DNA of 64,000 nucleotides. It comes from Pyrobaculum neutrophilum V24Sta (GTDB taxonomy: Archaea; Thermoproteota; Thermoprotei; Thermoproteales; Thermoproteaceae). The notes beneath the pieces were generated by a model, which did no database searches, was not told where the DNA came from, and was given only the letters and a program-made list of their open reading frames with translations. The stretch covers positions 1,116,001-1,180,000 of the forward strand of contig NC_010525.1 in NCBI RefSeq assembly GCF_000019805.1. The letters are read 5' to 3'. The translations under genes and the position numbers were made by a program. Shown one piece after another: positions 1-64,000 of the stretch; within the stretch, counting starts at the first letter, position 1; every line of letters begins with the position of its first letter.

Positions 1-1
1 C

Positions 2-259
2 TACACCCTCTCGGGCGGACAGAGGAAAATAGTGTCACTAGCTAGGGCCATACTGGTGGGGCGCAGGGCGTTGCTCCTAGACGAGATCTTCGAGGGAGTA
101 TCGCCCAAGTTCGCAGACGACATAAAGAAGGCGGTGACCGACTACGTGAAGGGAGAGGGGGTGTCCCTCCTACTGGCAGAATCCTCCACACAGTACATAG
201 CCGGCTTCTACCACAGAATATACAAGATAGAGAGGGGGGCGGTGCTAGAACACCAGTAG
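2..259 (+). CDS. ABC transporter ATP-binding protein, LivF/LivG type (5' truncated)
   Basis: The reading frame is open from the window edge (codon 1 at base 2) and ends at the TAG at 257-259. The visible part starts YTLSGGQRK, the ABC signature motif, followed by ARAI and LLLDEIFEG, a Walker B with the catalytic Glu. The last residues keep a D-loop/H-loop region in which the usual switch His is replaced (LLLAESSTQYIAG). The ESS pattern and the short tail after it resemble branched-chain amino-acid (LivF/LivG) ATPases of the cytoplasmic face of the membrane. The Walker A part and any permease genes lie outside the window, so the substrate cannot be told. Confidence 0.8.
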   Translation, partial: YTLSGGQRKIVSLARAILVGRRALLLDEIFEGVSPKFADDIKKAVTDYVKGEGVSLLLAESSTQYIAGFYHRIYKIERGAVLEHQ

Positions 260-434
260 ACCACATCGCCTTGGCCACCCTACGCCAGGTGTCCCCGACG
301 ACGCGGCTCCTAGTTGGCCCTCGCCGCGTGTCAGCCGCCTCCCTGCCGACGCCGGAGATGCCCTCCCCGTGCCAGGCTCCGCGGCCGACGCTAGAAGGGG
401 GTAGCTGTTTTTAAATAAGCCGTCTAGAGCGGCC

Positions 435-719
435 GTGAAGGTGGTGGTGAAGATCTACGGGCCTAAGTACTTCGGCATCGACAGATACGACGTGGTGACC
501 GAGGTGCTCGAGGTAGATGGGGAGCCGACGGTTATGGACGTGCTGGATAAGCTGGAGGGCAGATATCCGGGTCTGAAGAGGAGGTTGTTGTCGGGCGACG
601 TGGTGGCCCCCATGCACGACGTTTTGATAAACGGCAGATCGATAGCCTTCCTCAGGGGGTTGACCACAGCTTTGAAAGACGGCGATGTTGTACAGATAGT
701 GCCTCCCTTCGGCGGCTAG
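435..719 (+). CDS. MoaD/ThiS-family ubiquitin-like protein
   Basis: A 94-residue beta-grasp protein ending in PPFGG. The C-terminal diglycine is the hallmark of MoaD/ThiS sulfur carriers and of archaeal SAMP modifiers, where it is adenylated by an E1-like enzyme and then thiocarboxylated or conjugated. It could serve molybdopterin/tungstopterin synthesis, tRNA thiolation or protein tagging; the sequence does not say which. The GTG start at 435 lies 22 nt downstream of a TATA box (TTTAAATAA, about 409-417), so the mRNA is probably leaderless. A second, more divergent MoaD-like protein at 36588 ends in HPG, and a JAMM protease lies at 31894. No MoaE or E1 gene is seen nearby. Confidence 0.85.
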   Translation: MKVVVKIYGPKYFGIDRYDVVTEVLEVDGEPTVMDVLDKLEGRYPGLKRRLLSGDVVAPMHDVLINGRSIAFLRGLTTALKDGDVVQIVPPFGG

Positions 720-746
720 ACGCGAACAAATAAAACCGGGTTGTCC

Positions 747-1448
747 ATGGCGCATGTGTGTCTTCCGCTGGATGAGCCCGACGCCCGCGGCGTCTTCAAG
801 AGGCGGCTAAACAGGTTCGTGGGCGTGGCCGAGATAGGGGGAGCCGACGAGCTTGTACACATACACGACCCTGGTAGGCTGGCTGAGCTGCTCTACCCAG
901 GCTCGGTCATTTGGGCGAGGCGGAAGAAGACGGGGAAGACCCGATACTACTTGACGGCCGTCGAGCTCGCCGACGAGCTTGTGTTTGTGGACTCCGCAAA
1001 ACACAACAAGATCGCCTCTTGGCTCATAGAGTCCGGGGTCCTCCTCCCCGGATATAGGGTTGAGAGGCATGAGCCGGCATATGGGAAAGGCCGCTTCGAC
1101 CTACTCCTCCGCGGCCCAAAGGGCGAGAAGGCGCTGGTGGAGGTCAAAGGCGTAACGCTCGAGGTCGGCGGCAGAGCGCTCTTCCCAGACGCACCCACCA
1201 CGAGAGGGGCGCGGCATATGGAGGAGCTAGCTAGGGCGGCGGCGGACGGATTTGAGGCGCATGTGGTATTCCTAGTCTTAAGGAAGAAAGCCGCCGTGTT
1301 TTCGCCGAACTGGGAGATGGACAGAAGATTCGCCGAGGCTCTAGCGAGAGCCTATAAAAGCGGCGTATATGTACACGCAGTGAAGCTGGAGACGTCTAGG
1401 TGGTGTCTGAAGTACGTAGAAAAACTCCCTATCGATTTACAGCTCTAA
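747..1448 (+). CDS. sfsA: SfsA family DNA-binding/nuclease-like protein
   Basis: A 233-residue protein matching the SfsA family over its length. The N-terminal OB-like part carries [10 protein letters not shown] and the [16 protein letters not shown] signature. The C-terminal PD-(D/E)XK-like part has RFDLLL, a central LVEVKGVTL and [12 protein letters not shown]. The family was named from E. coli sugar-fermentation stimulation and binds DNA; its molecular role in archaea is unknown. The start is ambiguous: TTG 741, ATG 747 and GTG 756 are in frame. An AT-rich box (AAATAAAA, 727-734) fits 747 to 756 for a leaderless mRNA, and I chose the ATG. It follows the MoaD-like gene by 27 nt but appears to have its own promoter. 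Confidence 0.85.
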
Positions 1449-1574
1449 TAAGAGCTCTTGAGGTTGCTACCATTCAAACCCTTCAGAGTTCTCGCCCAGT
1501 TCGCCCTCCACGCACCCCGAGTTGCTACTACCCAAAGATACGCAACTACTAAATAGGTAGACGACGTCAACATC

Positions 1575-2375
1575 ATGGAGCTTAGAAAAGGTATAAAACT
1601 GCTCAGGGGATCGCCCAACACCCTCATAGCGGGGGTATATGTGGTGGATCCGGGTCAGCCGGAGACGAGGGCTCTGGAGATTGTGTCCCAGGTCGGAGGT
1701 CCTCCCACTGTACTCCTCACACATTTCCACGCAGATCACCTCTCGGCAGTTCCAGACGGCTCAACCGTCTACGCACCATGGGGAGAGGAGCTTTTTGTCG
1801 CAAGCGTTAAGGCGCGTCTGTTTTTAACCCACGGCGTATACGTCGACAAGGCAGTCTACAAGGGGCGCGACTTGAAGGTAGATGGCGTGGTGAAGGCGGG
1901 CGACAGGGTAGGCCCCTTCGAAGTTGTCCACCTGCCGGGCCATACCTTTGGACACGTGGGATACTACGCCGACGGCCTGCTCTATGCCGGCGACGCGATA
2001 TTCGGCGAAAAGGTGTTGGAGAAATACGGAGTCCCCTACCTGATGGACTACTCAGCATTCCTCAACACGTTGGACCGTATACTCTCGCTTGAGCCGGAGT
2101 TGCTTGTGGTCGGCCACGGCCCCGTGGTGGGGAGCAAGAAGAAGATCTCCGAGCTAGTCGAGACGAATAGAAAGGCAGTGGAGAGGGCCTACAAGCTTGT
2201 GGAGGCCGCGTTGCCCGGCGATGTGTTAACGCTGGCTAAAAACCTGCTGAAGAGGCTGGGGGTGGAGGCTGGCTGGGAGAACCTGCTCCTCACCGCCACC
2301 ACCGTCCGCGCCGTACTGTCGCACCTTTCAGCTGAGGGTAGGGCGCAACCCGACGAATTCGGCGTATGGCGCTAG
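1575..2375 (+). CDS. Metallo-beta-lactamase fold hydrolase
   Basis: A 266-residue MBL-superfamily enzyme. The metal-binding motif is THFHADH at about residues 49-55. Further ligands are HLPGHTFGH (about 117-125), the Asp in YAGDAIFG and the last His in VVGHGP. This order is that of glyoxalase II-like and general MBL hydrolases with two bound metal ions. The substrate is not predictable from sequence. The C-terminal 60 residues are helical and extend past the fold. A TATA-like CTAAATAG at about 1548-1555, 24 nt before the ATG, supports the start and a leaderless mRNA. It stands alone, with gaps on both sides. Confidence 0.85.
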   Translation: MELRKGIKLLRGSPNTLIAGVYVVDPGQPETRALEIVSQVGGPPTVLLTHFHADHLSAVPDGSTVYAPWGEELFVASVKARLFLTHGVYVDKAVYKGRDLKVDGVVKAGDRVGPFEVVHLPGHTFGHVGYYADGLLYAGDAIFGEKVLEKYGVPYLMDYSAFLNTLDRILSLEPELLVVGHGPVVGSKKKISELVETNRKAVERAYKLVEAALPGDVLTLAKNLLKRLGVEAGWENLLLTATTVRAVLSHLSAEGRAQPDEFGVWR

Positions 2376-2438
2376 CGCCGAGTTGGGCAGAATTGACATC
2401 TTTCGAAAGCGATATATAAAGCCGCGTATATTTTACAC

Positions 2439-2582
2439 ATGTGGACCAAGCTAAAGAACTTCATAACCAGCCTCTGCCTCATCCTAGCGCCGTATGTAGA
2501 CGCGTGCAAGTTCGGCGCGCCCCCCGAGAGGAGCGGCGCTGGGGAGGTTAGGCGGGAGAGGTGTACAAAGCTGTCTCCCTAA
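2439..2582 (+). CDS. Small Cys-containing protein, 47 aa, unknown
   Basis: An ATG-started frame of 47 codons ending in TAA at 2580-2582. A strong TATA box (GATATATAAA, 2411-2420) is centred 23-24 nt upstream, the spacing seen for leaderless genes in this window. The product begins MWTKLKNF, has a hydrophobic stretch of about a dozen residues (ITSLCLILAPYV) containing one Cys, then a second Cys and a basic tail with a third. The hydrophobic stretch is too short and polar for a confident membrane anchor. I do not recognise a family. The promoter makes it better supported than a random short frame, but the transcript could also be a leader of the gene at 2619. Confidence 0.5.
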   Translation: MWTKLKNFITSLCLILAPYVDACKFGAPPERSGAGEVRRERCTKLSP

Positions 2583-2618
2583 CCCGTTTTGTTTTTATCC
2601 ACACAACAGCCCACTGAT

Positions 2619-2888
2619 GTGAATCTGCTCCACTTCATTGGGTCCTTCCACGTGGAGGTGGCGAAGATGCTGGACAAGGTCGTGAGCTACGGAGAGGCGG
2701 GCGGCTTGATGGAGTGGGTCAACGGCGAGGTGGGGAGGAGCGAGGTGTACTTCCTCTGGTTCCCAAAAACGGGGAGGCTCGCCTACGCCGTCAGAGGGCC
2801 CTTGCACAGAGGCTCAGGCGAAGTTGAGGCGAAAAACGCCGCAGAGGCCATCGCCCAAGCGGAGCGCCTAATCAGGAGGTTGAGATGA
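2619..2888 (+). CDS. Hypothetical protein, 89 aa, upstream of dph6
   Basis: Unknown small soluble protein. The frame is open from TTG 2589, but a TATA-like TTTTTATCC (2592-2600) lies about 23 nt before the in-frame GTG at 2619, which I take as the start (MNLLHFIGSF). The middle reads as a small alpha/beta domain with an aromatic-rich strand (VYFLWFPKTGRLAYAVRG), and the C-terminus is an amphipathic helix rich in Ala and Arg. The stop overlaps the start of the next gene by 4 nt (ATGA), so it is very probably translated together with the diphthine-ammonia ligase gene. No Cys or metal motif is seen. Confidence 0.7.
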   Translation: MNLLHFIGSFHVEVAKMLDKVVSYGEAGGLMEWVNGEVGRSEVYFLWFPKTGRLAYAVRGPLHRGSGEVEAKNAAEAIAQAERLIRRLR

Positions 2889-3592
2889 GGGTGGCGGTTT
2901 TGTACACCGGGGGCAAGGACAGCCACTACTCCATGTTGAAGGCCATGGAGGAGGGCCACCAGGTGGTGTGCCTAGTCACGGCAGCATCCCGTAGGTCAGA
3001 CTCCTACATGTTCCACACCGTGAACATAAGGTGGAGCCTCCTACACGGAGAGGCGATGGGGATCCCCCAATACCTCGTGGAGGTAAGCGGCGAGAAGGAG
3101 CAGGAGGTGGAGGAGCTCTACCAAGCGCTGAGGCCAATAGCGGAGAGACACGGCGTCGAGGGGATAGTCACGGGGGCCGTCGCCTCTAGGTACCAGAAGG
3201 CCCGGGTAGACGCCCTTGCTGAGAGGCTGGGCGTGAAGCACATAGCGCCTCTCTGGGGGCGGGATCAGGCGGAGGTCCTCAGGGAGGAGGCCGCCAGACT
3301 CCGCTTCGTCATCACGGCGGCTATGGCGATGGGGCTTGGGCCGAGGCACCTAGGCCTAACGGTGACCCCCGAGGTGGCCGAGGAGATAATCGCGCTTAGC
3401 GGCAGATACGGCTTTTCCCCCGTGGGCGAGGGGGGAGAGTACGAGACCTACGTCGTCGAAAGCCCACTCTTCTCCATAGAAATACTGGAGGGGGAGCCCC
3501 ACTGGCACCCCGCCGGATGGGGGTACTACCTCATCAAAAACGCCAGGGTCAAAAGATATAAAGAAGAGATCTTGGGGAGACAGCCCCGGTAG
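2885..3592 (+). CDS. dph6: Diphthine--ammonia ligase (Dph6 family)
   Basis: A 235-residue protein of the adenine nucleotide alpha-hydrolase (PP-loop ATPase) fold. The N-terminal YTGGKDSHYSM is the PP-loop (SGGxDS type) that binds ATP, and EGIVTGAVASRYQ with GEGGEYETYV are Dph6/MJ0570-family signatures. The family carries out the last step of diphthamide formation on translation elongation factor 2, the ATP-dependent amidation of diphthine. The length is normal for the single-domain archaeal form. Its TAG stop at 3590-3592 consists of positions 8, 9 and 10 of the downstream tRNA-Cys, so the two genes overlap by 10 nt. Confidence 0.88.
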   Translation: MRVAVLYTGGKDSHYSMLKAMEEGHQVVCLVTAASRRSDSYMFHTVNIRWSLLHGEAMGIPQYLVEVSGEKEQEVEELYQALRPIAERHGVEGIVTGAVASRYQKARVDALAERLGVKHIAPLWGRDQAEVLREEAARLRFVITAAMAMGLGPRHLGLTVTPEVAEEIIALSGRYGFSPVGEGGEYETYVVESPLFSIEILEGEPHWHPAGWGYYLIKNARVKRYKEEILGRQPR

Positions 3593-3690
3593 CTCAGTCC
3601 GGCAGAGCGGCGGTGGACCGCCGGTCCGCCGAAGCTGCAGACCGCGTGGAGACCCGTAGGTCCCGGGTTCAAATCCCGGCCGGGGCTCCA
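3583..3690 (+). tRNA. tRNA-Cys(GCA) with two introns
   Basis: Acceptor GCCCCGG/CCGGGGC with U73 and encoded CCA, D arm GCTC/GAGC, and T arm CCGGG-TTCAAAT-CCCGG. Removing 3614-3633 (20 nt, begins TGG, ends GAA) and 3641-3651 (11 nt) gives a perfect 77-nt cloverleaf with anticodon stem GCGGG/CCCGT and loop CTGCAGA. The first intron would then sit at 30/31 and the second at the canonical 37/38. Anticodon GCA is at 3637-3639, and U73 fits tRNA-Cys. The exon assignment is my own folding, so it depends on the archaeal splicing endonuclease accepting relaxed bulge-helix-bulge motifs. The first ten bases overlap the end of dph6. Confidence 0.85.
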
Positions 3691-3693
3691 CCT

Positions 3694-4032
3694 CTACTTC
3701 TGCTGGTTGAGTAGGTGGTAGAACGCCGGCGTTACGTACCTGAGCTTTGCGACTTGTTGCGCCTTGGGGGGCAACGGTTGGGCTAGGGACTTGATCTTGT
3801 CCGTGGCTACGTATTTCTTGATCCTCTTCCTGAAGTCGAGGGATAGCTCCTCGTACTCCGCCACGTACCCCTCGTCGGCTAGTTGCCTCAGCACCTCCTC
3901 CACCGTCAGCTGCGTTATCTCCATCTTCTCCCTAAGCTCGTCTCTAGCTATCACGGCCAGTGCGTACACCGTGGAGGCGTCGGCTGATGTCACCGACGCT
4001 AAGATCGACGCAACTAGGGTTCTCAAATCCAC
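3694..4032 (-). CDS. Small helical protein at end of the ParA/P-loop operon, unknown
   Basis: A 112-residue protein from a GTG start. It is mostly helical. Residues 35-60 (REKMEITQLTVEEVLRQLADEGYV) read like the recognition part of a winged-helix domain, with a basic stretch after it (FRKRIKKYV). I recognise no named family. It is the last gene of a five-gene minus-strand run (7478 to 3694), 41 nt behind the ParA-like gene, and ends three bases from the 3' end of tRNA-Cys on the other strand. By position it could be the DNA- or partner-binding partner of the ParA ATPase, like the B component of ParAB or SegAB; that is inference only. Confidence 0.7.
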   Translation of the reverse strand: MDLRTLVASILASVTSADASTVYALAVIARDELREKMEITQLTVEEVLRQLADEGYVAEYEELSLDFRKRIKKYVATDKIKSLAQPLPPKAQQVAKLRYVTPAFYHLLNQQK

Positions 4033-4073
4033 GGCTGTAGATCAGCTCCTACATATATGTATTGCGGGGTGTC

Positions 4074-4742
4074 TTACTCGAACCACCGCGACTTACCTAC
4101 CTTCTTAAGATCCTGCATGAGGAGCTCCGCCAGCTTTATCACGGGCTTCGTGTAGAGCTGGCCCCGTCTGTTGTAGTAGTCCAATGTGGCCGAGAAGGGT
4201 ATCTTCAGCGCTGCGCCTTGGTACTCGATCCCCCTCTCGTGTTTGTTCAGCACTATGTAGAGTTTGGCGTCGAAGAACCTCTTTATCAGCGCAAGCGGCT
4301 TTGTGCAGTCTTCGTAGCCCTCCACCACCAGCACTATCACATCTGCTTTATCTAAGCCGAAGACCTCGATGGGGGTTATCCTGGAGAGCTGGTACATGTC
4401 GATAAATACGGCGTCTATGGAGTGTTTCACTACGTTCCGCCTCACGGCCTCCGTCAGGTTTCTAAATATCTCCTCCCAATTCTCTATTCTCCAAACGGAG
4501 GCGGGGTCCACCGCAAGCGGGATCACAAACAAGTTTTTCGTCCTCTCGTCTTTATACGCCTCAACCTCGGGGGTCACCTTCTCGATATCTATCTGCGGCG
4601 CTGGGAAGTACCTCGAGGCGCCGCCGCCTAGGTCGATAAGGAGTACGTTTATGGGAAGAGCCGCGGCTGTGTTTACAGAAAGTGTGGTTTTTCCAGCGCC
4701 TCCTTTACAGCTTGTGAAGGCTACTGTCCCCGCCCTTATCAT
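4074..4742 (-). CDS. ParA/MinD-family ATPase
   Basis: A 222-residue deviant Walker A ATPase: TSCKGGAGKTTLSVN at residues 10-24 contains the KGGxGKT signature with both lysines. The next strand is LLIDLGGGA in place of the usual D-x-D switch, and the Walker B-like strand is AVFIDMYQ. The C-terminal half lacks an obvious MinD amphipathic helix. Such ATPases dimerise on ATP and move chromosomes, plasmids or protein clusters. The gene is 3 nt downstream of the polyproline protein and 41 nt upstream of the small helical protein. A ParA in a chromosomal operon with a big P-loop protein and coiled-coil protein is not an arrangement I know. A positioning role is likely; the cargo is unknown. Confidence 0.85.
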   Translation of the reverse strand: MIRAGTVAFTSCKGGAGKTTLSVNTAAALPINVLLIDLGGGASRYFPAPQIDIEKVTPEVEAYKDERTKNLFVIPLAVDPASVWRIENWEEIFRNLTEAVRRNVVKHSIDAVFIDMYQLSRITPIEVFGLDKADVIVLVVEGYEDCTKPLALIKRFFDAKLYIVLNKHERGIEYQGAALKIPFSATLDYYNRRGQLYTKPVIKLAELLMQDLKKVGKSRWFE

Positions 4743-4745
4743 TTA

Positions 4746-5192
4746 TCACTGCGGCGCCGAGGGGCGGCACTTCTCCGCGAGTATCGAGATAAGCGCGGCG
4801 AGTTTAGAGTTGAACTTCTCAGCCAGCTTCACTAGATCCTCGGGAGATAGGGATTTGCTCAACGCCTCTATATGTGGCTCCTCCAGCAAATCGATGTTTT
4901 TATATATCACGTCTATCATCCTGTCGTTCATCACCAGAGGCGTGGCCTTTGGAGCAATTAGAAACCTCACGAAGGTCCTCTCCTCGGCGGGTAGCTTCGC
5001 AATGGTGGAGGCCACAAACCTCATAAACTGACCCACGTCTGTGGTCGCCTCCTTAGGGGCAGGCGGCGGGGGAGGCGGAGGAGGTGGCGGCGGCGCCGGC
5101 TCCACGGCTTGTCTTACCTCTTGGACAACCTCGGCGAGCTCCCTCTTGGGCTCCTCCTTTTTCTCGCCAACGATGGTCCTGAACTTCTCCAT
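4746..5192 (-). CDS. Protein with polyproline linker, unknown
   Basis: 148 residues in three parts. Residues 1-32 are a charged helix (KFRTIVGEKKEEPKRELAEVVQEVRQAV). Residues 33-46 are an almost uninterrupted run of prolines. Residues 50-148 form a compact helical domain with motifs such as VGQFMRFVASTIAKLPAEERTF. I recognise no family. The rigid polyproline spacer between a short charged tail and a globular domain suggests an adaptor that holds two partners apart, for instance an activator tail for the ParA ATPase encoded directly downstream. N-terminal basic tails do stimulate ParA ATPases in known systems; here this is inference. ATG start; 37 nt after the coiled-coil gene. Confidence 0.75.
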   Translation of the reverse strand: MEKFRTIVGEKKEEPKRELAEVVQEVRQAVEPAPPPPPPPPPPPAPKEATTDVGQFMRFVASTIAKLPAEERTFVRFLIAPKATPLVMNDRMIDVIYKNIDLLEEPHIEALSKSLSPEDLVKLAEKFNSKLAALISILAEKCRPSAPQ

Positions 5193-5229
5193 GGCTTTGG
5201 CATCTCATAGCCTTATAAAAGTTGCTGAG

Positions 5230-5691
5230 CTAAGTTGTGATGAGGAAGAGGGGCGCTAGATCGCTGTATATCTGGCTGTAAAATTGGACGAATCTTCTCG
5301 TAATATCCCAAAGTTCGTCCAGCTCCTTTATTAGGTCGAAGAGCTCGTCGAGTGTTAGGTAGGCCGTCTTCCCGCCTCTTATCTCCTCCAGCCTAGCCCT
5401 CAGCTTCTCAATCACAACCTCGGACTCCCTGCTCAAGGCGGCTAGTCTCTCCTCCACATCGCCGAGCCCCAGCTGCCTAAACTCCGGAACTCTGCCTATC
5501 AGCCTCTCCAGGGTGTGGGAGAGCCTCGCCGACTCCTCCCTTATGTAGCTCTCGGCCATGTCTACAACTCTACTGAGTTGGCCGACTACCTCTTCGTAGA
5601 AGCGGTTGCGGGAGTCTCCGTGGGAGTCCGCAAGCTTCAGAAGATCGCCTATAAGGGCGGCGTCTCCGTATTTACGGAGATATCTCTCCAC
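5230..5691 (-). CDS. Coiled-coil protein, unknown
   Basis: 153 residues, almost entirely helical. Heptad-like spacing of Leu/Ile/Val is clear from about residue 30 to 110 (VVGQLSRVVDMAESYIREESARLSHTLERL, then VEERLAALSRESEVVIEKLRARLEEIRGG), so a long coiled coil or helical bundle is likely. The last 40 residues (LTLDELFDLIKELDELWDITRRFVQFYSQIYSDL) are a second amphipathic block. There is no transmembrane segment and no recognisable domain. It is the second gene of the five-gene operon, 20 nt behind the large P-loop NTPase. A scaffold or polymer-forming role would fit both the structure and the ParA neighbour, but is not shown. Confidence 0.75.
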   Translation of the reverse strand: MERYLRKYGDAALIGDLLKLADSHGDSRNRFYEEVVGQLSRVVDMAESYIREESARLSHTLERLIGRVPEFRQLGLGDVEERLAALSRESEVVIEKLRARLEEIRGGKTAYLTLDELFDLIKELDELWDITRRFVQFYSQIYSDLAPLFLITT

Positions 5692-5711
5692 ACTTTATCG
5701 ATGGATGTTGT

Positions 5712-7478
5712 TTATATAGATTCGGAGCATCTCTCAGACGGCTTATACCTCTTGACCACCTGCCCGTACCCGGCGCTCTCCAGAGCCAGCTCCATCTGCC
5801 TAAGGGCTTGGCACGGCCGCGCCGCGGCGGCCTTTGCAGCCGAGGCCACGGCCACCTCCACCACCACCTCTCTACACTCCACGCCGCATTTCTCGTAGAT
5901 GGGGCCGGCGTCTCCCACGGCCTCCACGTATTTAGCTGCCAGAGTCTCGGTATCCTCGCCGAGCTCCACAGCCGTTTTTAAGGCGAGCGCTATGGCGTCC
6001 CCGGGGGCCACCGCCGCCGACTGGACCAGGGCAAGGGCAAGCCTTTTGGTGATGAGGTTGCCCCGCGTCAGCGCCAGCTCCACATAGTCCCTAAAGGGCC
6101 TTAGATCTACCCGGTGCCTCTCCGCGGCTTCGTACAAGGCGTTTAACACCTCAAGCCACCCCTTCTCCCCCACCTCTTCGGCCCTCTTGCCGGCGTAGTA
6201 CTCAAGCCCGCTTGTTAAAGACGGCGGGGCCTCAGCCGACAGCCTGATTGGGTGTATCAAGGCGTTGATCAGCGCCTCATCCATAGCCCCGCCTCTGCAG
6301 AGCTTCGCCATCTTGCCCACGCATGGGCTTTGGCCCATGGCCAAGGCGACGGTGGCTTTAGCCAAGTCGTTGTAGGCCTCCTCCACTATGACAAACGCCT
6401 TAGCTAAGACGCGTAGGTTCACCTCGCGGCGCACGATGCCGCACTGGCGCCTCACCTCCTCCTCCACCCTCTTCAACACCTCCTCATATATCCCCCCGGA
6501 GGTTGCCTCTATCGACTTAGCCACCCAGCCGGGCCTCATCAAGCGCCTGAGCTCCTCGGCGGACTGGAGAGCCAGTATCTTCACATACTCCCTATGCGGC
6601 CCCGCCAGCTTGTCGGCCAGCGACAGTAACTTCTCCAGCGTCCTTACCCTGGACTCCACCGCCTCGTAGTGGGCGGCTTGCGACGCGATATGCGGAGGCA
6701 GATGCCTATATGCCAAAAGGCTTACGAACCGCCTCGCCTTGGAGCAAGACGGCGCGTAGAGGATTTTGACGTACGCAGCCAGCTTCTCAGCGTAGGCGTC
6801 CCTCGCTCCGTCGGCTACCCTGCGGGGGTCCTCGTCGCAGAACTGAAGAGCCTTAGCCGCATGCAACGCCATGTAGGCAACGCCCTCCCCCCACGTGGAT
6901 ACGCGCTCCACCACGGCGTCTGCGTAATCGGCGCCGCAGTACACATCGCTGTTCTTGGCGAAAATCTCCCGGGCGAGGCCGGCGTCTGGCTCAACGGCCA
7001 GCCGCTCGTACCCAGCCAGCTCCGACCTACACCTCACCGCCAACTCCGTCGGGAGGACCACCACGCTGGGGAACCCCAGCCGTTTAACGTAGTCGGCCCT
7101 CGCCAGTATCCTGCCGCAGCTATCTCTCCAGAGCGCGGCTTGTTCAGACCAAACCTCGGGCTCTGCGTAGAACTGAGGCGGTAGCGCGTCAAAGACCGCG
7201 AAGGCCCAGCCAGCCCTACGGGCCAGCCTTAGATATTCGGCGAAGGTGGAGGTGTCGGAGGCCAGGTCTATGACCACGGCGCCCTCCTCAGCCGCGGCAT
7301 ACGCGACGAGCCCCACCGCAACCGATTTGCCAACCCCGTGCGGACCCACCACCACTAGGGAGGCGCCCTCCCTTAGCCTCTTGGACAGCACGCCGGCTAG
7401 GGGAGGGGGGACCAACTCCACCGCAACCTCCCCAAGCTTGAAATAGGCGAGGCCCCCCCTCCTTGAGAAGAGATACAC
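5712..7478 (-). CDS. Large P-loop NTPase with helical C-terminal region, unknown
   Basis: 588 residues from a GTG start. Walker A VVVGPHGVGKS lies at about residues 42-52, followed by strands VVIDLAS and AFAVFDA, the latter a plausible Walker B. The nucleotide-binding part seems to cover the first 200-250 residues in an AAA/STAND-like order. The rest, to residue 588, is alpha-helical and repeat-like (many A-L-A stretches) and could be a TPR-like superhelix. There are no membrane segments. It leads the five-gene operon: a TATA box (TTTATAAAG, about 7497-7505, minus strand) lies 22-24 nt upstream. I could not place it in a named family. STAND-type proteins sense signals and assemble, so a switch or scaffold role is possible. 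Confidence 0.75.
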   Translation of the reverse strand: MYLFSRRGGLAYFKLGEVAVELVPPPLAGVLSKRLREGASLVVVGPHGVGKSVAVGLVAYAAAEEGAVVIDLASDTSTFAEYLRLARRAGWAFAVFDALPPQFYAEPEVWSEQAALWRDSCGRILARADYVKRLGFPSVVVLPTELAVRCRSELAGYERLAVEPDAGLAREIFAKNSDVYCGADYADAVVERVSTWGEGVAYMALHAAKALQFCDEDPRRVADGARDAYAEKLAAYVKILYAPSCSKARRFVSLLAYRHLPPHIASQAAHYEAVESRVRTLEKLLSLADKLAGPHREYVKILALQSAEELRRLMRPGWVAKSIEATSGGIYEEVLKRVEEEVRRQCGIVRREVNLRVLAKAFVIVEEAYNDLAKATVALAMGQSPCVGKMAKLCRGGAMDEALINALIHPIRLSAEAPPSLTSGLEYYAGKRAEEVGEKGWLEVLNALYEAAERHRVDLRPFRDYVELALTRGNLITKRLALALVQSAAVAPGDAIALALKTAVELGEDTETLAAKYVEAVGDAGPIYEKCGVECREVVVEVAVASAAKAAAARPCQALRQMELALESAGYGQVVKRYKPSERCSESI

Positions 7479-7551
7479 ATGTTGAGAGTGGCGCCTTTAT
7501 AAAACGTTGAGATTCTAAATTGAATATTAAAATCCAAGCTCCAAATGCCAT
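7479..7551. promoter_or_regulatory. Divergent promoter region for P-loop operon and Rossmann-like gene
   Basis: A 73-bp, AT-rich gap between two divergent genes. On the minus strand TTTATAAAG (about 7497-7505) serves the GTG at 7478. On the plus strand ATATTAAAATCC (about 7524-7535) lies 22-23 nt before the GTG at 7552. Both spacings match the leaderless pattern elsewhere in the window. No inverted repeat that would suggest an operator is obvious. Confidence 0.6.
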
Positions 7552-8331
7552 GTGTCTTCTGCGCTTGATTCCGGAATTGCAGGTAGCCGCTACATGCGGA
7601 TCCTGCTTAAGCAGACCGAGGTGAAGGCCGACGACGCCCTGGGCCGGATATACGGCCTACTCGCCGAGCTGGGGTACTTCGCAAAAAGGGGAGACAGGTA
7701 CAAGCGGACGGGCAAGCTCCCGCCTGCGGTGTCAAGCCGCCTACTGGGGGCGGTTTTCGACGACGTAATCATCCCTCACCTCCTCGGCGACCCGGTGAAG
7801 CCGAACTACGAGGCGCTTTTCGCAGCCACCGCCCTCTTCCAAGGCCTAAGGGTTAGAGCCGCCGAGAAGCTCGGCAGAGGCGGGATAGTGTTGGTGGCGG
7901 GGTGGCTTCCCTGCGGCTTCTCAACGGAGGTCGCGGCGGCCACCGGCGCAGACCTCGTGATCCTCGACGAGCACTGGGAGATCCTCGCCCTTGAAGAGGA
8001 GCGGATGTCGCTCCTGCCCCTGGAGCTGGTGAAGGTGGGAACCGAAATGGCTCCGTCCCTCTACGTGGGGTTCGAGGTGGGCAGGCTGGAGGATCTCCCC
8101 CTGGACAAATACGGCAGATTCACCCTCGCGCTGGTTTGCCACAGGGGAGTAGATGTGAGAAAGGCCCGCGAAATCGCCGAGAGGGTTTACAGAGTGACCT
8201 TCTCGGGAGGCCTCGGGATATTTGCAGACCTCATCGCCGAGGCGCTGGGCTTGGGACGTGGCGAGGAGTGCGGACGCGGGGGGAAGACGATATATAAGGA
8301 CCGCGACCTCTGTATAACGGATGTTTCGTAG
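7552..8331 (+). CDS. Winged-helix plus Rossmann (methyltransferase-like) protein, unknown
   Basis: 259 residues. The N-terminal 60 residues (KADDALGRIYGLLAELGYFAKRGDRYKRTG) look like a winged helix, as in the dimerisation domain of many SAM-dependent O-methyltransferases. The middle has a Rossmann-type strand-loop IVLVAGWLPCGFSTEVAAATGADLVILDEHW, which resembles methyltransferase motifs I and II, but the glycine-rich loop is degenerate (AGWLPCG). It may be an inactive or divergent methyltransferase. GTG start 22-23 nt after a TATA box; ATG at 7594 is an alternative. It overlaps the small GTPase gene by 11 nt, so the two are probably made together. Confidence 0.7.
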   Translation: MSSALDSGIAGSRYMRILLKQTEVKADDALGRIYGLLAELGYFAKRGDRYKRTGKLPPAVSSRLLGAVFDDVIIPHLLGDPVKPNYEALFAATALFQGLRVRAAEKLGRGGIVLVAGWLPCGFSTEVAAATGADLVILDEHWEILALEEERMSLLPLELVKVGTEMAPSLYVGFEVGRLEDLPLDKYGRFTLALVCHRGVDVRKAREIAERVYRVTFSGGLGIFADLIAEALGLGRGEECGRGGKTIYKDRDLCITDVS

Positions 8332-8818
8332 GAGGGAGAGCAAGACCGTTGTGTTCATGGGCATCGGCGGCGTGGGCAAAACCACGTATATATACAGGGT
8401 GCTCGGCATAGCCAAGGCCCCGAGGGTAACCAGGAAGCCAGGGGTTTACCAGATAACGGCGGGAGATACGCTGTTGTACCTGGTGGATACGCCCGGCCAG
8501 TACGCCGTCGAGGTAGCCCAGAGATACTACGAGGCGATTAAGACCTTCGGCACGAGGATAGACCTCGTCGTCTACGTCTACAGCGTCGTGGACCCCCCGA
8601 CGCTCCAAGCCCTGTGGGAAATCGAGAACTGGGTATCTAGGTACCCGCCTCACACAAAGGTGCTTCTTGGAAACAAGAGAGATCTCGCCGAGGAGGTGGG
8701 CGTATTTACTGAGGGGGACGACGCCGCTACGGCCTTGGGGTCCGTCCGGCTCTACTACACCTCAGCCCTTAAAGACGAGCCCGAGGAGCTCCTCAGCCAC
8801 CTTGTTGAGAACCTCTAG
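8321..8818 (+). CDS. Small Ras/Arf-like GTPase
   Basis: 165 residues with all G motifs in order: G1 GIGGVGKTTY (about 14-23), G3 VDTPGQY (about 58-64), G4 GNKRD (about 116-120) and G5 TSALK (about 147-151). A threonine in the switch I region cannot be assigned with confidence. There is no membrane anchor or extra domain. It is a Ras-superfamily molecular switch close in size to archaeal Arf/Rab-like proteins, cytoplasmic or peripheral to the membrane. The start overlaps the upstream Rossmann-like gene by 11 nt, so that protein is the best guess for a partner or effector. The 3' end overlaps the convergent thioesterase gene by 26 nt. Confidence 0.85.
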   Translation: MFRRRESKTVVFMGIGGVGKTTYIYRVLGIAKAPRVTRKPGVYQITAGDTLLYLVDTPGQYAVEVAQRYYEAIKTFGTRIDLVVYVYSVVDPPTLQALWEIENWVSRYPPHTKVLLGNKRDLAEEVGVFTEGDDAATALGSVRLYYTSALKDEPEELLSHLVENL

Positions 8819-9755
8819 CTAGCTGGAGGAGCCACGGCTCCGCCCCGGCGGGGGGCCTAAGCCCCTTTAACAGCTTGGCCTCCTTGACGCTCTCCTCCTT
8901 CCTCCTCCTAGCCGCCTCGTCCCCCCGAGGCGGGGCGTTGATGGCGGTGGGCCTCCCCTCCGACATGTTTACAAAGGTAAAGTAGCCGTCTGCTACATGC
9001 CTAACTCCGCCCCGCCCCCACGCCTCCACGGTGAAGCCGATCTCCACGCTGGTGGAGCCCACATATGTAACGCCGGTTTTCACGGCCACGATGTCGCCTA
9101 CGTATATAGGCTTCCTGAAGATTATCCTGTTGACCCCCGCTGTGACGTACGTCGCCGGGTAGAACTGGAAGGCTTTGATGTAGGCCAGCTCGTCAAGTCT
9201 AAAGAGGAGCCGCCCTCCGTCCATCAAAAGCCCGTCGACGGAGTCCTCAGGCATCGCGAGGAACTTGCTTACGTCGCGCCAGTCGTCCCCCGCCCTAGGC
9301 ATCTCGCCTCTAACGGCGGCGTCCACCTCCGACCGCCACCTCTTGAAATAAAGACAGAGATCTTCCCAGCCGGCGTCGCAACGTACGCCCTTGTTAACGG
9401 GGACCGGTCTCCCGTCTAGCCCAATTTTCACAAACACCATCCTACCCACGGTGGCCAACTCGGCGCCGCCCGCCCTATAGGACTCCACAAGCACCGAGAC
9501 GCTTGTACGTCTAGACTCCACAACCCAAGCTCTGAACTTCAGCAGGTCGCCGGCTCTCGCTGGGGTTAAGAAGTGCATCTTGTCCAGGTAGCCCAAGACC
9601 GCGTCGCCCTCCACAAAACTCATCGCCGCCACGTTACCCACCTCCACAACCCACCTTAGCATGTACCCGCCATACAGCGCCCCGAATGGGTTTACATGTC
9701 TCTGAGACACCAAGCGGGTGGACTCGACCAGAGTGGACGAGACGACAACATCCAC
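8793..9755 (-). CDS. Acyl-CoA thioesterase with tandem hotdog domains
   Basis: A 320-residue protein with two hotdog (4HBT-like) domains. The first holds VNPFGALYGGYMLRWVVEVGNVAA, the second ATYVTAGVNRIIFRKPIYVGDIVAVKTGV. In bacterial YciA/ACOT-type enzymes such pairs hydrolyse acyl-CoA to fatty acid and CoA. The frame is open to 9797, but a minus-strand TATA box (GATATAAAG, about 9775-9783) lies inside that extension. The in-frame GTG at 9755 is about 24 nt downstream of it, so I moved the start there. The gene runs just downstream of tRNA-Thr and is convergent with the GTPase gene. Confidence 0.85.
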   Translation of the reverse strand: MDVVVSSTLVESTRLVSQRHVNPFGALYGGYMLRWVVEVGNVAAMSFVEGDAVLGYLDKMHFLTPARAGDLLKFRAWVVESRRTSVSVLVESYRAGGAELATVGRMVFVKIGLDGRPVPVNKGVRCDAGWEDLCLYFKRWRSEVDAAVRGEMPRAGDDWRDVSKFLAMPEDSVDGLLMDGGRLLFRLDELAYIKAFQFYPATYVTAGVNRIIFRKPIYVGDIVAVKTGVTYVGSTSVEIGFTVEAWGRGGVRHVADGYFTFVNMSEGRPTAINAPPRGDEAARRRKEESVKEAKLLKGLRPPAGAEPWLLQLARGSQQGG

Positions 9756-9813
9756 GGGGCTAACAAGGCTGGTCTTTATATCATCTCTACGCCCCACTCC
9801 AAGGCCGAGAAAG

Positions 9814-9921
9814 AGCCCCGGCCGGGATTCGAACCCGGGACCTCCCGCTGTCTCGCCAGCGGATACAAGGCCTACGCGGGGCTGAGCCCCAGGGCGCTCC
9901 GGCCCGCTGAGCTACCGGGGC
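9814..9921 (-). tRNA. tRNA-Thr(TGT) with two introns
   Basis: Minus strand. Acceptor GCCCCGG/CCGGGGC, U73 (usual for archaeal tRNA-Thr), and no encoded CCA. Removing 9891-9872 (20 nt, begins TGGGGC) at position 29/30 and 9863-9850 (14 nt) at 37/38 gives a 74-nt cloverleaf with anticodon stem CCCGC/GCGGG, loop CTTGTAA and variable AGGTC. The anticodon is at 9867-9865. Both introns are almost identical to those of tRNA-Thr(CGT) at 63021, and the first resembles the tRNA-Met intron. A TATA-like AT-rich stretch (TTAAATTTTAAATA) lies upstream at about 9942-9957. Confidence 0.85.
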
Positions 9922-10036
9922 TTGCTTCCATGTAAAAACAGCTATTTAAAATTTAAGCCGGGGGGCCGACTTTCACGGGGCCGCCAAAGGCGGCGCTCCA
10001 GCGGCACTCAGACAGGAGATGGGCCGGGGATATAAA
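9922..10036. other. Gap between rpl18 and tRNA-Thr: tRNA promoter and hairpin
   Basis: A short gene-free stretch. It holds the AT-rich tRNA-Thr promoter (about 9942-9957, minus strand) and a perfect 6-bp hairpin, GGCGGC/GCCGCC with an AAA loop, at about 9980-9994. The hairpin could mark the 3' end of the ribosomal-protein transcript. No open frame is supported. Confidence 0.5.
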
Positions 10037-10654
10037 CTATTGGGCGACCGCCTTGGCGAGCTTCGCCTCGTAGTGCTCAACGATCTTCTTCTTAACCTCC
10101 TCGAAGTGCTTAGGCAGATCCTCGGGTTGCACCCCCCGTTGGAGATACCGGGAGAATCTCGCCTTATAGAGCTCTGGGTTCTCCTCCTTGAGCTTCGCCG
10201 CGTACTCCGCCACGTGTTTACCGGAGACCCTGTCGTCCTCCGGGAGCACCTCCTCGCCGTGTGGTATCTCCAGGCCGGCGTCTAGAGCGCCTTTTAAGAC
10301 GGCGAACACCCTAGACCCAGCCACGGGCCTGTGGAGGCCGATGTCGAGGACGGCCTCCCTCACCCCCCTCAGCCTCGCCTTGTACCCCGCCACAAGGCCG
10401 AGCAGGTAGGCCGCCGACGTGTTGTTCTCGTCGCCCCTCCAGCCGAACTTAGCAAGCGCCCTGGTGTCGACGCCCACGATCGTCACATCGCCCTGCGGCT
10501 TCGCCACGACGACCTGGGCGATTATGTGTTTGTTGGTTTTCCTAACCACGAGCCGCGGCTTCCGAGAGAGTATTAGCCTCCTCCTCTTCCTGTAGTTTGT
10601 GAGGCCCTCCCTCCTCCTTCTGAACGGCACCTTGTATCTAGGGCCCCTCGCCAT
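10037..10654 (-). CDS. rpl18: 50S ribosomal protein L18 (uL18)
   Basis: 205 residues, the archaeal-length uL18 that binds 5S rRNA. The N-terminus [27 protein letters not shown] is the conserved archaeal/eukaryotic RNA-binding extension. The middle has [17 protein letters not shown] and [30 protein letters not shown], both typical. It is the last gene of the run S8-L32e-L19e-L18, with 1 nt between L19e and L18, so one mRNA is likely. In most archaea S5, L30 and L15 would follow; here a tRNA gene follows instead. Confidence 0.97.
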
Positions 10655-10655
10655 G

Positions 10656-11099
10656 CTACCTCACAGGCTCCTTTGTCAGCTTGTGCTCGTTTATGTACGT
10701 CTTCAAGTGGCCTAGGTCGCGGAAGTAGTTGCCCTTCACCATCTCGTACAGCTGCCTCCAGACCCTCGGCTCCAACCTGCCGCTTCTCTTCAGGGTGTTT
10801 AGGAACCTCCTCATGGCCCTCACCTTGTTCTTCCACACCTCCTCCTCGTCTGTCCTCCTCCCCTTGCGGCTACCGTGCCCCCTCCTCCTGCCCTCCCTCT
10901 TCTTTACGTGTCTAACGCGCCAGCGGCCTCTGGACACCCCCCTCTCCTGCTCCGCCCAGATGAGCCCCTGGTCTATGAGGGCTCTCACGTCGTCTTTAGT
11001 CACAACCTCGTCGAGCTTCTCCACGGCCTCGGGGGAGATCTTCACCCTACTTACGCCAACGCCCAAGATGTCAGCCGCGAGTCTCTTCACGTCGACCAT
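10656..11099 (-). CDS. rpl19e: 50S ribosomal protein L19e (eL19)
   Basis: 147 residues, normal for archaeal eL19. The start [21 protein letters not shown], the basic core [13 protein letters not shown] and the end [12 protein letters not shown] are conserved in the family. It belongs to the large ribosomal subunit. One nt separates it from L18 and two nt from L32e, so these genes are co-transcribed. ATG start with no promoter in the gap. Confidence 0.97.
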
Positions 11100-11101
11100 A
11101 C

Positions 11102-11563
11102 CTACTGGCCGGACTGGGCCTTATTTAACTCTTTCTTCAGAAGCTCCTCCACCCTCCTCCCCGGGTTAAGCACGTAGAAGCCCAGCTCCCGCGCCTTCTT
11201 CACTATCTCCAGCCTCTTCCTCAGCCCAACCGTCCCGCCTATTCTCACGGCGTGGGTCTTGGGGTCAAGGCCGGCGAGTTGGTCGGGGCTGTGCACAAGC
11301 ACCTCCACAAAGCCGCTGGGGTGAAGGCCGCGCACGGCGGCGGGCTTGCGGTAGCCCACCTCCACGGGCTTAGGCCAGCCCTTCCACTTCCTCCTGATCT
11401 TGTTGTCGATGGTGCGTTGGTTTCTCCACCCGCTGTCTTCAATCCGCTTGTACCGCCACTGGTCTATACGGACGAACTCCGGCTTCCTCCGCTTGAGTAC
11501 AAGGCGTAGCTTGAGCAACCTCCTGAGAGGCTGGGGAAGATCTCTCCTTGGCCTAGCAGACAC
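11102..11563 (-). CDS. rpl32e: 50S ribosomal protein L32e (eL32)
   Basis: 153 residues with the eL32 signatures FVRIDQWRYKRI, WRNQRTIDNKIRRKWKGWPKPVEVGYR and RGLHPSGFVEVLVHSP. The N-terminus is a short basic leader (MSARPRRDLPQPLRRLLKL). A component of the large subunit. In most archaea rpl6 sits between S8 and L32e; here the gap to S8 is only 31 nt, so L6 must be encoded elsewhere. It is followed by L19e after 2 nt. Confidence 0.97.
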   Translation of the reverse strand: MSARPRRDLPQPLRRLLKLRLVLKRRKPEFVRIDQWRYKRIEDSGWRNQRTIDNKIRRKWKGWPKPVEVGYRKPAAVRGLHPSGFVEVLVHSPDQLAGLDPKTHAVRIGGTVGLRKRLEIVKKARELGFYVLNPGRRVEELLKKELNKAQSGQ

Positions 11564-11594
11564 GAAAACCCCGGACTGGGCCAGTATTTAAGTG

Positions 11595-11987
11595 TTAGTA
11601 GACGTAGGCCAGCAGGACGCCTCCTATCTTCTTCTCCTTGGCCTCTACATGCGACATAACGCCCTGGTTCGTCGAAATCACCAGAATCCCGATCTGCCTC
11701 GCCGGGAGGAACTTCTGCTCCCACTGCACGATCTCCCTGTACTTAACCGGGTACCTAGGCTTTATAGGGCCTATGTCGTTGATCTTGCCCAGGAGCTGAA
11801 CCACATATTTCCCCCCTCTCCCATCGTCGATATACTCCACCTCCCCCACGTAGCCATGCCGCTGGAGAACCCTCAGGGTGTAGTAGATAAGCTTGTTGAC
11901 GGGCCAGATAGCCACCTGCCTCTTGCCCATCGCCTCGGCGTTCTTGATCTGGATCAGGGCGTTGGACAGCAGGTCAAGCATCACCAT
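11595..11987 (-). CDS. rps8: 30S ribosomal protein S8 (uS8)
   Basis: 130 residues, the usual archaeal length, from [22 protein letters not shown] to [10 protein letters not shown]. The frame is open upstream to 12116, but that part does not resemble S8. A minus-strand TATA box (TTTTTAAAG, about 12010-12017) lies 26 nt before the ATG at 11987, which fixes the start. The protein binds the central domain of 16S rRNA. It heads the S8-L32e-L19e-L18 transcript. Confidence 0.96.
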
Positions 11988-12225
11988 AGCCCCCCGCCCA
12001 CCCCACCCTTTAAAAACATTTCGCCAGCTACACTCCCGCAACGCCTCAGAAAAATGCGCCCCGAAGCCGGCGGCGGACCACGCGCCCTCGCAGAGCCGGG
12101 GGACAGGCGTGGTCACCCCAGCGCAACCGCCCGAGATTAGCTTTCCAGGAGGTCCCGAAAACGCCCCGTTTGTCTAGGGTTCCCCTTCCTTCGCCTAGGG
12201 CGCGGCGGGGGCCGCCCAGCCCGGC
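11988..12225. other. 238-bp gap between rps14 and rps8
   Basis: An unusually long gap inside a ribosomal-protein cluster. It contains the S8 promoter at about 12010-12017 and a pair of 7-bp inverted repeats (ACCACGC at about 12077-12083 and GCGTGGT at about 12105-12111) that could form a long hairpin on either strand. No open frame with a promoter was found. It may mark the place where rpl6 or rpl5 were lost, or hold a small RNA; I see no C/D box pattern. Confidence 0.4.
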
Positions 12226-12390
12226 TCAGAAGTACTTCCTAAAGCCTAGCTGAGGCGCCACCTCTCTGAAGCACCTTCTGCAGAGGTTCAGCCCGTATTT
12301 GCGGATGACCGCCTCCCTCGTGCCGCATCTGATGCACCTTATCTTGCTTTTGCCGTAGGGCCTCTCCTTGGGGGGTTTTGTAGAGGGCAC
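12226..12390 (-). CDS. rps14: 30S ribosomal protein S14 (uS14, zinc type)
   Basis: 54 residues from a GTG start. It carries the two CxxC pairs of zinc-binding S14 ([15 protein letters not shown] then [11 protein letters not shown]) and ends LGFRKYF, as archaeal S14 does. A minus-strand TATA box (TTTTAAATA, about 12411-12419) is centred about 25 nt upstream, so it is leaderless and has its own promoter. Upstream is the unrelated amino-acid binding protein, not rpl5. Confidence 0.95.
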
Positions 12391-12420
12391 GGCTTGAAAA
12401 AGGGTGCTCTATTTAAAATT

Positions 12421-13308
12421 TTACGAGCCGAGAAACAGCTCGAAGTTGCGCTGGAAGATTTCGTCCAGCTTGCCGGTCTGCGTCAGATTCTCGATGACTT
12501 GGTCTACGACGAGCTTAAGATCCTGGGCGCACTTGGGCATAGCCACGGAGATGTAGCCGGCGGAGCCGGGTATCTCGAAGGCTATCTTTAGGTCGGGGAA
12601 CTTCTTAACCAGCGCGGTGGCGATGGAGCGGTCTAGTATTATGGCGTCTACGTCGCCTCTCTTCAGCACCTCCACCATATATGGATATACCTTGTCGTAC
12701 CTCCTTACGGTTGCCTTGCCGGGCTTCTCCAGGTTCGCCGCAGCCCACTCCTCATGGGTCGTGCCGATCTGCACCCCCACTGTCTTGCCGTAGAGATCCT
12801 CCACCTTATTTATATCGGTGCGGGAGGCCTTGGTCACCACCACGATGGACTCCCTGTAGTAGGGCATGGAGAACTCGAGGACCTTCTCCCTCTCGGAGGT
12901 CCAGGTGATGGCGCTGATGGCGAGATCCACGTCCCCCTTCCTAACGGCTTCTAGAAGGCCGGCGAACCTCATATCCCTAATCTCCAGCTGGACCCCCAAG
13001 GCCTTGGCGATCTCGCGGGCGATGTCTATATCCCAACCCACTATCTTGTCGCCCATAACCCACTCCCAGGGAGGCCACGTGGCGTCTGTGCCGACAATCA
13101 GCTTCCCCCTCTTCTTGATAACGTCCACGGAGACGGGGCAAGCCGCCTGGGGAGAGGCCGGGGCGGAGGTAGCCGACGAGGTAGTTGTAGCAACCGGCAC
13201 GGCTGTGGTAACGGGCGCGGGGGTTTTAGGCGCCGTGGAGACGCCGACGAGGTATCCCAACACAACGCCTACGAGCAACGCGACGACCGCGGTGGCTATC
13301 GACTTCAT
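12421..13308 (-). CDS. Polar amino-acid ABC transporter substrate-binding protein
   Basis: 295 residues of SBP family 3 (GlnH/HisJ-like). Residues 1-25 form a hydrophobic signal/anchor (MKSIATAVVALLVGVVLGYLVGV). A Thr/Ser/Pro/Ala-rich stalk follows (about 26-55), as in archaeal surface-anchored binding proteins. The binding lobes have the family motifs IVGTDATWPPWEW, GWDIDIAREIAKALG and DLAISAITWTSEREKVLEFSMPY. It delivers polar amino acids to a permease/ATPase pair. The matching permease and ATPase genes in this window lie 28 kb away, at 41357 and 40486. A TATA box (CTTAAATAG) 25 nt before the ATG supports the start. Confidence 0.9.
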   Translation of the reverse strand: MKSIATAVVALLVGVVLGYLVGVSTAPKTPAPVTTAVPVATTTSSATSAPASPQAACPVSVDVIKKRGKLIVGTDATWPPWEWVMGDKIVGWDIDIAREIAKALGVQLEIRDMRFAGLLEAVRKGDVDLAISAITWTSEREKVLEFSMPYYRESIVVVTKASRTDINKVEDLYGKTVGVQIGTTHEEWAAANLEKPGKATVRRYDKVYPYMVEVLKRGDVDAIILDRSIATALVKKFPDLKIAFEIPGSAGYISVAMPKCAQDLKLVVDQVIENLTQTGKLDEIFQRNFELFLGS

Positions 13309-13343
13309 GCCAACGGATAAAAAGGCGCTATTTAAGAATTCTC
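13309..13343. promoter_or_regulatory. Back-to-back leaderless promoters, 35 bp
   Basis: Only 35 bp separate two divergent ATG codons. Each gene's TATA box lies next to the other gene: GATAAAAAGG (13316-13325) is about 24 nt before the ATG at 13344, and CTTAAATAG (about 13329-13337, minus strand) is 25 nt before the ATG at 13308. The two preinitiation complexes would compete for the same DNA. Confidence 0.6.
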
Positions 13344-14435
13344 ATGAAGGTTGCCGTCGTTGGAGGCGGCATCATAGGCCTTTTTACGGCATACCACCTG
13401 CGGCAACAAGGCGCAGATGTCGTGATAATAGACCAGGGCGAGCCCGGCGGCTGGTCTAAAGCGGCGGCGGGAATACTCGAGTTCACCCGCTTCGTGATCA
13501 ACCGGATCAACGTGAGGTCCTACCCCCGGAGGTACCTCTCCATGGCTCTCCGCGGCGACGCCAGGATAAAGACCTGGGACTGGGGCTGGATTTCGGCGTA
13601 TCTCAAGGCGTGGGGGAGGGAGCCCACCCAGGACATGTGGGAGGCCATAAAAACCCTCGGCGAATACTCCCGGCGTCAGTACAGAGCGCTGGCCGAGGCG
13701 GAAAACGACTTCGCCTACTCGGAGGAGCCTCTCTACGAGGTGGGGATAGACGTGGCGGCGGCGCTGGAGGAGGCCAAACGGGACCCCCTATCGCCGAAGG
13801 TGGAGGCGGGCAGATGCTGCGGCAGAGAGGCGCTGGCGTATCTAGACGCCGCGAGGCTATCCACAGAAGACTTCGTAGCTAGGATGCTTAGAGAGCTACG
13901 GGGGGTCCAGACGGTGAGGAGGAGGGCGCAGGAGGTGGCCGGCCGGGAGGTCTGGCTAGAGGGCGGCGACGTGGTGGGGGCAGACGCCGTTGTGGTGGCT
14001 GCTGGCTACTGGGCGAGGAAATTCGGAATCCCAGTCGCCCCCTTTAAGGGCTACGGCTTCAGAACCACGGCCAAAGCCCAGAACATGTTTATAGAAATGG
14101 CCAAGGGGGTCGCGGTGGTGCCCCTCCCCAAGTGGACAAAGGTAACGGGTAGGTTCGACCTAGACGGCACGGAGGACCACAGCCCCTCCGCCAGGGTGTT
14201 GCAGAGAGCCCGCCAGATCTTGGGCAACTTCGAGGTTCTGGAGATGTCGGTGGGCTACAGGCCCTGTACCCCAGACGGGTTCCCCGTGGTGGACAAGGTG
14301 GGCGAGGTCGTGGTAGCCACGGGGGCGTGTAGACTCGGCTGGACCTACGGGCCCGCCCTGGGGAAGCTAGCCGCCGACCTAGCCCTCGGGAAGCCCGGGA
14401 TAGAGGCCCTCACCGCGCGCCGATTCCGCCGCTAG
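13344..14435 (+). CDS. FAD-dependent amine/amino-acid dehydrogenase (DAO/DadA family)
   Basis: 363 residues. The N-terminal VAVVGGGIIGLFTAYHLRQQGADVVIID is the FAD-binding Rossmann motif GxGxxG with the acidic residue at the end of strand 2. EPGGWSKAAAGIL, AVVVAAGYWA and the C-terminal GYRPCTPDGFPVVD with CRLGWTYGPALG are those of the D-amino-acid oxidase/glycine oxidase family. In Pyrobaculum relatives dye-linked proline dehydrogenases of this type are known, so a membrane-linked dehydrogenase is as likely as an oxidase; the substrate is not decided. It is divergent from the amino-acid binding protein, which suggests use of an imported amino acid. Its end overlaps the convergent DUF429 gene by 4 nt. 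Confidence 0.8.
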   Translation: MKVAVVGGGIIGLFTAYHLRQQGADVVIIDQGEPGGWSKAAAGILEFTRFVINRINVRSYPRRYLSMALRGDARIKTWDWGWISAYLKAWGREPTQDMWEAIKTLGEYSRRQYRALAEAENDFAYSEEPLYEVGIDVAAALEEAKRDPLSPKVEAGRCCGREALAYLDAARLSTEDFVARMLRELRGVQTVRRRAQEVAGREVWLEGGDVVGADAVVVAAGYWARKFGIPVAPFKGYGFRTTAKAQNMFIEMAKGVAVVPLPKWTKVTGRFDLDGTEDHSPSARVLQRARQILGNFEVLEMSVGYRPCTPDGFPVVDKVGEVVVATGACRLGWTYGPALGKLAADLALGKPGIEALTARRFRR

Positions 14436-14932
14436 AGACAGACCCTGGCCGTGGGGAGGACAAAGGGCCCGAACCTCCTGTAGGCCCCCCTAACGTACGC
14501 CACGGCCGTCAACGCCGCCGCCACCGCATCGACGAGATCCCTCTGCCGCAGGCCCAGCCACCTCTCCACATCCCCCCTAGACAGCCCCATCGCCTTTATG
14601 CTAGTCGTTGGGTGCACCTCTATCACCTCGCTCCCCAGCGCGTCCGCAAGCCTAATCCCCCTCTCGGTAAGTTTAGCCATGCCCCCCATCATGGGCGGCA
14701 GAAGCCTAAATCCGAGCCTCCTCAGCTCCCTCTCCACATCTCTTAACCCGCGCCCCCCAGGCGGCGTTGATAGGGGGGCGTCTATGGCCACAACAGCGGG
14801 CTTAAGCAAGACGGCGAGCTTGACGACATCCCCGTCGCCTAGCCCAAGCCCTAGGTAGAGGAGGTCGCATCCCTCAAATACGGCAACGGCAGAAGGCCTA
14901 CGCACCGAGAGGTCGACACCGGCAACAACCAC
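14432..14932 (-). CDS. DUF429 protein, RNase H-like fold predicted nuclease
   Basis: 166 residues beginning VAGVDLSVRRPSAVAVF, a first strand with the acidic residue of an RNase H-like fold. Then come VVAIDAPLSTP, PPMMGGMAKLTERG and VIEVHPTTSIKAMGL with the late DLVDAVAAALTA. These are DUF429 signatures; the family is described only as a predicted nuclease. Acidic residues D7, D52 and D137 (approximate numbering) would be the metal ligands. The gene overlaps the convergent FAD enzyme gene and is 24 nt downstream of the peroxiredoxin gene, with which it may be co-transcribed. Confidence 0.8.
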   Translation of the reverse strand: MVVAGVDLSVRRPSAVAVFEGCDLLYLGLGLGDGDVVKLAVLLKPAVVAIDAPLSTPPGGRGLRDVERELRRLGFRLLPPMMGGMAKLTERGIRLADALGSEVIEVHPTTSIKAMGLSRGDVERWLGLRQRDLVDAVAAALTAVAYVRGAYRRFGPFVLPTARVCL

Positions 14933-14956
14933 GAGAAAGAGATGGTGTAGAAAAAA

Positions 14957-15595
14957 TTACAGTTTCTTCGTGCAGAACCACCAGGTCTTGCACTCAATTC
15001 CGGGCTCCTTTAGCCTCTTCTCAGCCTCCTCGTAAGAGTGTGGCGGCGGAACTATCACCGGGTCGCCGGGTCTCCAGTCGGCTGGAGTGGCGTAGCCGTG
15101 CTTGTACGAGAACTGTATCGCGTCGATTATGCGTAAGATCTCGTCAATATTTCTGCCGTTTGCGATCGGGTAGAGAGCGAACCAAGCCAGCTTTAGCTCT
15201 GGGTCAATCAACGCCAAGGCTCTCACCGTCACTGTCGTGCCTGGCGGAATGGCGTTGAATAGACTAGACACTTGGAAATCGGGCACATCAGCAATTATTG
15301 GAAATGGAATCTCGACGCCCCACAGCTGCTTTATCTGCCTCTTCCACTCTATGTGACTTATATCGGTATCTACGCTTAGGCCGAGTAGCTCGACGCCCCT
15401 CTTCTTGAACTCGTCGTATTTCTTCGCAAACGCGATAAACTCCGTCGTACAAACCGGCGTGAAGTCGCCGGGGTGGCTAAACAGCAGTAACCACTTGCCC
15501 TTGTAGTCGCGGAAGCACTTCCTCCCAGCGTCTGTGTTGAAGCATAGATCTTCCGGTATTTTCATGCCCAGATATGGGCCCTTTACCTCTGGCAT
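14957..15595 (-). CDS. Peroxiredoxin (archaeal Prx6-type, two/three-Cys)
   Basis: 212 residues. The peroxidatic site is FSHPGDFTPVCTTEF (Cys at about 49). The C-terminal arm contains CKTWWFC, the pair of cysteines that in the Aeropyrum and Sulfolobus enzymes resolve the sulfenate between subunits. It reduces hydrogen peroxide and alkyl hydroperoxides in the cytoplasm, usually as a decamer. The TTATAAATG box at about 15617-15625 (minus strand) is 24-26 nt before the ATG at 15595. High expression is likely, as in other aerobic or nitrate-respiring relatives. Confidence 0.93.
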   Translation of the reverse strand: MPEVKGPYLGMKIPEDLCFNTDAGRKCFRDYKGKWLLLFSHPGDFTPVCTTEFIAFAKKYDEFKKRGVELLGLSVDTDISHIEWKRQIKQLWGVEIPFPIIADVPDFQVSSLFNAIPPGTTVTVRALALIDPELKLAWFALYPIANGRNIDEILRIIDAIQFSYKHGYATPADWRPGDPVIVPPPHSYEEAEKRLKEPGIECKTWWFCTKKL

Positions 15596-15695
15596 AGAGA
15601 CTTCTCCCTCTGGAGTTATAAATGTTTCGATTCCGAAGTTGCTTCGGGAAATCCGGCAGGCGGAAATCGGCTTGTTTTTGCGGGTAGAGGAGGGC

Positions 15696-15793
15696 TGGCG
15701 CCCCGGCCGGGATTTGAACCCGGGTCACGGGCTCGACAGGCCCGCTTTAGCTGGCACACGGCCATATACTAGTCCGGGCTATACTACCGGGGC
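15696..15793 (-). tRNA. tRNA-Asp(GTC) with one non-canonical intron
   Basis: Minus strand, CCA encoded (15698-15696). Acceptor GCCCCGG/CCGGGGC with G73, D arm GTAT/GTAT typical of tRNA-Asp, anticodon stem CGGGC/GCCCG and loop CTGTCGA, anticodon at 15737-15735. A 20-nt insertion (15764-15745, begins TGG) lies between position 26 and 27; a cut one base earlier would give the same length. Removing it leaves a 78-nt tRNA. It joins the family of 20-nt TGG introns of this window. Confidence 0.88.
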
Positions 15794-15926
15794 TCGCGCC
15801 GCGTTCTCCCGGCCGCGGCAACCTCAATATACTTGTATTAAAAAGTTTTCTCCCCGCGATTGGGTTGCAACCGCAGGGTCCAAGACCCCTTCCGTGATAA
15901 ACAATTTTGGCACTTCATGTTCTCCC
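15794..15926. promoter_or_regulatory. Promoters of tRNA-Asp and DUF72 gene
   Basis: A gene-free stretch of 133 bp. On the minus strand an AT-rich box (TTAATACAAGTATATTG, about 15824-15840) precedes tRNA-Asp. On the plus strand GATAAACAATTTT (about 15895-15907) precedes the ATG at 15927. The open frame that enters from upstream on the plus strand (from 15534) crosses the tRNA and is not coding there. Confidence 0.5.
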
Positions 15927-16622
15927 ATGGAGGTGTTCGTTGGCACGTCTGGGTGGCTCTACGCCTGGAACTTGGGCAGGTCGCTGGAGTGGTATGTGGA
16001 AAACAGCGGGCTTAACGCCGTTGAGCTAAACGCCAGCTTCTACAGGATTCCCACCGAGAGACAAGCGGCGAGGTGGGCCGCGGCGGGGGGCAGGCTTAGG
16101 TGGGCTGTGAAGGTCTACAGAGGTGTGACGCACTTCGGCAAGCTTTCCGAGGGCGCGCTGGAGCTGTTGAGGAGGTTTCTCGCCGCCTTCAAGCCGCTTG
16201 ACCCCTACGTAGATTTCTACCTCTTCCAGATGCCGCCTTCCTTCGCCAGATCCCGCCGTAGTATGTCCAGAGTTGAGAAGGCCGCCGGCGTCGTCGGTAG
16301 AAGGGCGGCGTTTGAGTTCAGGCACCCCAGCTGGTTTAGCCAAGAGGTGGTGGAGTGGGCTGAGGAGGCGGGCTTCGCCCTCGTTTCTATCGACTCTCCC
16401 GAGTGGACATGGGTTGTGGAGGCAGGCGGTGTTGTGTATCTCAGGATGCACGGCCGGACCTCTTGGTACTCCCACTTCTATGACGAGGTGGAGCTTAGGG
16501 ACGTGGCGCAGAGGGTCGTGGCGCTTAGGCCGGCGAGGGTCTACGTCTTTTTCAACAACGACCACGCCATGTTGGAAAACGCCAGGTCTATGCTGGCGAT
16601 TTTAAAGGAGCTTACGCAGTAG
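15927..16622 (+). CDS. DUF72 family protein (TIM-barrel)
   Basis: 231 residues beginning MEVFVGTSGWLYAWN, the DUF72 start signature (GTSGW-Y). NAVELNASFYRIPTERQAARWA, YLFQMPPSF, AFEFRHPSWF and YLRMHGRTSWYSHFYDEVEL follow in the family order. DUF72 proteins have a TIM-barrel related to nuclease/isomerase folds; no activity is established. The start is ATG 15927, where similarity begins and a promoter is present. The gene overlaps the convergent LysE-like gene by 21 nt. Confidence 0.85.
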   Translation: MEVFVGTSGWLYAWNLGRSLEWYVENSGLNAVELNASFYRIPTERQAARWAAAGGRLRWAVKVYRGVTHFGKLSEGALELLRRFLAAFKPLDPYVDFYLFQMPPSFARSRRSMSRVEKAAGVVGRRAAFEFRHPSWFSQEVVEWAEEAGFALVSIDSPEWTWVVEAGGVVYLRMHGRTSWYSHFYDEVELRDVAQRVVALRPARVYVFFNNDHAMLENARSMLAILKELTQ

Positions 16623-17216
16623 CTCTACGCCGAAGTACAACAACATGGCCGCCAGCGCGGCTAGGAAGACGGCGTAGCCCTTCGCCGAGAGGAGGCGCGA
16701 GGCGGCGTTTCCAAGAGACGCCATGAGTGCCAGCCAGAGGTAGTCCATCCAGACGTGCGCCGCGTACACCGCGGCGAAGACGTAGGGGGGCTGGGCGGCC
16801 AGCTCGGCCACTATGGGGCCGGCCACCGTTATCCACCAGAGGAGGAAGTAGGGGTTTAGGGCCGTCAGCGCCACCCCCGCCGCCAGGGGGCTGGCGAATC
16901 TGGAGGCTGGGAGAGACGGCGGTCTGCCTCTGGCTATGCCCCAGGCGTCTCTCAGGAGGAGGAAGGCGAAGTACAGTATGAAGAGGAAGGCCGCGGCGGC
17001 CAGGGGGACCTTGTAGGCTTCGACGTTGAGTCTGCTGAAGGCGTAGGCTAGAGCCGCCACGTAGGGTAGCTCAAAGGCCATGTGGCCAGCCGCCACCCGG
17101 AGGCCCGCCCTCCAGCCCCGCGCCGCGCCCAAAGCCACGGCGGAGGCCGTGAGGGGGCCGGGGGAGAAGGCGCCCGACGGCGTTATGAGGAGTATGGCTA
17201 AGATAAGGTTCAACAT
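16602..17216 (-). CDS. LysE/RhtB-family amino-acid exporter
   Basis: 204 residues with six predicted membrane segments: about 3-20, 40-60, 70-90, 110-130, 140-165 and 180-200. The N-terminal PSGAFSPGPLTASAVALGAARGWRAGLRVAAGHMAFE is the LysE-family signature around the first loop. ALNPYFLLWWITVAGP matches the conserved NP motif of helix 4. The family exports basic or neutral amino acids or homoserine lactones by proton antiport. The ATG at 17216 has a TATA box (CATAAAAAGG) 25 nt upstream on the minus strand. Confidence 0.85.
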   Translation of the reverse strand: MLNLILAILLITPSGAFSPGPLTASAVALGAARGWRAGLRVAAGHMAFELPYVAALAYAFSRLNVEAYKVPLAAAAFLFILYFAFLLLRDAWGIARGRPPSLPASRFASPLAAGVALTALNPYFLLWWITVAGPIVAELAAQPPYVFAAVYAAHVWMDYLWLALMASLGNAASRLLSAKGYAVFLAALAAMLLYFGVELLRKLL

Positions 17217-17243
17217 GTTTAAACCCGCACCTCCCCCCTTTTT
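17217..17243. promoter_or_regulatory. Back-to-back leaderless promoters, 27 bp
   Basis: Two divergent ATG codons are only 27 bp apart. GTTTAAACC (17217-17225) is about 24 nt before the ATG at 17244, and AACATAAAAAGG (minus strand, reaching to about 17246) is 25 nt before the ATG at 17216. The box for the LysE-like gene overlaps the start codon of the nitrilase gene. Confidence 0.6.
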
Positions 17244-18044
17244 ATGTTTAGGCTCGGCATCGCGCAGATATCCCCCGGCCGCCTAGAGGCGGTGGGCCAG
17301 CTGGTGGGCAGGTCCGAGCCCGACCTCCTCCTTCTGCCGGAGTACACAAACTTCGACCCCACGGGGCTACCCCCCGAGGAGGTCTGGAGGAGGGCGGCCA
17401 CTCTGGAGGACTTCGTCGGCTTGATTGGGCGGCTGGCCGCGGAGCTGGGGGCTTACGTGGCCGGCGGCTTCCTGGAGCGCGGACCGAGGCCTAGGGTGTA
17501 CAACACCACCGTCCTCGTGGACCCGGGCGGGAGGGCGGTCGGCATCTACAGGAAGACCCACCTCTTCGACGCCTACGGCTATAGGGAGTCGGAGTTCGTG
17601 GAGCCGGGGGTCGAGCTGTCCCAGGTCTATGCTGTGAGGGGGGCTAAGGTCGCCTTCGCCGTCTGTTTCGAGCTGAGGTTCCCCGAAGTGTTTAGAGAGC
17701 TGGCTTTAGCCGGGGCGGAGGTGGCTGCAGTCCCGGCGGCGTGGTACGCCGGACCTCTTAAGGAGGAGACGCTACACCTCCTGGCCAGGACGAGGGCTGT
17801 GGAAAACGGCATATACGTCGCAGTCTCTGCCCTCTGGGGGCCCCGCTTCACCGGCAGATCGCTCGTGGTGAACCCCTTCGGCGTTGTGGAGGCGGAGCTG
17901 GGCGCCGGGGAGAGATACCGCCAGGTCTCGATAGATCTACGGCTTGTGGAAGAGGCCAGAAAAACCGTGCCGACGATATACCTCAGGAGACCGCGTCTAT
18001 ATAGACGGCTCTGTGTTGAACAAAACGGTGAAGAGGGCTTTTAA
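17244..18044 (+). CDS. Carbon-nitrogen hydrolase (nitrilase superfamily)
   Basis: 266 residues with the nitrilase triad: Glu in LLLPEYTNF (about 34), Lys in GIYRKTHLFD (about 103) and Cys in AFAVCFELRFPEVF (about 136). The N-terminus RLGIAQISPG and late GRSLVVNPFGVVEAEL are also typical. Members cleave amides or nitriles; the FELRFPE form after the Cys is near omega-amidase/Nit2-like and formamidase-like branches. The protein is cytoplasmic. The divergent LysE-like exporter suggests amino-acid or amide handling but does not define a substrate. Confidence 0.88.
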   Translation: MFRLGIAQISPGRLEAVGQLVGRSEPDLLLLPEYTNFDPTGLPPEEVWRRAATLEDFVGLIGRLAAELGAYVAGGFLERGPRPRVYNTTVLVDPGGRAVGIYRKTHLFDAYGYRESEFVEPGVELSQVYAVRGAKVAFAVCFELRFPEVFRELALAGAEVAAVPAAWYAGPLKEETLHLLARTRAVENGIYVAVSALWGPRFTGRSLVVNPFGVVEAELGAGERYRQVSIDLRLVEEARKTVPTIYLRRPRLYRRLCVEQNGEEGF

Positions 18045-18057
18045 CCGACTCAGCCGG

Positions 18058-18885
18058 CTACTGCCTCAGCTTGGCGCAGCTCACGTGTACATAGAAGCGG
18101 CCCCTCCTCTCGAAGCCGGGGCCGGGCGGAGCTAGGTAGGTTGTGCAGTCGGGCAGACCGGCCTCCATGAAGGCCGCGTGTCTGTTTCTGCAGCTTTCGC
18201 ACTCCCCGCAGTGGGCCTCGCCGGACTTGTAGCAGGACCAGGTCTCGTATATCAGATCCCCTATCTCCTCGTGGCACATCTTGAGGAGTTGCGACTTCTT
18301 CAGCCCCTCCCTGGAGGGGGTCCAGATCTCCACGTCTCTCTCCGCGCGGAAGTGGCATATGCGGAAGGCCGTCTGGAGGGCCTCGACGCACTCCGGCGAG
18401 CAGTCGGGGTAGAGGGGCTCCCAGGTGTCCTTACGCGGTTTAACGTCGTCGTAGTGGGCCCCGTATACGACGTAGGTCTTAGCACCTGTAGCGCTCCGTA
18501 TGGTGTAGGCATACGCCGTGGCCACCGCCGCCATGACCACGTTTCTGATGGGGACGACGACGGTGGGCGTGTACTCCTTCTCCACCGCCAGAGCCGCGTC
18601 GGTGAGCTGGGTGCCGCGCCAGAGGCTCCCGAGGGCGGATAGATCCACCACCCTGTGCTCCACCACCCTCCCCCAGCCCCTCGCGGCGGCCAGCTCGTCT
18701 ATCTTCCTGAGGAGGACCTGCGCCTTTTCCACCTCCACCGCCGCCTTCTGGCCGTAGAGGAAAGACAGGGCATGTACGTCGCAACCCCTCCTCAGCCAGA
18801 GTGATGCGTAGCAGGTGCTGTCCGGCCCCCCCGAGACCACCGCCACGGCCCTACAGGGCTTCTCCACCGCGGGTCTAACGGCCAT
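18058..18885 (-). CDS. queC: QueC-like 7-cyano-7-deazaguanine synthase
   Basis: 275 residues. The PP-loop [19 protein letters not shown], then [43 protein letters not shown] and the zinc site [22 protein letters not shown] identify QueC. The enzyme makes preQ0 from carboxy-deazaguanine, ammonia and ATP; in archaea preQ0 goes to archaeosine in tRNA. The frame extends upstream to 18945, but a TATA box (GATATATACC, about 18904-18912) lies 24 nt before the in-frame ATG at 18885. The protein has about 45 residues after the zinc site, longer than bacterial QueC. Confidence 0.9.
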
Positions 18886-18910
18886 GGAGGCGGGGAGGCC
18901 CAGGTATATA

Positions 18911-19603
18911 TCAGTATGTGTAAACCACGTCCACGGGGAACCCAACGTCTATGTTAAACCCCTGACGCGCCACGAGGACAGAGGCGCCGACCACCCTCGC
19001 CCCCGCCTTGTCGCACAGGCCCGCAAGCGCCTTGAGGGTTTTCCCCGTCCGGGCGATGTCGTCTACTATGAACACCCTATCTCCTCTTTTGACGTAGGCG
19101 CTGGGGATATATAGGGTCACCGGCCTCCCCTCCCTTAGATATGTAAACTCGTAGTTCTCAACGCCCGGCTCCCTGTACTGCTTCGCCACGACGAGGGCCG
19201 CCTCGAGGCGGGAGGCCGCGGCCACCGCGAGCGGGATGCCGTCCGCCGCCGCCGTCAACACCACCTCTACCTCGAGGCCGGGGAACCTCCGGGATAGGTA
19301 GATCTCGTAGAGGCGCCAGAACTCGGGCAGATTTACGAAGGACATGTCTACGTACGAGTCGTAGAGCCGTATCTTGGCCTTCACCACGGCCTCTATCGGA
19401 TACGCAGACGATAGCTTCGCCAATATCTCCTGTGCCGTCTCCACAGACGGCAACATATCCCCCGTCACGTACCGGGAGAGCACGCTCTCCGGCAGATCCA
19501 ACAGAGGCGATAGATCTCTGTAGGTGACGCCAAGTAGCTTCTTCACAGACCTCAGGTAGCTCACGGCGTCAAGCTGAATCCTCAAGCCCTCAACCCTCCT
19601 CAC
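18911..19603 (-). CDS. HTH plus phosphoribosyltransferase protein (GfcR/PyrE-like)
   Basis: 230 residues. Residues 1-75 hold a helix-turn-helix ([37 protein letters not shown]). Residues 90-230 are a type I phosphoribosyltransferase with [19 protein letters not shown] and the PRPP loop [17 protein letters not shown]. The same order is found in archaeal GfcR/orotate-PRT-like proteins, some of which are transcription regulators rather than enzymes. It could therefore be a purine- or pyrimidine-sensing regulator or a salvage enzyme. It ends 26 nt before the queC start codon, so the queC promoter lies in the gap. Confidence 0.82.
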
Positions 19604-19623
19604 GCCATATTTAACGAGGGTAA

Positions 19624-20841
19624 TTATACAAATTCTCTGCCAACGGTATTCCTTGCAATTATCAACTTAAGTATGTTCTCGGCCCCCTCAGCCCCCACGT
19701 AGTACGACAAGAGGCCCAGCAACGAGCGGGCTACGTTGGTCTCCCTGAAGTAGGAAGCGCCGCCGAACCACTTCATAACCTCCAGGGCGGTCTCGACGGC
19801 TGTCCCCACAGCGAGGTATTTGGCGACGGCGCCGGCGGTGGCCACGTCTTGTACGGCAAACGCTACGTCGCCGCCGTAGAACCTATCCGCGATCCAAGCC
19901 GCCTTGTAGACAGAGAGCCTCGCCGCCTCAAGCCTCGCGTAGAGCTCCGCGAATTTGAAACTCACCGACTGGTAGCTCGCGATAGGCCTCCCGAAGGCAG
20001 ACCTCTGCCTAATCCACTCCAGCCCCCTGTCAAGTAGCCACCTGGCGGCGCCCACCGACGCCGCCCCTATCACCGTGCGGGCTAGGTTGAAGCCCTCCAT
20101 CGCTATCTTGAAGCCGCCGTTGAGCTCGCCGACCACGAAGACATCCTCCACCGGGAGGCCCTCCAGGGTGAGGTAGCCCGTGGGTAGGCCGCGGCGGCCT
20201 ACCTCGTCCCAATCTCTGTAGGTGAACCCCGGCGTCTGCCTACCCCTCCTCTTCAGAAGCGCCAGGAAGAGCGTCACCCCCCTGTGTTTATCCTCAGGCG
20301 CTCCGGTCCTCGCCACGGCGACTGCCCCTCCTCCATAGGGCAGAGCAAGAGCCGTGGAGACCCCAGTCACCATGTTCTTCTCGCCGTATAGCCTCCACAG
20401 GCCGCCCTCCTTGACGGCCTTTGTCTGCACAGACGCCACGTCGCTACCCCCCTGCGGCTCCGTGGAGGCTATGCCCACGAAGGCGCGCCCGGCCGCGACC
20501 TCCGGCAGAACCTCCTCCTTGGCCTCGTCCCGGCCGTGGCGCTGTACTACGTAGGGCCACGCCGTCTCCAGCAGGACGTAGACGGGGGTTGCCAGAGACG
20601 GGTCCGCGTAGGCCAGCTCCTCCACGGCCAGCGCCGCCTGTAGAAACGTCGCCTCCTGGCCTCCGTACCTAGAGCTCAAGGTCATGCCTAGGAGACCCGC
20701 CTCCCCCAACCTCGCCGCCACCTCCGCCATGGGCCACCTCCCCTCGTCTATCTCGACCCACCTAGGCGCGATAACCCTCTCCGCGAAGGATCTAACCGAT
20801 TCGACGAAGAGCTTGTCCTCCCTAGAAAGGCCGAAGTCCAT
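19624..20841 (-). CDS. Acyl-CoA dehydrogenase
   Basis: 405 residues, normal for the family. It has GLLGMTLSSRYGGQEATFLQAALAVEELA, the FAD-binding IASTEPQGGSDVASVQTKAV, and late GRPIASYQSVSFKFAELYARLEAARL with the C-terminal GGASYFRETNVARSLLG. The catalytic base region corresponds to the glutaryl-CoA/short-chain group, but the exact substrate is not clear. It oxidises acyl-CoA at the alpha-beta bond, passing electrons to an electron-transfer flavoprotein. The ATG at 20841 (MDFGLSRED) is chosen because a TATA box (CTTAAAAAC) is 24 nt upstream; an upstream in-frame start at 20895 overlaps the divergent gene. Confidence 0.9.
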   Translation of the reverse strand: MDFGLSREDKLFVESVRSFAERVIAPRWVEIDEGRWPMAEVAARLGEAGLLGMTLSSRYGGQEATFLQAALAVEELAYADPSLATPVYVLLETAWPYVVQRHGRDEAKEEVLPEVAAGRAFVGIASTEPQGGSDVASVQTKAVKEGGLWRLYGEKNMVTGVSTALALPYGGGAVAVARTGAPEDKHRGVTLFLALLKRRGRQTPGFTYRDWDEVGRRGLPTGYLTLEGLPVEDVFVVGELNGGFKIAMEGFNLARTVIGAASVGAARWLLDRGLEWIRQRSAFGRPIASYQSVSFKFAELYARLEAARLSVYKAAWIADRFYGGDVAFAVQDVATAGAVAKYLAVGTAVETALEVMKWFGGASYFRETNVARSLLGLLSYYVGAEGAENILKLIIARNTVGREFV

Positions 20842-20865
20842 ATATACCCAGAGGCCCGTTTTTAA
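20842..20865. promoter_or_regulatory. Back-to-back leaderless promoters, 24 bp
   Basis: The tightest divergent pair in the window: 24 bp between an ATG (20841, minus) and a TTG (20866, plus). CATATATAC (20839-20847), overlapping the minus-strand start, is 23 nt before the TTG. CTTAAAAAC (about 20861-20869, minus strand), overlapping the plus-strand start, is 24 nt before the ATG. Each TATA box sits on the other gene's first codon. Confidence 0.6.
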
Positions 20866-21447
20866 GTGTTGGAGTTCGAGCTCTACCAAGACCACCTGGC
20901 CGTGTACTACAGAGGTAGGAAGATACCGGTTCTACCCCTGTACACAACCCCGACGCTACACCACGTCCAGTACGTGGCGGCGTATGTGGCAAGGAGGCTC
21001 CTGGAGGCCGGCGTGTTGAGGTTCAAGACGGGGGACCCCAGAGCCGCCAAGGTGATCGAGCTTGCGTGCAGAGGCCGTTGCACATACGGCGAAGACGGCG
21101 TAGACGTCGAGGGTGTTCTAGAGGAGGCCTACTACAACCACCTAGCCGATAGGGTACTGGCGTACGCCGTTTCCACAGACGCCCTGGTTATCCCATGCGC
21201 GGATCAGCCCCTGGCGAGGGCGTTGGCGAGGCGGGCTAGGGAGTACGCCCCCGGCCTCATGCTGGTGGCCTCTCAACACGGCGGCGTCTGCCCCGAGGCG
21301 GACGTTGCCCACGTGCCGCAGCCGGCGGAGGCGCCCATCCCCCTGGGGCCGGCCTCCAGGGCGGCGTTAGGCACCGCCATGTGGGCTATCGACGAGGGGG
21401 TGGCCGAAAGCCCGCTGACGCCGTTGCTCGACGCGGAGGTGCCGTAG
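20866..21447 (+). CDS. Hypothetical alpha/beta protein, 193 aa
   Basis: I do not recognise this protein. It starts at TTG 20866, supported by a TATA box 23 nt upstream (20839-20847). Residues 1-110 mix strands and helices (VQYVAAYVARRLLEAGVLRF), with two cysteines in LACRGRCTYG. Residues 105-150 read as a Rossmann-like half (VLAYAVSTDALVIPCADQPLARALARRAREYAPGLMLVASQHGG). The C-terminus (PIPLGPASRAALGTAMWAIDEG) could be a sugar- or nucleotide-binding end. It stands alone next to acyl-CoA dehydrogenase and stops just before a C/D box sRNA on the other strand. Confidence 0.6.
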   Translation: MLEFELYQDHLAVYYRGRKIPVLPLYTTPTLHHVQYVAAYVARRLLEAGVLRFKTGDPRAAKVIELACRGRCTYGEDGVDVEGVLEEAYYNHLADRVLAYAVSTDALVIPCADQPLARALARRAREYAPGLMLVASQHGGVCPEADVAHVPQPAEAPIPLGPASRAALGTAMWAIDEGVAESPLTPLLDAEVP

Positions 21448-21505
21448 ACTCAGCCCTCCAGGTGGCTATCACCGGTCTATAGTGTCCCGATGCCTTCATC
21501 ATAAA
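21448..21505 (-). ncRNA. C/D box sRNA candidate behind tRNA-Met
   Basis: Minus strand. Box C ATGATGA (21502-21496) and box D CTGA (21453-21450) are 42 nt apart. Box C' is a weaker GGTGATAG inside, and D' is degenerate. Guide stretches are about 12 nt on each side (AGGCATCGGGAC and CCACCTGGAGGG), the normal length for archaeal 2'-O-methylation guides. Box C begins 7 nt after the discriminator base of tRNA-Met on the same strand, so tRNA and sRNA may be cut from one transcript. I see no separate TATA box. Targets were not identified. Confidence 0.6.
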
Positions 21506-21509
21506 GACA

Positions 21510-21604
21510 TGCGGCGGCCGGGATTTGAACCCGGGGCTTCCCGGTTATGAGCCTTACGCGGGGCTCCGCCCCAGAGCGCTCTAACCAGGCTGAGCTACCG
21601 CCGC
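21510..21604 (-). tRNA. tRNA-Met(CAT), elongator type, with one intron at 29/30
   Basis: Minus strand. Acceptor GCGGCGG/CCGCCGC with A73, CCA not encoded, D arm GCTC/GAGC, T arm CCGGG/CCCGG. Removing 21573-21554 (20 nt, TGGGGC...GCGTAA) gives anticodon stem CTCGG/CCGGG and loop CTCATAA; the anticodon is at 21549-21547. A 75-nt mature tRNA results. The lack of the three G:C pairs below the anticodon loop argues against the initiator. CAT could also be tRNA-Ile2 before modification, which cannot be ruled out. A TATA-like TTTTTAACC lies at about 21625-21633. Confidence 0.87.
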
Positions 21605-21644
21605 CGTCATCTACAACACTCTGGTTAAAAAGCTTTACCGCCGG

Positions 21645-21732
21645 TGGTGCGGGGGGTGGGATTTGAACCCACGCAGGCCTACGCCACAGGGACCTGAACC
21701 CTGCCCCTTTGACCTGGCTCGGGCACCCCCGC
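21645..21732 (-). tRNA. tRNA-Leu(CAG)
   Basis: Minus strand, no intron, CCA encoded (21647-21645). Acceptor GCGGGGG/CCCCCGC with A73, D arm CCC/GGG with loop GAGCCAGGTCAAA, anticodon stem CAGGG/CCCTG, loop TTCAGGT, a long variable arm (TGGCGTAGGCCTGC) as in class II tRNAs, and T arm GTGGG/CCCAC. The anticodon CAG reads CUG codons. An AT-rich promoter (TTATTAACC) lies at about 21749-21759. Confidence 0.93.
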
Positions 21733-21771
21733 CCACCTCCTCATATCTACGCGGTTAATAAGTTTTTTCCA

Positions 21772-22317
21772 CTACGTCTTCTTGACAAAACGCGGCCTCG
21801 GGTCCACCCCGTAGAAGGCTCTGCCGGCGCCGTGGAGCGGGATGTTGACCCTCTTGAAGTCGTACCCCCACTGGTCGGCGACGCCTGGGGCGGCCCAGCT
21901 GTGGAGGACCTTGAATATAAACAGCGTTACCTCCCCCACCTCCACCTCCATGTAAACCTCGGCCTCGTACCCCGCTATAGCCCCCGCCACCCTCGGCACA
22001 TCCACCTTCTCGGACTTCTCGAAGGCTACGCCGAACTGGGCGGCTTTATCCACATCGCGGCCGCTGACCGTCCCCAGCTTGTATATCAGGTCGGCCGCCT
22101 CCAGGGGGAGGACGTTGAGCGTCGCGCGTCTGTGGTGCTTGAGGCACTCGTGGGTGTAGGAGCTCCTCTCCACCGCCACGGCCACCGTGGGCGGGTCCTC
22201 AGACACGGGCGTGTTCCAGGAGGCCGGCATCAGGTTGAGCCGGCCGCCGGGGCACCTCGACACTACGACCAGGGTGGGGCGGGGGTGGAGAAGCCGGTAG
22301 AACTTCCCCTGGTACAT
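21772..22317 (-). CDS. Flavin reductase-like FMN-binding protein
   Basis: 181 residues of the flavin reductase-like split beta-barrel family. It begins FYRLLHPRPTLVVVSRCPGGRLNLMPASWNTPVSEDPPTVAVAVERSSYTHECLKHHRRATLNVLP, which is the family start with the NLMPASW FMN-contact region, and continues with DVDKAAQFGVAFEKSEKVDVP. Such proteins bind FMN and reduce it with NAD(P)H, or act as flavin-linked redox partners. No second domain is present. It is 21 nt downstream of the TusA-like gene on the same strand, so the two may form an operon. Confidence 0.85.
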   Translation of the reverse strand: MYQGKFYRLLHPRPTLVVVSRCPGGRLNLMPASWNTPVSEDPPTVAVAVERSSYTHECLKHHRRATLNVLPLEAADLIYKLGTVSGRDVDKAAQFGVAFEKSEKVDVPRVAGAIAGYEAEVYMEVEVGEVTLFIFKVLHSWAAPGVADQWGYDFKRVNIPLHGAGRAFYGVDPRPRFVKKT

Positions 22318-22338
22318 GACTGTGTGGTGACAGCCCCT

Positions 22339-22554
22339 TTAATACTTCTCCACCACCAGGGCGTAGGGCCCGCCCTCGTCGGCCTCGACGATCTTCACGT
22401 CGTTGACGGCCATGAGCCTCCTGAGCATCACGTAGCAGACGTAGTCGTCTGTCACAATACGGTACCGGGACCCCGGCGGCGCCGACGCCAAGACCGAGGC
22501 CACCTTCCGGAGGGGGTCGGGGCACTGCATGCCGGACACGTCTATAACCTCCAT
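22339..22554 (-). CDS. TusA/SirA-family sulfurtransferase
   Basis: 71 residues with the TusA hallmark at the start: VIDVSGMQCPDPLRKVASVL, where the Cys of the CPxP motif carries a persulfide. The remainder is the usual beta-alpha-beta-alpha-beta-beta small fold (RYRIVTDDYVCYVMLRRLMAVNDVKIVEADEGGPYALVV). The family relays sulfur for tRNA thiolation, molybdenum-cofactor synthesis or sulfur oxidation. A neighbouring SufT-like gene on the other strand and a flavin reductase downstream fit sulfur or Fe-S metabolism, but no specific partner is seen. Confidence 0.88.
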   Translation of the reverse strand: MEVIDVSGMQCPDPLRKVASVLASAPPGSRYRIVTDDYVCYVMLRRLMAVNDVKIVEADEGGPYALVVEKY

Positions 22555-22610
22555 GTGCCCGCGCGCTGCTGCTCCATATAAGTTTTTATCTGAGAAACGG
22601 GAGGAGAGAC

Positions 22611-23009
22611 ATGGAAGAGAAGCCGATCTTCGAGACCAACCTGCCTCCCGACAAGGCGAAGAAGGTCGTGGAGGTGCTGAGGGAGGTGTACGACCCCGAG
22701 ATCCCCATAAACGTCTACGACCTCGGCTTGATCAGAAAGGTGACTCTGGAAGACGGCGTGTTGAAGGTGGTTATGACTCTGACGGCCGTGGGGTGCCCCG
22801 TAGCCGGCAACGTGGCCCAGGAGGTGGGATACGCCATCCAAGCCGCAGTGCCGGAGGCAAAAGACGTGGAGGTGGAGCTAGACTTCGAAAAGCCCTGGGA
22901 CCCCACCCAGATGACCCCCCAGGGGAGGGAGCTCTTCAAGGCGATATACGGCTACGATATAGTGGAGCAGTACATGGCGCAACAACAAGCCGCCCAGCTA
23001 GAGCGATAG
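22611..23009 (+). CDS. MIP18/SufT-like (DUF59) iron-sulfur assembly protein
   Basis: 132 residues with the DUF59 core: KVVEVLREVYDPEIPINVYDLGLIRKVTLEDGVLKVVMTLTAVGCPVAGNVAQEV. The DPEIP-x-N-x-YDLGLI motif and the conserved Cys in TAVGCP are those of SufT/PaaD/Cia2. These proteins help mature Fe-S proteins. The C-terminal extension (about residues 95-132, Gln-rich end) is not part of the domain. A GGGAGGAG element just before the ATG and a TATA box at about 22574-22588 suggest a short leader with a ribosome binding site, unlike most genes here. Confidence 0.88.
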   Translation: MEEKPIFETNLPPDKAKKVVEVLREVYDPEIPINVYDLGLIRKVTLEDGVLKVVMTLTAVGCPVAGNVAQEVGYAIQAAVPEAKDVEVELDFEKPWDPTQMTPQGRELFKAIYGYDIVEQYMAQQQAAQLER

Positions 23010-23432
23010 AACCCCCGCCAGGGAGAGAGCCGCGGCGACCCACAGGAGGTACCTCCTCCAGTCCACCCGCCTCCCCGCGAGGTACTGGGCGGCGGGGTGC
23101 CACCTGGCCACCTCCTCTAGGAAGAGGAGCACAAGCTGCATAACTGCGGAGTTCACCAGGGCCGGCCCCAGGCCGAAGGCCCCCGCCATCGCGGCGGTCA
23201 CCACTCCGAAGGCAGTCGCCGCGTAGATGAGGGCGGGGTAGGACATAAGCGCCACGGCGGCTACGTAGGCCGCTGACTGGAGAAGCCGCTGCTCGTATGG
23301 GAGAGCCGCCGTCTCGTTATACGCCTTCTCCAGAGCGCGGGGGTCTACCAGGGGGTGGCCGGCGAGGGCAAGCGCCGCGGAGAGGGCCACAGACGACCAG
23401 TAGATGACGTATGTGAGGTATAGCCACCTCAC
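22998..23432 (-). CDS. Membrane protein, unknown, four TM segments
   Basis: 144 residues with hydrophobic segments at about 3-24 (YLTYVIYWSSVALSAALALAG), 52-70, 72-105 and 124-143. An outside loop lies at about 26-50 and a basic loop HPAAQYLAGRRVDWRR before the last segment. I recognise no family. It overlaps the convergent SufT-like gene by 12 nt and is divergent from the DegT aminotransferase (57 bp apart). Confidence 0.65.
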   Translation of the reverse strand: MRWLYLTYVIYWSSVALSAALALAGHPLVDPRALEKAYNETAALPYEQRLLQSAAYVAAVALMSYPALIYAATAFGVVTAAMAGAFGLGPALVNSAVMQLVLLFLEEVARWHPAAQYLAGRRVDWRRYLLWVAAALSLAGVLSL

Positions 23433-23489
23433 GGGATTGGCGCCGCGCCGGATTAATAACTGTTATATCTAGCACCCAAGCCGCCACAC

Positions 23490-24704
23490 ATGTTGGCGAT
23501 AGAGGGGGGGAGGCCCGTCAGGGAGAAGCCCATCGTGGCTAGGCCTGCGGTATACAGCGAGGAGGTGATCCGCGACATAGCCGAGGTCCTTAAATCCGGC
23601 GTCTTGACTGCGCAACACGGCAGGTGGGTAAAGGCCTTCGAGGCAGAGCTCGCCGCCTACCTCGGCGTGAAATACGCCGTGGCGGTCTCCAACGGCACCA
23701 CAGCCCTCCACACGGCGCTTAAGGCCATAGGCGTGGGGCCGGGCGACGAGGTGGTGACCACCCCCTTCACCTTCGCCGCCACCGCCACCGCAATTCTACA
23801 CTCCAACGCCGTGCCGGTCTTCGCGGACATAGACAGGGAAACCCTCAACCTAGACCCGGCCTCCGCCGAGGAGAAGATCACCGAGAGGACGAAGGCCGTG
23901 GTGGTGGTCCACCTAGCCGGCATGCCCGCCGAGATGGACCAGTTCATGAAGCTGGCGGAGAGATACGGCGTGAAGATCGTGGAAGACACGGCACAAGCCC
24001 TCGGCGCAGAGTACCGGGGGAGGAGGGCAGGCTCCATAGGCCACATATCCACCTTCAGCCTATACGCCACGAAGCACATAACCTCCGGCGAGGGAGGCGC
24101 CGTCGCCACAGACGTCGCCGCCTACGCGGAGAGGGCAAGGCTAATTAGGGCACACGGCGAGGTGGGGAAGTACAGCTACGAGCTCCTCGGCTACAACTAC
24201 AGGATGACCGAGATGCAGGGCGTACTCGCCTACCACCAGCTCAAGCAGATGCCCGAGATGCAGAAGAGGCGCGAGGCCTACGTAAAGACGCTGTTGGAGG
24301 AGCTGGCCCCCCTAGAGGGCGACCTCCTCACCATCACAAGGCCTAGGCCCTACGTCAGACACGCTTGGCACCTCGTCCAGATACTACTCGCCGTGGAGAA
24401 GCTAAAAAAGCCCCGCGACTACGTAGTAGAGGCGCTGAGGGCAGAAGGCGTGGGAAACGCCTTCGTCGCCTACCCAACCCCCCTCTACAAGACCCCCCTC
24501 TTCCAGCGCAGAGAAGGCCACGGCCTCGGCTGCCCCTGGACCTGCCCATACCAGAGGCGCAAGGTGGAGTACAAGCCCCTCCCAAACGCCGAGTGGGCCG
24601 CGGAGCGCGTCCTCTCGCTACTGGTCATGCCAAACCTAACAGAACAAGACGCGGTGGACACGGCGACGGCGGTGAAAAAGGTGCTAACAGCCCTCAGAAG
24701 GTAG
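23490..24704 (+). CDS. DegT/DnrJ/EryC1 family sugar aminotransferase
   Basis: 404 residues, PLP-dependent fold type I. It contains AVAVSNGTTALHTALKAIGVGPGDEVVTTPFTFAATATAI, then IVEDTAQALGAEYRGRRAGSIGHISTFSLYATKHITSGEGGAVATD, where the Lys of YATKHIT forms the PLP Schiff base, and GYNYRMTEMQG. Members transfer amino groups to keto-sugars bound to nucleotides, for cell-surface glycans or glycolipids. A TATA box (GTTATATC, about 23462-23469) is 24 nt before the ATG. No other sugar-nucleotide gene is next to it; the nearest is at 47819. Confidence 0.9.
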   Translation: MLAIEGGRPVREKPIVARPAVYSEEVIRDIAEVLKSGVLTAQHGRWVKAFEAELAAYLGVKYAVAVSNGTTALHTALKAIGVGPGDEVVTTPFTFAATATAILHSNAVPVFADIDRETLNLDPASAEEKITERTKAVVVVHLAGMPAEMDQFMKLAERYGVKIVEDTAQALGAEYRGRRAGSIGHISTFSLYATKHITSGEGGAVATDVAAYAERARLIRAHGEVGKYSYELLGYNYRMTEMQGVLAYHQLKQMPEMQKRREAYVKTLLEELAPLEGDLLTITRPRPYVRHAWHLVQILLAVEKLKKPRDYVVEALRAEGVGNAFVAYPTPLYKTPLFQRREGHGLGCPWTCPYQRRKVEYKPLPNAEWAAERVLSLLVMPNLTEQDAVDTATAVKKVLTALRR

Positions 24705-24861
24705 CCACCTCCCTCAGAAACCTGGCCAGGTGGGGCGCCTTGGCCTCCAGCTTCTTCACGGCAGTCTCCACGTCGTCGTGGGGGTCTACGCCGTACCTCA
24801 GAAACGAATACGCGTGGACCCCCAACACGTGGACCACCGCCACCACGAACGCCACACACAT
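24694..24861 (-). CDS. Small membrane-anchored protein, up to 55 aa, unknown
   Basis: A 55-codon frame whose stop overlaps the end of the DegT gene by 11 nt. The N-terminus is hydrophobic (CVAFVVAVVHVLGVHAYSFLRYG), probably one membrane segment. The rest is a charged helix (DDVETAVKKLEAKAPHLARFLREVA). A minus-strand TTTTTTAAAG box at about 24864-24872 is only about 7 nt from the ATG, so translation may instead start at one of the in-frame GTGs near 24846. The tail resembles the C-terminal helix of the wHTH protein at 28701 (LEKKAPH). Short length keeps confidence low. Confidence 0.45.
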   Translation of the reverse strand: MCVAFVVAVVHVLGVHAYSFLRYGVDPHDDVETAVKKLEAKAPHLARFLREVATF

Positions 24862-24909
24862 CCACTTTAAAAAACCCTCCGTAGCGGCGTTTAGGGCCGC
24901 GCGGAGGCG

Positions 24910-25770
24910 CTATATATTCAGCCTGTCTCCATATATACGCCTCACGTTTTCAACACATATCTTGTACATATCTTCCTCGGTGAGGACCCCCCTCGCTACA
25001 TACTGCTTAAGCTTAGAGGCTAGAGTCCACGGCGGGATGACGGCCCCCGGCCGCGACTTGTCGTCTATGTAGTCGCTCTCCACCACAAACACGGGGCCCG
25101 ACTTGAGGGCGTCCTCGAACTCCCCCCTCCGGCCCAGGGGGACGGAGGGAGAGAGCCCCCTGGCGTAGGCGTACCCCGCCAGCGCCCCCTCCACGTGGTG
25201 CATCACAACCCTCGCCGGGTCGACGCCCGCCCTAGCCACCAGAGCGGCGATGGAGTCCACCGTCTCCCGGCCACGCCGCTCCAGGTGGAGGTGCACAACA
25301 GCCCCCACGTCCCTCGCCCGCTCAAACACGTAGAGAAGCACCCTGTTGCAGAGATCCACGACACCCTCCCCCACGGGCCAGTGAGGCCTCCCAAACTCCC
25401 CCATGCCCACCGCCCGCCCCTCCTCCACATACCTCGCCGCCAGATCCACAGCCCAACGCATAAACTCCTCCACCTCCCCAGCCCCCCAGCCGGCCTCCAG
25501 AAGCCTAACACACTCCGCCGGGTGAACCCCCACCACAGCCCCAGAAACAAGCCCAACCCCCCTCGCCACCTCCGCATTCCTAACCGTGTGGTCGTAAAGC
25601 CTCACAACCCACCCCCTATCCCCCGGCACGCCACCAATAGACCAAGAAAGCAGAGACACAAACACAAGCCCCACCCCGCCAGCCGCCCTAAACCTCCTCG
25701 CCACCTCCCCAGCCCCAAACCCAGTATACTCATTAGCATGGGCATGATTGTCAAAAACCCCCACAGCCAT
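24910..25770 (-). CDS. TatD-like metal-dependent hydrolase
   Basis: 286 residues. The start MAVGVFDNHAHANEY carries the HxH metal motif of the amidohydrolase/TatD TIM-barrel. Further ligands are the Glu in VGMGEFGRPH, the His in VVHLHLE, MHHVEGA and the late Asp in VVESDYIDD. The TatD family includes 3'-5' DNases and unknown hydrolases. The start is moved from 25782 to ATG 25770, because a TATA box (TTAAATAG, about 25790-25797) lies 24 nt upstream. A second member, with the same FDNHxH beginning, is at 38774. Confidence 0.85.
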   Translation of the reverse strand: MAVGVFDNHAHANEYTGFGAGEVARRFRAAGGVGLVFVSLLSWSIGGVPGDRGWVVRLYDHTVRNAEVARGVGLVSGAVVGVHPAECVRLLEAGWGAGEVEEFMRWAVDLAARYVEEGRAVGMGEFGRPHWPVGEGVVDLCNRVLLYVFERARDVGAVVHLHLERRGRETVDSIAALVARAGVDPARVVMHHVEGALAGYAYARGLSPSVPLGRRGEFEDALKSGPVFVVESDYIDDKSRPGAVIPPWTLASKLKQYVARGVLTEEDMYKICVENVRRIYGDRLNI

Positions 25771-25875
25771 ACCAGAAAACAACCTCCACTATTTAACCCA
25801 GATCATGCCCCCAGAAAGATAAAGTAATACGAGCCAACCCACCCCCGCCCCCCGCCGAGAAACCCCCATAAAGAC

Positions 25876-26007
25876 ATGAAGGTAATAAAAACATACGAAA
25901 CCACAAGAGTAATGGTCAAAATCAGCGTGCTCACACTATTCGCGATACTGGTGCTCACAGGCATACTGCCCACAAACGGCGCAGACGCAGGCATCAGCAT
26001 ACTCTAG
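25876..26007 (+). CDS. Small membrane peptide, 43 or 31 aa, unknown
   Basis: An ATG frame of 43 codons. After a short charged start (MKVIKTYETTRV) comes a strong hydrophobic segment (VLTLFAILVLTGIL) and a small polar end. An internal ATG at 25912 has a TATA-like TAATAAAAA (about 25883-25891) about 25 nt upstream, which would give a 31-residue leaderless peptide. The 3' end overlaps the convergent KaiC-like gene by 4 nt. There is an equally long frame on the opposite strand (25803-26000), so neither is certain. I know no family. Confidence 0.35.
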   Translation: MKVIKTYETTRVMVKISVLTLFAILVLTGILPTNGADAGISIL

Positions 26008-27005
26008 GCCTGGACAACCTCCTCGCAGTATTTTTCAAGTCTAACAGTTTCATCCCTTGGACCCACATCTGCAAAAACTAAAAACCTCACAAAGCCCAAC
26101 AATGAGCTAAGGGTGTAGACGTACTCTGGCCTGTCTTCCTCCGGCATGTTCAGAAGCCCGCCGACTACCACGAACTCAGCCTTTATCTTGCCGGACGCGA
26201 AGCTGTCATACAGCGTGAAGAGGTCGTGGAATGTCCTCACCACATATATCTGGTCATCTCTCAGCTCTATGCCGTGGAAGGAGGTCCAAAAGCCGATTTT
26301 CAGGAAGATTGCGCTGTCCTTTATCTTTTCTAGTAGTGCGTTTACTTTTCTAACTCTTTCTCCGTGTATACACACTACGCTTTTTAGGGGGGCCGTTATG
26401 CCGAGTTTTTCCTCTTCTACGAGCTCCGTGTGGCCTCTTGTGTGTAGTGGGTGTACGTACATAATCCCCTTCCCCTCTACGATGTCGAAGATGTATCTCG
26501 GCCCTGGGGGGCGTGTCCTTGATTTCTCGAGTTGTACGTACCGTATATAGTGGCCTATGCTGTTTTTTCGGTACCAGACGTGTATTACGTGGTCTGCTAT
26601 GTAGCTGACGTGGGGGGTGTCTTCGTCTGCTATGACGATTATGGGCTTCTCCTTGGTTATCTGGTAGAGGATGGAGTGCGTCACCACGTCTATGTTCTGC
26701 CGCGTGGCCATTCCTGTGACTGAGTCTACCACGGCGGCGCCGTAGCTGGCTATGTGGTCGAGTATGTACCGGGCTATGTCTTGTCTGAAGGCGCGTGGGA
26801 AGTCGTAGAAGTCGAAGGTGGAGGGGTCTACCCCTACTCTCCTGGCGGCTTCCTTTAGGAGGTCGGGCCCTTCTGTGGTGGAGATCCACAGCACCTTGTC
26901 GGCTACGCGGCTGGCTAGTCTTATGGCTAGGGAGGTTTTGCCCGAACCTGGGGGGCCGTATATGAGGGTCATCCCGCGCCGCACGACTTCTACGAACTCC
27001 GACAC
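26004..27005 (-). CDS. KaiC-like RecA-superfamily ATPase (first of a divergent pair)
   Basis: 333 residues. Walker A LIYGPPGSGKTSLAIRLA at about 14-31, then VLWISTTEG, the Walker B-like GAAVVDSVTG (about 90-99) and IVIADED. This is the single RecA-fold domain of KaiC/RadA-like proteins. Residues 200-333 are a second alpha/beta region without Walker A, possibly a decayed second KaiC domain. Roles of such proteins in archaea range from signalling to archaellum (ArlH-like) and DNA repair; here it is unknown. It is divergent from a similar ATPase, with 199 bp to that gene's small partner. Confidence 0.8.
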   Translation of the reverse strand: MSEFVEVVRRGMTLIYGPPGSGKTSLAIRLASRVADKVLWISTTEGPDLLKEAARRVGVDPSTFDFYDFPRAFRQDIARYILDHIASYGAAVVDSVTGMATRQNIDVVTHSILYQITKEKPIIVIADEDTPHVSYIADHVIHVWYRKNSIGHYIRYVQLEKSRTRPPGPRYIFDIVEGKGIMYVHPLHTRGHTELVEEEKLGITAPLKSVVCIHGERVRKVNALLEKIKDSAIFLKIGFWTSFHGIELRDDQIYVVRTFHDLFTLYDSFASGKIKAEFVVVGGLLNMPEEDRPEYVYTLSSLLGFVRFLVFADVGPRDETVRLEKYCEEVVQA

Positions 27006-27059
27006 GGCTTTGCCTTTTCTCCGGTTTTTATCTTGTTCGGTGGGGTTTGGGGGGTGCCA

Positions 27060-27114
27060 TGTCAGCCCTCTCGAGCTGTCTTCATGGTTCTACAGCGCCT
27101 GGCTTCATCACGTC
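27060..27114 (-). ncRNA. C/D box sRNA candidate between KaiC-like genes
   Basis: Minus strand. Box C GTGATGA (27111-27105) and box D CTGA (27065-27062) are 39 nt apart. A C'-like ATGAAGA sits 19 nt after box C and a D'-like element before it, with guide stretches of 12-13 nt (AGCCAGGCGCTG and CAGCTCGAGAGGG). A minus-strand TATA-like AGATAAAAC (about 27134-27142) is centred 25-27 nt upstream of box C, a good promoter position for a separate small RNA. It lies in the non-coding gap between divergent genes. Confidence 0.68.
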
Positions 27115-27204
27115 TGTGTGTCCTTGGCGGGTTTTATCTTTTCGCCTTTTGTACAGTTCGGCGTGTGTACTGTAACGTATATAATGTGGATTGTTTCGGG
27201 TTCT

Positions 27205-27498
27205 GTGGACGCGGTGGAGCTGTTTCGGGAGTTCTACCTCTCGCTGGGGATGCCGCTGAGGGCTATTATCGAGTATAGGATGAGGAGGCGGGGGGCCACC
27301 GTGTCTGACCTGTTTGAGAGGCCGTATCTCCTCTACTTCTACGTGTCGCAGGACTTGGGGCCTCACAACGCGGAGCTTATCGTGAATCTTTTCGTGGATT
27401 TTGCGAGGAGGCGGAGGATCGACTCGAAGGTGGCGGGGGAGGCGCTTCGTAGCCCCGACGGCTGGCGGCGGTTTGTGCAGTATCTCGAGGGTTTATGA
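27205..27498 (+). CDS. Small protein, 97 aa, co-transcribed with KaiC-like ATPase
   Basis: The frame is open far upstream (to 26818), but a TATA box (GTATATAAT, about 27176-27184) lies 25 nt before the in-frame GTG at 27205, which I take as the start (MDAVELFREFYLSLG). The product is helical and basic (AIIEYRMRRRGATVSDLFERPYLLYFYVSQDLG then FVDFARRRRIDSKVAGEALRS). I recognise no family. Its stop overlaps the start of the KaiC-like gene by 4 nt (ATGA), so the two are translated together and may form a complex. Confidence 0.7.
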   Translation: MDAVELFREFYLSLGMPLRAIIEYRMRRRGATVSDLFERPYLLYFYVSQDLGPHNAELIVNLFVDFARRRRIDSKVAGEALRSPDGWRRFVQYLEGL

Positions 27499-28673
27499 GG
27501 GAGTTCTTCCAGGGTTTTACGCTTGTCTACGGCCCTCCTGGGTCTGGTAAGACGTCTCTCGCCTTGTATGGGGCTGCGCAGATGGGGGAGAGGGTGCTCT
27601 ACGTGGGGTTCTACGAGACGGCGGATAAGGTGAGGGCTAAGGCGGAGGGGCTTGGGCTGGACTTCTCCAAGTTTGTCGTGCTTGACTTCCTCGCCGTGTC
27701 GGACGTAGATGTCTTGTTGTCTAGCGTGGTGGAGCAGTACCTCAAGTATTCGCCTGACGTGGTGGTTCTGGACGGGATAAACGCCCTTCCTCAGACCAGG
27801 GAGGCGGCCTCCTCGATCTATAGGATCTTCGGCGTCCCCACCATCGCCGTTGGGGAGGAGCAGATCGGGGGGTCCCACTTCGCCTATGTGGCGGATACCC
27901 TTCTCGAGGTTAGCCAGGTCTTCCACAGGGGGGCCCGCTACAGGAAGATCAGGGTTGTTAAGACGCGGCTGGGGCCTGGGCCGGGGGTGGAGTTCTACTT
28001 CACCATCTCTAGACGCGGCGTCCGCATCGTGAGGAGGTGGTCGCAGAGCTTTATGAGGCCGGAGCCGGCGGCCTCCCCCTCTGGGAGGAGGGTGGCCTTC
28101 TCGGAGGAGGTGGTCTCGGCCCTCGCCAGGGCTATGCCTGGGCGTAGGAGGCCCGGCCTTCTGGCGGGTAGCAGAGTTGGGGCTTTCCTGTGTGAGGACC
28201 CCGTCTGTCTCAAGATCGCCGCGGGCTACCTCTGCGACTACCTCGACGGCGCGAGGGTGGGGGTCGTCTCCACCTACGGCCACATGGCGGCTTTGGCGGA
28301 GCAGATGGGCTGCTCGGTGGAGGAGGTGGTGGTGCCTACGTCTGAACTCGGCGATGATCAAGCGCTGTGGAGCGCCGTGGAGAGGCTGGGGGATGTGCAG
28401 GTTGTTTCGCTCTACGGGCTTGAGGAGGTTCTCCACGTATATGGGGCCGAGAGGGTGGGGTACGTCCTCGACTTCGTCCACAGCGCCTTCCCGGAGGCGG
28501 CTCTGCTCGCGACGTTTAGGGGGGTCGAGCCCACGCCCGACCTCTTGACCATGTTCAACACCGTCTGGCGGTACTTTCCAGACAGGGCGGTGGTGGTGAG
28601 GTCGGCACTGGGGTGGCCCGTCCAGGTGTTGAGGGTGAGGGAGGAGGGGGGCCGCTTTATTCTGTCTGCATAG
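27495..28673 (+). CDS. KaiC-like RecA-superfamily ATPase (second of a divergent pair)
   Basis: 392 residues. Walker A LVYGPPGSGKTSLALYGAA at about 9-27, VLYVGFYET, Walker B-like VVVLDGINAL at about 88-97 and a GEEQIGGSHFAYVAD segment. After a linker, the C-terminal 170 residues (SRVGAFLCEDPVCLKIAAGYL, RVGVVSTYGHMAALAEQMG, VVSLYGL) form a second alpha/beta domain without a P-loop. The layout equals that of the divergent neighbour at 26004, so they are probably paralogues. The likely partner is the 97-residue protein encoded upstream with a 4-nt overlap. Function unknown. Confidence 0.8.
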   Translation: MREFFQGFTLVYGPPGSGKTSLALYGAAQMGERVLYVGFYETADKVRAKAEGLGLDFSKFVVLDFLAVSDVDVLLSSVVEQYLKYSPDVVVLDGINALPQTREAASSIYRIFGVPTIAVGEEQIGGSHFAYVADTLLEVSQVFHRGARYRKIRVVKTRLGPGPGVEFYFTISRRGVRIVRRWSQSFMRPEPAASPSGRRVAFSEEVVSALARAMPGRRRPGLLAGSRVGAFLCEDPVCLKIAAGYLCDYLDGARVGVVSTYGHMAALAEQMGCSVEEVVVPTSELGDDQALWSAVERLGDVQVVSLYGLEEVLHVYGAERVGYVLDFVHSAFPEAALLATFRGVEPTPDLLTMFNTVWRYFPDRAVVVRSALGWPVQVLRVREEGGRFILSA

Positions 28674-28700
28674 CTTTAATACCTCCCTACTCTCCTATAT

Positions 28701-29063
28701 GTGGGCGCCAAGGACCCCAAGGCGGCTATTGTGGAGATCTTGAAGAGGGAGGGGCCGGTGCCCGTCTACAGGCTGGCCAAGGCCTTGGGGATGTCCTACG
28801 GGGCTATCCAGTGGTACATATACACCCTGGAGAGGGAGGGGGTGGTGGAGACTGTGAAGATTGGGAAGAGGCGGTACGTGGTTCTCAAGGCCTCCGACTG
28901 GATGGGGAACGTCAAGGTGGGGGATGTCCTCGAGGAGTTCCTCCTCACGCTCGCCGCCCTGGGGGTGAGGCAAGACATGACCCTGAGGGAGGCTCTGGAG
29001 ACTCTGGAGAAGAAGGCGCCTCACATAGCCGAGCTCCTCCGTAGGCTTGTGGAGAAGGCCTAG
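28701..29063 (+). CDS. Winged helix-turn-helix protein
   Basis: 120 residues. Residues 8-65 form a winged helix (AIVEILKREGPVPVYRLAKALGMSYGAIQWYIYTLEREGVVETVKIGKRRYVVLK), as in archaeal MarR/ArsR-like regulators. The C-terminal part is helical (LEEFLLTLAALGVRQDMTLREALETLEKKAPHIAELLRRL). GTG start about 24 nt after a TATA box (GCTTTAATACC, 28673-28683). It lies 27 nt after the KaiC-like gene and could regulate that locus. It overlaps the convergent dehydrogenase gene by 4 nt. Confidence 0.8.
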   Translation: MGAKDPKAAIVEILKREGPVPVYRLAKALGMSYGAIQWYIYTLEREGVVETVKIGKRRYVVLKASDWMGNVKVGDVLEEFLLTLAALGVRQDMTLREALETLEKKAPHIAELLRRLVEKA

Positions 29064-30394
29064 CCCGGCAGCACCTTCCCCGGGTTTAGTACGTTGTAGG
29101 GGTCGAAGAGCCTCTTGAGCTCCCTCATGTAGCTCAGCGCCGCCTCGCCCAGCTCCGCCTTGGCCAGCTCCCTCTTCAAAACGCCGATGCCGTGCTCCGC
29201 CGAGATTGTGCCGCCGAGTTTTGCCACCAGCTCGGCCATGTCTCTGATGAAGTTCTCAACCCTGGCGGGCCCCTCCTCACGCCGGTACCAAGTCGCGGGG
29301 TGTATGTTGCCGTCTCCCACGTGGCCTCCGAGGAGGAGCGGGACCCCGTGTCTGGCGGCCGCGGCCTTGAGGCCTCTTACGGCGTCTGGCAGCTTCGATA
29401 TGGGGACCGCCACGTCTTCTATCACCAACACCCCGCCGCCGGCGGCCTTGATCTGGCCGTAGAAGAGGCGGCGTCTCGGCTCCAGCAACCTCATGGAGGC
29501 CTCCCACCCCGCCGCCTCGAGGGCCACCTCGCCTCTGAGGAGGCCCCTCAGCTTGTTGATGACCTTTTCCTCGGCGCCGGCGTTTACGTCTACGCCTATG
29601 AAGAGGGCGTTTTTCTCCTCCAGCCCCACGAGGGCGGAGGTGGGGGCGTCGAGGAATTCGGCGAAGAGGGGCCAGACCCTGCTTGCTCTTACCCTCACCA
29701 CGTCTTCGACGAGGGTCTCCACGTCTCTGTAGTAGGCCAACACCGCGGCGGCAGACTCGGGGACGGGGGCCAGCTTCAGAGTCGCCTCTGTGATCAGCCC
29801 GAGGGTCCCCTCGCTGCCGACGAACAGTCTAACCAGGTCGTAGCCGTTTCTACACTTGTATGTGCGGCACCCCAGCCTCAAGACGTCGCCGCGGCCCGTG
29901 ACCACCCTTAGGCCGAGGACCCAGTCCTTCATGGTGCCGTATTTCGCCCCCCTCATCCCCCCCGCCCCGTTGGCTATAGCTCCCCCCACCGTCGCGCTTT
30001 TGACCGAGCCGGGGTCCACAGGGAAGAAGAGGCCGTATCTAGCCAGCGCCAGGTTGAGCTCCTCCAGCTTAACGCCGGGCCCCACCACCGCCACCCCGTC
30101 TACCGGGTCCACCTCCACCTTGGCCATCCGCTCGAAGCTCACCACCAAGCCGGGGGCGGTGGCGGCTGCGTTGCCCGAGAGGCTCGTGGCGCAGCCCTGG
30201 GGGAAGAGGGGGGTCCTGTTCTCCACAGCCCACCGCACGAGCTCCACCACCTCCTCCTCTTCCTCGGGGAAGACGACGCCTATGGCCGAGCGGGAGAACT
30301 CCATGAAGGACGCGTCGCGGACGTAGAGAGCCGCCACCGCTCCGTCTTCCACAAACCTATCCCCGAACCGCCTCCTAAGCCAGCCCAGATCCAT
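29060..30394 (-). CDS. FAD-linked D-lactate/glycolate dehydrogenase
   Basis: 444 residues of the VAO/PCMH flavoprotein family (GlcD/DLD). The FAD-binding part holds PLFPQGCATSLSGNAAATAPGLVVSFERM, FPVDPGSVKSATVGGAIANGAGGMRGAKYG and LFVGSEGTLGLITEATLKL. The C-terminal cap ends GGHVGDGNIHP and GTISAEHGIGVLKRE, the substrate-binding His/Glu/His pattern of this group. It oxidises D-lactate or glycolate, passing electrons to the membrane chain; dye-linked D-lactate dehydrogenases of this type are known in Pyrobaculum relatives. Single gene, ATG start. Confidence 0.88.
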   Translation of the reverse strand: MDLGWLRRRFGDRFVEDGAVAALYVRDASFMEFSRSAIGVVFPEEEEEVVELVRWAVENRTPLFPQGCATSLSGNAAATAPGLVVSFERMAKVEVDPVDGVAVVGPGVKLEELNLALARYGLFFPVDPGSVKSATVGGAIANGAGGMRGAKYGTMKDWVLGLRVVTGRGDVLRLGCRTYKCRNGYDLVRLFVGSEGTLGLITEATLKLAPVPESAAAVLAYYRDVETLVEDVVRVRASRVWPLFAEFLDAPTSALVGLEEKNALFIGVDVNAGAEEKVINKLRGLLRGEVALEAAGWEASMRLLEPRRRLFYGQIKAAGGGVLVIEDVAVPISKLPDAVRGLKAAAARHGVPLLLGGHVGDGNIHPATWYRREEGPARVENFIRDMAELVAKLGGTISAEHGIGVLKRELAKAELGEAALSYMRELKRLFDPYNVLNPGKVLPG

Positions 30395-30462
30395 AAGGGG
30401 GGTGGGGACCCCCTTTATCTGTTTTTAGTGGAAAAATTAAATATACGCGGCCATGTTTCAGG

Positions 30463-30540
30463 GGGCCCGTAGCTCAGTCAGGTCAGAGCGGCGGCCTTCG
30501 GAGCCGTAGGCCCCGGGTTCAAATCCCGGCGGGCCCGCCA
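30463..30540 (+). tRNA. tRNA-Arg(TCG)
   Basis: 78 nt with encoded CCA and no intron. Acceptor GGGCCCG/CGGGCCC with G73, D arm GCTC/GAGC, anticodon stem GCGGC/GCCGT, loop CTTCGGA, variable AGGCC, T arm CCGGG/CCCGG. The anticodon TCG is at 30498-30500 and reads CGA. A TATA-like AAAATTAAATATA (about 30433-30445) lies 23-25 nt upstream. A T-run (30544-30548) directly follows and also forms part of the SRP RNA promoter. Confidence 0.93.
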
Positions 30541-30570
30541 CAATTTTTATAAACAGCCGCTTAACTCCAG

Positions 30571-30888
30571 AGTGGCGGGGGGCTGCACGGCGCGCCGGCC
30601 GTGCTCCGCCGTCAGGCGGACCTAGGCTTGGGGGCCCGAAACCGGCGCCGGGCGGCGCCTCCGGCGGCGTACCGCCTGGGCTTACCGATGAGCTCCGGTC
30701 CAGGGGGGCGTCGGTCCCCGGGCTACTCCGGCCGTAGGGCCGGGGGGACCTGGGCATGCGGGGAAACGGCGGAGGTCCGGGAGGGAGCACGCCTAACCCG
30801 CAGCCGGCGCGTTCCCTGGGGCTCCGGGGGGAGAGACGCTTGGGCGGGCGCCGTCCGGCGGCGCCGTCGGCGCCGGGTCGCCGCCGCT
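30571..30888 (+). ncRNA. ffs: Signal recognition particle RNA (7S RNA)
   Basis: About 318 nt, the length of archaeal SRP RNA. The ends pair (AGTGGCGG 30571-30578 with CCGCCGCT 30881-30888). The S domain has the invariant helix 8: GGAAAC at about 30761-30766, then AGGTCC-GGGA-GGGAGCA at about 30773-30789, with a GNRA loop and the 5' and 3' asymmetric-loop bases that bind SRP54. A strong paired arm before it (about 30696-30752) would be helix 6 for SRP19. A TATA box (TTTTTATA, about 30544-30551) is 24 nt upstream. The 3' end overlaps the stop codon of the convergent peptidase gene by 2 nt. Confidence 0.9.
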
Positions 30889-31897
30889 AGAGGACCTCGG
30901 GGCCTCCTTCTCCAAGGTGTACGTCGATCTCCAGCCTAACGCCGTATTTCCCGGGGATGTAGACGCCGGGCTCTATGGTGAAGACCATGCCCGGCTTCAA
31001 CACGTCGGGGGAGGCGGGGGAGACGTCGGGCGCCTCGTGTATCTCCAGGCCGAGGCCGTGGCCCGTCCGGTGTATGAAGTAGGGCCCGTACCCCCACCTC
31101 TCTATTGTCCCGCGGGCCGCCTTGTCCACCTCGGAGGCCCCCGCCCCCGGCCTAGCGGCGGAGAGGGCGGCGCGCTGGGCCTCCTCGACGGCTGCGTATA
31201 TACGCCGGTACTCCTCCGGGGGGTTTCCGTAGTACAGCGACTTGGTCAAGTCGGCGTAGTAGCCTCTGTAAGAGGCCGACACGTCCAAGACTGCGGCCTC
31301 CCCCTGTCTCAGCTTCTTTTCTGTGGGCTCTTGATGGGGCAGGGCGGTGTTGGGGCCGAACTGTACGAGGATGGGGCCGGGGTCCAGCCCCTCCTCGTAC
31401 AGAGACGTGTATATCCTGGCGGCGAGCTGGCGCTCGGAGATGCCGGGGGTCAGCTCCAGGCTCTCCAGGACGGCCCTTATCTTCAAGGCCGCGGTCTTTA
31501 TCCTCTCCACCTCGTCCCTCCGCTTGACCGCGCGGAGCTCTCTAATTACTGCGTCGGCCGTCGCGAGGCGGGCGTGGGGGAGGGCCCTCTTGACGATGTC
31601 GAGGTGGCGCAGGGTGGTCCCCCCGTCTATGTAGACAACGTCGGTTCTGCACCCCGCGGCGGCTTGGCGGAGCGCTTGGGCTGGGTCCTCGCCGTCTTTA
31701 TAGGCGTAGACCTCCCCGGCGATCCTCCCCGCGTCTAGCGCTGGGACGACGGCGGCTTTCCGACCGCCGCATATGACCACGGCCTTGAACCGCTCGTAGG
31801 TCTCGAGCCAAACCCCAGTGAAGTAGGCGAAGTTGACCGTGGTGGTGGCTATCAGAGCCGCCTCCTCCGGCGGTCGGCCTGCGGGGGGCGCGGTCAT
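30887..31897 (-). CDS. M24 family peptidase (Xaa-Pro dipeptidase-like)
   Basis: 336 residues. The creatinase/prolidase-like N-terminal domain is followed by a pita-bread catalytic domain with metal ligands: Asp in AVLDVSASYRGYYADLTKSLYYG (both Asp), His in HRTGHGLGLEIHEAPDVSP, and Glu in VFTIEPGVY and VRLEIDVHL. It is an aminopeptidase P/prolidase that cleaves X-Pro bonds. The frame extends to 32158, but the ATG at 31897 overlaps the JAMM gene's stop by 4 nt (ATGA), fits the family start and is preferred. It ends against the SRP RNA. Third gene of the run NikR-JAMM-M24. Confidence 0.88.
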   Translation of the reverse strand: MTAPPAGRPPEEAALIATTTVNFAYFTGVWLETYERFKAVVICGGRKAAVVPALDAGRIAGEVYAYKDGEDPAQALRQAAAGCRTDVVYIDGGTTLRHLDIVKRALPHARLATADAVIRELRAVKRRDEVERIKTAALKIRAVLESLELTPGISERQLAARIYTSLYEEGLDPGPILVQFGPNTALPHQEPTEKKLRQGEAAVLDVSASYRGYYADLTKSLYYGNPPEEYRRIYAAVEEAQRAALSAARPGAGASEVDKAARGTIERWGYGPYFIHRTGHGLGLEIHEAPDVSPASPDVLKPGMVFTIEPGVYIPGKYGVRLEIDVHLGEGGPEVL

Positions 31898-32259
31898 AGG
31901 ACCTTGACGAGCCCCTCCTCCGACAGCCTCCAGCCGGCGGTTTCCCAGGTGTAGACGTCTGAAATAACCCAGACCACGGGCCAGAGCCTCATGTGGCGTA
32001 TGTCCAGCGGACTCGGCACGGGGGGCCCGGGGTGGGTGTGGAATATCGCCACGAGGGCTAGGCCGGCCTCCTCGGCCTCTGTGACGGCTCTGTAGAGCTC
32101 CTCTGGGTCTATCCTGAAGGCGGTGGGGCTCTCGAGCACGTTTCTCACCCAGCGCCATGTTTTAACCGTTTCCCCCTCGCCGAAGAGCAACGCGGCGCAC
32201 TCCGCCTCGGGCCTGCAACGCTCCGCCGCCTCTTTGAAGAAGAGGGGCGGTATCTTCAC
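31894..32259 (-). CDS. JAB1/MPN (JAMM) metalloprotease
   Basis: 121 residues, a minimal JAMM domain. It has the catalytic Glu near the start (EAECAALLFGEGE) and the zinc motif FHTHPGPPVPSPLDI, i.e. H-x-H followed by S-x-x-D. Archaeal JAMM proteins can remove ubiquitin-like SAMP tags from proteins; others cut cysteine or act in cofactor synthesis. Two MoaD-like candidates for its substrate lie at 435 and 36588. Both sides overlap neighbours by 4 nt, so it is translated with NikR and the M24 peptidase. Confidence 0.87.
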   Translation of the reverse strand: MKIPPLFFKEAAERCRPEAECAALLFGEGETVKTWRWVRNVLESPTAFRIDPEELYRAVTEAEEAGLALVAIFHTHPGPPVPSPLDIRHMRLWPVVWVISDVYTWETAGWRLSEEGLVKVL

Positions 32260-32624
32260 AGCAGGGGGACGTAACGGGATATCTTAGACCTCTTCGCCAC
32301 CTCTAGGGTGAGCTTCTCTATCTGGTCGGCGGCGCCCTTCACCACGGCTATGGTGAGGCACCTCCCCTCCACGTGGAGGTGGGTGTAGGCCACTATGTGG
32401 GCCTTGTTCTCCTCTATCACATCCCCTATCTCTGAGAAGGCGTCTGTCAGAGCCATCACTACGCCTAGGCACTGATGGCCCGGCTCGGCGTGGCTCCTCC
32501 TGGCCTCTAGGTACTCCTGTAGGGCCGTGGCCACCACCTCGCTTCTGGTTACGCCCATCTCCTGCGAGATCCTGTCCACCTTATCGGCAACGTCTCTGGG
32601 GAGCGATACGCCGAACCGCTTCAC
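32256..32624 (-). CDS. nikR: NikR-like nickel-responsive regulator
   Basis: 122 residues, close to NikR size. Residues 1-45 form the ribbon-helix-helix DNA-binding domain (KRFGVSLPRDVADKVDRISQEMGVTRSEVVATALQEYL). Residues 55-122 are the ACT-like metal domain. The candidate metal ligands YTHLHVEGRCLTIAVVKG keep the H-x-H...C spacing of NikR. It would repress nickel uptake in response to nickel, but the target genes are not in view. The GTG start at 32624 is followed by JAMM and M24 genes in an operon; no link between these and nickel is known to me. Confidence 0.85.
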   Translation of the reverse strand: MKRFGVSLPRDVADKVDRISQEMGVTRSEVVATALQEYLEARRSHAEPGHQCLGVVMALTDAFSEIGDVIEENKAHIVAYTHLHVEGRCLTIAVVKGAADQIEKLTLEVAKRSKISRYVPLL

Positions 32625-32668
32625 GCATCTGCCCGGAAATGTCTATATATTAGCTTTTGTAGAGCGTC

Positions 32669-33127
32669 ATGGTCTGCATCGGCGTGGTGGACACCACCTT
32701 CGCGAGGGTAGACATGGGCGCCGCCGCCGTAGATGAGCTGAGGAGCCTCATGCCGCACGCCCTGGTGAAGAGGCTTACCGTGCCCGGCATAAAAAACACC
32801 GTCTGGGGCGCCCTCCGCCTGATAAGGGAGGGGTGCGACGCGGTTATGGTGCTGGGCTGGGTGGGGCCTACCCAGGTGGATAAGTACAGCTATCTAGCCA
32901 CCTCCATCGGCCTTATGCAGCTTCAGATCTCCACGGGTGTCCTGGTCATCGACGTGACTGTGCACGAGGAGGAGGGAGGCGGCGACGAGAGAAGGCTGAA
33001 GGAGATCGCGCTTGATAGAACGCGGAAGCACGCCTGGAACCTAGTACAACTCCTGACTGAGGGGCTGGAGCGGTACGCCGGGAAAGGCCTAAGACAGGGC
33101 TATCCACACGCCGGGGAAATTTTATAA
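32669..33127 (+). CDS. ribC: Riboflavin synthase, archaeal type
   Basis: 152 residues beginning VCIGVVDTTFARVDMG, the signature of archaeal riboflavin synthase, which is related to lumazine synthase and not to the bacterial trimeric enzyme. It continues with RLTVPGIKNTVWGALRLI and MVLGWVGPTQVDKYSYLATSIGLMQLQISTGVLVIDVTVHEEE.  The enzyme dismutates two 6,7-dimethyl-8-ribityllumazine molecules to riboflavin. A TATA box (CTATATATT, about 32642-32650) is 22-24 nt before the ATG. Confidence 0.93.
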   Translation: MVCIGVVDTTFARVDMGAAAVDELRSLMPHALVKRLTVPGIKNTVWGALRLIREGCDAVMVLGWVGPTQVDKYSYLATSIGLMQLQISTGVLVIDVTVHEEEGGGDERRLKEIALDRTRKHAWNLVQLLTEGLERYAGKGLRQGYPHAGEIL

Positions 33128-33292
33128 ATTTTAGCAAATATCAACCACGTGACATATATAAAGTTCCTAATTAAACGTAAAGTGTACAGCGCACCGAATC
33201 CAGATAAAGTAAAGCAAGTTCATCATTATTAAATCGGTTGCCCTGCTTTTCTATATTTCTAGAGAAATCTATTTAAAGCTGAGGTTGTAGTG
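33128..33292. other. AT-rich gene-free stretch
   Basis: 165 bp of clearly AT-rich DNA inside a GC-rich region, after the riboflavin synthase stop. It holds TATA-like boxes (CATATATAAAG at about 33156-33166; ATTTAAAG at 33271-33278) and no open frame. The second box is 24 nt before the hairpin RNA at 33293. It may be an intergenic remnant of inserted DNA. Confidence 0.5.
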
Positions 33293-33356
33293 AGGCAGGG
33301 CGGCTACGGCAACAGGGCGCCCCCACGCCTCCCGCAGTTGCCGTAGTCCCGCCTTC
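33293..33356 (+). ncRNA. Strong two-level hairpin RNA candidate
   Basis: A 64-nt stretch with a 10-bp perfect helix (CTACGGCAAC 33304-33313 / GTTGCCGTAG 33337-33346). It is extended by GGG/CCC and AGGC/GCCT (33293-33300 with 33348-33354), and there is an inner stem GGGCG/CGCCT. A TATA-like ATTTAAAG at 33271-33278 is about 24 nt before the 5' side, as for a small RNA gene. An ACA triplet follows at 33360. It could be an H/ACA-like guide, another small RNA, or a structured 3' end of the convergent DUF1614 mRNA. Strand is therefore not certain. Confidence 0.45.
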
Positions 33357-33357
33357 T

Positions 33358-34050
33358 CTACAGTAGTTTTGACAGGAGGGTGGCCAGCAACCCGCTTAGG
33401 TAGATCCCGTCGAAGACCCCGGCTCCCCCTATGGAGACCAGGGGGGGCCTGTGGCTTAGGATCTTCCTCATGTTCATGAGGTCCGCCCCTATAATCGTGC
33501 CGTATACGGCTGTGACGTAGGTGGCGGCGGGGCCGCCTCCTGCGATAAGCGCCGAGAGGGCGGCGATTATGGGCGGGGCGAAGGCGGGGGTGACGACGCC
33601 TACGCTTGGGATAACCCTGCTCACCGAGTATGTGAGGAGCGACGCCGCGGCTATCGCGGCGACGAGGTGTGGGCTGTATATCTTGGCTAGGAGGTACGTA
33701 GCTACGGCGAGGGGCACGACGGCTCCGCCCACGTTGACCGCGATGTAGGACTTCTCCTCGTGTAGCGCGACGCGGGGCACTGGGATGGGGATGCCCAGCA
33801 CAACTACGTAGTCGACCACCGGTATGTAGTGCCTCCTGGAGACGGTATACACCACGACGTTGATGGGGCTCGCCGCGAGGCTGAAGAAGGTCATAGACAT
33901 CGCGATGAGGAGGGCGGCCGCGGGGTGGATCCCGGTCGCCTTCAGCACATCCACCATAGCGGCGGCGGAGAGGGGGGCTAGAGCTGCGGCGAGCGCCGCG
34001 TATATTACGCCGAATACGCCGTGGAAGGGGAGCGCGACGACGACCCTCAT
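33358..34050 (-). CDS. DUF1614 membrane protein
   Basis: 230 residues, six or seven predicted membrane segments (about 5-30, 45-65, 75-90, 105-125, 130-150, 155-175, 205-228). Features are MTFFSLAASPINVVVYTV, VNVGGAVVPLAVATYLL and the C-terminal GTIIGADLMNMRKILSHRPPLVSIGGAGVFDGIYLSGLLA, a known DUF1614 end with GADLxN and GGAGVFDGIF. Function of the family is unknown. Its start overlaps the PhoU-like gene by 4 nt, so the two are likely co-translated. Confidence 0.8.
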   Translation of the reverse strand: MRVVVALPFHGVFGVIYAALAAALAPLSAAAMVDVLKATGIHPAAALLIAMSMTFFSLAASPINVVVYTVSRRHYIPVVDYVVVLGIPIPVPRVALHEEKSYIAVNVGGAVVPLAVATYLLAKIYSPHLVAAIAAASLLTYSVSRVIPSVGVVTPAFAPPIIAALSALIAGGGPAATYVTAVYGTIIGADLMNMRKILSHRPPLVSIGGAGVFDGIYLSGLLATLLSKLL

Positions 34051-34940
34051 CTCCGGCTTGCCTTTGAGTAGGCCGCCTCTGCTATGTCTGCGGCGAAGCC
34101 AACTATCGAGGCGGCCTCGTGCATTACGGCGGTGGCCTGTGGACAGGGGGGCTGTAGGGTCTCTCTGGCTAGGTCAGCCCGACGGAGCAACACCTCTAGG
34201 GCTTTACCCGCGTCGTTGTTGTAGAAGGCGTTGAAGGAGTCTTGGAGGTAGCGGTATACCTTCTCGAAGATGGTTTTGACGCCGGCTGTGCACAACATCT
34301 CGTTTTGGAGGTAGTAGTTGGTGGCGCGGTCTATGGCGTCGCCTACGTGTTCTAGGTTTTTTATGGTTATGACGTAGTCCACGTAGTGCTCCGGCCTCTG
34401 GGCTATGTTCCTCTTCACCGTCCTTAGGGAGAAGAAGTAGAGCTTGTCCAGCTGGTCGTCGAGGCGCAGGATCTCCTCGGCGTATTTCAACGCGCCGCCG
34501 GACAGCATTTGGAGGAAGAGGGCGAACATGGCGTCTACCGTGGTGTACATGCTTCTGACCGCCTCGTCGATGTCGACGTCCTCCCTAGTGACTATCTTCA
34601 GCCTGAGCAACCCGCCCACCTCCATGAGCACCACCCCCGGCAACTTGCCCTCTATCTTGGTCACCAGCGCCGAGATGTCGCCGGTCTCCACCTCGATCTC
34701 GTCCACCCCCTCTATGTAGTAGGCGATTACGTCCCGCGTCAGCTTCTCCACGTCCTCTCCCCCCACCCTAACCCTCCTGGCGGCCGTGGCCTCGGAGCTG
34801 GGGAATATCGTTATCTTGTCTCTGTCTACCAAAAGCTTGACTGGGGAGCCCACCGTGAGCCCATGCGACTCGACCCACTCCTTGGGTAGAGTTACCCCAA
34901 AGGACCTCTCGCCTACTCTGATTATTCTACGTAGCTCCAC
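34047..34940 (-). CDS. PhoU-like phosphate uptake regulator with AbrB-type N-terminus
   Basis: 297 residues. The N-terminal 45 residues (RRIIRVGERSFGVTLPKEWVESHGLTVGSPVKLLVDRDKITIFPSS) are a SpoVT/AbrB DNA-binding swapped-hairpin. Residues 110-290 are a PhoU-type helical bundle with DQLDKLYFFSLRTVKRNI and NLEHVGDAIDRATNYY (the E/D-rich metal-contact helix). Archaeal proteins of this type are thought to regulate phosphate transport. The GTG at 34940 is about 25 nt after a TATA box (CTTAAAAAC, about 34962-34970). It precedes DUF1614 with a 4-nt overlap; no phosphate transporter gene is nearby. Confidence 0.85.
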   Translation of the reverse strand: MELRRIIRVGERSFGVTLPKEWVESHGLTVGSPVKLLVDRDKITIFPSSEATAARRVRVGGEDVEKLTRDVIAYYIEGVDEIEVETGDISALVTKIEGKLPGVVLMEVGGLLRLKIVTREDVDIDEAVRSMYTTVDAMFALFLQMLSGGALKYAEEILRLDDQLDKLYFFSLRTVKRNIAQRPEHYVDYVITIKNLEHVGDAIDRATNYYLQNEMLCTAGVKTIFEKVYRYLQDSFNAFYNNDAGKALEVLLRRADLARETLQPPCPQATAVMHEAASIVGFAADIAEAAYSKASRR

Positions 34941-34965
34941 GGTCTACTTGAGGCTCCCGGTTTTT

Positions 34966-35020
34966 AAGTCAGACTGGGACGGCTCCATCACTGCTCAACA
35001 TCGGTGATGCTCATCACGTC
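34966..35020 (-). ncRNA. C/D box sRNA candidate overlapping a stop codon and a promoter
   Basis: Minus strand. Box C GTGATGA (35017-35011), D'-like TTGA, C' AGTGATGG (34992-34985) and D CTGA (34972-34969). The 38 nt between boxes C and D are split into guides of 12 nt (GCATCACCGATG and AGCCGTCCCAGT) around D'/C', all at the normal spacing. The TGA stop of the HAD gene (35016-35014) lies in box C, and the PhoU-like gene's TATA box follows directly after box D. The RNA would be cut from the HAD mRNA or made separately. Confidence 0.62.
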
Positions 35021-35640
35021 TGTCGACGGAGCACGGCCTTTAAATACTTGGCGAGGGGGTAGAGGGTGTCCGCCCTTATGACCGCCTTCGCCGCTCTAGC
35101 CACCTCCTCGCTGGTTGGGTTGAAGGCTATGGAGTAGCCGGCCTTCCTCAACATGTGTAAATCGGCTTCGCCGTCTCCCACGGCCACCACCTCCCGCCAG
35201 TCGGCGCCCAGTATGCCGAGGATCCTCTCCGCAATCTCGTCCTTGTTCCTATCGCTTACGGAGACTGCGACGGTGGCCACCCCCCCGGCGTTGTACACAA
35301 GGTCGTTGACTATGTAGAAGTCGAAGCAGTGGGAGAGGCGCCTCGTGTAGCCCACCCCCGCCGAGAGCGCTATGGAGTATACCCCAGCTTCCTTCAGCAC
35401 CCCGCAGAGGGCCTCCAGCCCACGCCTCGTCTGAAACCTCGCCTCTACGAAGCGTCTCGTGGCGCCCTGCCACAGGAGGACGTCGTAGAGGGCCCACTCG
35501 TAGTAGTCGATGGCCCCCAGCCTATACAGAGCCCTGTTTAAACCAGCCTCTGTCCCCAAAACCGCGTGGAGCCTCTGCCACGCGGAGAGAAACGGCGTAA
35601 TTACGCCGTCTACGTCGAGGATAACTACGCGGTAGCTCAT
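35014..35640 (-). CDS. HAD-family phosphatase (phosphoserine phosphatase-like)
   Basis: 208 residues of the HAD superfamily. Motif I is VVILDVDGVITPF with nucleophile Asp and acid/base Asp, motif II is a Ser in IALSAGVGY, the motif III Lys is in DRNKDEIAERIL, and motif IV is VVAVGDGEADLHMLRKAG. The helical cap between residues 20 and 80 and the overall layout are those of the phosphoserine phosphatase-like subfamily. The substrate is uncertain. It is 4-nt overlapped with the ferredoxin-like gene upstream, so both are on one mRNA. Confidence 0.85.
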   Translation of the reverse strand: MSYRVVILDVDGVITPFLSAWQRLHAVLGTEAGLNRALYRLGAIDYYEWALYDVLLWQGATRRFVEARFQTRRGLEALCGVLKEAGVYSIALSAGVGYTRRLSHCFDFYIVNDLVYNAGGVATVAVSVSDRNKDEIAERILGILGADWREVVAVGDGEADLHMLRKAGYSIAFNPTSEEVARAAKAVIRADTLYPLAKYLKAVLRRQT

Positions 35641-35864
35641 TCCCTATACACCCGTATGGCCCTCGACGGGCAGTGCCGCTCCGCCTCTTTCACCTGCTCA
35701 TAGAGCTCGTCTGGCACAACCCCCTCCTCTACGCCGTTTACGGCGTATTCAGGCGCCACCACCGGCTTCCCGCCTTCGCCCGGTATAAAGACGGTAGAGG
35801 CGTAGAAGAAGCAGAAGTGCGCCACTACGCACTTCGACCTGTCTATCTTCACCCTCACGGGCAT
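35637..35864 (-). CDS. Ferredoxin-like iron-sulfur protein
   Basis: 75 residues. VKIDRSKCVVAHFCFFYASTVF and the C-terminal RHCPSRAIRVY fit a small ferredoxin: first Cys at about 12, a second at about 18 and a third in the CPxxAI motif. Only three cysteines are present and the first pair has spacing C-x5-C instead of C-x2-C-x2-C, so it may carry a [3Fe-4S] cluster or use another ligand (His or Asp). It transfers electrons in the cytoplasm. A TATA box (AATAAATAC, about 35884-35892) is 23 nt upstream. Co-transcribed with the HAD gene. Confidence 0.75.
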   Translation of the reverse strand: MPVRVKIDRSKCVVAHFCFFYASTVFIPGEGGKPVVAPEYAVNGVEEGVVPDELYEQVKEAERHCPSRAIRVYRE

Positions 35865-35910
35865 TGGGAAGCCACCGAAGTAAGTATTTATTGTTTACCG
35901 TCTAACAGCG

Positions 35911-36092
35911 CTAGAGCGGGGACGCCGTCTACGGCGTCGCCCCCGTCGGTAGCCACGGCGCCTCATGTGCGGAGTCTAGAGAGCGGAGGTCCCCTCTCTC
36001 TGGAACCCAAGGGACTGCCCCGGGGCGAGAGGCCCAATACGCGGCTTCGCCGGCCCCGCGCGCCGTCCGCTGCCCGCGCCGGCTGACGCTCG
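35911..36092. ncRNA. GC-rich structured RNA candidate between ferredoxin and MGMT genes
   Basis: A gap of 231 bp between two minus-strand genes, gene-free and highly paired. Visible hairpins are GACGCCG-TCTA-CGGCGTC (35921-35938), CGGC-TTCG-CCG (36042-36052), AGAGAG...CTCTCT near 35990, and CTGACG...CGTCAG (36083-36099, reaching into the MGMT stop). The cUUCGg-type loop on the plus strand, and a TATA-like AGTATTTATTG at about 35883-35893 that is about 25 nt before the GC-rich part, favour a plus-strand RNA. I could not assign a family. The same AT-rich box also serves the ferredoxin gene on the minus strand. Confidence 0.4.
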
Positions 36093-36095
36093 CCG

Positions 36096-36548
36096 TCAGG
36101 TCGGCTCTACGCCGAGGCTTTGTAAAATCGCGTTTTTTATGTCCGCGACGGGCCGAGGCTTGGCGATTCTGCACGGCTTTCCTCCACACAGCGCTCCTTC
36201 GTACTCCAGAAGCCTGCGCTTCAGCTCCACGCCGCCGGCGTAGCCGCCGAGGGTCATATCGCTCTTGACCACCCTGTGGCAGGGGAGGAGGACGGGGAGG
36301 GGGTTCTCGGCCATCAGCCAGCCGACGTGTCTCGGGCTCGTGCCGAGCGCCTCGGCGTATAGCTTGTAGGTGGTGACGTAGCCCCTGGGTATGCCGAGGA
36401 GATACAGCAACCTCCTGTCTATCCTGTCGAGGGGGAGCTCCTCCACGATATCTCTCAGCTCCACCCATCTGCTACAGCGGGGCGGGTTGACGTATGTCCT
36501 TACGCCGTCCCACCCAACGGCGGCTGGGCCGTAACGTGCACAGATCAC
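36096..36548 (-). CDS. ogt: Methylated-DNA--protein-cysteine methyltransferase
   Basis: 150 residues. The active site is LPVLLPCHRVVKSDMTLGGYAGG, with the acceptor Cys in PCHRVV. Before it is the helix-turn-helix PRGYVTTYKLYAEALGTSPRHVGWLMAENPLP that binds DNA. The N-terminal domain is short, as in other archaeal O6-methylguanine methyltransferases. It takes the alkyl group from O6-alkylguanine in a suicide reaction. GTG start about 21 nt after a CTTAAAGAC box. Confidence 0.92.
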   Translation of the reverse strand: MICARYGPAAVGWDGVRTYVNPPRCSRWVELRDIVEELPLDRIDRRLLYLLGIPRGYVTTYKLYAEALGTSPRHVGWLMAENPLPVLLPCHRVVKSDMTLGGYAGGVELKRRLLEYEGALCGGKPCRIAKPRPVADIKNAILQSLGVEPT

Positions 36549-36587
36549 GTATGGGCGAAGTCTTTAAGTTAAATCAGTTGTCGGCTT

Positions 36588-36860
36588 GTGGCTAGGGTAA
36601 AGCTCGCTGGGGTGCTCGTGGCTTTGGCAGGCGGGAGGGCTGAGCTGGAGCTGGAGGGCTCCACCGTTAGGGAGATCCTAGGGGGGCTGGCCTCCGTCTC
36701 GCAGAAGCTCTACGAGCGGGTGGTGGGGCCCGACGGGAGGCCTAGAGCCGATATCTACATCGCCGTGAACGACGTGGACATCAGGTTGCTCTCGGGCCTC
36801 TCCACGGCGGTGAAAAAGGACGACGTTGTCCTTATCCTGGCCTATATACACCCCGGCTAG
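36588..36860 (+). CDS. MoaD-like ubiquitin-fold protein, divergent C-terminus
   Basis: 90 residues. ELEGSTVREILGGLASVSQKLYERVVG and YIAVNDVDIRLLSGLSTAVKKDDVVLILAYIHPG follow the MoaD fold, including the LSGLSTAVKKDDVVLIL end strand. The C-terminus reads HPG, not GG, so the final diglycine needed for activation is incomplete or would need another route. It may be a structural relative rather than a sulfur carrier. GTG start; TATA-like CTTTAAGTTAAAT at about 36561-36573. The stop overlaps the convergent membrane protein gene by 4 nt. Confidence 0.75.
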   Translation: MARVKLAGVLVALAGGRAELELEGSTVREILGGLASVSQKLYERVVGPDGRPRADIYIAVNDVDIRLLSGLSTAVKKDDVVLILAYIHPG

Positions 36861-37339
36861 TCCCTTCTCCTCCTGTCCACCACAACGGCTGGGATCTTCT
36901 TGGTCGACTGGGCGTTTTGATCCGCTATAACCACCTCCTGTCTGTAGTACACCACGCCCCTCGGGAGCTCCTCTCTGGCGAATATGGCCCTTAGGAGGAG
37001 GGTAGAGCCGAAGAATAGGAAGGTGGCCATCCCCGTCAACACCGCGCTCCAGACAGTGGCGTACTCTAGGTAGGCCTCCAGGGGGGTGAAGGGCAGTATG
37101 AGCCTCTGGCCCATCACCTCCCTAATCGCCCAGAGGCCGTTTACCACAAACCACACGAGTATCCCCGCGAGACCCCACCTTATAAAGAAGTCCCCCAGCC
37201 AGCTACCCAGGGGGCGCCTCGGCGGTATAGAGGCTATGAAGGCGAGGGCGAAGGCTATTATCATGAACCAGACCCAACCGCCGACGACCGGGTGCTTCAT
37301 ATACTGCGAGACTGCCCCCAGCAACTGTCCCAGATCCAT
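36857..37339 (-). CDS. Membrane protein, unknown, three to four TM segments
   Basis: 160 residues with segments at about 18-38 (VGGWVWFMIIAFALAFIASIP), 51-70 (FIRWGLAGILVWFVVNGLW) and 92-115 (WSAVLTGMATFLFFGSTLLL). A basic C-terminal tail (RGVVYYRQEVVIADQNAQSTKK) probably faces the cytoplasm. I do not know the family. The start is set at ATG 37339, where a TATA box (CTTATATTTC, about 37358-37367) is 23 nt upstream; a GTG/ATG six bases earlier is the alternative. Confidence 0.65.
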   Translation of the reverse strand: MDLGQLLGAVSQYMKHPVVGGWVWFMIIAFALAFIASIPPRRPLGSWLGDFFIRWGLAGILVWFVVNGLWAIREVMGQRLILPFTPLEAYLEYATVWSAVLTGMATFLFFGSTLLLRAIFAREELPRGVVYYRQEVVIADQNAQSTKKIPAVVVDRRRRD

Positions 37340-37419
37340 CTGCACTACCCAGCCCCCGAAATATAAGAGTATTGTTCTGTTTTACACGTTTACGGATTTA
37401 AAAGTGCTGTGTCTAAGCC

Positions 37420-37950
37420 ATGATACTGGCCAACGACGAGCTTAAACGGCTTATATCGCTGGGGAGGCTCAAGGTGGAGCCTCTGGCGCCGGACACCGTG
37501 CGGGAGAACGGCCTCGACCTAAGAATTGGGGGGGAGTACGCCATCTACGCCTACGAGGGCGCCGTGGTTAAGCCCTGCGAGCTGGATTCCGCTAGGCCGC
37601 TCTTTAGGGTGGTCAAGGCAGACGAGGTGGTGATCCCCCCGCGGAACTTCGTCCTCTTGACGACGGAGGAGTACGTCAAAATGCCCGACGACGTGGTGGG
37701 CCTCGCCAACCTGCGCTCCACGCTGGCGCGGTACGGCTTAGTCATACCTCCCACCGTGGTAGACGCCGGCTTCGAGGGCAACATCACCATCGAGGTGGTG
37801 AACGAGTCGCCGAACACCATAGTGCTGAGGAGGGGGATGAGGTTCCTCCACCTGATACTAGTCAAGGCGGAGGGCCGCGCCCTCTACTCCGGCACTTACC
37901 AGGGGCAACGGGGCGTCACCCCGCCGAAGGGCCTCAGGGGCGAGTGCTAG
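37420..37950 (+). CDS. dcd: dCTP deaminase
   Basis: 176 residues of the dUTPase/dCTP deaminase fold. It has FVLLTTEEYVKMPDDVVGLANLRSTLARYGLVIPPTVVDAGFEGNITIEVVN, containing the conserved R-S-T-x-x-R and DAGFEGxxTIE motifs that shape the active site. In archaea such enzymes deaminate dCTP to dUTP, some also hydrolyse it to dUMP. The enzyme is a homotrimer/hexamer. A TATA box (GATTTAAAA, about 37394-37402) is 23 nt before the ATG. Its end overlaps the convergent phosphatase gene by 4 nt. Confidence 0.92.
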   Translation: MILANDELKRLISLGRLKVEPLAPDTVRENGLDLRIGGEYAIYAYEGAVVKPCELDSARPLFRVVKADEVVIPPRNFVLLTTEEYVKMPDDVVGLANLRSTLARYGLVIPPTVVDAGFEGNITIEVVNESPNTIVLRRGMRFLHLILVKAEGRALYSGTYQGQRGVTPPKGLRGEC

Positions 37951-38786
37951 AGGAGGTCGGGGTCTTCTGGACACCGGGCTGGCTCCTTCGTGGATAGGTC
38001 GTAGACCTCGACGTTTTGCCGCACGGCCGCCACCTTCGGCTTTGTCTTACGGTACGGCCCCACCGCCGATGTAAACACGGTGACTACGGCTCCGCCGTGG
38101 TGTACGGCGCAGCCGGCGGGCACGTATGTGTGTCCCCTGAGGAGGACGGCTGTGTCGTTAGCCGCGTGGAACTCCTTCGTGATTTTTCTGCCGAAGAGCC
38201 ACGCGCCTGGGCCCCGGGGGCTTGGCGCGTATGTGTCGCACGGGCACGGGTCGTTCCAGAGGGCTTGGAAGACTAGGGGGTCCGCCGGGGTCACCAAGTC
38301 TCCGCCCGCCCTCCTCAAGTCCTCTAGGGAGGCGGGGGTCATGTCCTCCTTTAGCGGGATCCCGCCGTGTAGCGCCACGATCTTCCCATTTACCACCGCA
38401 GCTACTGGGAGCGAGGCGAAGGTCTTCTCGAACTCCTTGTAGACGGCGCCGCATCTACTGCCGATTTTTTCGCAGAGCTCGTCCAGGAACCCCCCCTCGA
38501 TGTTCATAACCGGCGACTCGTGGTTGCCGCGGAGGACAACCGCCTTGCCCTCTACGTAGAGCTTGAGCACCTCGGCGACCACCTCCAAGCCCATGTCTCC
38601 CCTATCTACGTAGTCCCCCAGGAAGAGGTAGGGGCTTTCCCACTCTTCGAGGATCTGGCCTAGAGTTCTGTAGTCGCCGTGGATATCGCCCACGGCTGTG
38701 AAGCGGCCCTCCGCCTCAACCACGAGACTCCGCGTCTTCTCCCTCGCCTTTGCCAGGAGGTCGACCAGGGCCTCTACAGACGCCAT
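37947..38786 (-). CDS. PPP-family serine/threonine protein phosphatase
   Basis: 279 residues. The three catalytic motifs of PP1/PP2A enzymes are present: FTAVGDIHGDYRTL, YLFLGDYVDRGDMGLEV and VLRGNHESPVMN, followed by VALHGGIP and VLLRGHTYVP. It binds two metal ions and removes phosphate from proteins; archaeal PP1-like phosphatases of this kind are known. ATG start. It begins inside the TatD gene (13-nt overlap), so it is likely co-translated with it, although the two functions have no known link. Confidence 0.9.
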   Translation of the reverse strand: MASVEALVDLLAKAREKTRSLVVEAEGRFTAVGDIHGDYRTLGQILEEWESPYLFLGDYVDRGDMGLEVVAEVLKLYVEGKAVVLRGNHESPVMNIEGGFLDELCEKIGSRCGAVYKEFEKTFASLPVAAVVNGKIVALHGGIPLKEDMTPASLEDLRRAGGDLVTPADPLVFQALWNDPCPCDTYAPSPRGPGAWLFGRKITKEFHAANDTAVLLRGHTYVPAGCAVHHGGAVVTVFTSAVGPYRKTKPKVAAVRQNVEVYDLSTKEPARCPEDPDLL

Positions 38787-39478
38787 AGCCTTCTGGCGTT
38801 TGACTCCACGGTCTCCACCACCTGATCCCTCGGCGATTCCCAGAGCTCCGCCAGCTTCTCCACGGTCTTGTTTATCAGCGGGGGCGCCAGCCTCATCCCC
38901 CGGTACTCGTACGGCCCATCGCTTTCGAGCAACACGATCCGTCTGTCGGCAACCTTCGCCACCTCCTGGTGCTTCTTCTGGATCACCACGGCTGGGTTTA
39001 TGGAGATGTAGTAGCCCAGGTCTCTGATCGTCTCCAGTAGGTCGAGGGGGCCTGTGTACCAGTGTATCAACGCCCTATCGACGTCGGCTCTCCTAAGCTC
39101 CTCCACCACGTCGGCCCATGCATCCGGCGCGTGGACGTTAACCACGAGGTCGAGCTCCCTGGCCAGCCTTAGGAAGGCTCTGAAGAACTCGCGCTGTTTG
39201 TCAAACGTCTGGGGGACAAACCTCCTGTCTAGCCCCACCTCGCCTACGCAGGGCACCTCCGCCTTTTCGGCGAGGCGGACTACAGCCTCTAGATCCCCCG
39301 GCTCGGCCTTGTCCACCTGCCAGGGGTGTATCCCCACGCAACGCACGGCTCCCCTCAGCTCCGCGGTCCTCTTCGAGGTGGCTAGGTCGTCTGAGACGCA
39401 GACCAGAGTCCACTCCCTGGTGTACCCCTCCAGCTCCTCCCTCGGAAACTCGTGACAGTGGACGTGGTTGTCAAACAC
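38774..39478 (-). CDS. TatD-family hydrolase, second copy
   Basis: 234 residues. It begins VFDNHVHCHEFP, the same HxH metal motif as the gene at 24910. Further ligands lie in GEVGLDRRF, VVNVHAPDAW, IHWYTG and the late VLLESDGPYEYRG. GIHPWQ is a TatD signature. It is a TIM-barrel DNase-like hydrolase. The frame opens at TTG 39487, but a TATA box (ATTAAATAC, about 39498-39506) is 24 nt upstream of the in-frame GTG at 39478, which I prefer. It overlaps the phosphatase gene downstream. Confidence 0.87.
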   Translation of the reverse strand: MFDNHVHCHEFPREELEGYTREWTLVCVSDDLATSKRTAELRGAVRCVGIHPWQVDKAEPGDLEAVVRLAEKAEVPCVGEVGLDRRFVPQTFDKQREFFRAFLRLARELDLVVNVHAPDAWADVVEELRRADVDRALIHWYTGPLDLLETIRDLGYYISINPAVVIQKKHQEVAKVADRRIVLLESDGPYEYRGMRLAPPLINKTVEKLAELWESPRDQVVETVESNARRLWRL

Positions 39479-39606
39479 ATGGCGCAATGCGTTTGGTATT
39501 TAATTACTCCCTCCGCAGTTCGCACGGAGCGCCTTAATGAATGAGCCAAGTTCCTTAGTAGGTCATCGACTCCAATAATTTTTTATATCTCGCATGTATA
39601 GGAACC

Positions 39607-40392
39607 GTGTACAAGAGTTTGATTCTCGGAGTTTTTGGAAAAGGTGGTGTTGGCAAGACAACCGTATCTTTGGCTTTAGCTCTTTCGCTCAAGAAGGCGG
39701 TTGTCATAACAACAGACCCTTACCCTGGGCTTAAGGAGCTCCTCCCCAACCCCCCTAACGGAATAGAGCTTGTTGAGATTAGCTATGAACATCTAAAGCA
39801 GGAATGGAAAAAGGAATTTGGAAAGGAAGCCTATGAACTTTTCAGAGGAGTCGCCGACGTCGACGAAGAGTTTATTGAATACCTTTCATCTGCCCCAGGC
39901 TTAGTTGAGCAATATGCTGTGTACAGGGTAATGAAAGAAAGGGATAGAGGCCATGTTGTTATATGGGACACGCAAGCGGCGCCTGGGGCGATGAGCCTTA
40001 TAAAGGCCGAGCTCGAATTCTATAACCACCTGAATAAGGCTATATTCTACTGGGGCAAACTAAAGAAGCTTCTAAGCAGGGACGTCAATTTAGAAAAAAT
40101 CATAAAAAAGTGGAGAGACGTAGCAGAGTTCACTTTAAATTCGCTGAAGGACACAAGAACAGTTATAGTAGCAAATGAAGACAAGCTTAGCCTTAAGGTT
40201 GCAGAGAGCATCGCTAACGAGCTGAAGGAGTTTACAGACTTTAGAGGTTTTATTCTCAACAAACTCAAGTCCACAAAACCCATCCAATTAAGCGGGGAAG
40301 TGCTAGCGAAAATACCTGAGCTAGATAATCCAAGTCCAGAATCGGTATCTCGATTCATTAGCCCAAAGCTCCTCGATTTGTTACTGCGCTAG
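39607..40392 (+). CDS. AT-rich ParA/ArsA-like deviant Walker A ATPase
   Basis: 261 residues. The N-terminal GVFGKGGVGKTTVSLALALSLKK is a deviant Walker A; VITTDPYPGLKEL replaces the DxD strand. VVIWDTQAAPGAMSLIKAE is a Walker B-like step with a DTxxAPG in place of the ArsA switch. The family includes ArsA/Get3 and ParA. No membrane-protein targeting signature is seen. Base composition is visibly AT-richer than neighbours: AAA, GAA and AAT are frequent, and CTT/TTA leucines are used. A strong TATA box (TTTTTATAT) is 23 nt before the GTG. Gaps flank it on both sides, so it may be a horizontally acquired single-gene insert. Confidence 0.8.
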   Translation: MYKSLILGVFGKGGVGKTTVSLALALSLKKAVVITTDPYPGLKELLPNPPNGIELVEISYEHLKQEWKKEFGKEAYELFRGVADVDEEFIEYLSSAPGLVEQYAVYRVMKERDRGHVVIWDTQAAPGAMSLIKAELEFYNHLNKAIFYWGKLKKLLSRDVNLEKIIKKWRDVAEFTLNSLKDTRTVIVANEDKLSLKVAESIANELKEFTDFRGFILNKLKSTKPIQLSGEVLAKIPELDNPSPESVSRFISPKLLDLLLR

Positions 40393-40485
40393 AAAAGCAT
40401 AAACCGTGAAAATAAAAGGCAATTCGCAAGAATTTGGTTACCGGCTCGAATATGCATGTATCGTAGCAGTCGCGGGCGCAGGCGA

Positions 40486-41220
40486 TCACGCCATGCGCTT
40501 GTGTAGCCTTTTGAGGAACTGGCGGAACCGCTCCGTCTTGGGGTTGTAGAGTATGTCGACGGGGCCCTCCTCGACGATCTTCCCCCCTTCGAAAAACACC
40601 ACCCGGTCTGCCACGTCAAGCGCGAAGTCCACCTCGTGTGTGACAATGAGCATGGTGGTGCCGCGGCGCGCTATATCCTCAAGCACCTGCAGAACCTCCT
40701 CCACCAGCTCCGGGTCGAGGGCTGAGGTGGGCTCGTCGAGCATCAAAACTCTGGGGTTTTTAGCCAGCGCTCTTGCGATGGCGACCCTCTGCTGCTGGCC
40801 GCCCGACAGCTGTAGAGGATAGGCGTCGGCCTTGTCCTCAAGGCCCACGAGGCGGAGGGCCTCCCTAGCTCTCACCAGGGCCTCCTGGGGCGGCACGTTG
40901 TGTATTTTGACGAGGGGGAGTGCTATGTTTTGGATGACCTTGAGGTGGGGGAAGAGGTTGTAGTGCTGGAAGACGAACCCAACCCTCATACGCACCTCCC
41001 TCAGCGTCCCAGGCCCCACCTCCAGCCCGTCTATCACAACGCGCCCCTCTCTAGGCTTTACCAGCCATATCAAGGATCTGAGAAACGTCGACTTGCCGGA
41101 GCCCGAGGGGCCCATTATGACGATCTTCTCCCCCTGGGACACCCTCAGGCTCACCCCCTTCACCACGTCCTGGCTTCCGTAGGCCACGTATAGGTTCTCC
41201 ACCGATACGATCGTAGCCAC
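40486..41220 (-). CDS. Polar amino-acid ABC transporter ATP-binding protein
   Basis: 244 residues with Walker A GPSGSGKSTFLRSL, signature LSGGQQQRVAIARALA, Walker B VLMLDEPTSALDPELV and switch VTHEVDFA, the GlnQ/HisP pattern. It powers uptake of polar amino acids with the permease encoded upstream. The start is set at GTG 41220 (MATIVSVENLYVAYG): a minus-strand TATA box (TTTTTAACG, about 41238-41246) is about 22-25 nt before it, and the longer start at 41235 overlaps this box. It is 136 nt downstream of the permease gene and has its own promoter. Confidence 0.92.
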   Translation of the reverse strand: MATIVSVENLYVAYGSQDVVKGVSLRVSQGEKIVIMGPSGSGKSTFLRSLIWLVKPREGRVVIDGLEVGPGTLREVRMRVGFVFQHYNLFPHLKVIQNIALPLVKIHNVPPQEALVRAREALRLVGLEDKADAYPLQLSGGQQQRVAIARALAKNPRVLMLDEPTSALDPELVEEVLQVLEDIARRGTTMLIVTHEVDFALDVADRVVFFEGGKIVEEGPVDILYNPKTERFRQFLKRLHKRMA

Positions 41221-41356
41221 GGCCCACACTACCACACGTTAAAAAGGTGTTTACACCCACATCGCCCCCGCCTAACGTCTACACCTCTGGAGCTGGCCGA
41301 CACACGGCTGTGTCTGGGCGTCCTGCCGCTACCCCGGCGGCCCCGTCGGGCGGCCG
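41221..41356. other. Gap between permease and ATPase genes: promoter and hairpins
   Basis: A 136-bp gap in a transporter unit. It contains the minus-strand TATA box of the ATPase gene (about 41238-41246) and a perfect 6-bp hairpin GACACA-CGGC-TGTGTC at about 41297-41312. A further GC-rich inverted repeat near 41320-41356 (CGGCGG.../...CGGGCGGCC) is also present. It may hold a partial terminator for the permease mRNA, which would allow unequal expression, or an RNA; no open frame is supported. Confidence 0.4.
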
Positions 41357-42046
41357 TCATATTACGCCTCTCCTCAGGTAGCCGGGTATTGCGTATTTGC
41401 GTTCTATGTGGTGGCTTATCTTGACCATGGCGTAGCAGATGATGAAGTACACCACTGCGGCCGCCAGATACGCCTCGAAGTATGTGAACTTGGAGGCGGC
41501 GTAGTAATCCGCCCTTCTGAAGATGTCGGGTGGGGCTACGCCGATGACGGCCACGAGGGAGGAGTCTTTTATCAGTAGGACGAGCTCGTTCATGAGCGCC
41601 GGTAGCGCAATCCTGAGCGCCTGCGGGAGTATTATGTAGCGGAAGGTCTGGGTTTTGGTGAAGGCGTACGCCTCGGCGGTTAGGTACTGCTCCAACGGTA
41701 TCGCCTGTACAGCCGAGCGGAATATCTCGGCTTGGTAGGCGGCGCTGTTGAGGCCGAGGGCTATTACGCCTGCCGTGAAGGGGTCGATGTTTAGCCCGTA
41801 GTCTTTGAGGTAGCCGCCTACGCCGAAGTATATTATGAAGATCTGGACGAGGAGGGGCGTACCCCTGAACGCCTCCACGTACGCGGAGGCCAGCCAGGGC
41901 AGCGGTCTCGGAAGGAAGAGCCGGACGAGGAGCAGGACTGCGCCGAGGAGGAGGCCTATTGTGAAGGAGAGGAGAGCCAGGGAGAGCGTCGTCGGTATAC
42001 CTTGGGCTACGTAGGGGAGCGCCTCTATAAAGTCTTGGAGAGCCAC
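41357..42046 (-). CDS. Polar amino-acid ABC transporter permease
   Basis: 229 residues with five predicted membrane segments. The N-terminal ALPYVAQGIPTTLSLALLSFTIGLLLGAVLLLVRLF is typical of HisM/GlnP permeases. The EAA loop is AEAYAFTKTQTFRYIILPQALRIALPALMNELVLLIKDSSLVAVIG, containing the conserved G/A-x3-IxLP pattern that contacts the ATPase. GTG start 24 nt after a TATA box (CTATATAAC). With the ATPase downstream it forms an importer; the only binding protein of this type in the window is at 12421. Confidence 0.92.
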   Translation of the reverse strand: MALQDFIEALPYVAQGIPTTLSLALLSFTIGLLLGAVLLLVRLFLPRPLPWLASAYVEAFRGTPLLVQIFIIYFGVGGYLKDYGLNIDPFTAGVIALGLNSAAYQAEIFRSAVQAIPLEQYLTAEAYAFTKTQTFRYIILPQALRIALPALMNELVLLIKDSSLVAVIGVAPPDIFRRADYYAASKFTYFEAYLAAAVVYFIICYAMVKISHHIERKYAIPGYLRRGVI

Positions 42047-42108
42047 GCGAGGGGGGCCAGGGCGTGTTATATAGTTTTCGAGTTTAAATACCGCGTAGAG
42101 CTGGGGCC

Positions 42109-42489
42109 GTGTACAGGAGGCTGTGCGACGTGGAGGAGGACATAAGGAGGGCGGCGGCTAGGTACGGGCTGAGACATCTACTCGGCGTGGAGATCTCCGT
42201 TCTCTACAACCCCGCCTCTAGGTCTAGGGCTGTGGCCAGGATCTGGGGCCTCGGGCGGATCTTCCAGGTAGCCTTCGGCTTGAGGCCTGGCTACGTCATA
42301 GAGCTTCTCCCTCCCTTCGCCCAGCTCGGGTGCGAGGACAGGCTTAGGGCTGTGGCCCACGAGCTGGCGCATGTGCCAGACACAGCCAGCGGCTCGCTGA
42401 GGCCGCACAACAAGGCCTTCTGGAGGACGTATAGGAGCTATCTACGGCTCTTTAAGTGCGACGACTTCCCCTCTCTAACCTATGTATAA
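42109..42489 (+). CDS. Small zinc metallopeptidase-like protein (SprT/WLM-like)
   Basis: 126 residues. RLRAVAHELAHVPDTASGSLRPHNKAFW carries the H-E-x-x-H zinc motif, and the later HNKAFW resembles the third-ligand region (H-x3-F) of SprT-like proteins. The N-terminal 90 residues are compact, with ARIWGLGRIFQVAFGLRPGYVIELLPPF. The role is unknown; relatives act in protein-DNA crosslink or protein processing. GTG start with a TATA box (GTTTAAATA, about 42080-42088) 24 nt upstream. Confidence 0.75.
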   Translation: MYRRLCDVEEDIRRAAARYGLRHLLGVEISVLYNPASRSRAVARIWGLGRIFQVAFGLRPGYVIELLPPFAQLGCEDRLRAVAHELAHVPDTASGSLRPHNKAFWRTYRSYLRLFKCDDFPSLTYV

Positions 42490-42519
42490 AGCTTATATCT
42501 CCCGAGGCCGGGTGTGCAT

Positions 42520-42726
42520 ATGTACTACCTCGCCGACCAGCGGCTTAAGGTGGCGGCTGAGAGGTTCTCAGCGGATAAGGCCCTCAGGTGTAGGACCGTG
42601 TACCAGATATATAAGCTCTACAAGCAGGGGCTGGTGACTCAGAAGGTGGGCGAGAAGGCGGCTGAGATATTGGAAAAGGAGTGCCCCCGGGAGCTGCTGG
42701 AGCTCGTGGCGCCTACGGTCGACTAG
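42520..42726 (+). CDS. Small helical protein, 68 aa, unknown
   Basis: ATG 42520 has a TATA box (CTTATATC, about 42491-42498) about 25 nt upstream; GTG 42514 is the alternative. The product is helical and charged ([55 protein letters not shown]) with two cysteines. I recognise no family. It overlaps the convergent glutamate dehydrogenase gene by 4 nt. Confidence 0.7.
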
Positions 42727-44006
42727 ATCCAACCTCTGAGCTTCATGGCGTTGTATATCCTCTCAAGCGCGGTCACTATCGCGGCGTCCCGCATCGTCCA
42801 CCCCTTCTCCGACTGCCACCTGTTGTAGACCCGAGCCACGTTGTTGGCCATTATGGACTCCAGCCTTTTCCTCGTCTCCTCCTCATCCCATATGAACCAC
42901 TGGAGGTTCTCCACCCACTCTAGGTAAGACATGATTACCCCGCCTGCGTTCGCCAAGATGTCGGGCACCACCAAGGTCCCCCTCTCGTAGAGCGCCTTCT
43001 CCGCCTCGGGCGTCGTGGGGCCGTTGGCGCCCTCCACGACGAGCTTCGCTTTTACGAGCTTGGCGTTGTCTAGCCTAATCACGTTCTCGATGGCGGCTGG
43101 GACCACTATGTCCACGTCCATATACAGCGGGAGGCTCGGGTCCTTGCTCTTCTCGCCGTCCAGCTCCAGCACAGACCTATCTCTCGTCTGGGCCTTCGCT
43201 CTATATATCTTTATGATGTCCTCGGCGGGGATCCCCGACTTGTTAACCACAGACCCTTTGGAGTCCGAGATCGCCACCACCTTCGCGCCCATCTTCTCAA
43301 GCCAGTAGGCCGCCCACGCGCCGGTGTTTCCAGCGCCTTGGACAGCCACGGTTCTGCCCTCGATGCCTCCCCACAGCCTTCTGGCCATCTCTCTGGCGGC
43401 CACCGCGACGCCGAATCCCGTCGCGTACTCCCTCACTGGGTTCCCCCAGAGCTGAGGAGGCTTCGAGGTAAATACCGCCGGCACGTTGTACCCCCTGAGC
43501 TTCGAGTACTCGTCAACCATCCACGCCATGATCTGGGCGTTTGTGCCGACGTCTGGGGCGGGGATATCCACGGTCTCGCCTATGAGGGGGGCTATGGCTC
43601 TGGCGTAGCCTCTTGAGAGCTCCTCCAGCTCTCTGGGGGAGAGCCTCTTTGGGTCTACGCGCACGGCGCCTTTAGCTCCGCCGTAGGGGAGGCCGGCGAG
43701 GCTGTTTTTCAGAGTCATGAGGGTGGCCAGCGCTATGTCGTCGGCTAGGGTGACCTCTGGGTGGAAACGTATGCCTCCCTTGTAGGGGCCAAGCGCGCCG
43801 TTGTGTTGCACCCTATAGCCCTCGAAAACCTCGTACCGGCCGTTGTCCATCTTGACAGGTATGTTGACGATGAGTATGCGCTGGGGTCTAGCCATCATCT
43901 CGAAGAACTCCGGAGGCAGGTTGGCAAGCTCTACGCCGCGTTTGACCATGAGGATGGTGTTTTCAAGGAATGCGCTTATTGTGTAGGCCCAACTGGCGTG
44001 AGCCAT
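42723..44006 (-). CDS. gdhA: Glutamate dehydrogenase
   Basis: 427 residues, very close to known Pyrobaculum glutamate dehydrogenases. Motifs: [54 protein letters not shown] (with catalytic Lys in PYGGAKG), [10 protein letters not shown] and the Rossmann [35 protein letters not shown]. It interconverts glutamate and 2-oxoglutarate plus ammonia with NAD(P)+; AISDSKG hints at NAD use, not proven. The enzyme is hexameric and cytoplasmic. An AAGGAG element precedes the ATG, a rare visible ribosome binding site here. Confidence 0.95.
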
Positions 44007-44089
44007 GTTTTCTCCTTCTTTCCTAAATATAAATCTTTTTTTACATAGTGCAAATGTAGATCTATATATCCACGTTTTTAATCCGGTTC

Positions 44090-44983
44090 ATGGCGGAGAG
44101 ATACCTCGGAGTCGACATAGGGGCGACCTGGACGCGGGTTCTCCTGGTAGATAGGGAGGGCCGGGTCCTGAGGAGGGCCAAGTTTAGAACCGGCGTAGAT
44201 CCGGCGGCTCAGGTTGTTGAGGCCGTCTCGGGGTGGGAGTTCGACGCGGTGGGGGTGGGCTCCATAGGGCCTCTCGACTTACGGAGCGGCTGGGTTGTGA
44301 ATTCCCCAAACTCGCCGGCGAGGCGTTTTCCGCTCGTCGAGCCTCTTAAGGCGTTGGGAAAGCCGGTGGCCGTGGCTAACGACTGCGTAGCTGCCGTCTG
44401 GGGCGAGCGCGTGTTTAAATACGGCGTGGAGAACATGGTTTACGTCACGCTGTCGACGGGGGTGGGAGTTGGGGCAATCGTCGACGGCACTCTGCTCCTC
44501 GGGAAAGACGGGAACGCCCACGAGCTGGGCCACGCCGTGATCCAGTTCATGGAGGGGAGGCGGTGCGGATGTGGGGGGCGTGGACACTTCGAGGCGTATG
44601 TAGGCGGCGCCCACATACCCTCTCTCTACCGCGAGCTTACTGGGGACGACCCGCTGGACCCCGCCGAGATCTTCAGAAGATACAGAGAGGGGGAGGAGAG
44701 GGCAAGGCGGTTCGTAGATCTCTGGCTTGAGGCCCTTGCAGCTGGCTTAGCCACAGTAGCCGCGGCCTACGACCCCGAGCTACTTATCATGGGGGGATCC
44801 ATAGCCTTGAACAACTGGGACTTGATAAGCCGGGAGGTGCCGAGGAGGCTCAGGGCTTATCTGGGCGTGAGGCCGCCGGAGCTTCTCCAGGCCTCCTTTG
44901 GCGACGACGAGGTTGCCGTGGGGGCCGCCGCGCTTGTGTATAAAGTCCCCGAGAGCTTGAGGAGGTTTGGATACCCGAGGTAG
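44090..44983 (+). CDS. ROK-family sugar kinase (hexokinase/glucokinase)
   Basis: 297 residues. The N-terminal YLGVDIGATWTRVLLVD is the phosphate-1 loop, VYVTLSTGVGVGAIVDG the phosphate-2 loop, and GNAHELGHAVIQF with CGCGGRGHFEAYVGG the ROK zinc motif (C-x-C-G-x-x-G-H-x-E). ROK hexokinases with broad hexose range are known in Thermoproteus tenax. It would phosphorylate glucose from glycogen or maltose breakdown. ATG start with a TATA-like TTTTTAATCC box about 18 nt upstream; divergent from gdhA across an 83-bp AT-rich gap. Confidence 0.9.
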   Translation: MAERYLGVDIGATWTRVLLVDREGRVLRRAKFRTGVDPAAQVVEAVSGWEFDAVGVGSIGPLDLRSGWVVNSPNSPARRFPLVEPLKALGKPVAVANDCVAAVWGERVFKYGVENMVYVTLSTGVGVGAIVDGTLLLGKDGNAHELGHAVIQFMEGRRCGCGGRGHFEAYVGGAHIPSLYRELTGDDPLDPAEIFRRYREGEERARRFVDLWLEALAAGLATVAAAYDPELLIMGGSIALNNWDLISREVPRRLRAYLGVRPPELLQASFGDDEVAVGAAALVYKVPESLRRFGYPR

Positions 44984-45026
44984 GGGTTGTAGAAAAGTTT
45001 AAAAAACGTCATAGACGGGGCTTTGT

Positions 45027-45497
45027 ATGGTTCGGCGTTTTAAACGCGCAGTGAAATACAGACGCGGTAGCAGGACACACGGCTGGGGTAGGGTGGGACA
45101 GCATAGGAAGAGCGGCGGCTCCGGCGGCAAGGGCATGGTGGGGTTCCACAAACATAAGTGGTCTCTAGTTATGAAATACGGCGAGAGCGGAACGGGCTGG
45201 CCCTTCTACGGTAAACACGGGTTTAAGCAGCCACAAGCCATATCTATAGAGTGGAGGCCTATCAACGTGGGGACCCTCGCCGAGGTCGTCAGAGGGCTCA
45301 AGAGGGAGGGCCGCGTGAAGGAGGAGGGCGGGCGCTACGTGGTGAACCTCGTAGAGCTTGGCTTCAACAAGCTACTGGGTGGAGGCGACGTGGATCTGCC
45401 GATCGTGGTGTACACGCCGGCGGCGAGTAGATCAGCCGTTGAGAAGATAGAAAAAGCCGGAGGAGAGGTCAGGATCGTCCCCGCCGTCCATAGGTGA
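45027..45497 (+). CDS. rpl15: 50S ribosomal protein L15 (uL15)
   Basis: 156 residues, archaeal-type uL15: [45 protein letters not shown] is the conserved glycine/basic start. A late segment [43 protein letters not shown] follows the family. ATG start 26 nt after a TATA box (GTTTAAAAAA). SecY begins 4 nt before its stop, so they share an mRNA, as in most archaea. Its usual upstream neighbours S5 and L30 are not here. Confidence 0.96.
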
Positions 45498-46876
45498 TGG
45501 ATTTCCTGACGCTTATTCCCACAGTCTCAAGGCCACCTGGCAGAGTTCCCCTCTCTCGGAGGCTTTTCTGGACGGCCGTCGTAGCGACCGTCTATATACT
45601 GATGACGATTACGCCGCTTTACGGCGTACGAACTCAACAGGAGGGGACCCACGCAGCTCAGCAACTACTCTCCATAATATTCGGCACAGCATACGGCACC
45701 TTGGCCCACTTGGGCATCGGCCCTATCGTAATCGCGGGCATCCTTCTAGAGGTGTTCGCCTTCTCCGGCCTGCTGAACCTCGACCTCAACAAGCGCGAGG
45801 ACCGCCTCAAGTTTACTCTACTGCTCAAGTGGGTGGCCTTGGGCATAGCGGCGCTGGAGGCAACCGCGTATGTACTCAGCGGGCAGTTTGGGCAGGTGGG
45901 GCCTGTCGCCGGCTTCCTCATAGTTGTCCAGCTCTTGGTAGCGACCGTGATCATAATCCTCCTCGACGACCTAATGTCGAAGGGCTGGGGCATCGGTAGC
46001 GCCATAAGTCTCATAATCTTCCTCGGCGTAACCCGCCAGATCTTCCTAAGTCTCTTCTCGTGGGACGTGGTGACCGACGTGCATAACCAGACGCACGTGG
46101 TCGGCTTAATCCCCGCGCTTGGGGCGGCGCTCTACGACTTGTTTGCAAGGGGGGACGCGGCTCCTCTGGTAAATCTGATAAATAGGCCGGTGTTTCTACC
46201 GGGGCAACCGACACCCACGTATCTTCCGGACCTCTTCGGACTTCTGTCAACCGTGCTCCTCGGCTACATAATCCTCTACCTGGAGATGATGAAGGTGAAC
46301 ATCCCGGTGACCGCTGGGCAGTACAGAGGGATCAAGTTCAACATACCGCTTAGGTTCGTCTACGTGTCTGTGCTACCGATTATCTTCACCACGTATTCGC
46401 TCCTTCTGGTCGGCCAGATGCTTTTCCCGCTTAGCCGGGACAATCCCGTGATCGGGGCCGTGGTCAGCGTCGTGTTTCCACCCCACCGCTACTTTTTCGA
46501 CGTCCCGCTTCTGGTGGCCCACTTCTTGATCTATGTGGCGTTGGCAACCGCCTTCGCCTGGGTGTGGGTCCAGCTGGCTGGGCTAAGCGCCGAGGATCAA
46601 GCGAGGCAGTTTACCCAATCCCAACTCCACGTGCCTGGCTTTAGGCAGAGCGAGAAGATTCTGGCCAAGCTACTGGAGAGGCCTATCAACGCGTTGACTG
46701 TAATTAGCGGGTTTGTGGCAGGCGCCTTCGCGGCGCTGGGCAACATACTGGGGGTCTGGGGAGGCGGCACTGGGCTTATACTTCTCGTCGAGATCGCGCT
46801 TCAGTACTACGCCCTAGTCATGAGGGAACAGATCATGGAGATGTACCCAGGTCTGAAGGACGTACTGGGAAGATAG
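45494..46876 (+). CDS. secY: Protein translocase subunit SecY
   Basis: 460 residues with ten predicted membrane segments, the archaeal SecY/Sec61-alpha length. It contains [22 protein letters not shown], the plug region after it, [14 protein letters not shown] (TM5) and the cytoplasmic loop [32 protein letters not shown] for ribosome binding. It forms the lateral-gate channel of the Sec translocon in the membrane. Co-transcribed with L15, with a 4-nt overlap. A small basic protein and a SPOUT methyltransferase follow. Confidence 0.95.
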
Positions 46877-46905
46877 TTTAAAAAACCAGCTCTTCTCTAA
46901 TGGGC

Positions 46906-47031
46906 ATGGGCGGACGCCAGAGGACGTCTCTCTTCATGACGACCGAGGAGGAGGCGAAGAAGCTCGGCATAGAGGCGGAGGGCGAGAAGAAGGAGGAAAA
47001 GAAAGGCGGAGAAAAGCAGAAGAAGAAGTAG
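46906..47031 (+). CDS. Small charged protein, 41 aa, unknown
   Basis: An ATG frame of 41 residues ending in TAG at 47029-47031, whose last base is the first base of the next gene's GTG (TAGTG). A TATA box (TTTAAAAAA, about 46877-46885) lies 25 nt upstream. The sequence begins MGGRQRTSLFMTTEEEAKKLGIE and ends in a Lys/Glu-rich tail of alternating K and E. There is no membrane segment. The Lys/Glu tail suggests an RNA- or ribosome-contacting peptide; unknown family. ATG 46900 is an alternative start. Confidence 0.6.
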   Translation: MGGRQRTSLFMTTEEEAKKLGIEAEGEKKEEKKGGEKQKKK

Positions 47032-47822
47032 TGTCTTTTTCCATCGCCGTACCCCACGACTTTCTTTTGGAGGCGCCGGACGAGGCGGGTAAGGTCAGGA
47101 AGCTTGGCTACCTGGCGAGGGCGGCGGCTATATTTAGGGTGGAGGAGGTCGTTATATACCACTACGGCGAACCTCTGAGGGAGGAGATAGACTTCGCCAA
47201 GACCATCCTCGAGTATATGGTCACGCCTCCCTACCTCCGTAGGAGGGTGTATAAGCTCGACAGAAGACTTAGGCTGGCCGGCCTCCTGCCGCCTCTGAAG
47301 ATCCCCAGCCACACCGTGCCGCGTGAGCCCGCGGTTGGGGAGATCCGCGAGGGAGTGGTGGAGAGGTGGGACGGGTACTACTCGCTTGTCTACATCGGTG
47401 GGGGGAGGTACGCCAAGATCCCTAGGCCGTACCCCATAGGCACGCGCCTCCTCGTCAAGATAGAGGCGCCCACTGGGCGGCCCGACACCTACAGAGCTTC
47501 GGTGTACAGGGGCGCCCCGCCTAACTACTGGGGCTTCAGAGTGGAGGTTAGGTCTCTACGGGAGCTCGCCGAGGGTTTCGACGCGGTTGTGTTGACGGGG
47601 AGAGAGGGCAGGTCGATCTGTGAGGTGAAGCCTAGGCTTGGCAGAAGGACTCTTGTGGTGTTTGGGGGGCCTAGGAAGGGCGTAGACGAGATCTATAGGG
47701 AGGAGGGGGTCGAGATGCCGGGGGAGTTGATAAACTTCGTGCCGGGCCAGGGGGTTGAAACCATTAGGACCGAGGAGGCCGTCTTCATAGTGCTGTCTGT
47801 TTTGAACTTGAGGAGGTGCTAG
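47031..47822 (+). CDS. SPOUT-type RNA methyltransferase (DUF171/C9orf114-like)
   Basis: 263 residues. The N-terminal VRKLGYLARAAAIFRVEEVVIYHYG and the C-terminal RTLVVFGGPRKGVDEIYREEGVEMPGELINFVPGQGVETIRTEEAVFIVLSVLNL form the trefoil-knot SAM-binding fold, with the conserved GxxGPGQGVETIRTEEA end. An OB-like insert lies between (about residues 95-165). Homologues methylate RNA; the site is unknown. It starts 1 nt within the preceding small gene's stop and overlaps the convergent nucleotidyltransferase gene by 4 nt. Confidence 0.85.
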   Translation: MSFSIAVPHDFLLEAPDEAGKVRKLGYLARAAAIFRVEEVVIYHYGEPLREEIDFAKTILEYMVTPPYLRRRVYKLDRRLRLAGLLPPLKIPSHTVPREPAVGEIREGVVERWDGYYSLVYIGGGRYAKIPRPYPIGTRLLVKIEAPTGRPDTYRASVYRGAPPNYWGFRVEVRSLRELAEGFDAVVLTGREGRSICEVKPRLGRRTLVVFGGPRKGVDEIYREEGVEMPGELINFVPGQGVETIRTEEAVFIVLSVLNLRRC

Positions 47823-49042
47823 ACCAGCGAGAAGCCCTCTAGCTTCACCCCCCTTTCCACCGTCTTGTGCGGCCACACCCTTACGTTTTTTAGCTGGGCC
47901 CCCTCGCCCACGTAGGCGTTGTCAGCTACAACTGAGTCCTCCACGACGGCGCCGTCTCCGATGTATACATGGCGTCCTATGATAGACCGCTTTATAGAGA
48001 CGCCGCTACCGACGTAGGTTCTGTCCATCACCACGGACTCCTCCACCGCCGTTTTTTCCCCTATTATGACGTAGTTGTCCACCACGGACTCTCTTAGGTA
48101 TGCGCCGCCTCCGATTTGTACATGGCGCCCTATCAACACGGGGCCCTCCACCCTTATCGCGTTATTGACGATGTCCTCTCTGATCTTGGCCTTCAGCGAC
48201 TTAGACCGCTCGCTGGTGCCTTGGGCGTATATCTGCGGCGCGATTTCCTCGGCCTCGAGCTCCTCCGGCGGGAGGTGTCTAAGGAGGAACCGGACGGCTT
48301 TTAGGTAGCGTTCTGGGGTCCCCACGTCGAACCAGTAGCCGCTTGTCACGTAGCCGTAGACGGGTAGGCCCGTCTCTATGCAGGCCGGTATGACGTCTCC
48401 GCCGAAGTCCATCTTGCCCTCGCGGTAGAGCTTCTGGCCAACTTCGCCTTTGAAGAAGCTTCTGAAGTCCTCCGATAGTATGTATAGGCCGGTGTTGACC
48501 AGGTTGCTGGGGGCCTCCTCCCTCCTCTTGGGCTTCTCCACGAACTTCAATATACGCATGTCTTCCCCCACCGCCGCAACGCCGAACTCGCTTAGGTTGC
48601 CGGCCTCCTCCTTTAGGGCGATGGTGATGAAGGCCTTATGCGAGCTGTGGAACCTGTACATGTCTTGGATGTCGAGTTTAAAGATGTTGTCGCCTTGTAC
48701 GACGAGGACCGGCTCTGCGATGTCGTAGTACTCAAGAGTGGCGAGGACGGCCTCGGCGTTGCCTCTGGTCTCAACCCTGGGCATGTATCTAATTCTGACT
48801 TTTCTGCCGTATCTCTCGTAGAGCCAGCCCCCCTCCCTAAAGTAGTCGTATATGTCGCGGTAGTTGTGGTAGCCTCTAACGCCGAAGTAGAACTCCTCAA
48901 CCCCCTGCTGAGCTAGGTGTAAAATCGAGAGCTCCACGAGGGGTCTGTTGAGTATGCGGACCATGGCCTTGGAGGTCTCGACGGTGAGGGGCCTGAGCCT
49001 AACCGCCTCCCCACCTACCGGTATCACAGCTATCTTTACCAT
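47819..49042 (-). CDS. Sugar-1-phosphate nucleotidyltransferase with left-handed beta-helix
   Basis: 407 residues. The N-terminal half is a nucleotidyltransferase: IAVIPVGGEAVRLRPLTVETSKAMVRILNRPLVE, then VVQGDNIF and GYWFDVGTPERYLKA. The C-terminal 130 residues form hexapeptide repeats (VIGEKTAVEESVV, YVGSGVSIKRSIIGRHVYIGDGAVVEDSV), a left-handed beta-helix as in GlmU-like enzymes. It makes NDP-sugars. The first motif reads GGEAVRLRPLT, in which Gly and Arg are kept. ATG 49042 is chosen, with a TATA box (AAAATAAAAAAAT) 24 nt upstream. It probably supplies activated sugar for the glycogen synthase cluster. Confidence 0.9.
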   Translation of the reverse strand: MVKIAVIPVGGEAVRLRPLTVETSKAMVRILNRPLVELSILHLAQQGVEEFYFGVRGYHNYRDIYDYFREGGWLYERYGRKVRIRYMPRVETRGNAEAVLATLEYYDIAEPVLVVQGDNIFKLDIQDMYRFHSSHKAFITIALKEEAGNLSEFGVAAVGEDMRILKFVEKPKRREEAPSNLVNTGLYILSEDFRSFFKGEVGQKLYREGKMDFGGDVIPACIETGLPVYGYVTSGYWFDVGTPERYLKAVRFLLRHLPPEELEAEEIAPQIYAQGTSERSKSLKAKIREDIVNNAIRVEGPVLIGRHVQIGGGAYLRESVVDNYVIIGEKTAVEESVVMDRTYVGSGVSIKRSIIGRHVYIGDGAVVEDSVVADNAYVGEGAQLKNVRVWPHKTVERGVKLEGFSLV

Positions 49043-49080
49043 GTAATAAACTCTTTCCATTTTTTTATTTTGCGGACGCG

Positions 49081-50529
49081 CTAGCTTACGGCGCGGAAGT
49101 AGGCGAATTGTCTTGCTTTTTCGTAGCAACGCTCCAACATGTCTACGACGTTTCCAATTCTGAACTTGGCGTCGACGTAGCTCGCTATATATTGTCTCGG
49201 CGGCGGTTTGTAGCGCCCTGAGGCAACGGCCTCCATGGCTCTCCCCAGCCCCTCCACGTCTTCGGGCTCCACCAGTAGGCCTAACCCGTCTACTACCTCG
49301 GGCAACCCGCCGACCTTAGCCGCTATCACCGGGGTGCCCAACGCCATGGCCTCTATGGCGGAGATGCCGAAGGGCTCCCACCTAGACGGCATAACCAACG
49401 CCTTCGCCACGTAGTGTAGGGCTTTGTAGAGCCTCGGCGGGATTTTAGCCGTCGAGAGCGCCGCCCTACCCCGCCTCTCCCACACCAGCCTTTTGACGTA
49501 TTCCTCGTAGCCGAAGTCCCCCGACGGGATGCCCAACACGAGGAGTCGGGCGGAGGGGGCGTGGTCCAGCGCTCTTACGGCTAAGTCGATGCCCTTCTGG
49601 GAGGTGAGTCTCCCCACCGCGAGGAGCAGTCCGCCGTTTTTGTCTAAGCCGCCTACGACGCCGAGGCGTTCCACCTCCTCCACCAGCCGCCAGACGTCTC
49701 CCTCCGACACCCCCTCCACCTCCTTAAGGCTCCAGTCCGTGGCGTTGTATACGACGCAGGTCTTCGGGCGTATCCACTCGCCGTATTTACGCAGGAGCTC
49801 CTCAAGATACCCATAGCTGACCGTAGACACCGCGTCTGCCTCCACTACGCCGAATCTCTCCACGCTCCCCCAGCCCTCGTCCCACACAGCGCTGTAGTGC
49901 TCCCACCGGTGGCAACAGACCCGCCAGACTGGGTGCCGCCGGTTCTGTAGCCCGCTCCACTCCGCGTAGTGCCAAGGGAAGCGGTAGTCCCAGGAGAGGT
50001 GTACCGTGAAGAGGAGGGGGATGGCGAGGCCTCTCCTCTCCGCCGCATCGCGTAGCGCAACGCCGGCTAGGACGGTGGGCCAGTCGTTGACGTGTATTAG
50101 GTCCGGTAGGCCGAAGCGCTCCGCAAAGGCGGCCGCCGCCCTCGCCAGGAGGGAGGCCTTCTCCTCGGCGTATTCGTAAACCCCCCACCTGTCGAAGATG
50201 TGCCCCGTCGTGTAGTCTAGCCCTTTAAACATCACGACCTTGACGCCTTCTACGTACGTTGCCTCTGCCCCTAGGCAGTAGGGGTACGCCCCCCCGTCTT
50301 GCCCCCGCCGTTCTCCACACGCTCGAAAGTCCAGGGGGTAAAGATCGAATCCTCTGTTTGGGTCGAGGTGTCTGCCGTGGCTGGGCATCAGGACTGTGAC
50401 GTCGTATCCCCTCCTCGCGAGGCCAACGGCGTACTGCCTAACGGCTTCGCCGAGGCCGCCCACTTTTACCAAGCCGCCGAACTCCATAGCTATGATGTAG
50501 ACGCGTCTTATCTTCTCCGGCGCCCGCAT
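49081..50529 (-). CDS. Glycogen/starch synthase (GT5)
   Basis: 482 residues. It starts IAMEFGGLVKVGGLGEAVRQYAVGLARRGYDVTVLMPSH, with the K-x-G-G-L motif (VKVGGLGE) that binds the ADP/UDP moiety. The C-terminal Rossmann half holds GRLTSQKGIDLAVRAL, LVMPSRWEPFGISAIEAMALGTPVIAAKVGGLPEVVDG, the conserved E-P-F-G donor site. It elongates alpha-1,4-glucan. One nt separates its ATG from the stop of the GH57 gene, so they share an mRNA. Cluster neighbours: nucleotidyltransferase and phosphorylase. Confidence 0.93.
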   Translation of the reverse strand: MRAPEKIRRVYIIAMEFGGLVKVGGLGEAVRQYAVGLARRGYDVTVLMPSHGRHLDPNRGFDLYPLDFRACGERRGQDGGAYPYCLGAEATYVEGVKVVMFKGLDYTTGHIFDRWGVYEYAEEKASLLARAAAAFAERFGLPDLIHVNDWPTVLAGVALRDAAERRGLAIPLLFTVHLSWDYRFPWHYAEWSGLQNRRHPVWRVCCHRWEHYSAVWDEGWGSVERFGVVEADAVSTVSYGYLEELLRKYGEWIRPKTCVVYNATDWSLKEVEGVSEGDVWRLVEEVERLGVVGGLDKNGGLLLAVGRLTSQKGIDLAVRALDHAPSARLLVLGIPSGDFGYEEYVKRLVWERRGRAALSTAKIPPRLYKALHYVAKALVMPSRWEPFGISAIEAMALGTPVIAAKVGGLPEVVDGLGLLVEPEDVEGLGRAMEAVASGRYKPPPRQYIASYVDAKFRIGNVVDMLERCYEKARQFAYFRAVS

Positions 50530-50530
50530 G

Positions 50531-51904
50531 TCAGCCGAGGATCCTCTCCGCCTCTTGTGGAGAAAGGAGGAAGACGTCTGTGAGCCACCTTTTGAGGTCT
50601 TGGCGGTGGCGTTTCTTGAAGCCGGCGTCTGTGTTCCTCAGCTCCTTCAGCGAACAGATCCTCGCCCCGTGGCCGTGGAAGCACCTCTCGTCGTTAAACA
50701 CAAGCCTTTCTGCGGCCTCTGCGCTCCACTTCTCCCTGATCTCCACCAACAAGGCCGTCAGAGCCGCCATGTAGACGTCGTGTGCCTTGTAGGCGGAGCC
50801 GTAGGGGCTGAAGTAGGAGTGGACCTCCCCCGCGGGCCCCGTCTTGGTCGCTTGGTAGTAGAAGTGGTCGCTTGTGGAGAGCTCTCTCCAGAGCTTCAGC
50901 GTTTCCCCGCCGAGGGCTTTCGCGTATGGGTAAAGCCACGTGAGTAGGGCGAAGGAGCTGCGCTGCATCTCGTTCCCCAGCCACGCAGATAGGTCTCTTT
51001 CGTCCGCCCAGCTGATGGTGGCCCAGGGGGGGACGTCGTATGTATCCCTTGGCGGGTGGAGGGACGCCGCCTCTGAGACCGTGGCGAATCTAAGACGCGG
51101 CCTCTTCGCGATTTCTCTCGGGAGCCACCTGAGGAACTCGTGGATGCCGGACTCCGGCCAGTGGTGTTCCCCAAACGTCTCGTAGTCTACTGCTATGAAC
51201 GCCACGTCGCCTGGGGTTGCGTCAAGCCACGAGGCGTACTTGTCCGCAGTCAGCGGCCACTGGTCCCACCACCTAGCCCCGAACCTGAAGCCTATGTCGT
51301 CGCTTAGTCTGTAGTTGCGGACCAGCACCCTCGCGTCGCAGCCCCAGGCCTTGTAGACGTAGTTGGGGGAGCGCCACCCCAAAACCCAGTCCACCCCCTC
51401 CGTCACCACCGTCTCGAAGCCCATGGAGTGGAGGAAGCACGCGATGTCGTTGTTGTAGATGAACTCGGTGTTTTCGGCAGCTCTCGGCCTTACGCCGATT
51501 AGCTCCTCCACGGCCTTCCTCTGCATCTCCACCTGCTCCCTGAACTCCTCCCTGTCTATGAACCATGCCAGGCTGTGGTAGTAGGTCTGGGCGGTGAACT
51601 CAGCCGCCTCCCGCGATGCCAACGCCCGGAAGAGGTCTAGGACGTCTGGGGCGTGCCTCCGGAACTGTTCAAGGGCTAGGCCGCTTAGGCTGAAGGTCAC
51701 CTTGAAACCCGGCGTTTCCAGCGCCGCCTCATATATGATCTTGGTGGCCTTCCGGTAGACTCTTTCGGAGACCCTCCTGAAGATGGCGGCGTTTAGCTCA
51801 TCGTAGAAGATCTCCACGTCGCTCGGCCTTCTTGGGTATACCCTGTGGAGGTCCGGCCTTATCCTCCGGGGCTGGTGCACCTCTAGAAAAAGCACAACGT
51901 GCAT
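50531..51904 (-). CDS. Glycoside hydrolase family 57
   Basis: 457 residues. Region 1 (VVLFLEVHQPRRI) has the HQP motif, a later AENTEFIYNNDIA holds the nucleophile Glu region, and GDVAFIAVDYETFGEHHWPESG with the acid/base Asp is typical. Family 57 includes thermophilic alpha-amylases and branching enzymes; the sequence, about 457 residues, matches the archaeal alpha-amylase-like group, but a branching activity is not excluded. ATG 51904 is chosen: TATA box ATATATTTAAAGG at about 51922-51934 is 24 nt upstream. Confidence 0.9.
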   Translation of the reverse strand: MHVVLFLEVHQPRRIRPDLHRVYPRRPSDVEIFYDELNAAIFRRVSERVYRKATKIIYEAALETPGFKVTFSLSGLALEQFRRHAPDVLDLFRALASREAAEFTAQTYYHSLAWFIDREEFREQVEMQRKAVEELIGVRPRAAENTEFIYNNDIACFLHSMGFETVVTEGVDWVLGWRSPNYVYKAWGCDARVLVRNYRLSDDIGFRFGARWWDQWPLTADKYASWLDATPGDVAFIAVDYETFGEHHWPESGIHEFLRWLPREIAKRPRLRFATVSEAASLHPPRDTYDVPPWATISWADERDLSAWLGNEMQRSSFALLTWLYPYAKALGGETLKLWRELSTSDHFYYQATKTGPAGEVHSYFSPYGSAYKAHDVYMAALTALLVEIREKWSAEAAERLVFNDERCFHGHGARICSLKELRNTDAGFKKRHRQDLKRWLTDVFLLSPQEAERILG

Positions 51905-51946
51905 AGGGCTTAGCACACCTTTAAATATATCCGCATCGTGGATTCT
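51905..51946. promoter_or_regulatory. Shared TATA element of GH57 and AOR genes
   Basis: A 42-bp gap between divergent genes. One near-palindromic AT element (CTTTAAATATATCC, about 51919-51932) reads as TATA in both directions. It is 24 nt from the ATG at 51904 (minus) and about 23 nt from the GTG at 51947 (plus). The two glycogen-related genes may therefore be controlled together. Confidence 0.55.
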
Positions 51947-53776
51947 GTGGCTGGTTGGCAGGGGAGGTTGCTGAGGGTGGACTTGACGCGGAGGAAGGCT
52001 GTTGTACAAGGGCTTGACGCCGCGGTGGCGCGGGATTTCATAGGGGGGCGCGGCCTCGCGGCTAAGATACTGTGGGACGAGCTCCCTCCGGGAGTCGACC
52101 CCCTGTCGCCCTACAACAAGCTGATCTTCGCCGCCGGGCCGTTGACGGGCTTGCCGGGGCCTAACTTCGGGAAACTCGTCGTAGCGGCTAAAAGCCCCCT
52201 CACGGGCGGCTACGGCGACGGAAACATAGGGACGTGGGCAGCCGTAAATTTGAGGAAGGCAGGGTACGACGCCTTGGTCGTGGAGGGGAGGGCCGAGAAG
52301 CCCTCCTACATCTTCATAGACGGCGATAGGGTGGAGATCCTAGAGGCGGGGGACCTCTGGGGGCTAAACGCGTGGTCTGTGGAGGAGAAGTTGCAGAAGA
52401 TCCACGGGAGAGATGCGGCGGTGATAACCATAGGGCCGGCTGGGGAGAACTTGGTCAGATTCGCCACGGTGGTTTCCCACAAGGGGCGCTCGGGAGGCCG
52501 GCCGGGCATGGGCGCAGTTATGGGGTCGAAGAACTTGAAGGCTGTGGTGGTTAAGGGCAAGGGGGAGGTCCCCCTGGCGGACAAGGCGGCCTATCAGCGC
52601 CTCGCCGTAGAGGCGGTAAGGGAGGGCTCCTCAAGCCCCAGCTACGGCTTCTGGATGAGGCAGGGGACCACCTCCACCGTGGAGTGGGCGCAGGAGGCGA
52701 GCGTTCTACCCGCCTACAACTACTCGGAGGGGCAGTTCGACGATTTTTCCAAGATCGGCGGCGGCGCTGTGGAGAAGCTTGAGACGGATCTCAAGTCATG
52801 TCCGCTCTGTTTTATGGCGTGTGGCCACTGGGTCCCCGCGGAGTCGGGGAGCGTGGAGGTGGACTACGAGAACTTGGCCATGCTGGGGTCTAACCTTGGG
52901 ATAGGCGATCTATACAAGGTAGGGGAGTTAAACAGGATCGCAGACGTGATGGGCATGGACACCATTTCGCTTGGCAACGTGCTGGGCTACGTGATGGAGG
53001 CCTCGGAAAGGGGATACGGCGATAGGCTGGGCTTTGTGGTTGAGTGGGGCGACTACGAAGCCGCGAGACAGCTGGCCCTCGACATCGCATACAGGAGGGG
53101 GGTGGGGGATCTTCTGGCAGACGGCGTTAGGAAGGTCGCGGAGAGGATAGGCGGGCAGGACTTCGCGATGCACGTCAAGGGGCTTGAGATCTCGGCCTAC
53201 GACTGCCACGCGGCGCCTGCCATGGCTCTTGCCTACGCCACCTCCCCCATCGGCGCCCACCACAAGGACGCTTGGGTTATCGCCTGGGAGGTGAAGACGG
53301 ACCGCTTTGGGTACACGAGGGATAAGGCGGCGAAGGTGGTGGAGCTACAGAGGATCAGAGGCGGTTGGTTCGAGACCTTCGTCGGGTGCCGCTTCCCCTG
53401 GGTGGAGGTGGGGCTCTCCCTCGACTGGTACCCGAGGCTCTTCAAGGCTGCCACTGGGGTAGACGCCACGCCTGAGTACTTCAACGAGGTTGGCGACAGG
53501 ATCTACGCGCTTATCCGCGCCTTCTGGGTGAGGGAGTACGGGTGGTGGAGTAGAGAGCTGGATATGCCCCCGGCTAAGTGGTTCAAGGAGCCGCTTACGA
53601 AGGGGCCATTAAAGGGCGCCCGCCTAGACCCCGAGGGCTACGGCCGACTCCTCGACTACTACTACGAGCTACGCGGCTGGGACAGGCGGGGAGTGCCCAG
53701 GCGGGAGACGTTGGAGAAGCTCGGCCTCGGCTACGTCGCGGCGGAGCTGGAGAGGCTTGGGCTAGCCGGAGGTTAA
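51947..53776 (+). CDS. Aldehyde:ferredoxin oxidoreductase family (tungsten) enzyme
   Basis: 609 residues from GTG 51947 (MAGWQGRLLRVDLT, the AOR start motif); GTG 51938 is in frame but too near the TATA box. It has LTGLPGPNFGKLVVAAKSPLTGGYGDGNIG, the Fe-S cysteines SCPLCFMACGHW (C-x2-C-x3-C) and a distal Cys in FVGCRFPWVEVGLS, and SPIGAHHKDAW. Such enzymes use a tungstopterin and one [4Fe-4S] cluster to oxidise aldehydes with ferredoxin. Whether it is AOR, FOR or GAPOR is undecided; the glycogen cluster favours glyceraldehyde-3-phosphate. Confidence 0.9.
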   Translation: MAGWQGRLLRVDLTRRKAVVQGLDAAVARDFIGGRGLAAKILWDELPPGVDPLSPYNKLIFAAGPLTGLPGPNFGKLVVAAKSPLTGGYGDGNIGTWAAVNLRKAGYDALVVEGRAEKPSYIFIDGDRVEILEAGDLWGLNAWSVEEKLQKIHGRDAAVITIGPAGENLVRFATVVSHKGRSGGRPGMGAVMGSKNLKAVVVKGKGEVPLADKAAYQRLAVEAVREGSSSPSYGFWMRQGTTSTVEWAQEASVLPAYNYSEGQFDDFSKIGGGAVEKLETDLKSCPLCFMACGHWVPAESGSVEVDYENLAMLGSNLGIGDLYKVGELNRIADVMGMDTISLGNVLGYVMEASERGYGDRLGFVVEWGDYEAARQLALDIAYRRGVGDLLADGVRKVAERIGGQDFAMHVKGLEISAYDCHAAPAMALAYATSPIGAHHKDAWVIAWEVKTDRFGYTRDKAAKVVELQRIRGGWFETFVGCRFPWVEVGLSLDWYPRLFKAATGVDATPEYFNEVGDRIYALIRAFWVREYGWWSRELDMPPAKWFKEPLTKGPLKGARLDPEGYGRLLDYYYELRGWDRRGVPRRETLEKLGLGYVAAELERLGLAGG

Positions 53777-54136
53777 GACCCCCTTCGAGGCGTCTGCCGC
53801 CCCGGAGGTAGCCCGCCCACCGCCGCCGTTGGGTCTCTCAAGGCGGAGGAGGCGTCGGGATCCAGCGGCTCTGCGCTTGGATAGTTTTCTTCAAATTCGG
53901 CTGGGCTCTTCGGCGGAGGAAAGCGGCTTGTTATGCATCTACAGCTGTGCGGGGGCCGACCCATGTGTCTGCCCCGGCCGGGGCCGCAGGAGACCTCCCT
54001 CGATGCCCCCGCGCGCCTGGGTGTCTGCCGATGGGGGCGCCGGCGGGCGGCGTGGGCCTGCGACTGATGCCGGCGTCCGCCTTGGGCGCGTCGGCCCAAT
54101 AGTAAAAAATATTTTGGGATTCTTGAGGGGCTCCTC
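53777..54136. other. 360-bp gene-free stretch with structured RNA candidate
   Basis: No supported open frame. The 3' half (53953-54097, 145 nt) is closed by an 8-bp helix GGGCCGAC/GTCGGCCC and contains further 5-6-bp helices (GCCCC/GGGGC, GCCCCC/GGGGGC and GCCGGC/GCCGGC), which would give a multibranched fold. It could be an RNA gene on either strand; promoter boxes are weak on the plus side, and the AT-rich box at about 54103-54117 better fits the phosphorylase gene. The 5' half holds a GC-rich stretch with GGAGGAAAG at about 53915-53923. Confidence 0.4.
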
Positions 54137-55588
54137 ATGATCGTGTCTATCACGCCTGAGATCGGCATTGGGGAGCTTAGGAACTTCGCCGGCGGTCTCG
54201 GAGTGTTGGAGGGCGATAAGTTCTACGCCGCGGCGAGGCTGGGGGTGCCCTACACGGTCATCACGCTGTTTTACCCAGAGGGCTATGTCTCATATGCCGA
54301 GGAAAACGGCGAGCTTGTCCCAACCGCTGAGGGGAATCTCCTCGACAGACTTACGTACCTGGGCGGGTGGGAGGTGGAGGCGCGGGGAGAGAGGGTTTCG
54401 GGGGGGTACTACATCTATAGGGCGGGGAGCGCCGCCGCTGTGTTTGTGAAAGTGGACGCTCCCGAGTGGGCCGCGAGGGCTACCAGGAGGCTGTACTACG
54501 AAGACACCGAGAGCGACCGCTTCTACAAGTACCTCATATTGGCCAAAGCCGCCGTCAGCTATGTCGAACGCTACATCGGGTGGGACAACGTGAGGTATCT
54601 CGACCTACAGGAGGCCTACACGGTATTCGCCCTGCTGGTCAAGAGACATCCGAGGGCCAGGCTCGTGGTCCACACCCCGGCGCCGTGGGGGCACCCGACG
54701 TTTAACAAGAGGTTTTTCAGAGACGAGTTCGGCTTCGAGATGGCTATGGAGCCCGTGGTGCTCACGGAGTTGGGCCTCTCTATGGCTCAGGAGGGCATCG
54801 CCGTGTCGAAGAAGATGGTGGGGCAGCTCTGCAACACCTTCCCCCATCACTGCCACAAGATCAGGGGGGTTACAAACGCTGTGGAGGTGCCGAGGTGGGA
54901 GCACCCGGCTCTCGCCGGTCTCAAAAGCGCTGAGGAGCTACGGAGGGCCAGGGAGAGGGCGAAGGAGGAGGCGCTTAGGGCACTTGGCGTAGAGGCGAGG
55001 GGCAAGGTGGTTATCTCCTGGGCCAGGAGGATGACCCACTACAAGAGGCCCCATTTCGTACTACAGCTCATAGAGGACGTCGATAGAGACGTCGTCTTTA
55101 TACTCGGGGGGCGGGCCCACCCGAATGACAGATACGGGGTGGAGATGATGAAGAAGTTTAGAGAGGCGTCGGCGAGAGACAACGTCTACTACTTCCCGCA
55201 TCTGGACGTGGAGACGGAGAAGAGGATCATATGGGCGTCTGACATATGGCTCTTCACGCCGTTTAGCGGCTGGGAGGCGTCGGGGACGTCCTTCATGAAG
55301 GCCGGCATAAATGGGGTGCCCTCCGTGGCCTCCCGCGACGGCGCTGTGGTTGAGGTTATGGAAGACGGCCGCAACGGGTGGCTCTTCGGCGGAAACCGCG
55401 AGAGGCTGTTGCCGCTGGACAGCCCCGACATAGATCAAAACGAGTATAGAGAGTTTAGGCAGAAGGTCGAGGAGGCCTTGGACGCGTACAGCAGCGGGCG
55501 GTACTGGGAGATCGCCTACAACGCGTACGTAACCTTCCGTAGCTACTTCTCCATGGAGAGGCTTTTTAGAGACTACGGCTACATCTAG
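54137..55588 (+). CDS. Short alpha-glucan phosphorylase (GT35)
   Basis: 483 residues. It has EIGIGELRNFAGGLGVLEGDKFYAAARLGVPYTVITLFYPEGY, the phosphorylase G-G-L-G-x-L-x-G-D start, and HYKRPHFVL. The C-terminal ASGTSFMKAGINGVPSVASRDGAVVEVMEDGRNGWLF contains the PLP-binding Lys, matching the GTSxMK motif of glycogen phosphorylase. It is far shorter than the 750-840 residues of usual phosphorylases, like the known short archaeal group. It releases glucose-1-phosphate from glycogen. ATG start with a TATA box (TAAAAAATA) about 26-28 nt upstream. Confidence 0.88.
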   Translation: MIVSITPEIGIGELRNFAGGLGVLEGDKFYAAARLGVPYTVITLFYPEGYVSYAEENGELVPTAEGNLLDRLTYLGGWEVEARGERVSGGYYIYRAGSAAAVFVKVDAPEWAARATRRLYYEDTESDRFYKYLILAKAAVSYVERYIGWDNVRYLDLQEAYTVFALLVKRHPRARLVVHTPAPWGHPTFNKRFFRDEFGFEMAMEPVVLTELGLSMAQEGIAVSKKMVGQLCNTFPHHCHKIRGVTNAVEVPRWEHPALAGLKSAEELRRARERAKEEALRALGVEARGKVVISWARRMTHYKRPHFVLQLIEDVDRDVVFILGGRAHPNDRYGVEMMKKFREASARDNVYYFPHLDVETEKRIIWASDIWLFTPFSGWEASGTSFMKAGINGVPSVASRDGAVVEVMEDGRNGWLFGGNRERLLPLDSPDIDQNEYREFRQKVEEALDAYSSGRYWEIAYNAYVTFRSYFSMERLFRDYGYI

Positions 55589-55615
55589 CTTATATAGCTA
55601 CGCCTCGGCTGAGCC

Positions 55616-57043
55616 GTGGAGAGGGTTCTCCTCGTGAGGGTGGGGGAGCTCACCGTAAAGAGGGGCTGGACCCGCGTCGAGATGGAGAGGCTGTTGCTAC
55701 GGGCGGCGAAGGAGGCGGCTGGCGAATGCGGAGGGGCGAGGTTCGCGAGGGAGCCGGGGAGGATATACGCATATGGCGACGTCAATTGCCTCAAAAAGGC
55801 GCTGTCTAGAGTCTTCGGGGTTAAGTCGGTGAGTCCTGCGTACGTCCTCCAGTTTAAGGATCTGGCGGAGGTGGCGGCCGCCGCCGCGGAGCTCTGGGGC
55901 GGGGAGGTGGCCGGGAGGCGGTTCGCGGTTAGGGTCCACAGGGTGGGGACGCACGGCTTCACCTCAAGAGACGTGGCCGCCGCCGTGGGCGCGGCGTTGG
56001 TTAAAGCAGGAGGTTCGGTGGATCTCGAGACCCCGGAGGTGGAGCTTTATGTGGAGGTGCGGGGGGACCGGGCCTTTCTATATAGGGAGGTGCTGGAGGG
56101 GCCGGGGGGCCTCCCCCTGGGGTCTGAGGGGAAGGTGCTGGCGTTGGTCTCCGGCGGCATCGACTCGCCGGTTGCAGCGTGGATGCTCATGCGTAGGGGG
56201 GCACACGTGGACGTCTTCTACTGCCACCTCGGCGGGACCTACGCGCTAAGGCTCGTTGTGGAGGTGATAAAGAGGCTACTGTCTTGGTCCTACGGCTACA
56301 ACGCGAGGGTGGCCGTGGCGGACTGCTCCCCAGTGGTGCGGGCCTTACGGAGGGGGGTGAGGGAGGAGCTCTGGAACATAGCCTTTAAGAGGGCGCTCTA
56401 CCTCGCCGCTTCCAAGGTGGCTGAGGCCGTGAAGGCGGCCGCCTTGGTCACGGGGGAGTCGCTTGGCCAGGTGTCTTCGCAGACGTTGCAGGCGCTTGCG
56501 GCGGCTGAACGCGGGCTCGATATGCCCATCTTTAGGCCTCTGGTGGGCATGGACAAGGACGAGATCGTGCATCTCGCCGAGAGGATCGGGACGTACGAGG
56601 TTTCGGCTAGGCTTCCCGAGTACTGCGCCCTCTTGAGCAGAAGGCCTAGGAAGTGGGCAACGCGTCAGGAGGTGGAGGAGATAGATCTGGCGATCCACGA
56701 CGCCGTGGCGGAGGTCGTAAACGGCGTTAAGGTAATTAGGAAGAGCGAGCTGGAAAGCTTCGCGTCTTCTCTAAAGCCGCCGCACGACCTAGAGCTGGAG
56801 ACCCCGCCCCCGGACTCCGTGTTGGTTGATCTACGAAGCGCGGAGGACTACAGAAGGTGGCACCTCCCAGGCGCTCTCAGGGCGGACCCAGACGACGTTT
56901 TAACGCTGGTCGACCGCCTAGGCAGAGACAAGACCTACGTCTTCTACTGCTACGGAGGAGGCACAAGCTTAGACGTGGCGGAGAGCCTCCGGAGGCTTGG
57001 GATCAAGGCCTACTCCCTCAAGCTTAAACCGCAGGGCGGTTGA
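55616..57043 (+). CDS. thiI: ThiI tRNA 4-thiouridine synthetase fused to rhodanese
   Basis: 475 residues. Domain order: N-terminal ferredoxin-like plus THUMP (about 1-165, VRVGELTVKRGWTR and RVHRVGTHGFTSRD), PP-loop ATPase (about 175-350, LALVSGGIDSPVAAWMLMRRGA) and a C-terminal rhodanese (about 390-475, VLVDLRSAEDYRRWHLPGALRAD with active-site Cys in VFYCYGGGTS). The fused rhodanese is the bacterial (E. coli) pattern; many archaeal ThiI proteins lack it. It adds sulfur to U8 of tRNA and may feed thiazole synthesis. GTG start. Confidence 0.93.
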   Translation: MERVLLVRVGELTVKRGWTRVEMERLLLRAAKEAAGECGGARFAREPGRIYAYGDVNCLKKALSRVFGVKSVSPAYVLQFKDLAEVAAAAAELWGGEVAGRRFAVRVHRVGTHGFTSRDVAAAVGAALVKAGGSVDLETPEVELYVEVRGDRAFLYREVLEGPGGLPLGSEGKVLALVSGGIDSPVAAWMLMRRGAHVDVFYCHLGGTYALRLVVEVIKRLLSWSYGYNARVAVADCSPVVRALRRGVREELWNIAFKRALYLAASKVAEAVKAAALVTGESLGQVSSQTLQALAAAERGLDMPIFRPLVGMDKDEIVHLAERIGTYEVSARLPEYCALLSRRPRKWATRQEVEEIDLAIHDAVAEVVNGVKVIRKSELESFASSLKPPHDLELETPPPDSVLVDLRSAEDYRRWHLPGALRADPDDVLTLVDRLGRDKTYVFYCYGGGTSLDVAESLRRLGIKAYSLKLKPQGG

Positions 57044-57046
57044 ACG

Positions 57047-57104
57047 ACCTCAGCCTGTGGCGTACCTCGTCACCGCCTCTGCAAAGGGACACCGCATCAC
57101 CGCG
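57047..57104 (-). ncRNA. C/D box sRNA candidate downstream of ThiI
   Basis: Minus strand. Box C-like GTGATGC (57100-57094; last base departs from consensus A), D'-like CAGA, C' GTGACGA and D CTGA (57053-57050). Guides are GGTGTCCCTTTG (12 nt) and GGTACGCCACAGG (13 nt), and 40 nt lie between C and D, the spacing of the other candidates. No TATA box lies directly upstream; it might be processed from an RNA starting near 57262. The degenerate C box keeps confidence moderate. Confidence 0.45.
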
Positions 57105-57109
57105 TGGAG

Positions 57110-57262
57110 ACCCCCGACTGTCCATAGGCGGTCACCGCCGGCGGTTGCCGGCTCGCGCCTGGGGGCTTTCTCCTCGCCCGCGCCCCCACCGGCATCCAGC
57201 GCGGGCAACAGCCCATCTGCAGAGCTCGGGGCAGACCCAGTCAGCCCCTCATGGAGCTGCCC
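57110..57262 (-). ncRNA. Structured RNA candidate, possible RNase P-like elements
   Basis: Minus strand, in the 329-bp gap after ThiI. A TATA box (GCTTAAATG, about 57282-57290) lies about 25 nt before 57262. Hairpins: GGGGCAG/CTGCCCC, GGGC-TGTT-GCCC, GCCGGC-AACC-GCCGGC. GAGGAGAAAGCCCCC (57175-57161) resembles the conserved region I of RNase P RNA (GAGGAAAGTCC), and ACAGTCGGGGG (57121-57111) could be region V and pair with it. CCGCG(C)TGG (57204-57196) pairs with CCACGCGG (57107-57100) outside. Pyrobaculum has a short RNase P RNA, but this match is imperfect, so it is only a hypothesis. Confidence 0.35.
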
Positions 57263-57372
57263 CCTCACAGCTATAGAGGCATGCATTTAAGCCTTCCGCC
57301 CGCGCCAAAGACGCGGGATTTTTCGGCGACGGAGACACCCCACTACATAAAAACTTGGCGCTTTTCAGCCAC

Positions 57373-58320
57373 GTGAATCTTTACTACGACGGCGGGATAT
57401 ACGTGGAGGGGAGGGGCGTGAGGTTTGTGGTCGACCCCGTGGGGCCCATCAAGGGCCGAGTCGATTTCGTCTTGATAACCCACGGCCACAGCGACCACAT
57501 CTCCAGATACGCCTTGAGGTACCCCGTGGTGGCCACCAGGGAAACCCTAGCCGCCATGTCGGTGAGGCTCGGCGCGGCGCCGGCTAGGCGGATCACCGTG
57601 GCGGCTGGGAGGGTGGTGGAGGTGGACGGCGTGGAGGTGGCTGTGTTGGAGGCTGGGCACATCCTGGGAAGCGTCATGTATCTAGTGGAGGTGGACGGCC
57701 TCCAAGCCCTGTTCACCGGCGACTTCAACACGGTGGGCACCATCTTGACAGACGCCGCGGAGCCCGTGGAGAATGTGGACGTGTTGGTGATGGAGGCCAC
57801 CTACGGCGACCCAGCCTACGTGTTTCCCAACAGAGCCGAGGTGTATAACGAGCTACTGGATCTGGTGGAGCGCCACAGCGGAGACGGCGGGGTGGCCATA
57901 GCGGCGTACCCCCTTGGTAAAGCCCAGGAGGTGGCCCGGCTGTTGGGCCACAGGGCGGGGGCACACGCCGCCGTGGCTAGGTACAACAGGGCTTTGGGCA
58001 TCTCCACGGGCGGGGGGAGGGAGGTCGTGATAGTCCCCAGCCTGAGGTGGGCGCCCCGGGGCTACGTCCGGGTAGAGGTGAGCGGGTGGTACGCCGAGGA
58101 GGAGGCCAGGAGGAGGGCTTTGAGGGAGGGAGTGTACGGCATCCCGCTGAGCGACCACAGCGATTTTCCAAACCTCGTGCAGTTCGCCCAGGAGATATCG
58201 CCGAGGTTGATCTACACCGTGTACGGCTTCACGGAGAGGCTGGCGCGGCACCTCCGGAGGCTTGGCTTGAGGGCCTACCCGATCCCCAAGTCAGCCGGCC
58301 TGCCGGCTCACTCCATTTAA
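57373..58320 (+). CDS. MBL-fold nuclease-like protein (CPSF/exonuclease type)
   Basis: 315 residues. The metal motif is VLITHGHSDHI (HxHxDH), with later LEAGHILGSVMYLVEVDGLQALFTGDFN and GIPLSDHSDF. The layout LISHAH..., AGHxLGS, TGDFN, MEATYG is that of the beta-CASP/CPSF-related MBL nucleases, but the C-terminal part is short. It may be an RNA or DNA processing enzyme. The frame opens at TTG 57355, but a TATA box (ACATAAAAA, about 57344-57352) lies 25 nt before the GTG at 57373, which I prefer. Confidence 0.82.
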   Translation: MNLYYDGGIYVEGRGVRFVVDPVGPIKGRVDFVLITHGHSDHISRYALRYPVVATRETLAAMSVRLGAAPARRITVAAGRVVEVDGVEVAVLEAGHILGSVMYLVEVDGLQALFTGDFNTVGTILTDAAEPVENVDVLVMEATYGDPAYVFPNRAEVYNELLDLVERHSGDGGVAIAAYPLGKAQEVARLLGHRAGAHAAVARYNRALGISTGGGREVVIVPSLRWAPRGYVRVEVSGWYAEEEARRRALREGVYGIPLSDHSDFPNLVQFAQEISPRLIYTVYGFTERLARHLRRLGLRAYPIPKSAGLPAHSI

Positions 58321-58340
58321 AACCATGCCAACTGTCTATC

Positions 58341-58395
58341 GTGTGATGAGAATCATGCCCGGGAGCCATATGCTCGGTCCTAGGGTAGCTGAAGT
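58341..58395 (+). ncRNA. C/D box sRNA candidate upstream of BMP-family transporter
   Basis: Plus strand. Box C GTGATGA (58343-58349) and D CTGA (58389-58392) are 39 nt apart; inner C'/D' are degenerate. A TATA box (ATTTAAAA, 58315-58322) lies 24 nt before box C, so a separate promoter is likely. Guides would be GAATCATGCCCG and GGTCCTAGGGTAG. It lies between the MBL-fold and transporter genes; part of the leader is free of the BMP gene's own promoter at about 58437-58454. Confidence 0.62.
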
Positions 58396-58465
58396 TTAAT
58401 CCTTCGCTTAATCTTGCCGTTGTTTCTGTGGGAAAAGTTTATATTCTGTTTTAAACATCAGCGTC

Positions 58466-59761
58466 ATGTCGGCCAGCAGGAGGGAATGGCTTAAGGCCGT
58501 CGCCGCTTTTGCGGCCGGCGCGATAGTTGGCTCCGGGGCTTCCTACCTCGCCCTACAGAGCGTTAAAACCGCCGTGGAGAAAACGGCCACGACGCGGCCC
58601 GCTGAGGCAACAACGGCGCCTAGTACGGCGGCCGGCTTACCTAAGATGAAAATTCACTTCATCTACGTGGGGCCTATAGGCGACTACGGCTGGACGCACG
58701 CGCACGACGTCGGCAGAAAATACCTCGAGAGCGCCCTCTGCCCAGACCCGAAGAAGTGGTGCATAGTGGAGACCTCATACACGGAGAAGGTGCCCGAGGG
58801 GGAGGCCTACGACTACATAAAGAGGGCTGTGGCCGACGGGGCAAACATGGTGATAACCACGTCCTACGGCTATATGGACGCCACCAAGAAGGCCGCAAGG
58901 GATTACCCAGACCGCTTCTTCGCCCACTGCTCCGGCGAGTTCAAGAGCCAAGACGAGCGGGCAAGTCTCCCCAACTTCGCCGAGTATTTCATAGACCTCT
59001 ACGAGGCCTACTACCTCAACGGCATCGTAGCCGGCAGGATGACCAAGACCAACAAGCTGGGCTACGTGGCGGCCTTCCTAATACCGGAGGTCATACGCCA
59101 TATGAACGCCTTTCTGCTAGGGGCTAGGGAGGTCAACCCCAAGGTCACCATGGACGTGGTGCAGCTAGGCGAGTGGTATAGCCCAGAGCGCGCCAAGAAG
59201 GCCGCCGTGGCGCTTGTGGAGTCAAACGGCGCCGACGTGTTGGCCTTCACCGAGGACTCCCCCACGGTGCTTCAAACAGCGGAGGAGTACCAGAGAAGGG
59301 GGAAAGCCGTGTGGTCGTTCTCGCACTACAGCGATATGTCGAACTACGGCCCCAAAGCCCACCTAACAGGACAGGTGGTCAACTGGGGCCCCATGTATGT
59401 GGAGATGGCCATCAGGGCGTATCTGGCTTGGGTCTCTGGCGAGACGGCGCTGTGGTCCGAGTGGCCGCCGGAGAGGCCCCGCGACTACTGGTGGAGCATG
59501 AAGAACTCGTACAGGTACTACGACTACAAGAAGAACCCAACCGACATAATACTCCCGCTGAACCCCGCCGTGCCGGAGGAGGTAAAGGCGTACGTCGAGA
59601 AGCGGAGGGCTGAGGTCATAGAAGGAGTGTGGGACCCCTTCACTGGGCCTATCAAGGACATGAAGGGCGTCCTCAGGGTAGCCGACAGGATGAGGTTGAG
59701 CAAAGACGACCTCTACAACATGGACTGGTTCGTCGAGGGCTACGGCCAGCTTCCCACATAA
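58466..59761 (+). CDS. BMP-family ABC transporter substrate-binding protein, Tat-exported
   Basis: 431 residues. The N-terminus SASRREWLKAVAAFAAGAIVGSGASYLAL has a twin-arginine signal (SRREWLK then a hydrophobic stretch). A Thr/Ala-rich spacer (about 36-56) leads to the BMP fold: FIYVGPIGDYGWTHAHDVGRKYLE, ITTSYGYMDATKKAARDYPDRFFAHCSG and AFTEDSPTVLQTAEEY. Relatives bind nucleosides or purines. It precedes an ATPase and two permeases in one operon. Folding before export (Tat) is the natural reading of the signal. ATG start, preceded by an AT-rich promoter with TTTATATTCTGTTTTAAA at about 58438-58455. Confidence 0.9.
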   Translation: MSASRREWLKAVAAFAAGAIVGSGASYLALQSVKTAVEKTATTRPAEATTAPSTAAGLPKMKIHFIYVGPIGDYGWTHAHDVGRKYLESALCPDPKKWCIVETSYTEKVPEGEAYDYIKRAVADGANMVITTSYGYMDATKKAARDYPDRFFAHCSGEFKSQDERASLPNFAEYFIDLYEAYYLNGIVAGRMTKTNKLGYVAAFLIPEVIRHMNAFLLGAREVNPKVTMDVVQLGEWYSPERAKKAAVALVESNGADVLAFTEDSPTVLQTAEEYQRRGKAVWSFSHYSDMSNYGPKAHLTGQVVNWGPMYVEMAIRAYLAWVSGETALWSEWPPERPRDYWWSMKNSYRYYDYKKNPTDIILPLNPAVPEEVKAYVEKRRAEVIEGVWDPFTGPIKDMKGVLRVADRMRLSKDDLYNMDWFVEGYGQLPT

Positions 59762-59765
59762 ACAA

Positions 59766-61157
59766 ATGGCTTTTTTGAAGGCGGTTGGGATTAGGAAGGT
59801 TTTTCCAGGCGTGGTGGCCCTTGACGGCGTAGATTTCGAGGTGGGGAGGGGGGAAGTCCACGGGCTTCTTGGGGAAAACGGCGCTGGGAAGTCCACGCTT
59901 ATATCTATCCTATACGGCGTTTATCTGCCGGACGGCGGGGCTATATATATAGACGGCAGGAAGACCGATATAAAGTCGCCGCGCCACGCGGCTGAGCTGG
60001 GGATCGCGTTGATATCTCAGCACTTCGCCCTTGTGGACACCCTAACCGTGGAGGAGAATCTGAAGCTGTCGGGGGTCGACGTGGAGAAGGCGGTGGAGCT
60101 GGGGGGTAGGGTTGGCGTGGAGCTACCGCTGGATAAATACGTGGGCGAGCTCACCGTCGGCGAAAAGCAACGGGTTGAGATCGTCAAGGCGCTGGCTCGC
60201 GAGAGCAAAATCCTCCTCATGGATGAGCCCACAGCGCTTCTAGGGCCAAGGGAGGCGAAGAGGCTTCTGGAGACCGTGAGGGCGCTGGCCTCAATGGGGA
60301 AGGCCGTGGTGTTTGTGACGCATAAGATTAGGGAGGCCATAGAGGTGGCGGATAGGATCACGGTTCTGAGGAGGGGGAGGAAGGTGGCCACCTACGAGAG
60401 GCCGTACGACGAGGAGACCCTCCTCAAGGCCATGTTCCAGGGGGTAGTTAGGAGGGGCTCCCAGAGGTCTAGAGGGGCGGGGGAGGTTGTATATAGGGCC
60501 GTGGGGATCGCCGGGGAGAAGATACGGAAAGCCGACATCGAAATTAGGCGGGGGGAGGTCGTGGCGGTGGTGGGAGTCGCCGGCAACGGCCAAGAGGAGC
60601 TGATGGCTCTGCTGGCCGGCTTCAAGAAGCCGCGGGCCGGCAGAGTCTACATAGAGGGCGTAGATCTAACCGGTGAGCCCTTCCACGAGTTCCTGAGAAG
60701 GGGTGTGGCCTATCTGCCGGAGGACAGGGGGTACGCCTTGGCTAAGGAGTTAAGCGTCGTCGACAACTTTAGGATTAGGTGTATAAACAGGTGCGTTGAA
60801 AAGCTCATGGAGGCTAAAGAGGCCTTGGACATAGACTTCCCAAGCCCCAACGCCCGGGTTGCGGCTCTCTCAGGCGGCAACCAACAGAAGCTTCTCCTGG
60901 CGAGGGAGCTGTGGCTTAGGGAGCCGTACATCCTCGTCGCCTCGTACCCCACCCGCGGCCTCGACCTAGAGACGGCTGAGAAGTTCTATGCGTTGGTTAG
61001 ATCCAGGGTGAGGGGAGGCGCCGTGGTTAGCTTGGAGGACGTGGATGAGGCCGTGGAGCGCGCAGACAGAATCTACGTAGTCTCTAGGGGGGAGGTGGTG
61101 GCCGAGTTTACTCCCCCCTTCGACTTGGAGGAAATCGCCGAGGCCATGACCGTATGA
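59766..61157 (+). CDS. Nucleoside/sugar ABC transporter, duplicated ATPase
   Basis: 463 residues with two ABC domains. Domain 1: LLGENGAGKSTLISILYG (Walker A), VGEKQRVEIVKALARESKILLMDEPTALLG (degenerate signature then Walker B) and FVTHKIREA. Domain 2: VAVVGVAGNGQEELMALLAG (Walker A degenerate), ALSGGNQQKLLLARELWLREPYILVASYPTRGLD (signature; Walker B changed). This asymmetric tandem is typical of BMP/RbsA-type ATPases. It starts 4 nt after the BMP gene stop and overlaps the permease by 4 nt. Cytoplasmic side of the membrane. Confidence 0.92.
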   Translation: MAFLKAVGIRKVFPGVVALDGVDFEVGRGEVHGLLGENGAGKSTLISILYGVYLPDGGAIYIDGRKTDIKSPRHAAELGIALISQHFALVDTLTVEENLKLSGVDVEKAVELGGRVGVELPLDKYVGELTVGEKQRVEIVKALARESKILLMDEPTALLGPREAKRLLETVRALASMGKAVVFVTHKIREAIEVADRITVLRRGRKVATYERPYDEETLLKAMFQGVVRRGSQRSRGAGEVVYRAVGIAGEKIRKADIEIRRGEVVAVVGVAGNGQEELMALLAGFKKPRAGRVYIEGVDLTGEPFHEFLRRGVAYLPEDRGYALAKELSVVDNFRIRCINRCVEKLMEAKEALDIDFPSPNARVAALSGGNQQKLLLARELWLREPYILVASYPTRGLDLETAEKFYALVRSRVRGGAVVSLEDVDEAVERADRIYVVSRGEVVAEFTPPFDLEEIAEAMTV

Positions 61158-62119
61158 GGCTGATACAGAGGAAGGCCCCGTCTCCGCTTGCCTACCCCCT
61201 GGCCTTCGCCGGCTCCCTAGCCACGGTGTTGTTGGTGGTCTTCGCGGCCAGCGGAGACGTCGACACGGCCATCGGCGTTCTTTCGAGGGTTGACCTAGGC
61301 TTCTTGGCCAGGGTTTTCGTGGTGGTGGGGCTGGTGGGGCTCTCAGGCGTCTTGTCGTATAGGTCTGGGCTGTGGAATATCGGCCAAGAGGGACAAGCCA
61401 TCGTGGGCACCCTGGCCGCCGTTTCCGCGAAAAACGCGGCGGAGGGCCTATTGCTGGCGGCGGCGGCCGCCGGGGCTTGGACCGCCGTCCCCGCCCTCCT
61501 TAGATCTTTCCTCGGCGTAAACGAGGCCGTGACCACGTTTTTGACGGCTCTTGCGGCGGTTTACGTGGCGCGGTACTTCGTAGAAACGGTTTTGAAGGAC
61601 CCGACCAAGAAGGGGTTCGTGGTCACCGTGGAGGCTCCTCCCATGGCCGTCGTATACGCTGAGCTTCTGCTCCTTGCCGTCTTAACCGCCGTTGTTGTCC
61701 TATATACGTCGCGGTTTGGCCTCGGCCTTCGTCTGCTGGCCTCTGGGGAAGACGTGGCGCGGTACGCCGGGGGGCGGCCAAGGCTACTGGTGTTCACGGC
61801 CATTGTGTTGAGCGGGGTGGTCGCCGGCTTGGCGGGGGCCGTGGAGATAATGACGAGGGACTCGGGCCGCTACCTAACTCTGCAACAGGTAAGCTCGGGC
61901 TTTGGGCTATACGGAATAGCCGCGGCTTGGCTCGGCGGTCTCCACCCCCTCGGCGTAGCCGTCTCGTCGCTGTATATAGCGTGGCTCTACGAAGTGGCGG
62001 TGAACTTAAAGACGGCCGCCAACTTCCCAGCGTTGGTGGCCAACGCGCTCATCGGAATTGCGTTGCTCTGGGGCTTGGCTGGACATCTTCTGTATAAATA
62101 CAGGGTGGTATGGCGGTAG
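61154..62119 (+). CDS. Nucleoside/sugar ABC transporter permease (first)
   Basis: 321 residues, eight to ten hydrophobic segments. It belongs to the BPD_transp_2 group (RbsC/YufP-like): YRSGLWNIGQEGQAIVGTLAAVSAK is the conserved NIGxEGQ motif, and LGVNEAVTTFLTALAAVYVARYFVE and GLGLRLLASGEDVARYAGGRPRLLVF are the cytoplasmic contact loops. Overlaps the ATPase gene by 4 nt and the second permease by 10 nt, so translation is coupled. Confidence 0.9.
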   Translation: MRLIQRKAPSPLAYPLAFAGSLATVLLVVFAASGDVDTAIGVLSRVDLGFLARVFVVVGLVGLSGVLSYRSGLWNIGQEGQAIVGTLAAVSAKNAAEGLLLAAAAAGAWTAVPALLRSFLGVNEAVTTFLTALAAVYVARYFVETVLKDPTKKGFVVTVEAPPMAVVYAELLLLAVLTAVVVLYTSRFGLGLRLLASGEDVARYAGGRPRLLVFTAIVLSGVVAGLAGAVEIMTRDSGRYLTLQQVSSGFGLYGIAAAWLGGLHPLGVAVSSLYIAWLYEVAVNLKTAANFPALVANALIGIALLWGLAGHLLYKYRVVWR

Positions 62120-62976
62120 AGCAAGCCGTTGCGCTGACCTCCGAGGCTCTCCGGAGCGCAACGCCTATTCTGCTGGCTACGCTTGGGGCAATCGTGGGGC
62201 AGAGGGCCGGGGTGTTGAACCTAGCCCTGGAGGGGGTGGTCTATCTGTCGGCCGCGGTGGCGGCCGTGGTTGGCCCTCCCTGGGGCATCCCCGCCGCCGT
62301 CGTTGTGGGGACGTTGTACAACCTGCTGTACTACTTCCTATCTAACGACCTTGCCATGAACCAGATACTTACGGGATTCGCCTTCACGATGGTTGGATAC
62401 GGCGTGGGGTCTCAGATCGCTAAAGATGTAGTTGGGAAACCGGTGGAGACCTACGTGGTGCACGGCACAGAGGCCTACCTAGCCGCCGCGCTCGTCGCCG
62501 CCGCCGTGTACTTTCTGCTCAAGAGCAGGCTAGGCCTCGCGATTAAGGCCTCGGGCGATGACCCCGCCTCGCTGGACTTAATCGGGGTCGACGTCTACAG
62601 AGTGAGGAAGATAGCTGGGGCCGTAGAGGGGTTGCTGGCGTCTGTGGCGGGGGTCTACCTAGTGTATGTATACTACGGTAGCTGGAGCGAGCAGCTGGTG
62701 GTGGGCTGGGGGTCCCTTGCCGTTATCACGGCCATGATCTCCCTGTGGTCGCCTCTGATCGCGGTGGGGGCCTCCATCGTGCCCTCCGTTTTTATGTCGC
62801 TTTCATACGTGCTACAGAGGTACCTCGCCGTGTCGCCGTATCTGCTTAACGTAACGCCCTACGCGGTGACCATCGCGGTGCTCGCTATTGTACAAACCGT
62901 CGCAGGTAGGACGAGGCTTAAGGCCGGCGTGCCGAGGTGGCTAGCGAGGCCGTACATAAGGGAGGAGAGGGCCTAG
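62110..62976 (+). CDS. Nucleoside/sugar ABC transporter permease (second)
   Basis: 288 residues, similar membrane layout. TPILLATLGAIVGQRAGVLNLALEGVVYLSAAVA has the N-L-A-L-E-G loop of YufQ-type permeases; LAMNQILTGFAFTMVGYG and LGLAIKASGDDPASLDLIGVDVYRVRKIA are also diagnostic. It pairs with the preceding permease to form the channel and is the last gene of the four-gene operon. Its start overlaps by 10 nt the previous gene. Confidence 0.9.
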   Translation: MAVEQAVALTSEALRSATPILLATLGAIVGQRAGVLNLALEGVVYLSAAVAAVVGPPWGIPAAVVVGTLYNLLYYFLSNDLAMNQILTGFAFTMVGYGVGSQIAKDVVGKPVETYVVHGTEAYLAAALVAAAVYFLLKSRLGLAIKASGDDPASLDLIGVDVYRVRKIAGAVEGLLASVAGVYLVYVYYGSWSEQLVVGWGSLAVITAMISLWSPLIAVGASIVPSVFMSLSYVLQRYLAVSPYLLNVTPYAVTIAVLAIVQTVAGRTRLKAGVPRWLARPYIREERA

Positions 62977-63020
62977 CGCTTCCGCGGAAAACTTTTTAAC
63001 CTGTGACAACCTGTCGTTAA

Positions 63021-63129
63021 GCCCCGGTAGCTCAGCCCGGTCGGAGCGCCCTGGGGCTCAGCCCCGCGCAGGCCTCGTAGCCGCTGGCGAGACAGCGGGA
63101 GGTCCCGGGTTCGAATCCCGGCCGGGGCT
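63021..63129 (+). tRNA. tRNA-Thr(CGT) with two introns
   Basis: Acceptor GCCCCGG/CCGGGGC, U73, no CCA encoded. Removing 63052-63071 (20 nt, begins TGGGGC) at 29/30 and 63080-63093 (14 nt) at 37/38 gives stem CCCGC/GCGGG with loop CTCGTAA, variable AGGTC and T arm CCGGG-TTCGAAT-CCCGG. The anticodon is at 63076-63078. Both introns match tRNA-Thr(TGT) at 9814 except for one base each. The mature length is 75 nt. The next gene's stop (63130) abuts its last base on the other strand. Confidence 0.87.
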
Positions 63130-63480
63130 TTAGAACAGCAACGCCCGGATTATCCTCCTGGCCTTAGCCCTCTTTATCTGCAACACGTAGAGGACTAGGG
63201 CTGAGGTAAACGCCAGGTTTATCGCCCAGGAGGCGAGCCTCAGTAGCCATAGGAGGTGGGTTAGGTGGAGCGGGGGGTTTAGAGAGCTGTAGAGGATCTG
63301 CGAAGCGGTTTCATACAGCAGAGGCCCGGCGACGGGCACCACGGAGAGGACGAGAGACGTTGAGAGCATGAAGCCCACGATGCCGTTCCACAGCAACGAG
63401 CGCGGCTCCTGGGTGGCGCCTAAGGTCAGCGCCAGGATGTAGGCGGTGGTCAACACGGCTAGGGCTAGGTAGAGCTTCAT
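63130..63480 (-). CDS. Small membrane protein, 116 aa, unknown
   Basis: 116 residues with three hydrophobic segments (about 3-22, 32-57, 83-103) and a basic end (KRAKARRIIRALLF). I recognise no family. Its ATG (63480-63478) overlaps the stop of the 33-residue upstream frame by 4 nt (ATGA), so translation may be coupled. Its stop touches the 3' end of the tRNA-Thr gene on the other strand. Confidence 0.6.
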   Translation of the reverse strand: MKLYLALAVLTTAYILALTLGATQEPRSLLWNGIVGFMLSTSLVLSVVPVAGPLLYETASQILYSSLNPPLHLTHLLWLLRLASWAINLAFTSALVLYVLQIKRAKARRIIRALLF

Positions 63481-63578
63481 GTCTCCTCAAGCCTTTCGAT
63501 GAGCCACTGAATTATGTGGCCATGCGGCGTCCCCGGCCTCCTGGGGAGTTGCTCGAGGCACCTCTTGAGGGCCTCCAT
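63477..63578 (-). CDS. Tiny protein, 33 aa, leading a two-gene unit
   Basis: An ATG frame of 33 codons (MEALKRCLEQLPRRPGTPHGHIIQWLIERLEET). A strong AT-rich promoter (CATATAAATAAATT, about 63592-63605, minus strand) is about 22-24 nt upstream. Its TGA overlaps the ATG of the following membrane protein gene by 4 nt. An amphipathic helical start and end are visible. It could be a real small protein or a translated leader for the membrane protein. The same AT-rich block lies upstream of polB on the plus strand. Confidence 0.5.
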   Translation of the reverse strand: MEALKRCLEQLPRRPGTPHGHIIQWLIERLEET

Positions 63579-63619
63579 GGAGGGCGTTTGTAATTTATTT
63601 ATATGAGTTTTGTGGTTCT

Positions 63620-64000
63620 GTGGAACTTAAGATCTGGCCTCTAGATGTGACGTACGCGGTGGTCGGCGGGTACCCCGAGGTGAGGGTCTTCGGGTTGACG
63701 GAGGGGGGAGGACGGGTGGTGTTGGTGGATAGGTCCTTCAAGCCCTACTTCTACGTCGATTGCCCAACCTGCGAGGTAGGCGTTGTGAAAAGCTCGCTGT
63801 CGCGGGTGGCCCCCGTGGATGAGGTATCTGCGGCTGAGAGGAGGTTTCTAGGCCGGCCGAGGAGGTTCCTGATGGTGGTTGCACGTGTGCCCGAGGACGT
63901 GAGGAGGCTGAGGGAGGCGGCGGCGCAGATACCCGGCGTGGCCGGCGTATACGAGGCCGACATCCGTTTCTACATGCGCTATATGATTGACGTGGGGCTT
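63620..64000 (+). CDS. polB: B-family DNA polymerase (3' truncated)
   Basis: The frame is open from GTG 63620 to the window end (127 codons seen). The start ELKIWPLDVTYAVVGGYPEVRVFGL, VVLVDRSFKPYFYVDCP and the later GVAGVYEADIRFYMRYMIDVGL are the N-terminal domain of crenarchaeal PolB1-type replicative polymerases, up to the region before the 3'-5' exonuclease motif I. It is a template-dependent DNA polymerase with proofreading. The rest of the gene is outside the window. The start is near a shared AT-rich promoter at about 63592-63605. Confidence 0.88.
   Translation, partial: MELKIWPLDVTYAVVGGYPEVRVFGLTEGGGRVVLVDRSFKPYFYVDCPTCEVGVVKSSLSRVAPVDEVSAAERRFLGRPRRFLMVVARVPEDVRRLREAAAQIPGVAGVYEADIRFYMRYMIDVGL

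Follow-up and report, generated by a model that had tools for sequence, protein, structure and literature searches.

Gene order and promoter motifs at the locus

The DNA analyzed here, called the window, is a stretch of 64,000 nt from Pyrobaculum neutrophilum V24Sta (contig NC_010525.1, from 1,116,001), and the features of the locus are given in positions of this stretch. Five open reading frames of 588, 153, 148, 222, and 112 aa lie on the minus strand with gaps of 20, 37, 3, and 41 nt between them, exactly as described in the first-pass annotation. A (5712–7478) encodes an NTPase with an N-terminal AAA+/STAND-like P-loop (GPHGVGKS) and a C-terminal helical superhelix, B (5230–5691) a helical protein without family match that occurs only where C and D are present, C (4746–5192) a probable ParA partner, D (4074–4742) a predicted divergent ParA/MinD ATPase (CKGGAGKTT), and E (3694–4032) a possible winged-helix protein. 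A is divergently oriented to a plus-strand pair consisting of F (7552–8331), a conserved GTPase neighbor of 259 aa with PCGFS and CHR motifs, and G (8321–8818), a Ras-like small GTPase (GIGGVGKTT, DTPGQ, NKRD); the locus thus reaches past 3694–7478. This divergent pair had been overlooked in the earlier annotation.

Homologs of A to E were found in identical order in six further Pyrobaculum genomes. These five genes are under purifying selection, with dN/dS values of about 0.06–0.27 in the comparisons with unsaturated dS. By far the lowest values belong to C and D (0.06–0.07), while A and B lie at about 0.2.

The five genes had been taken for one operon with a single TATA box before the first gene. 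In nearly all relatives, a conserved TATA-like box lies 25–29 nt upstream of the start codons of A, B, C, and E; the same scan of relatives found none upstream of D. A and F are separated by a divergent promoter region of 73 nt (7479–7551, assigned to neither strand), where TTTATAAA starts 25 nt before A; TATA-like sequences are also present upstream of F. At the A–B junction (5692–5720, minus strand) the TATA-like TCTATATA of B starts 29 nt before this gene and overlaps the 3′ end of A. The promoter region of C-D (5193–5229, minus strand) contains TTTATAAG, which starts 27 nt before the C start codon and is an 8/8 match in all seven of the seven genomes; at random positions, an 8/8 TATA match beginning between −24 and −29 has a probability of 0.0028. 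Upstream of E (4033–4073, minus strand) the TATA-like CATATATG, also starting 27 nt before the gene, is kept in most relatives. On account of the conserved internal boxes the reading as a single five-gene operon was rejected, and as motifs they mark separate promoters. Since such boxes precede A, B, C, and E, and none precedes D, the likely transcription units are A, B, C-D, and E, with C-D, separated by 3 nt, as the only unit that looks bicistronic.

The ATPase D and its candidate partner C

The assignment of D to the KGGxGKT ParA/MinD ATPases was borne out by its KGGAGKT motif and by profile matches. In Pfam, D matched CbiA (PF01656, 7.6e-7) above the cut-off and PF13614 (8.7e-5) below it, and in PHROGs it matched the ParA-like phrog_164 (9.9e-10). 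Against the PDB, MinD (4v03) was matched at E = 0.0026, with FlhG and FleN also among the matches. The deviant Walker A motif with its signature lysine and the P-loop are invariant in six of six intact orthologs. Judged by these features, D is a divergent ParA/MinD ATPase. Relatives of D were not found in plasmids at E ≤ 1e-5, the patterns used to search viral contigs recovered neither D nor C, and PHROGs gave no match at the locus besides the generic ParA; on these grounds a mobile or viral origin was rejected.

C consists of a basic N-terminal peptide, MEKFRT(I/M)VGxKK, in which all positions except two are invariant, a variable linker, and a six-helix C-terminal domain. The peptide is only mildly basic: the net charge of the N-terminus is +2 to +3 over 12 residues and 0 to +2 over 17 residues, being neutral over 17 residues in one species. 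In the AF2 model the helical domain is folded and the linker is of low confidence; toward the N-terminus, pLDDT is below 50 for residues 8–33. The first-pass annotation had emphasized a polyproline linker. A run of 11 prolines is indeed present in this species, but the linker of the relatives never has more than one proline in a run, and polyproline as a functional element was rejected as species-specific.

SegAB is an archaeal system composed of a ParA-type ATPase and a partner, and in this D-C is similar; C differs in combining a helical domain with a charged tail and in matching no Pfam family. In searches of C and E against family profiles, neither had a match above cut-off, and no SegB relative was seen. 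Partners of ParA/MinD ATPases use a charged N-terminal peptide for the ATPase and the remainder of the protein for the cargo (PMC10241942; for PomX, PMC7993993). As in McdAB, PomXZ, and PpfA-TlpT, the ATPase of the C-D pair is encoded together with a small protein in which an apparently flexible linker connects an N-terminal peptide, here mildly charged, to a distinct domain. By analogy with this layout, C is a probable ParA-activating partner, even though it has no detectable sequence or fold similarity to known partners; C-D further differs from these systems in being archaeal, genus-restricted, and accompanied by the Ras-like GTPase G and the AAA+/STAND-like NTPase A. Because the PDB gives no match to the fold of C (best E = 0.89), the cargo cannot be read from it.

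The GTPase pair F-G and the NTPase A

G matched MMR_HSR1 (5e-8) and Ras (1.3e-7) in Pfam, both above the cut-offs, while F had no Pfam family match. F adjoins a GTPase gene in 18 of 19 testable cases, Thermoproteus included. F-G is an older Thermoproteaceae pair, beside which the ParA module would have been inserted. A class-level search at E ≤ 1e-8 placed five copies of the GTPase family of G in the genome of the window (G000), six match places in G027, five to six in other genomes, and one in Thermoproteus.

With its 165 aa and single G domain, G lies within the size range of Group 2 Rup GTPases (150–240 aa). In its G3 motif, D56-x-P58-G59-Q60 is invariant, so that both the Asp, which is absent in MglA, and the Gln are kept. 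The sole roadblock match in G000 (94166–94396) is far from every GTPase, and none was found in G027–G030, G032, G035, or the Thermoproteus genomes; a roadblock/MglB protein as partner of G was rejected, as it is not adjacent. Group 2 Rup GTPases have been proposed as crenarchaeal relatives of the ancestor of Arf/Sar/SRbeta, and when this was put forward, none of the Rup proteins had been characterized and conserved genomic partners had not been observed for Group 2 (PMC4316618). They are like G in size, G3 motif, copy number, crenarchaeal host, and the absence of roadblock proteins at their sites, but they were described without conserved neighbors, whereas here F and A are conserved beside GTPases. 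G therefore resembles the Group 2 Rup family, a likeness by features, as the tree of G comprises members of its own family only. In three genomes, the GTPases closest to G in this tree map to archaeal bundling pilus loci or next to them.

The first-pass annotation could place none of the four other minus-strand proteins, and indeed A, B, C, and E have no family match above the curated cut-offs. For A, the Pfam match to AAA_16 (6.8e-5) stayed below cut-off. Its AF2 model (mean pLDDT 89.5) matched Orc1/Cdc6 (2qby, E = 7.2e-4) best in Foldseek, followed by the STAND protein Avs5 (E = 1.3e-3), at low TM-scores of 0.24–0.26 over the query. In its model, A loosely resembles these STAND/AAA+ NTPases, with an array of helices after the P-loop domain; it differs in that no acidic residue comes after D97, which occupies the Walker B position. 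A full-length paralog of A with about 27% identity, A′, is found in the genus, and A and A′ each lie beside a GTPase gene, though different ones. A defense system was discarded as a reading, the sub-threshold PADLOC match of the A P-loop (mad8, 0.0088) being its sole support.

The coiled coil described for B is weak: its mean 3.5-residue hydrophobic periodicity is no better than that of shuffled sequences (165 of 500 reach it), but it is locally stronger in residues 33–75 and 113–147. E gave weak helix-turn-helix matches, the best to GntR (0.0037, below cut-off).

Distribution of the locus and its possible function

Among 398 genomes examined in the phylum, C is present in seven, all of them among the 11 from Pyrobaculum; the 387 genomes outside this genus lack it. 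B, C, and D are jointly present in these seven genomes, with D frameshifted in one, and jointly absent in three Pyrobaculum genomes; the fourth retains a remnant of D only. In G028, B-C-D is cleanly missing as a block while A, E, F, and G persist, and in G031, A-F persist and G alone was lost; the two halves of the locus are thus separable. In G030, by contrast, A, G, C-D, and B are decaying together, with F and E intact. As B-C-D is absent in one genome and decaying in another, it is dispensable.

ParA/MinD proteins are able to place division sites, and the first-pass annotation had proposed a segregation, positioning, or division system of the Thermoproteales. A division system is very improbable, since the neighborhood is not conserved across the order as had been envisaged but is restricted to one genus and lost or decaying in some of its species; as a general Thermoproteales division or segregation system the proposal is contradicted by the phyletic pattern, and its positioning part stands as the best reading. 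The premise that Thermoproteales lack Cdv is dated, as CdvA orthologs and related families, candidate division components, have been reported there (PMC10936438). With the phyletic pattern found here, the search for the division machinery of this order has one candidate fewer.

The pairing of a ParA-like ATPase and a presumed DNA-binding protein is classical for a DNA partition cassette, in which D would be the segregation ATPase and either E, with its weak helix-turn-helix matches, or C would bind a centromere, as the relic of an integrated element or as an aid to chromosome segregation. We consider this decidedly improbable: E is preceded by a separate promoter motif and retained where D was lost, the plasmid and viral searches described above found no relatives, and the locus is chromosomal with largely constant neighbors across the genus. 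The presence of MinD, FlhG, and FleN among the matches of D, and of the nearest relatives of G at pilus loci, could also indicate a regulatory ATPase that sets the number or expression of surface structures through a transcription factor, possibly E, and positions no cargo. Yet G of the window is not beside pilus genes, E survives without D, and each of the 11 genomes contains relatives of AbpA, whether or not B-C-D is present, so that there is no simple correlation between B-C-D and bundling pili and this marker does not discriminate; a regulatory role is unlikely. Finally, C-D, perhaps with B, and A, F, and G might merely be co-located in one genus. Separate promoter motifs and the independent losses in G028 and G031 would fit such unrelated neighbors, but the order has been held in seven genomes despite near-saturated silent sites, and the joint decay in G030 also argues against it; we regard mere co-location as unlikely.

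We tentatively prefer, with a little less than even confidence, a dispensable, genus-specific positioning module of the ParA/MinD type formed by D, C, and B beside A, F, and G; the cluster probably places something inside the cell. Through its basic N-terminal peptide, C would bind D dimers loaded with ATP and set off hydrolysis; the flexible linker of C would be the tether and its helical domain the part that holds the cargo, with B as a possible accessory to the C-D pair. By binding to a matrix and leaving it again in repeated cycles, D could then shift or space out the cargo carried by C; we infer that this matrix is the nucleoid or the membrane. As cargo complex or as its switch, A, F, and G would be the most promising candidates, presumably tied to C-D in function.

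A wider version, which we consider improbable, is an archaeal polarity or positioning circuit in which the ParA-partner pair places a complex that the Group 2 Rup-like GTPase controls; F would regulate this GTPase in a GAP- or GEF-like manner, and the circuit might serve surface filaments. If true, archaea would possess an equivalent of the ParA-like and MglA switches known from Myxococcus, built with a GTPase family proposed to be kin of Arf/Sar. F, A, and A′ are the first candidate regulators or effectors for Group 2 Rup-like GTPases, and C-D is a compact candidate for an archaeal ParA-partner pair from a hyperthermophile, convenient for structural work.

Distribution and transcription of the B-C-D module

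The genome is a single contig of 1,769,823 bases, of which the window covers positions 1116001-1180000. The five minus-strand ORFs described there as an operon by the first-pass annotation, A (a 588-aa NTPase), B (153 aa), C (a 148-aa putative ParA partner), D (a ParA/MinD-like ATPase) and E (112 aa), were all recovered with the lengths, strand and gaps given. Genome comparison revealed that the A-E order is kept, with homologues, in the Pyrobaculum genomes G032, G029, G031, G027, G035 and G034, D being frameshifted in G035 and A cut by the contig end in G034. Amino acid identity to the window was 75-85% for D, 58-64% for A orthologues accompanied by B-C-D, and 48-66% for B. Pairwise dN/dS against G032 was 0.22 for A, 0.17 for B, 0.06 for C and 0.07 for D, ratios that are approximate because silent sites were saturated in several comparisons. 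The apparent frameshift in D of G035 (locus L044, 7656-8317), like the G027 frameshifts in C and close to the 3' terminus of the GTPase gene G (L047, 6610-7032 and 10163-10642), may be genuine or a sequencing error.

Across the 398-genome phylum set, C was detected only in Pyrobaculum, in 7 of its 11 genomes; the idea of a division or segregation system of the Thermoproteales, raised in the first-pass annotation, is thus unsupported as a general system. B occurred in the same seven genomes, and D had the same distribution plus a remnant in G030. In G028, A, E and the plus-strand pair F-G are intact and the gap between A and E is only 27 nt, which indicates that B-C-D was lost as a block. G030 has lost B and C and keeps only a remnant of D; its A and G are broken, its F and E intact. 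Judged from gene content, B, C and D behave as a single module, to which neither E nor F-G is tied.

Upstream regions were compared in seven to nine genomes. A, B, C and E each have a TATA-like box that starts 25-29 nt 5' of the start codon, and D had none in this comparison; the transcription units are therefore likely to be A, B, C-D and E. The box of C matched 8/8 at -27 or -28 in all seven genomes (chance 0.0028 per random position). That of B was the least regular, scoring 7/8 in six genomes, with a visible TATTTAAGG box in the seventh; E of G028 scored poorly, yet GATAAATA is visible. A distance of about 26 nt from TATA box to start codon implies leaderless transcripts, which are common in Crenarchaea.

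Predicted proteins and a putative positioning mechanism

D carries a CbiA/ParA domain above the family profile cut-off and a ParA-like PHROG match; its nearest solved structures were MinD, FlhG and Soj, with weak E-values. The N-terminus of C, MEKFRT(I/M)VG(E/T)KKEE, is invariant among orthologues and is followed by a linker of 32-37 residues, which is polyproline in the window species only. The remainder is a domain of six predicted helices, modelled with a block-mean pLDDT of about 72-88 across residues 51-120 (whole-model mean only 64.5), and a PDB search with this fold gave no match. Partners of ParA/MinD ATPases have a charged N-terminal tail in common, the remainder binding cargo (PMC10241942), and PomX combines such a tail with a downstream region rich in Ala and Pro and a domain that interacts with itself (PMC7993993). 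C resembles both in layout, although its net charge is modest.

ParA-type positioning by C and D is the most likely function. D would cycle between an ATP-bound, matrix-associated state and a free state, the N-terminal tail of C would trigger hydrolysis by D, and C would carry cargo or be carried by it. B, A or the F-G pair may serve as the cargo. The B-C-D module is real, dispensable and confined to the genus; its type, ParA plus partner, is a known one, and its surroundings are unusual.

The family search gave no assignment for B, and the coiled coil first proposed for it was poorly supported by sequence analysis. E is possibly a winged helix; every family match was below threshold. The confident model of A predicts a P-loop domain like those of Orc1/Cdc6 and STAND proteins, followed by an all-helical array. 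Across A and its paralogue A', the third core strand ends in an invariant D97; the next residue is A or P, never acidic, which may make hydrolysis weak. The P-loop region of A is also shared with large proteins (open frames of 868-1482 aa) in Pyrobaculum and other class members (G032:C1:906914-907693; also G018, G029, G033, G068 and G069).

Conserved neighbours of the Ras-like GTPases

More surprising than the ParA module is the conserved neighbourhood of crenarchaeal Ras-like GTPases. F (7552-8331, 259 aa, no match in a Pfam search) is divergent from A, with 73 nt between them, and overlaps the Ras-like GTPase gene G (8321-8818), likewise divergent from A, by 11 nt. A profile search located five G-type genes in the window genome, up to six match places elsewhere and one in Thermoproteus. 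With the F profile, Pyrobaculum and Thermoproteus together yielded 21 near-full-length genes; among the 19 in genomes with mapped GTPases, 18 are immediate neighbours of a GTPase or of a GTPase remnant, the sole exception being G031, where G is gone from the locus. The linkage is seen for two paralogous pairs in Pyrobaculum and, in a third, convergent arrangement, in Thermoproteus. A' is full-length and convergent to the GTPase paralogue G' in every examined genome with both, G031 excepted. As A lies beside G, A-type and G-type genes associate at two loci, in different arrangements.

In a survey of prokaryotic small GTPases, the Group 2 Rup family of Crenarchaea reaches six copies per genome and has no conserved neighbours and no experimental data (PMC4316618). 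G resembles this family in every listed feature that was checked. The most divergent GTPase paralogue of the window genome overlaps a dual-specificity-phosphatase-like gene with an HCVGGMGRT motif (L138, 8254-8760 and 7754-8386).

The GTPases nearest to G outside the locus (54-57% identity, same unresolved tree group) lie inside or beside loci for archaeal bundling pilin or a relative. In G028 the GTPase is inside the pilus cluster (L149, 4786-10827), whose pilin is identical to PDB 7ueg, AbpA of P. calidifontis, over 204/204 residues; in G031 (L141) and G027 (L151) it is divergent from the cluster. Since relatives of this pilin are present in all 11 Pyrobaculum genomes, the pilus linkage is a functional lead and no evidence on the window locus itself.

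Other features of the locus and its relatives

Several Pyrobaculum genomes carry a ParA of more canonical type (about 270-280 aa, SASGGVGKTT) close to the A'-G' locus (L059, 731-1543, in G029; L056, 936-1745, in G027; similar in G032, G033 and G035). It had no match in the window genome, where the only PF13614 match at E<=1e-6 was a 343-aa frame at 407178. Just downstream of E, a plus-strand tRNA-Cys(GCA) at 3583-3690, with a 21-nt intron at the non-canonical position 31/32, escaped both ARAGORN at default settings and Rfam at its gathering threshold. The H/ACA-type sRNA PyrR204 (RF02802) was detected over its gathering score on the minus strand at 9953-10009.
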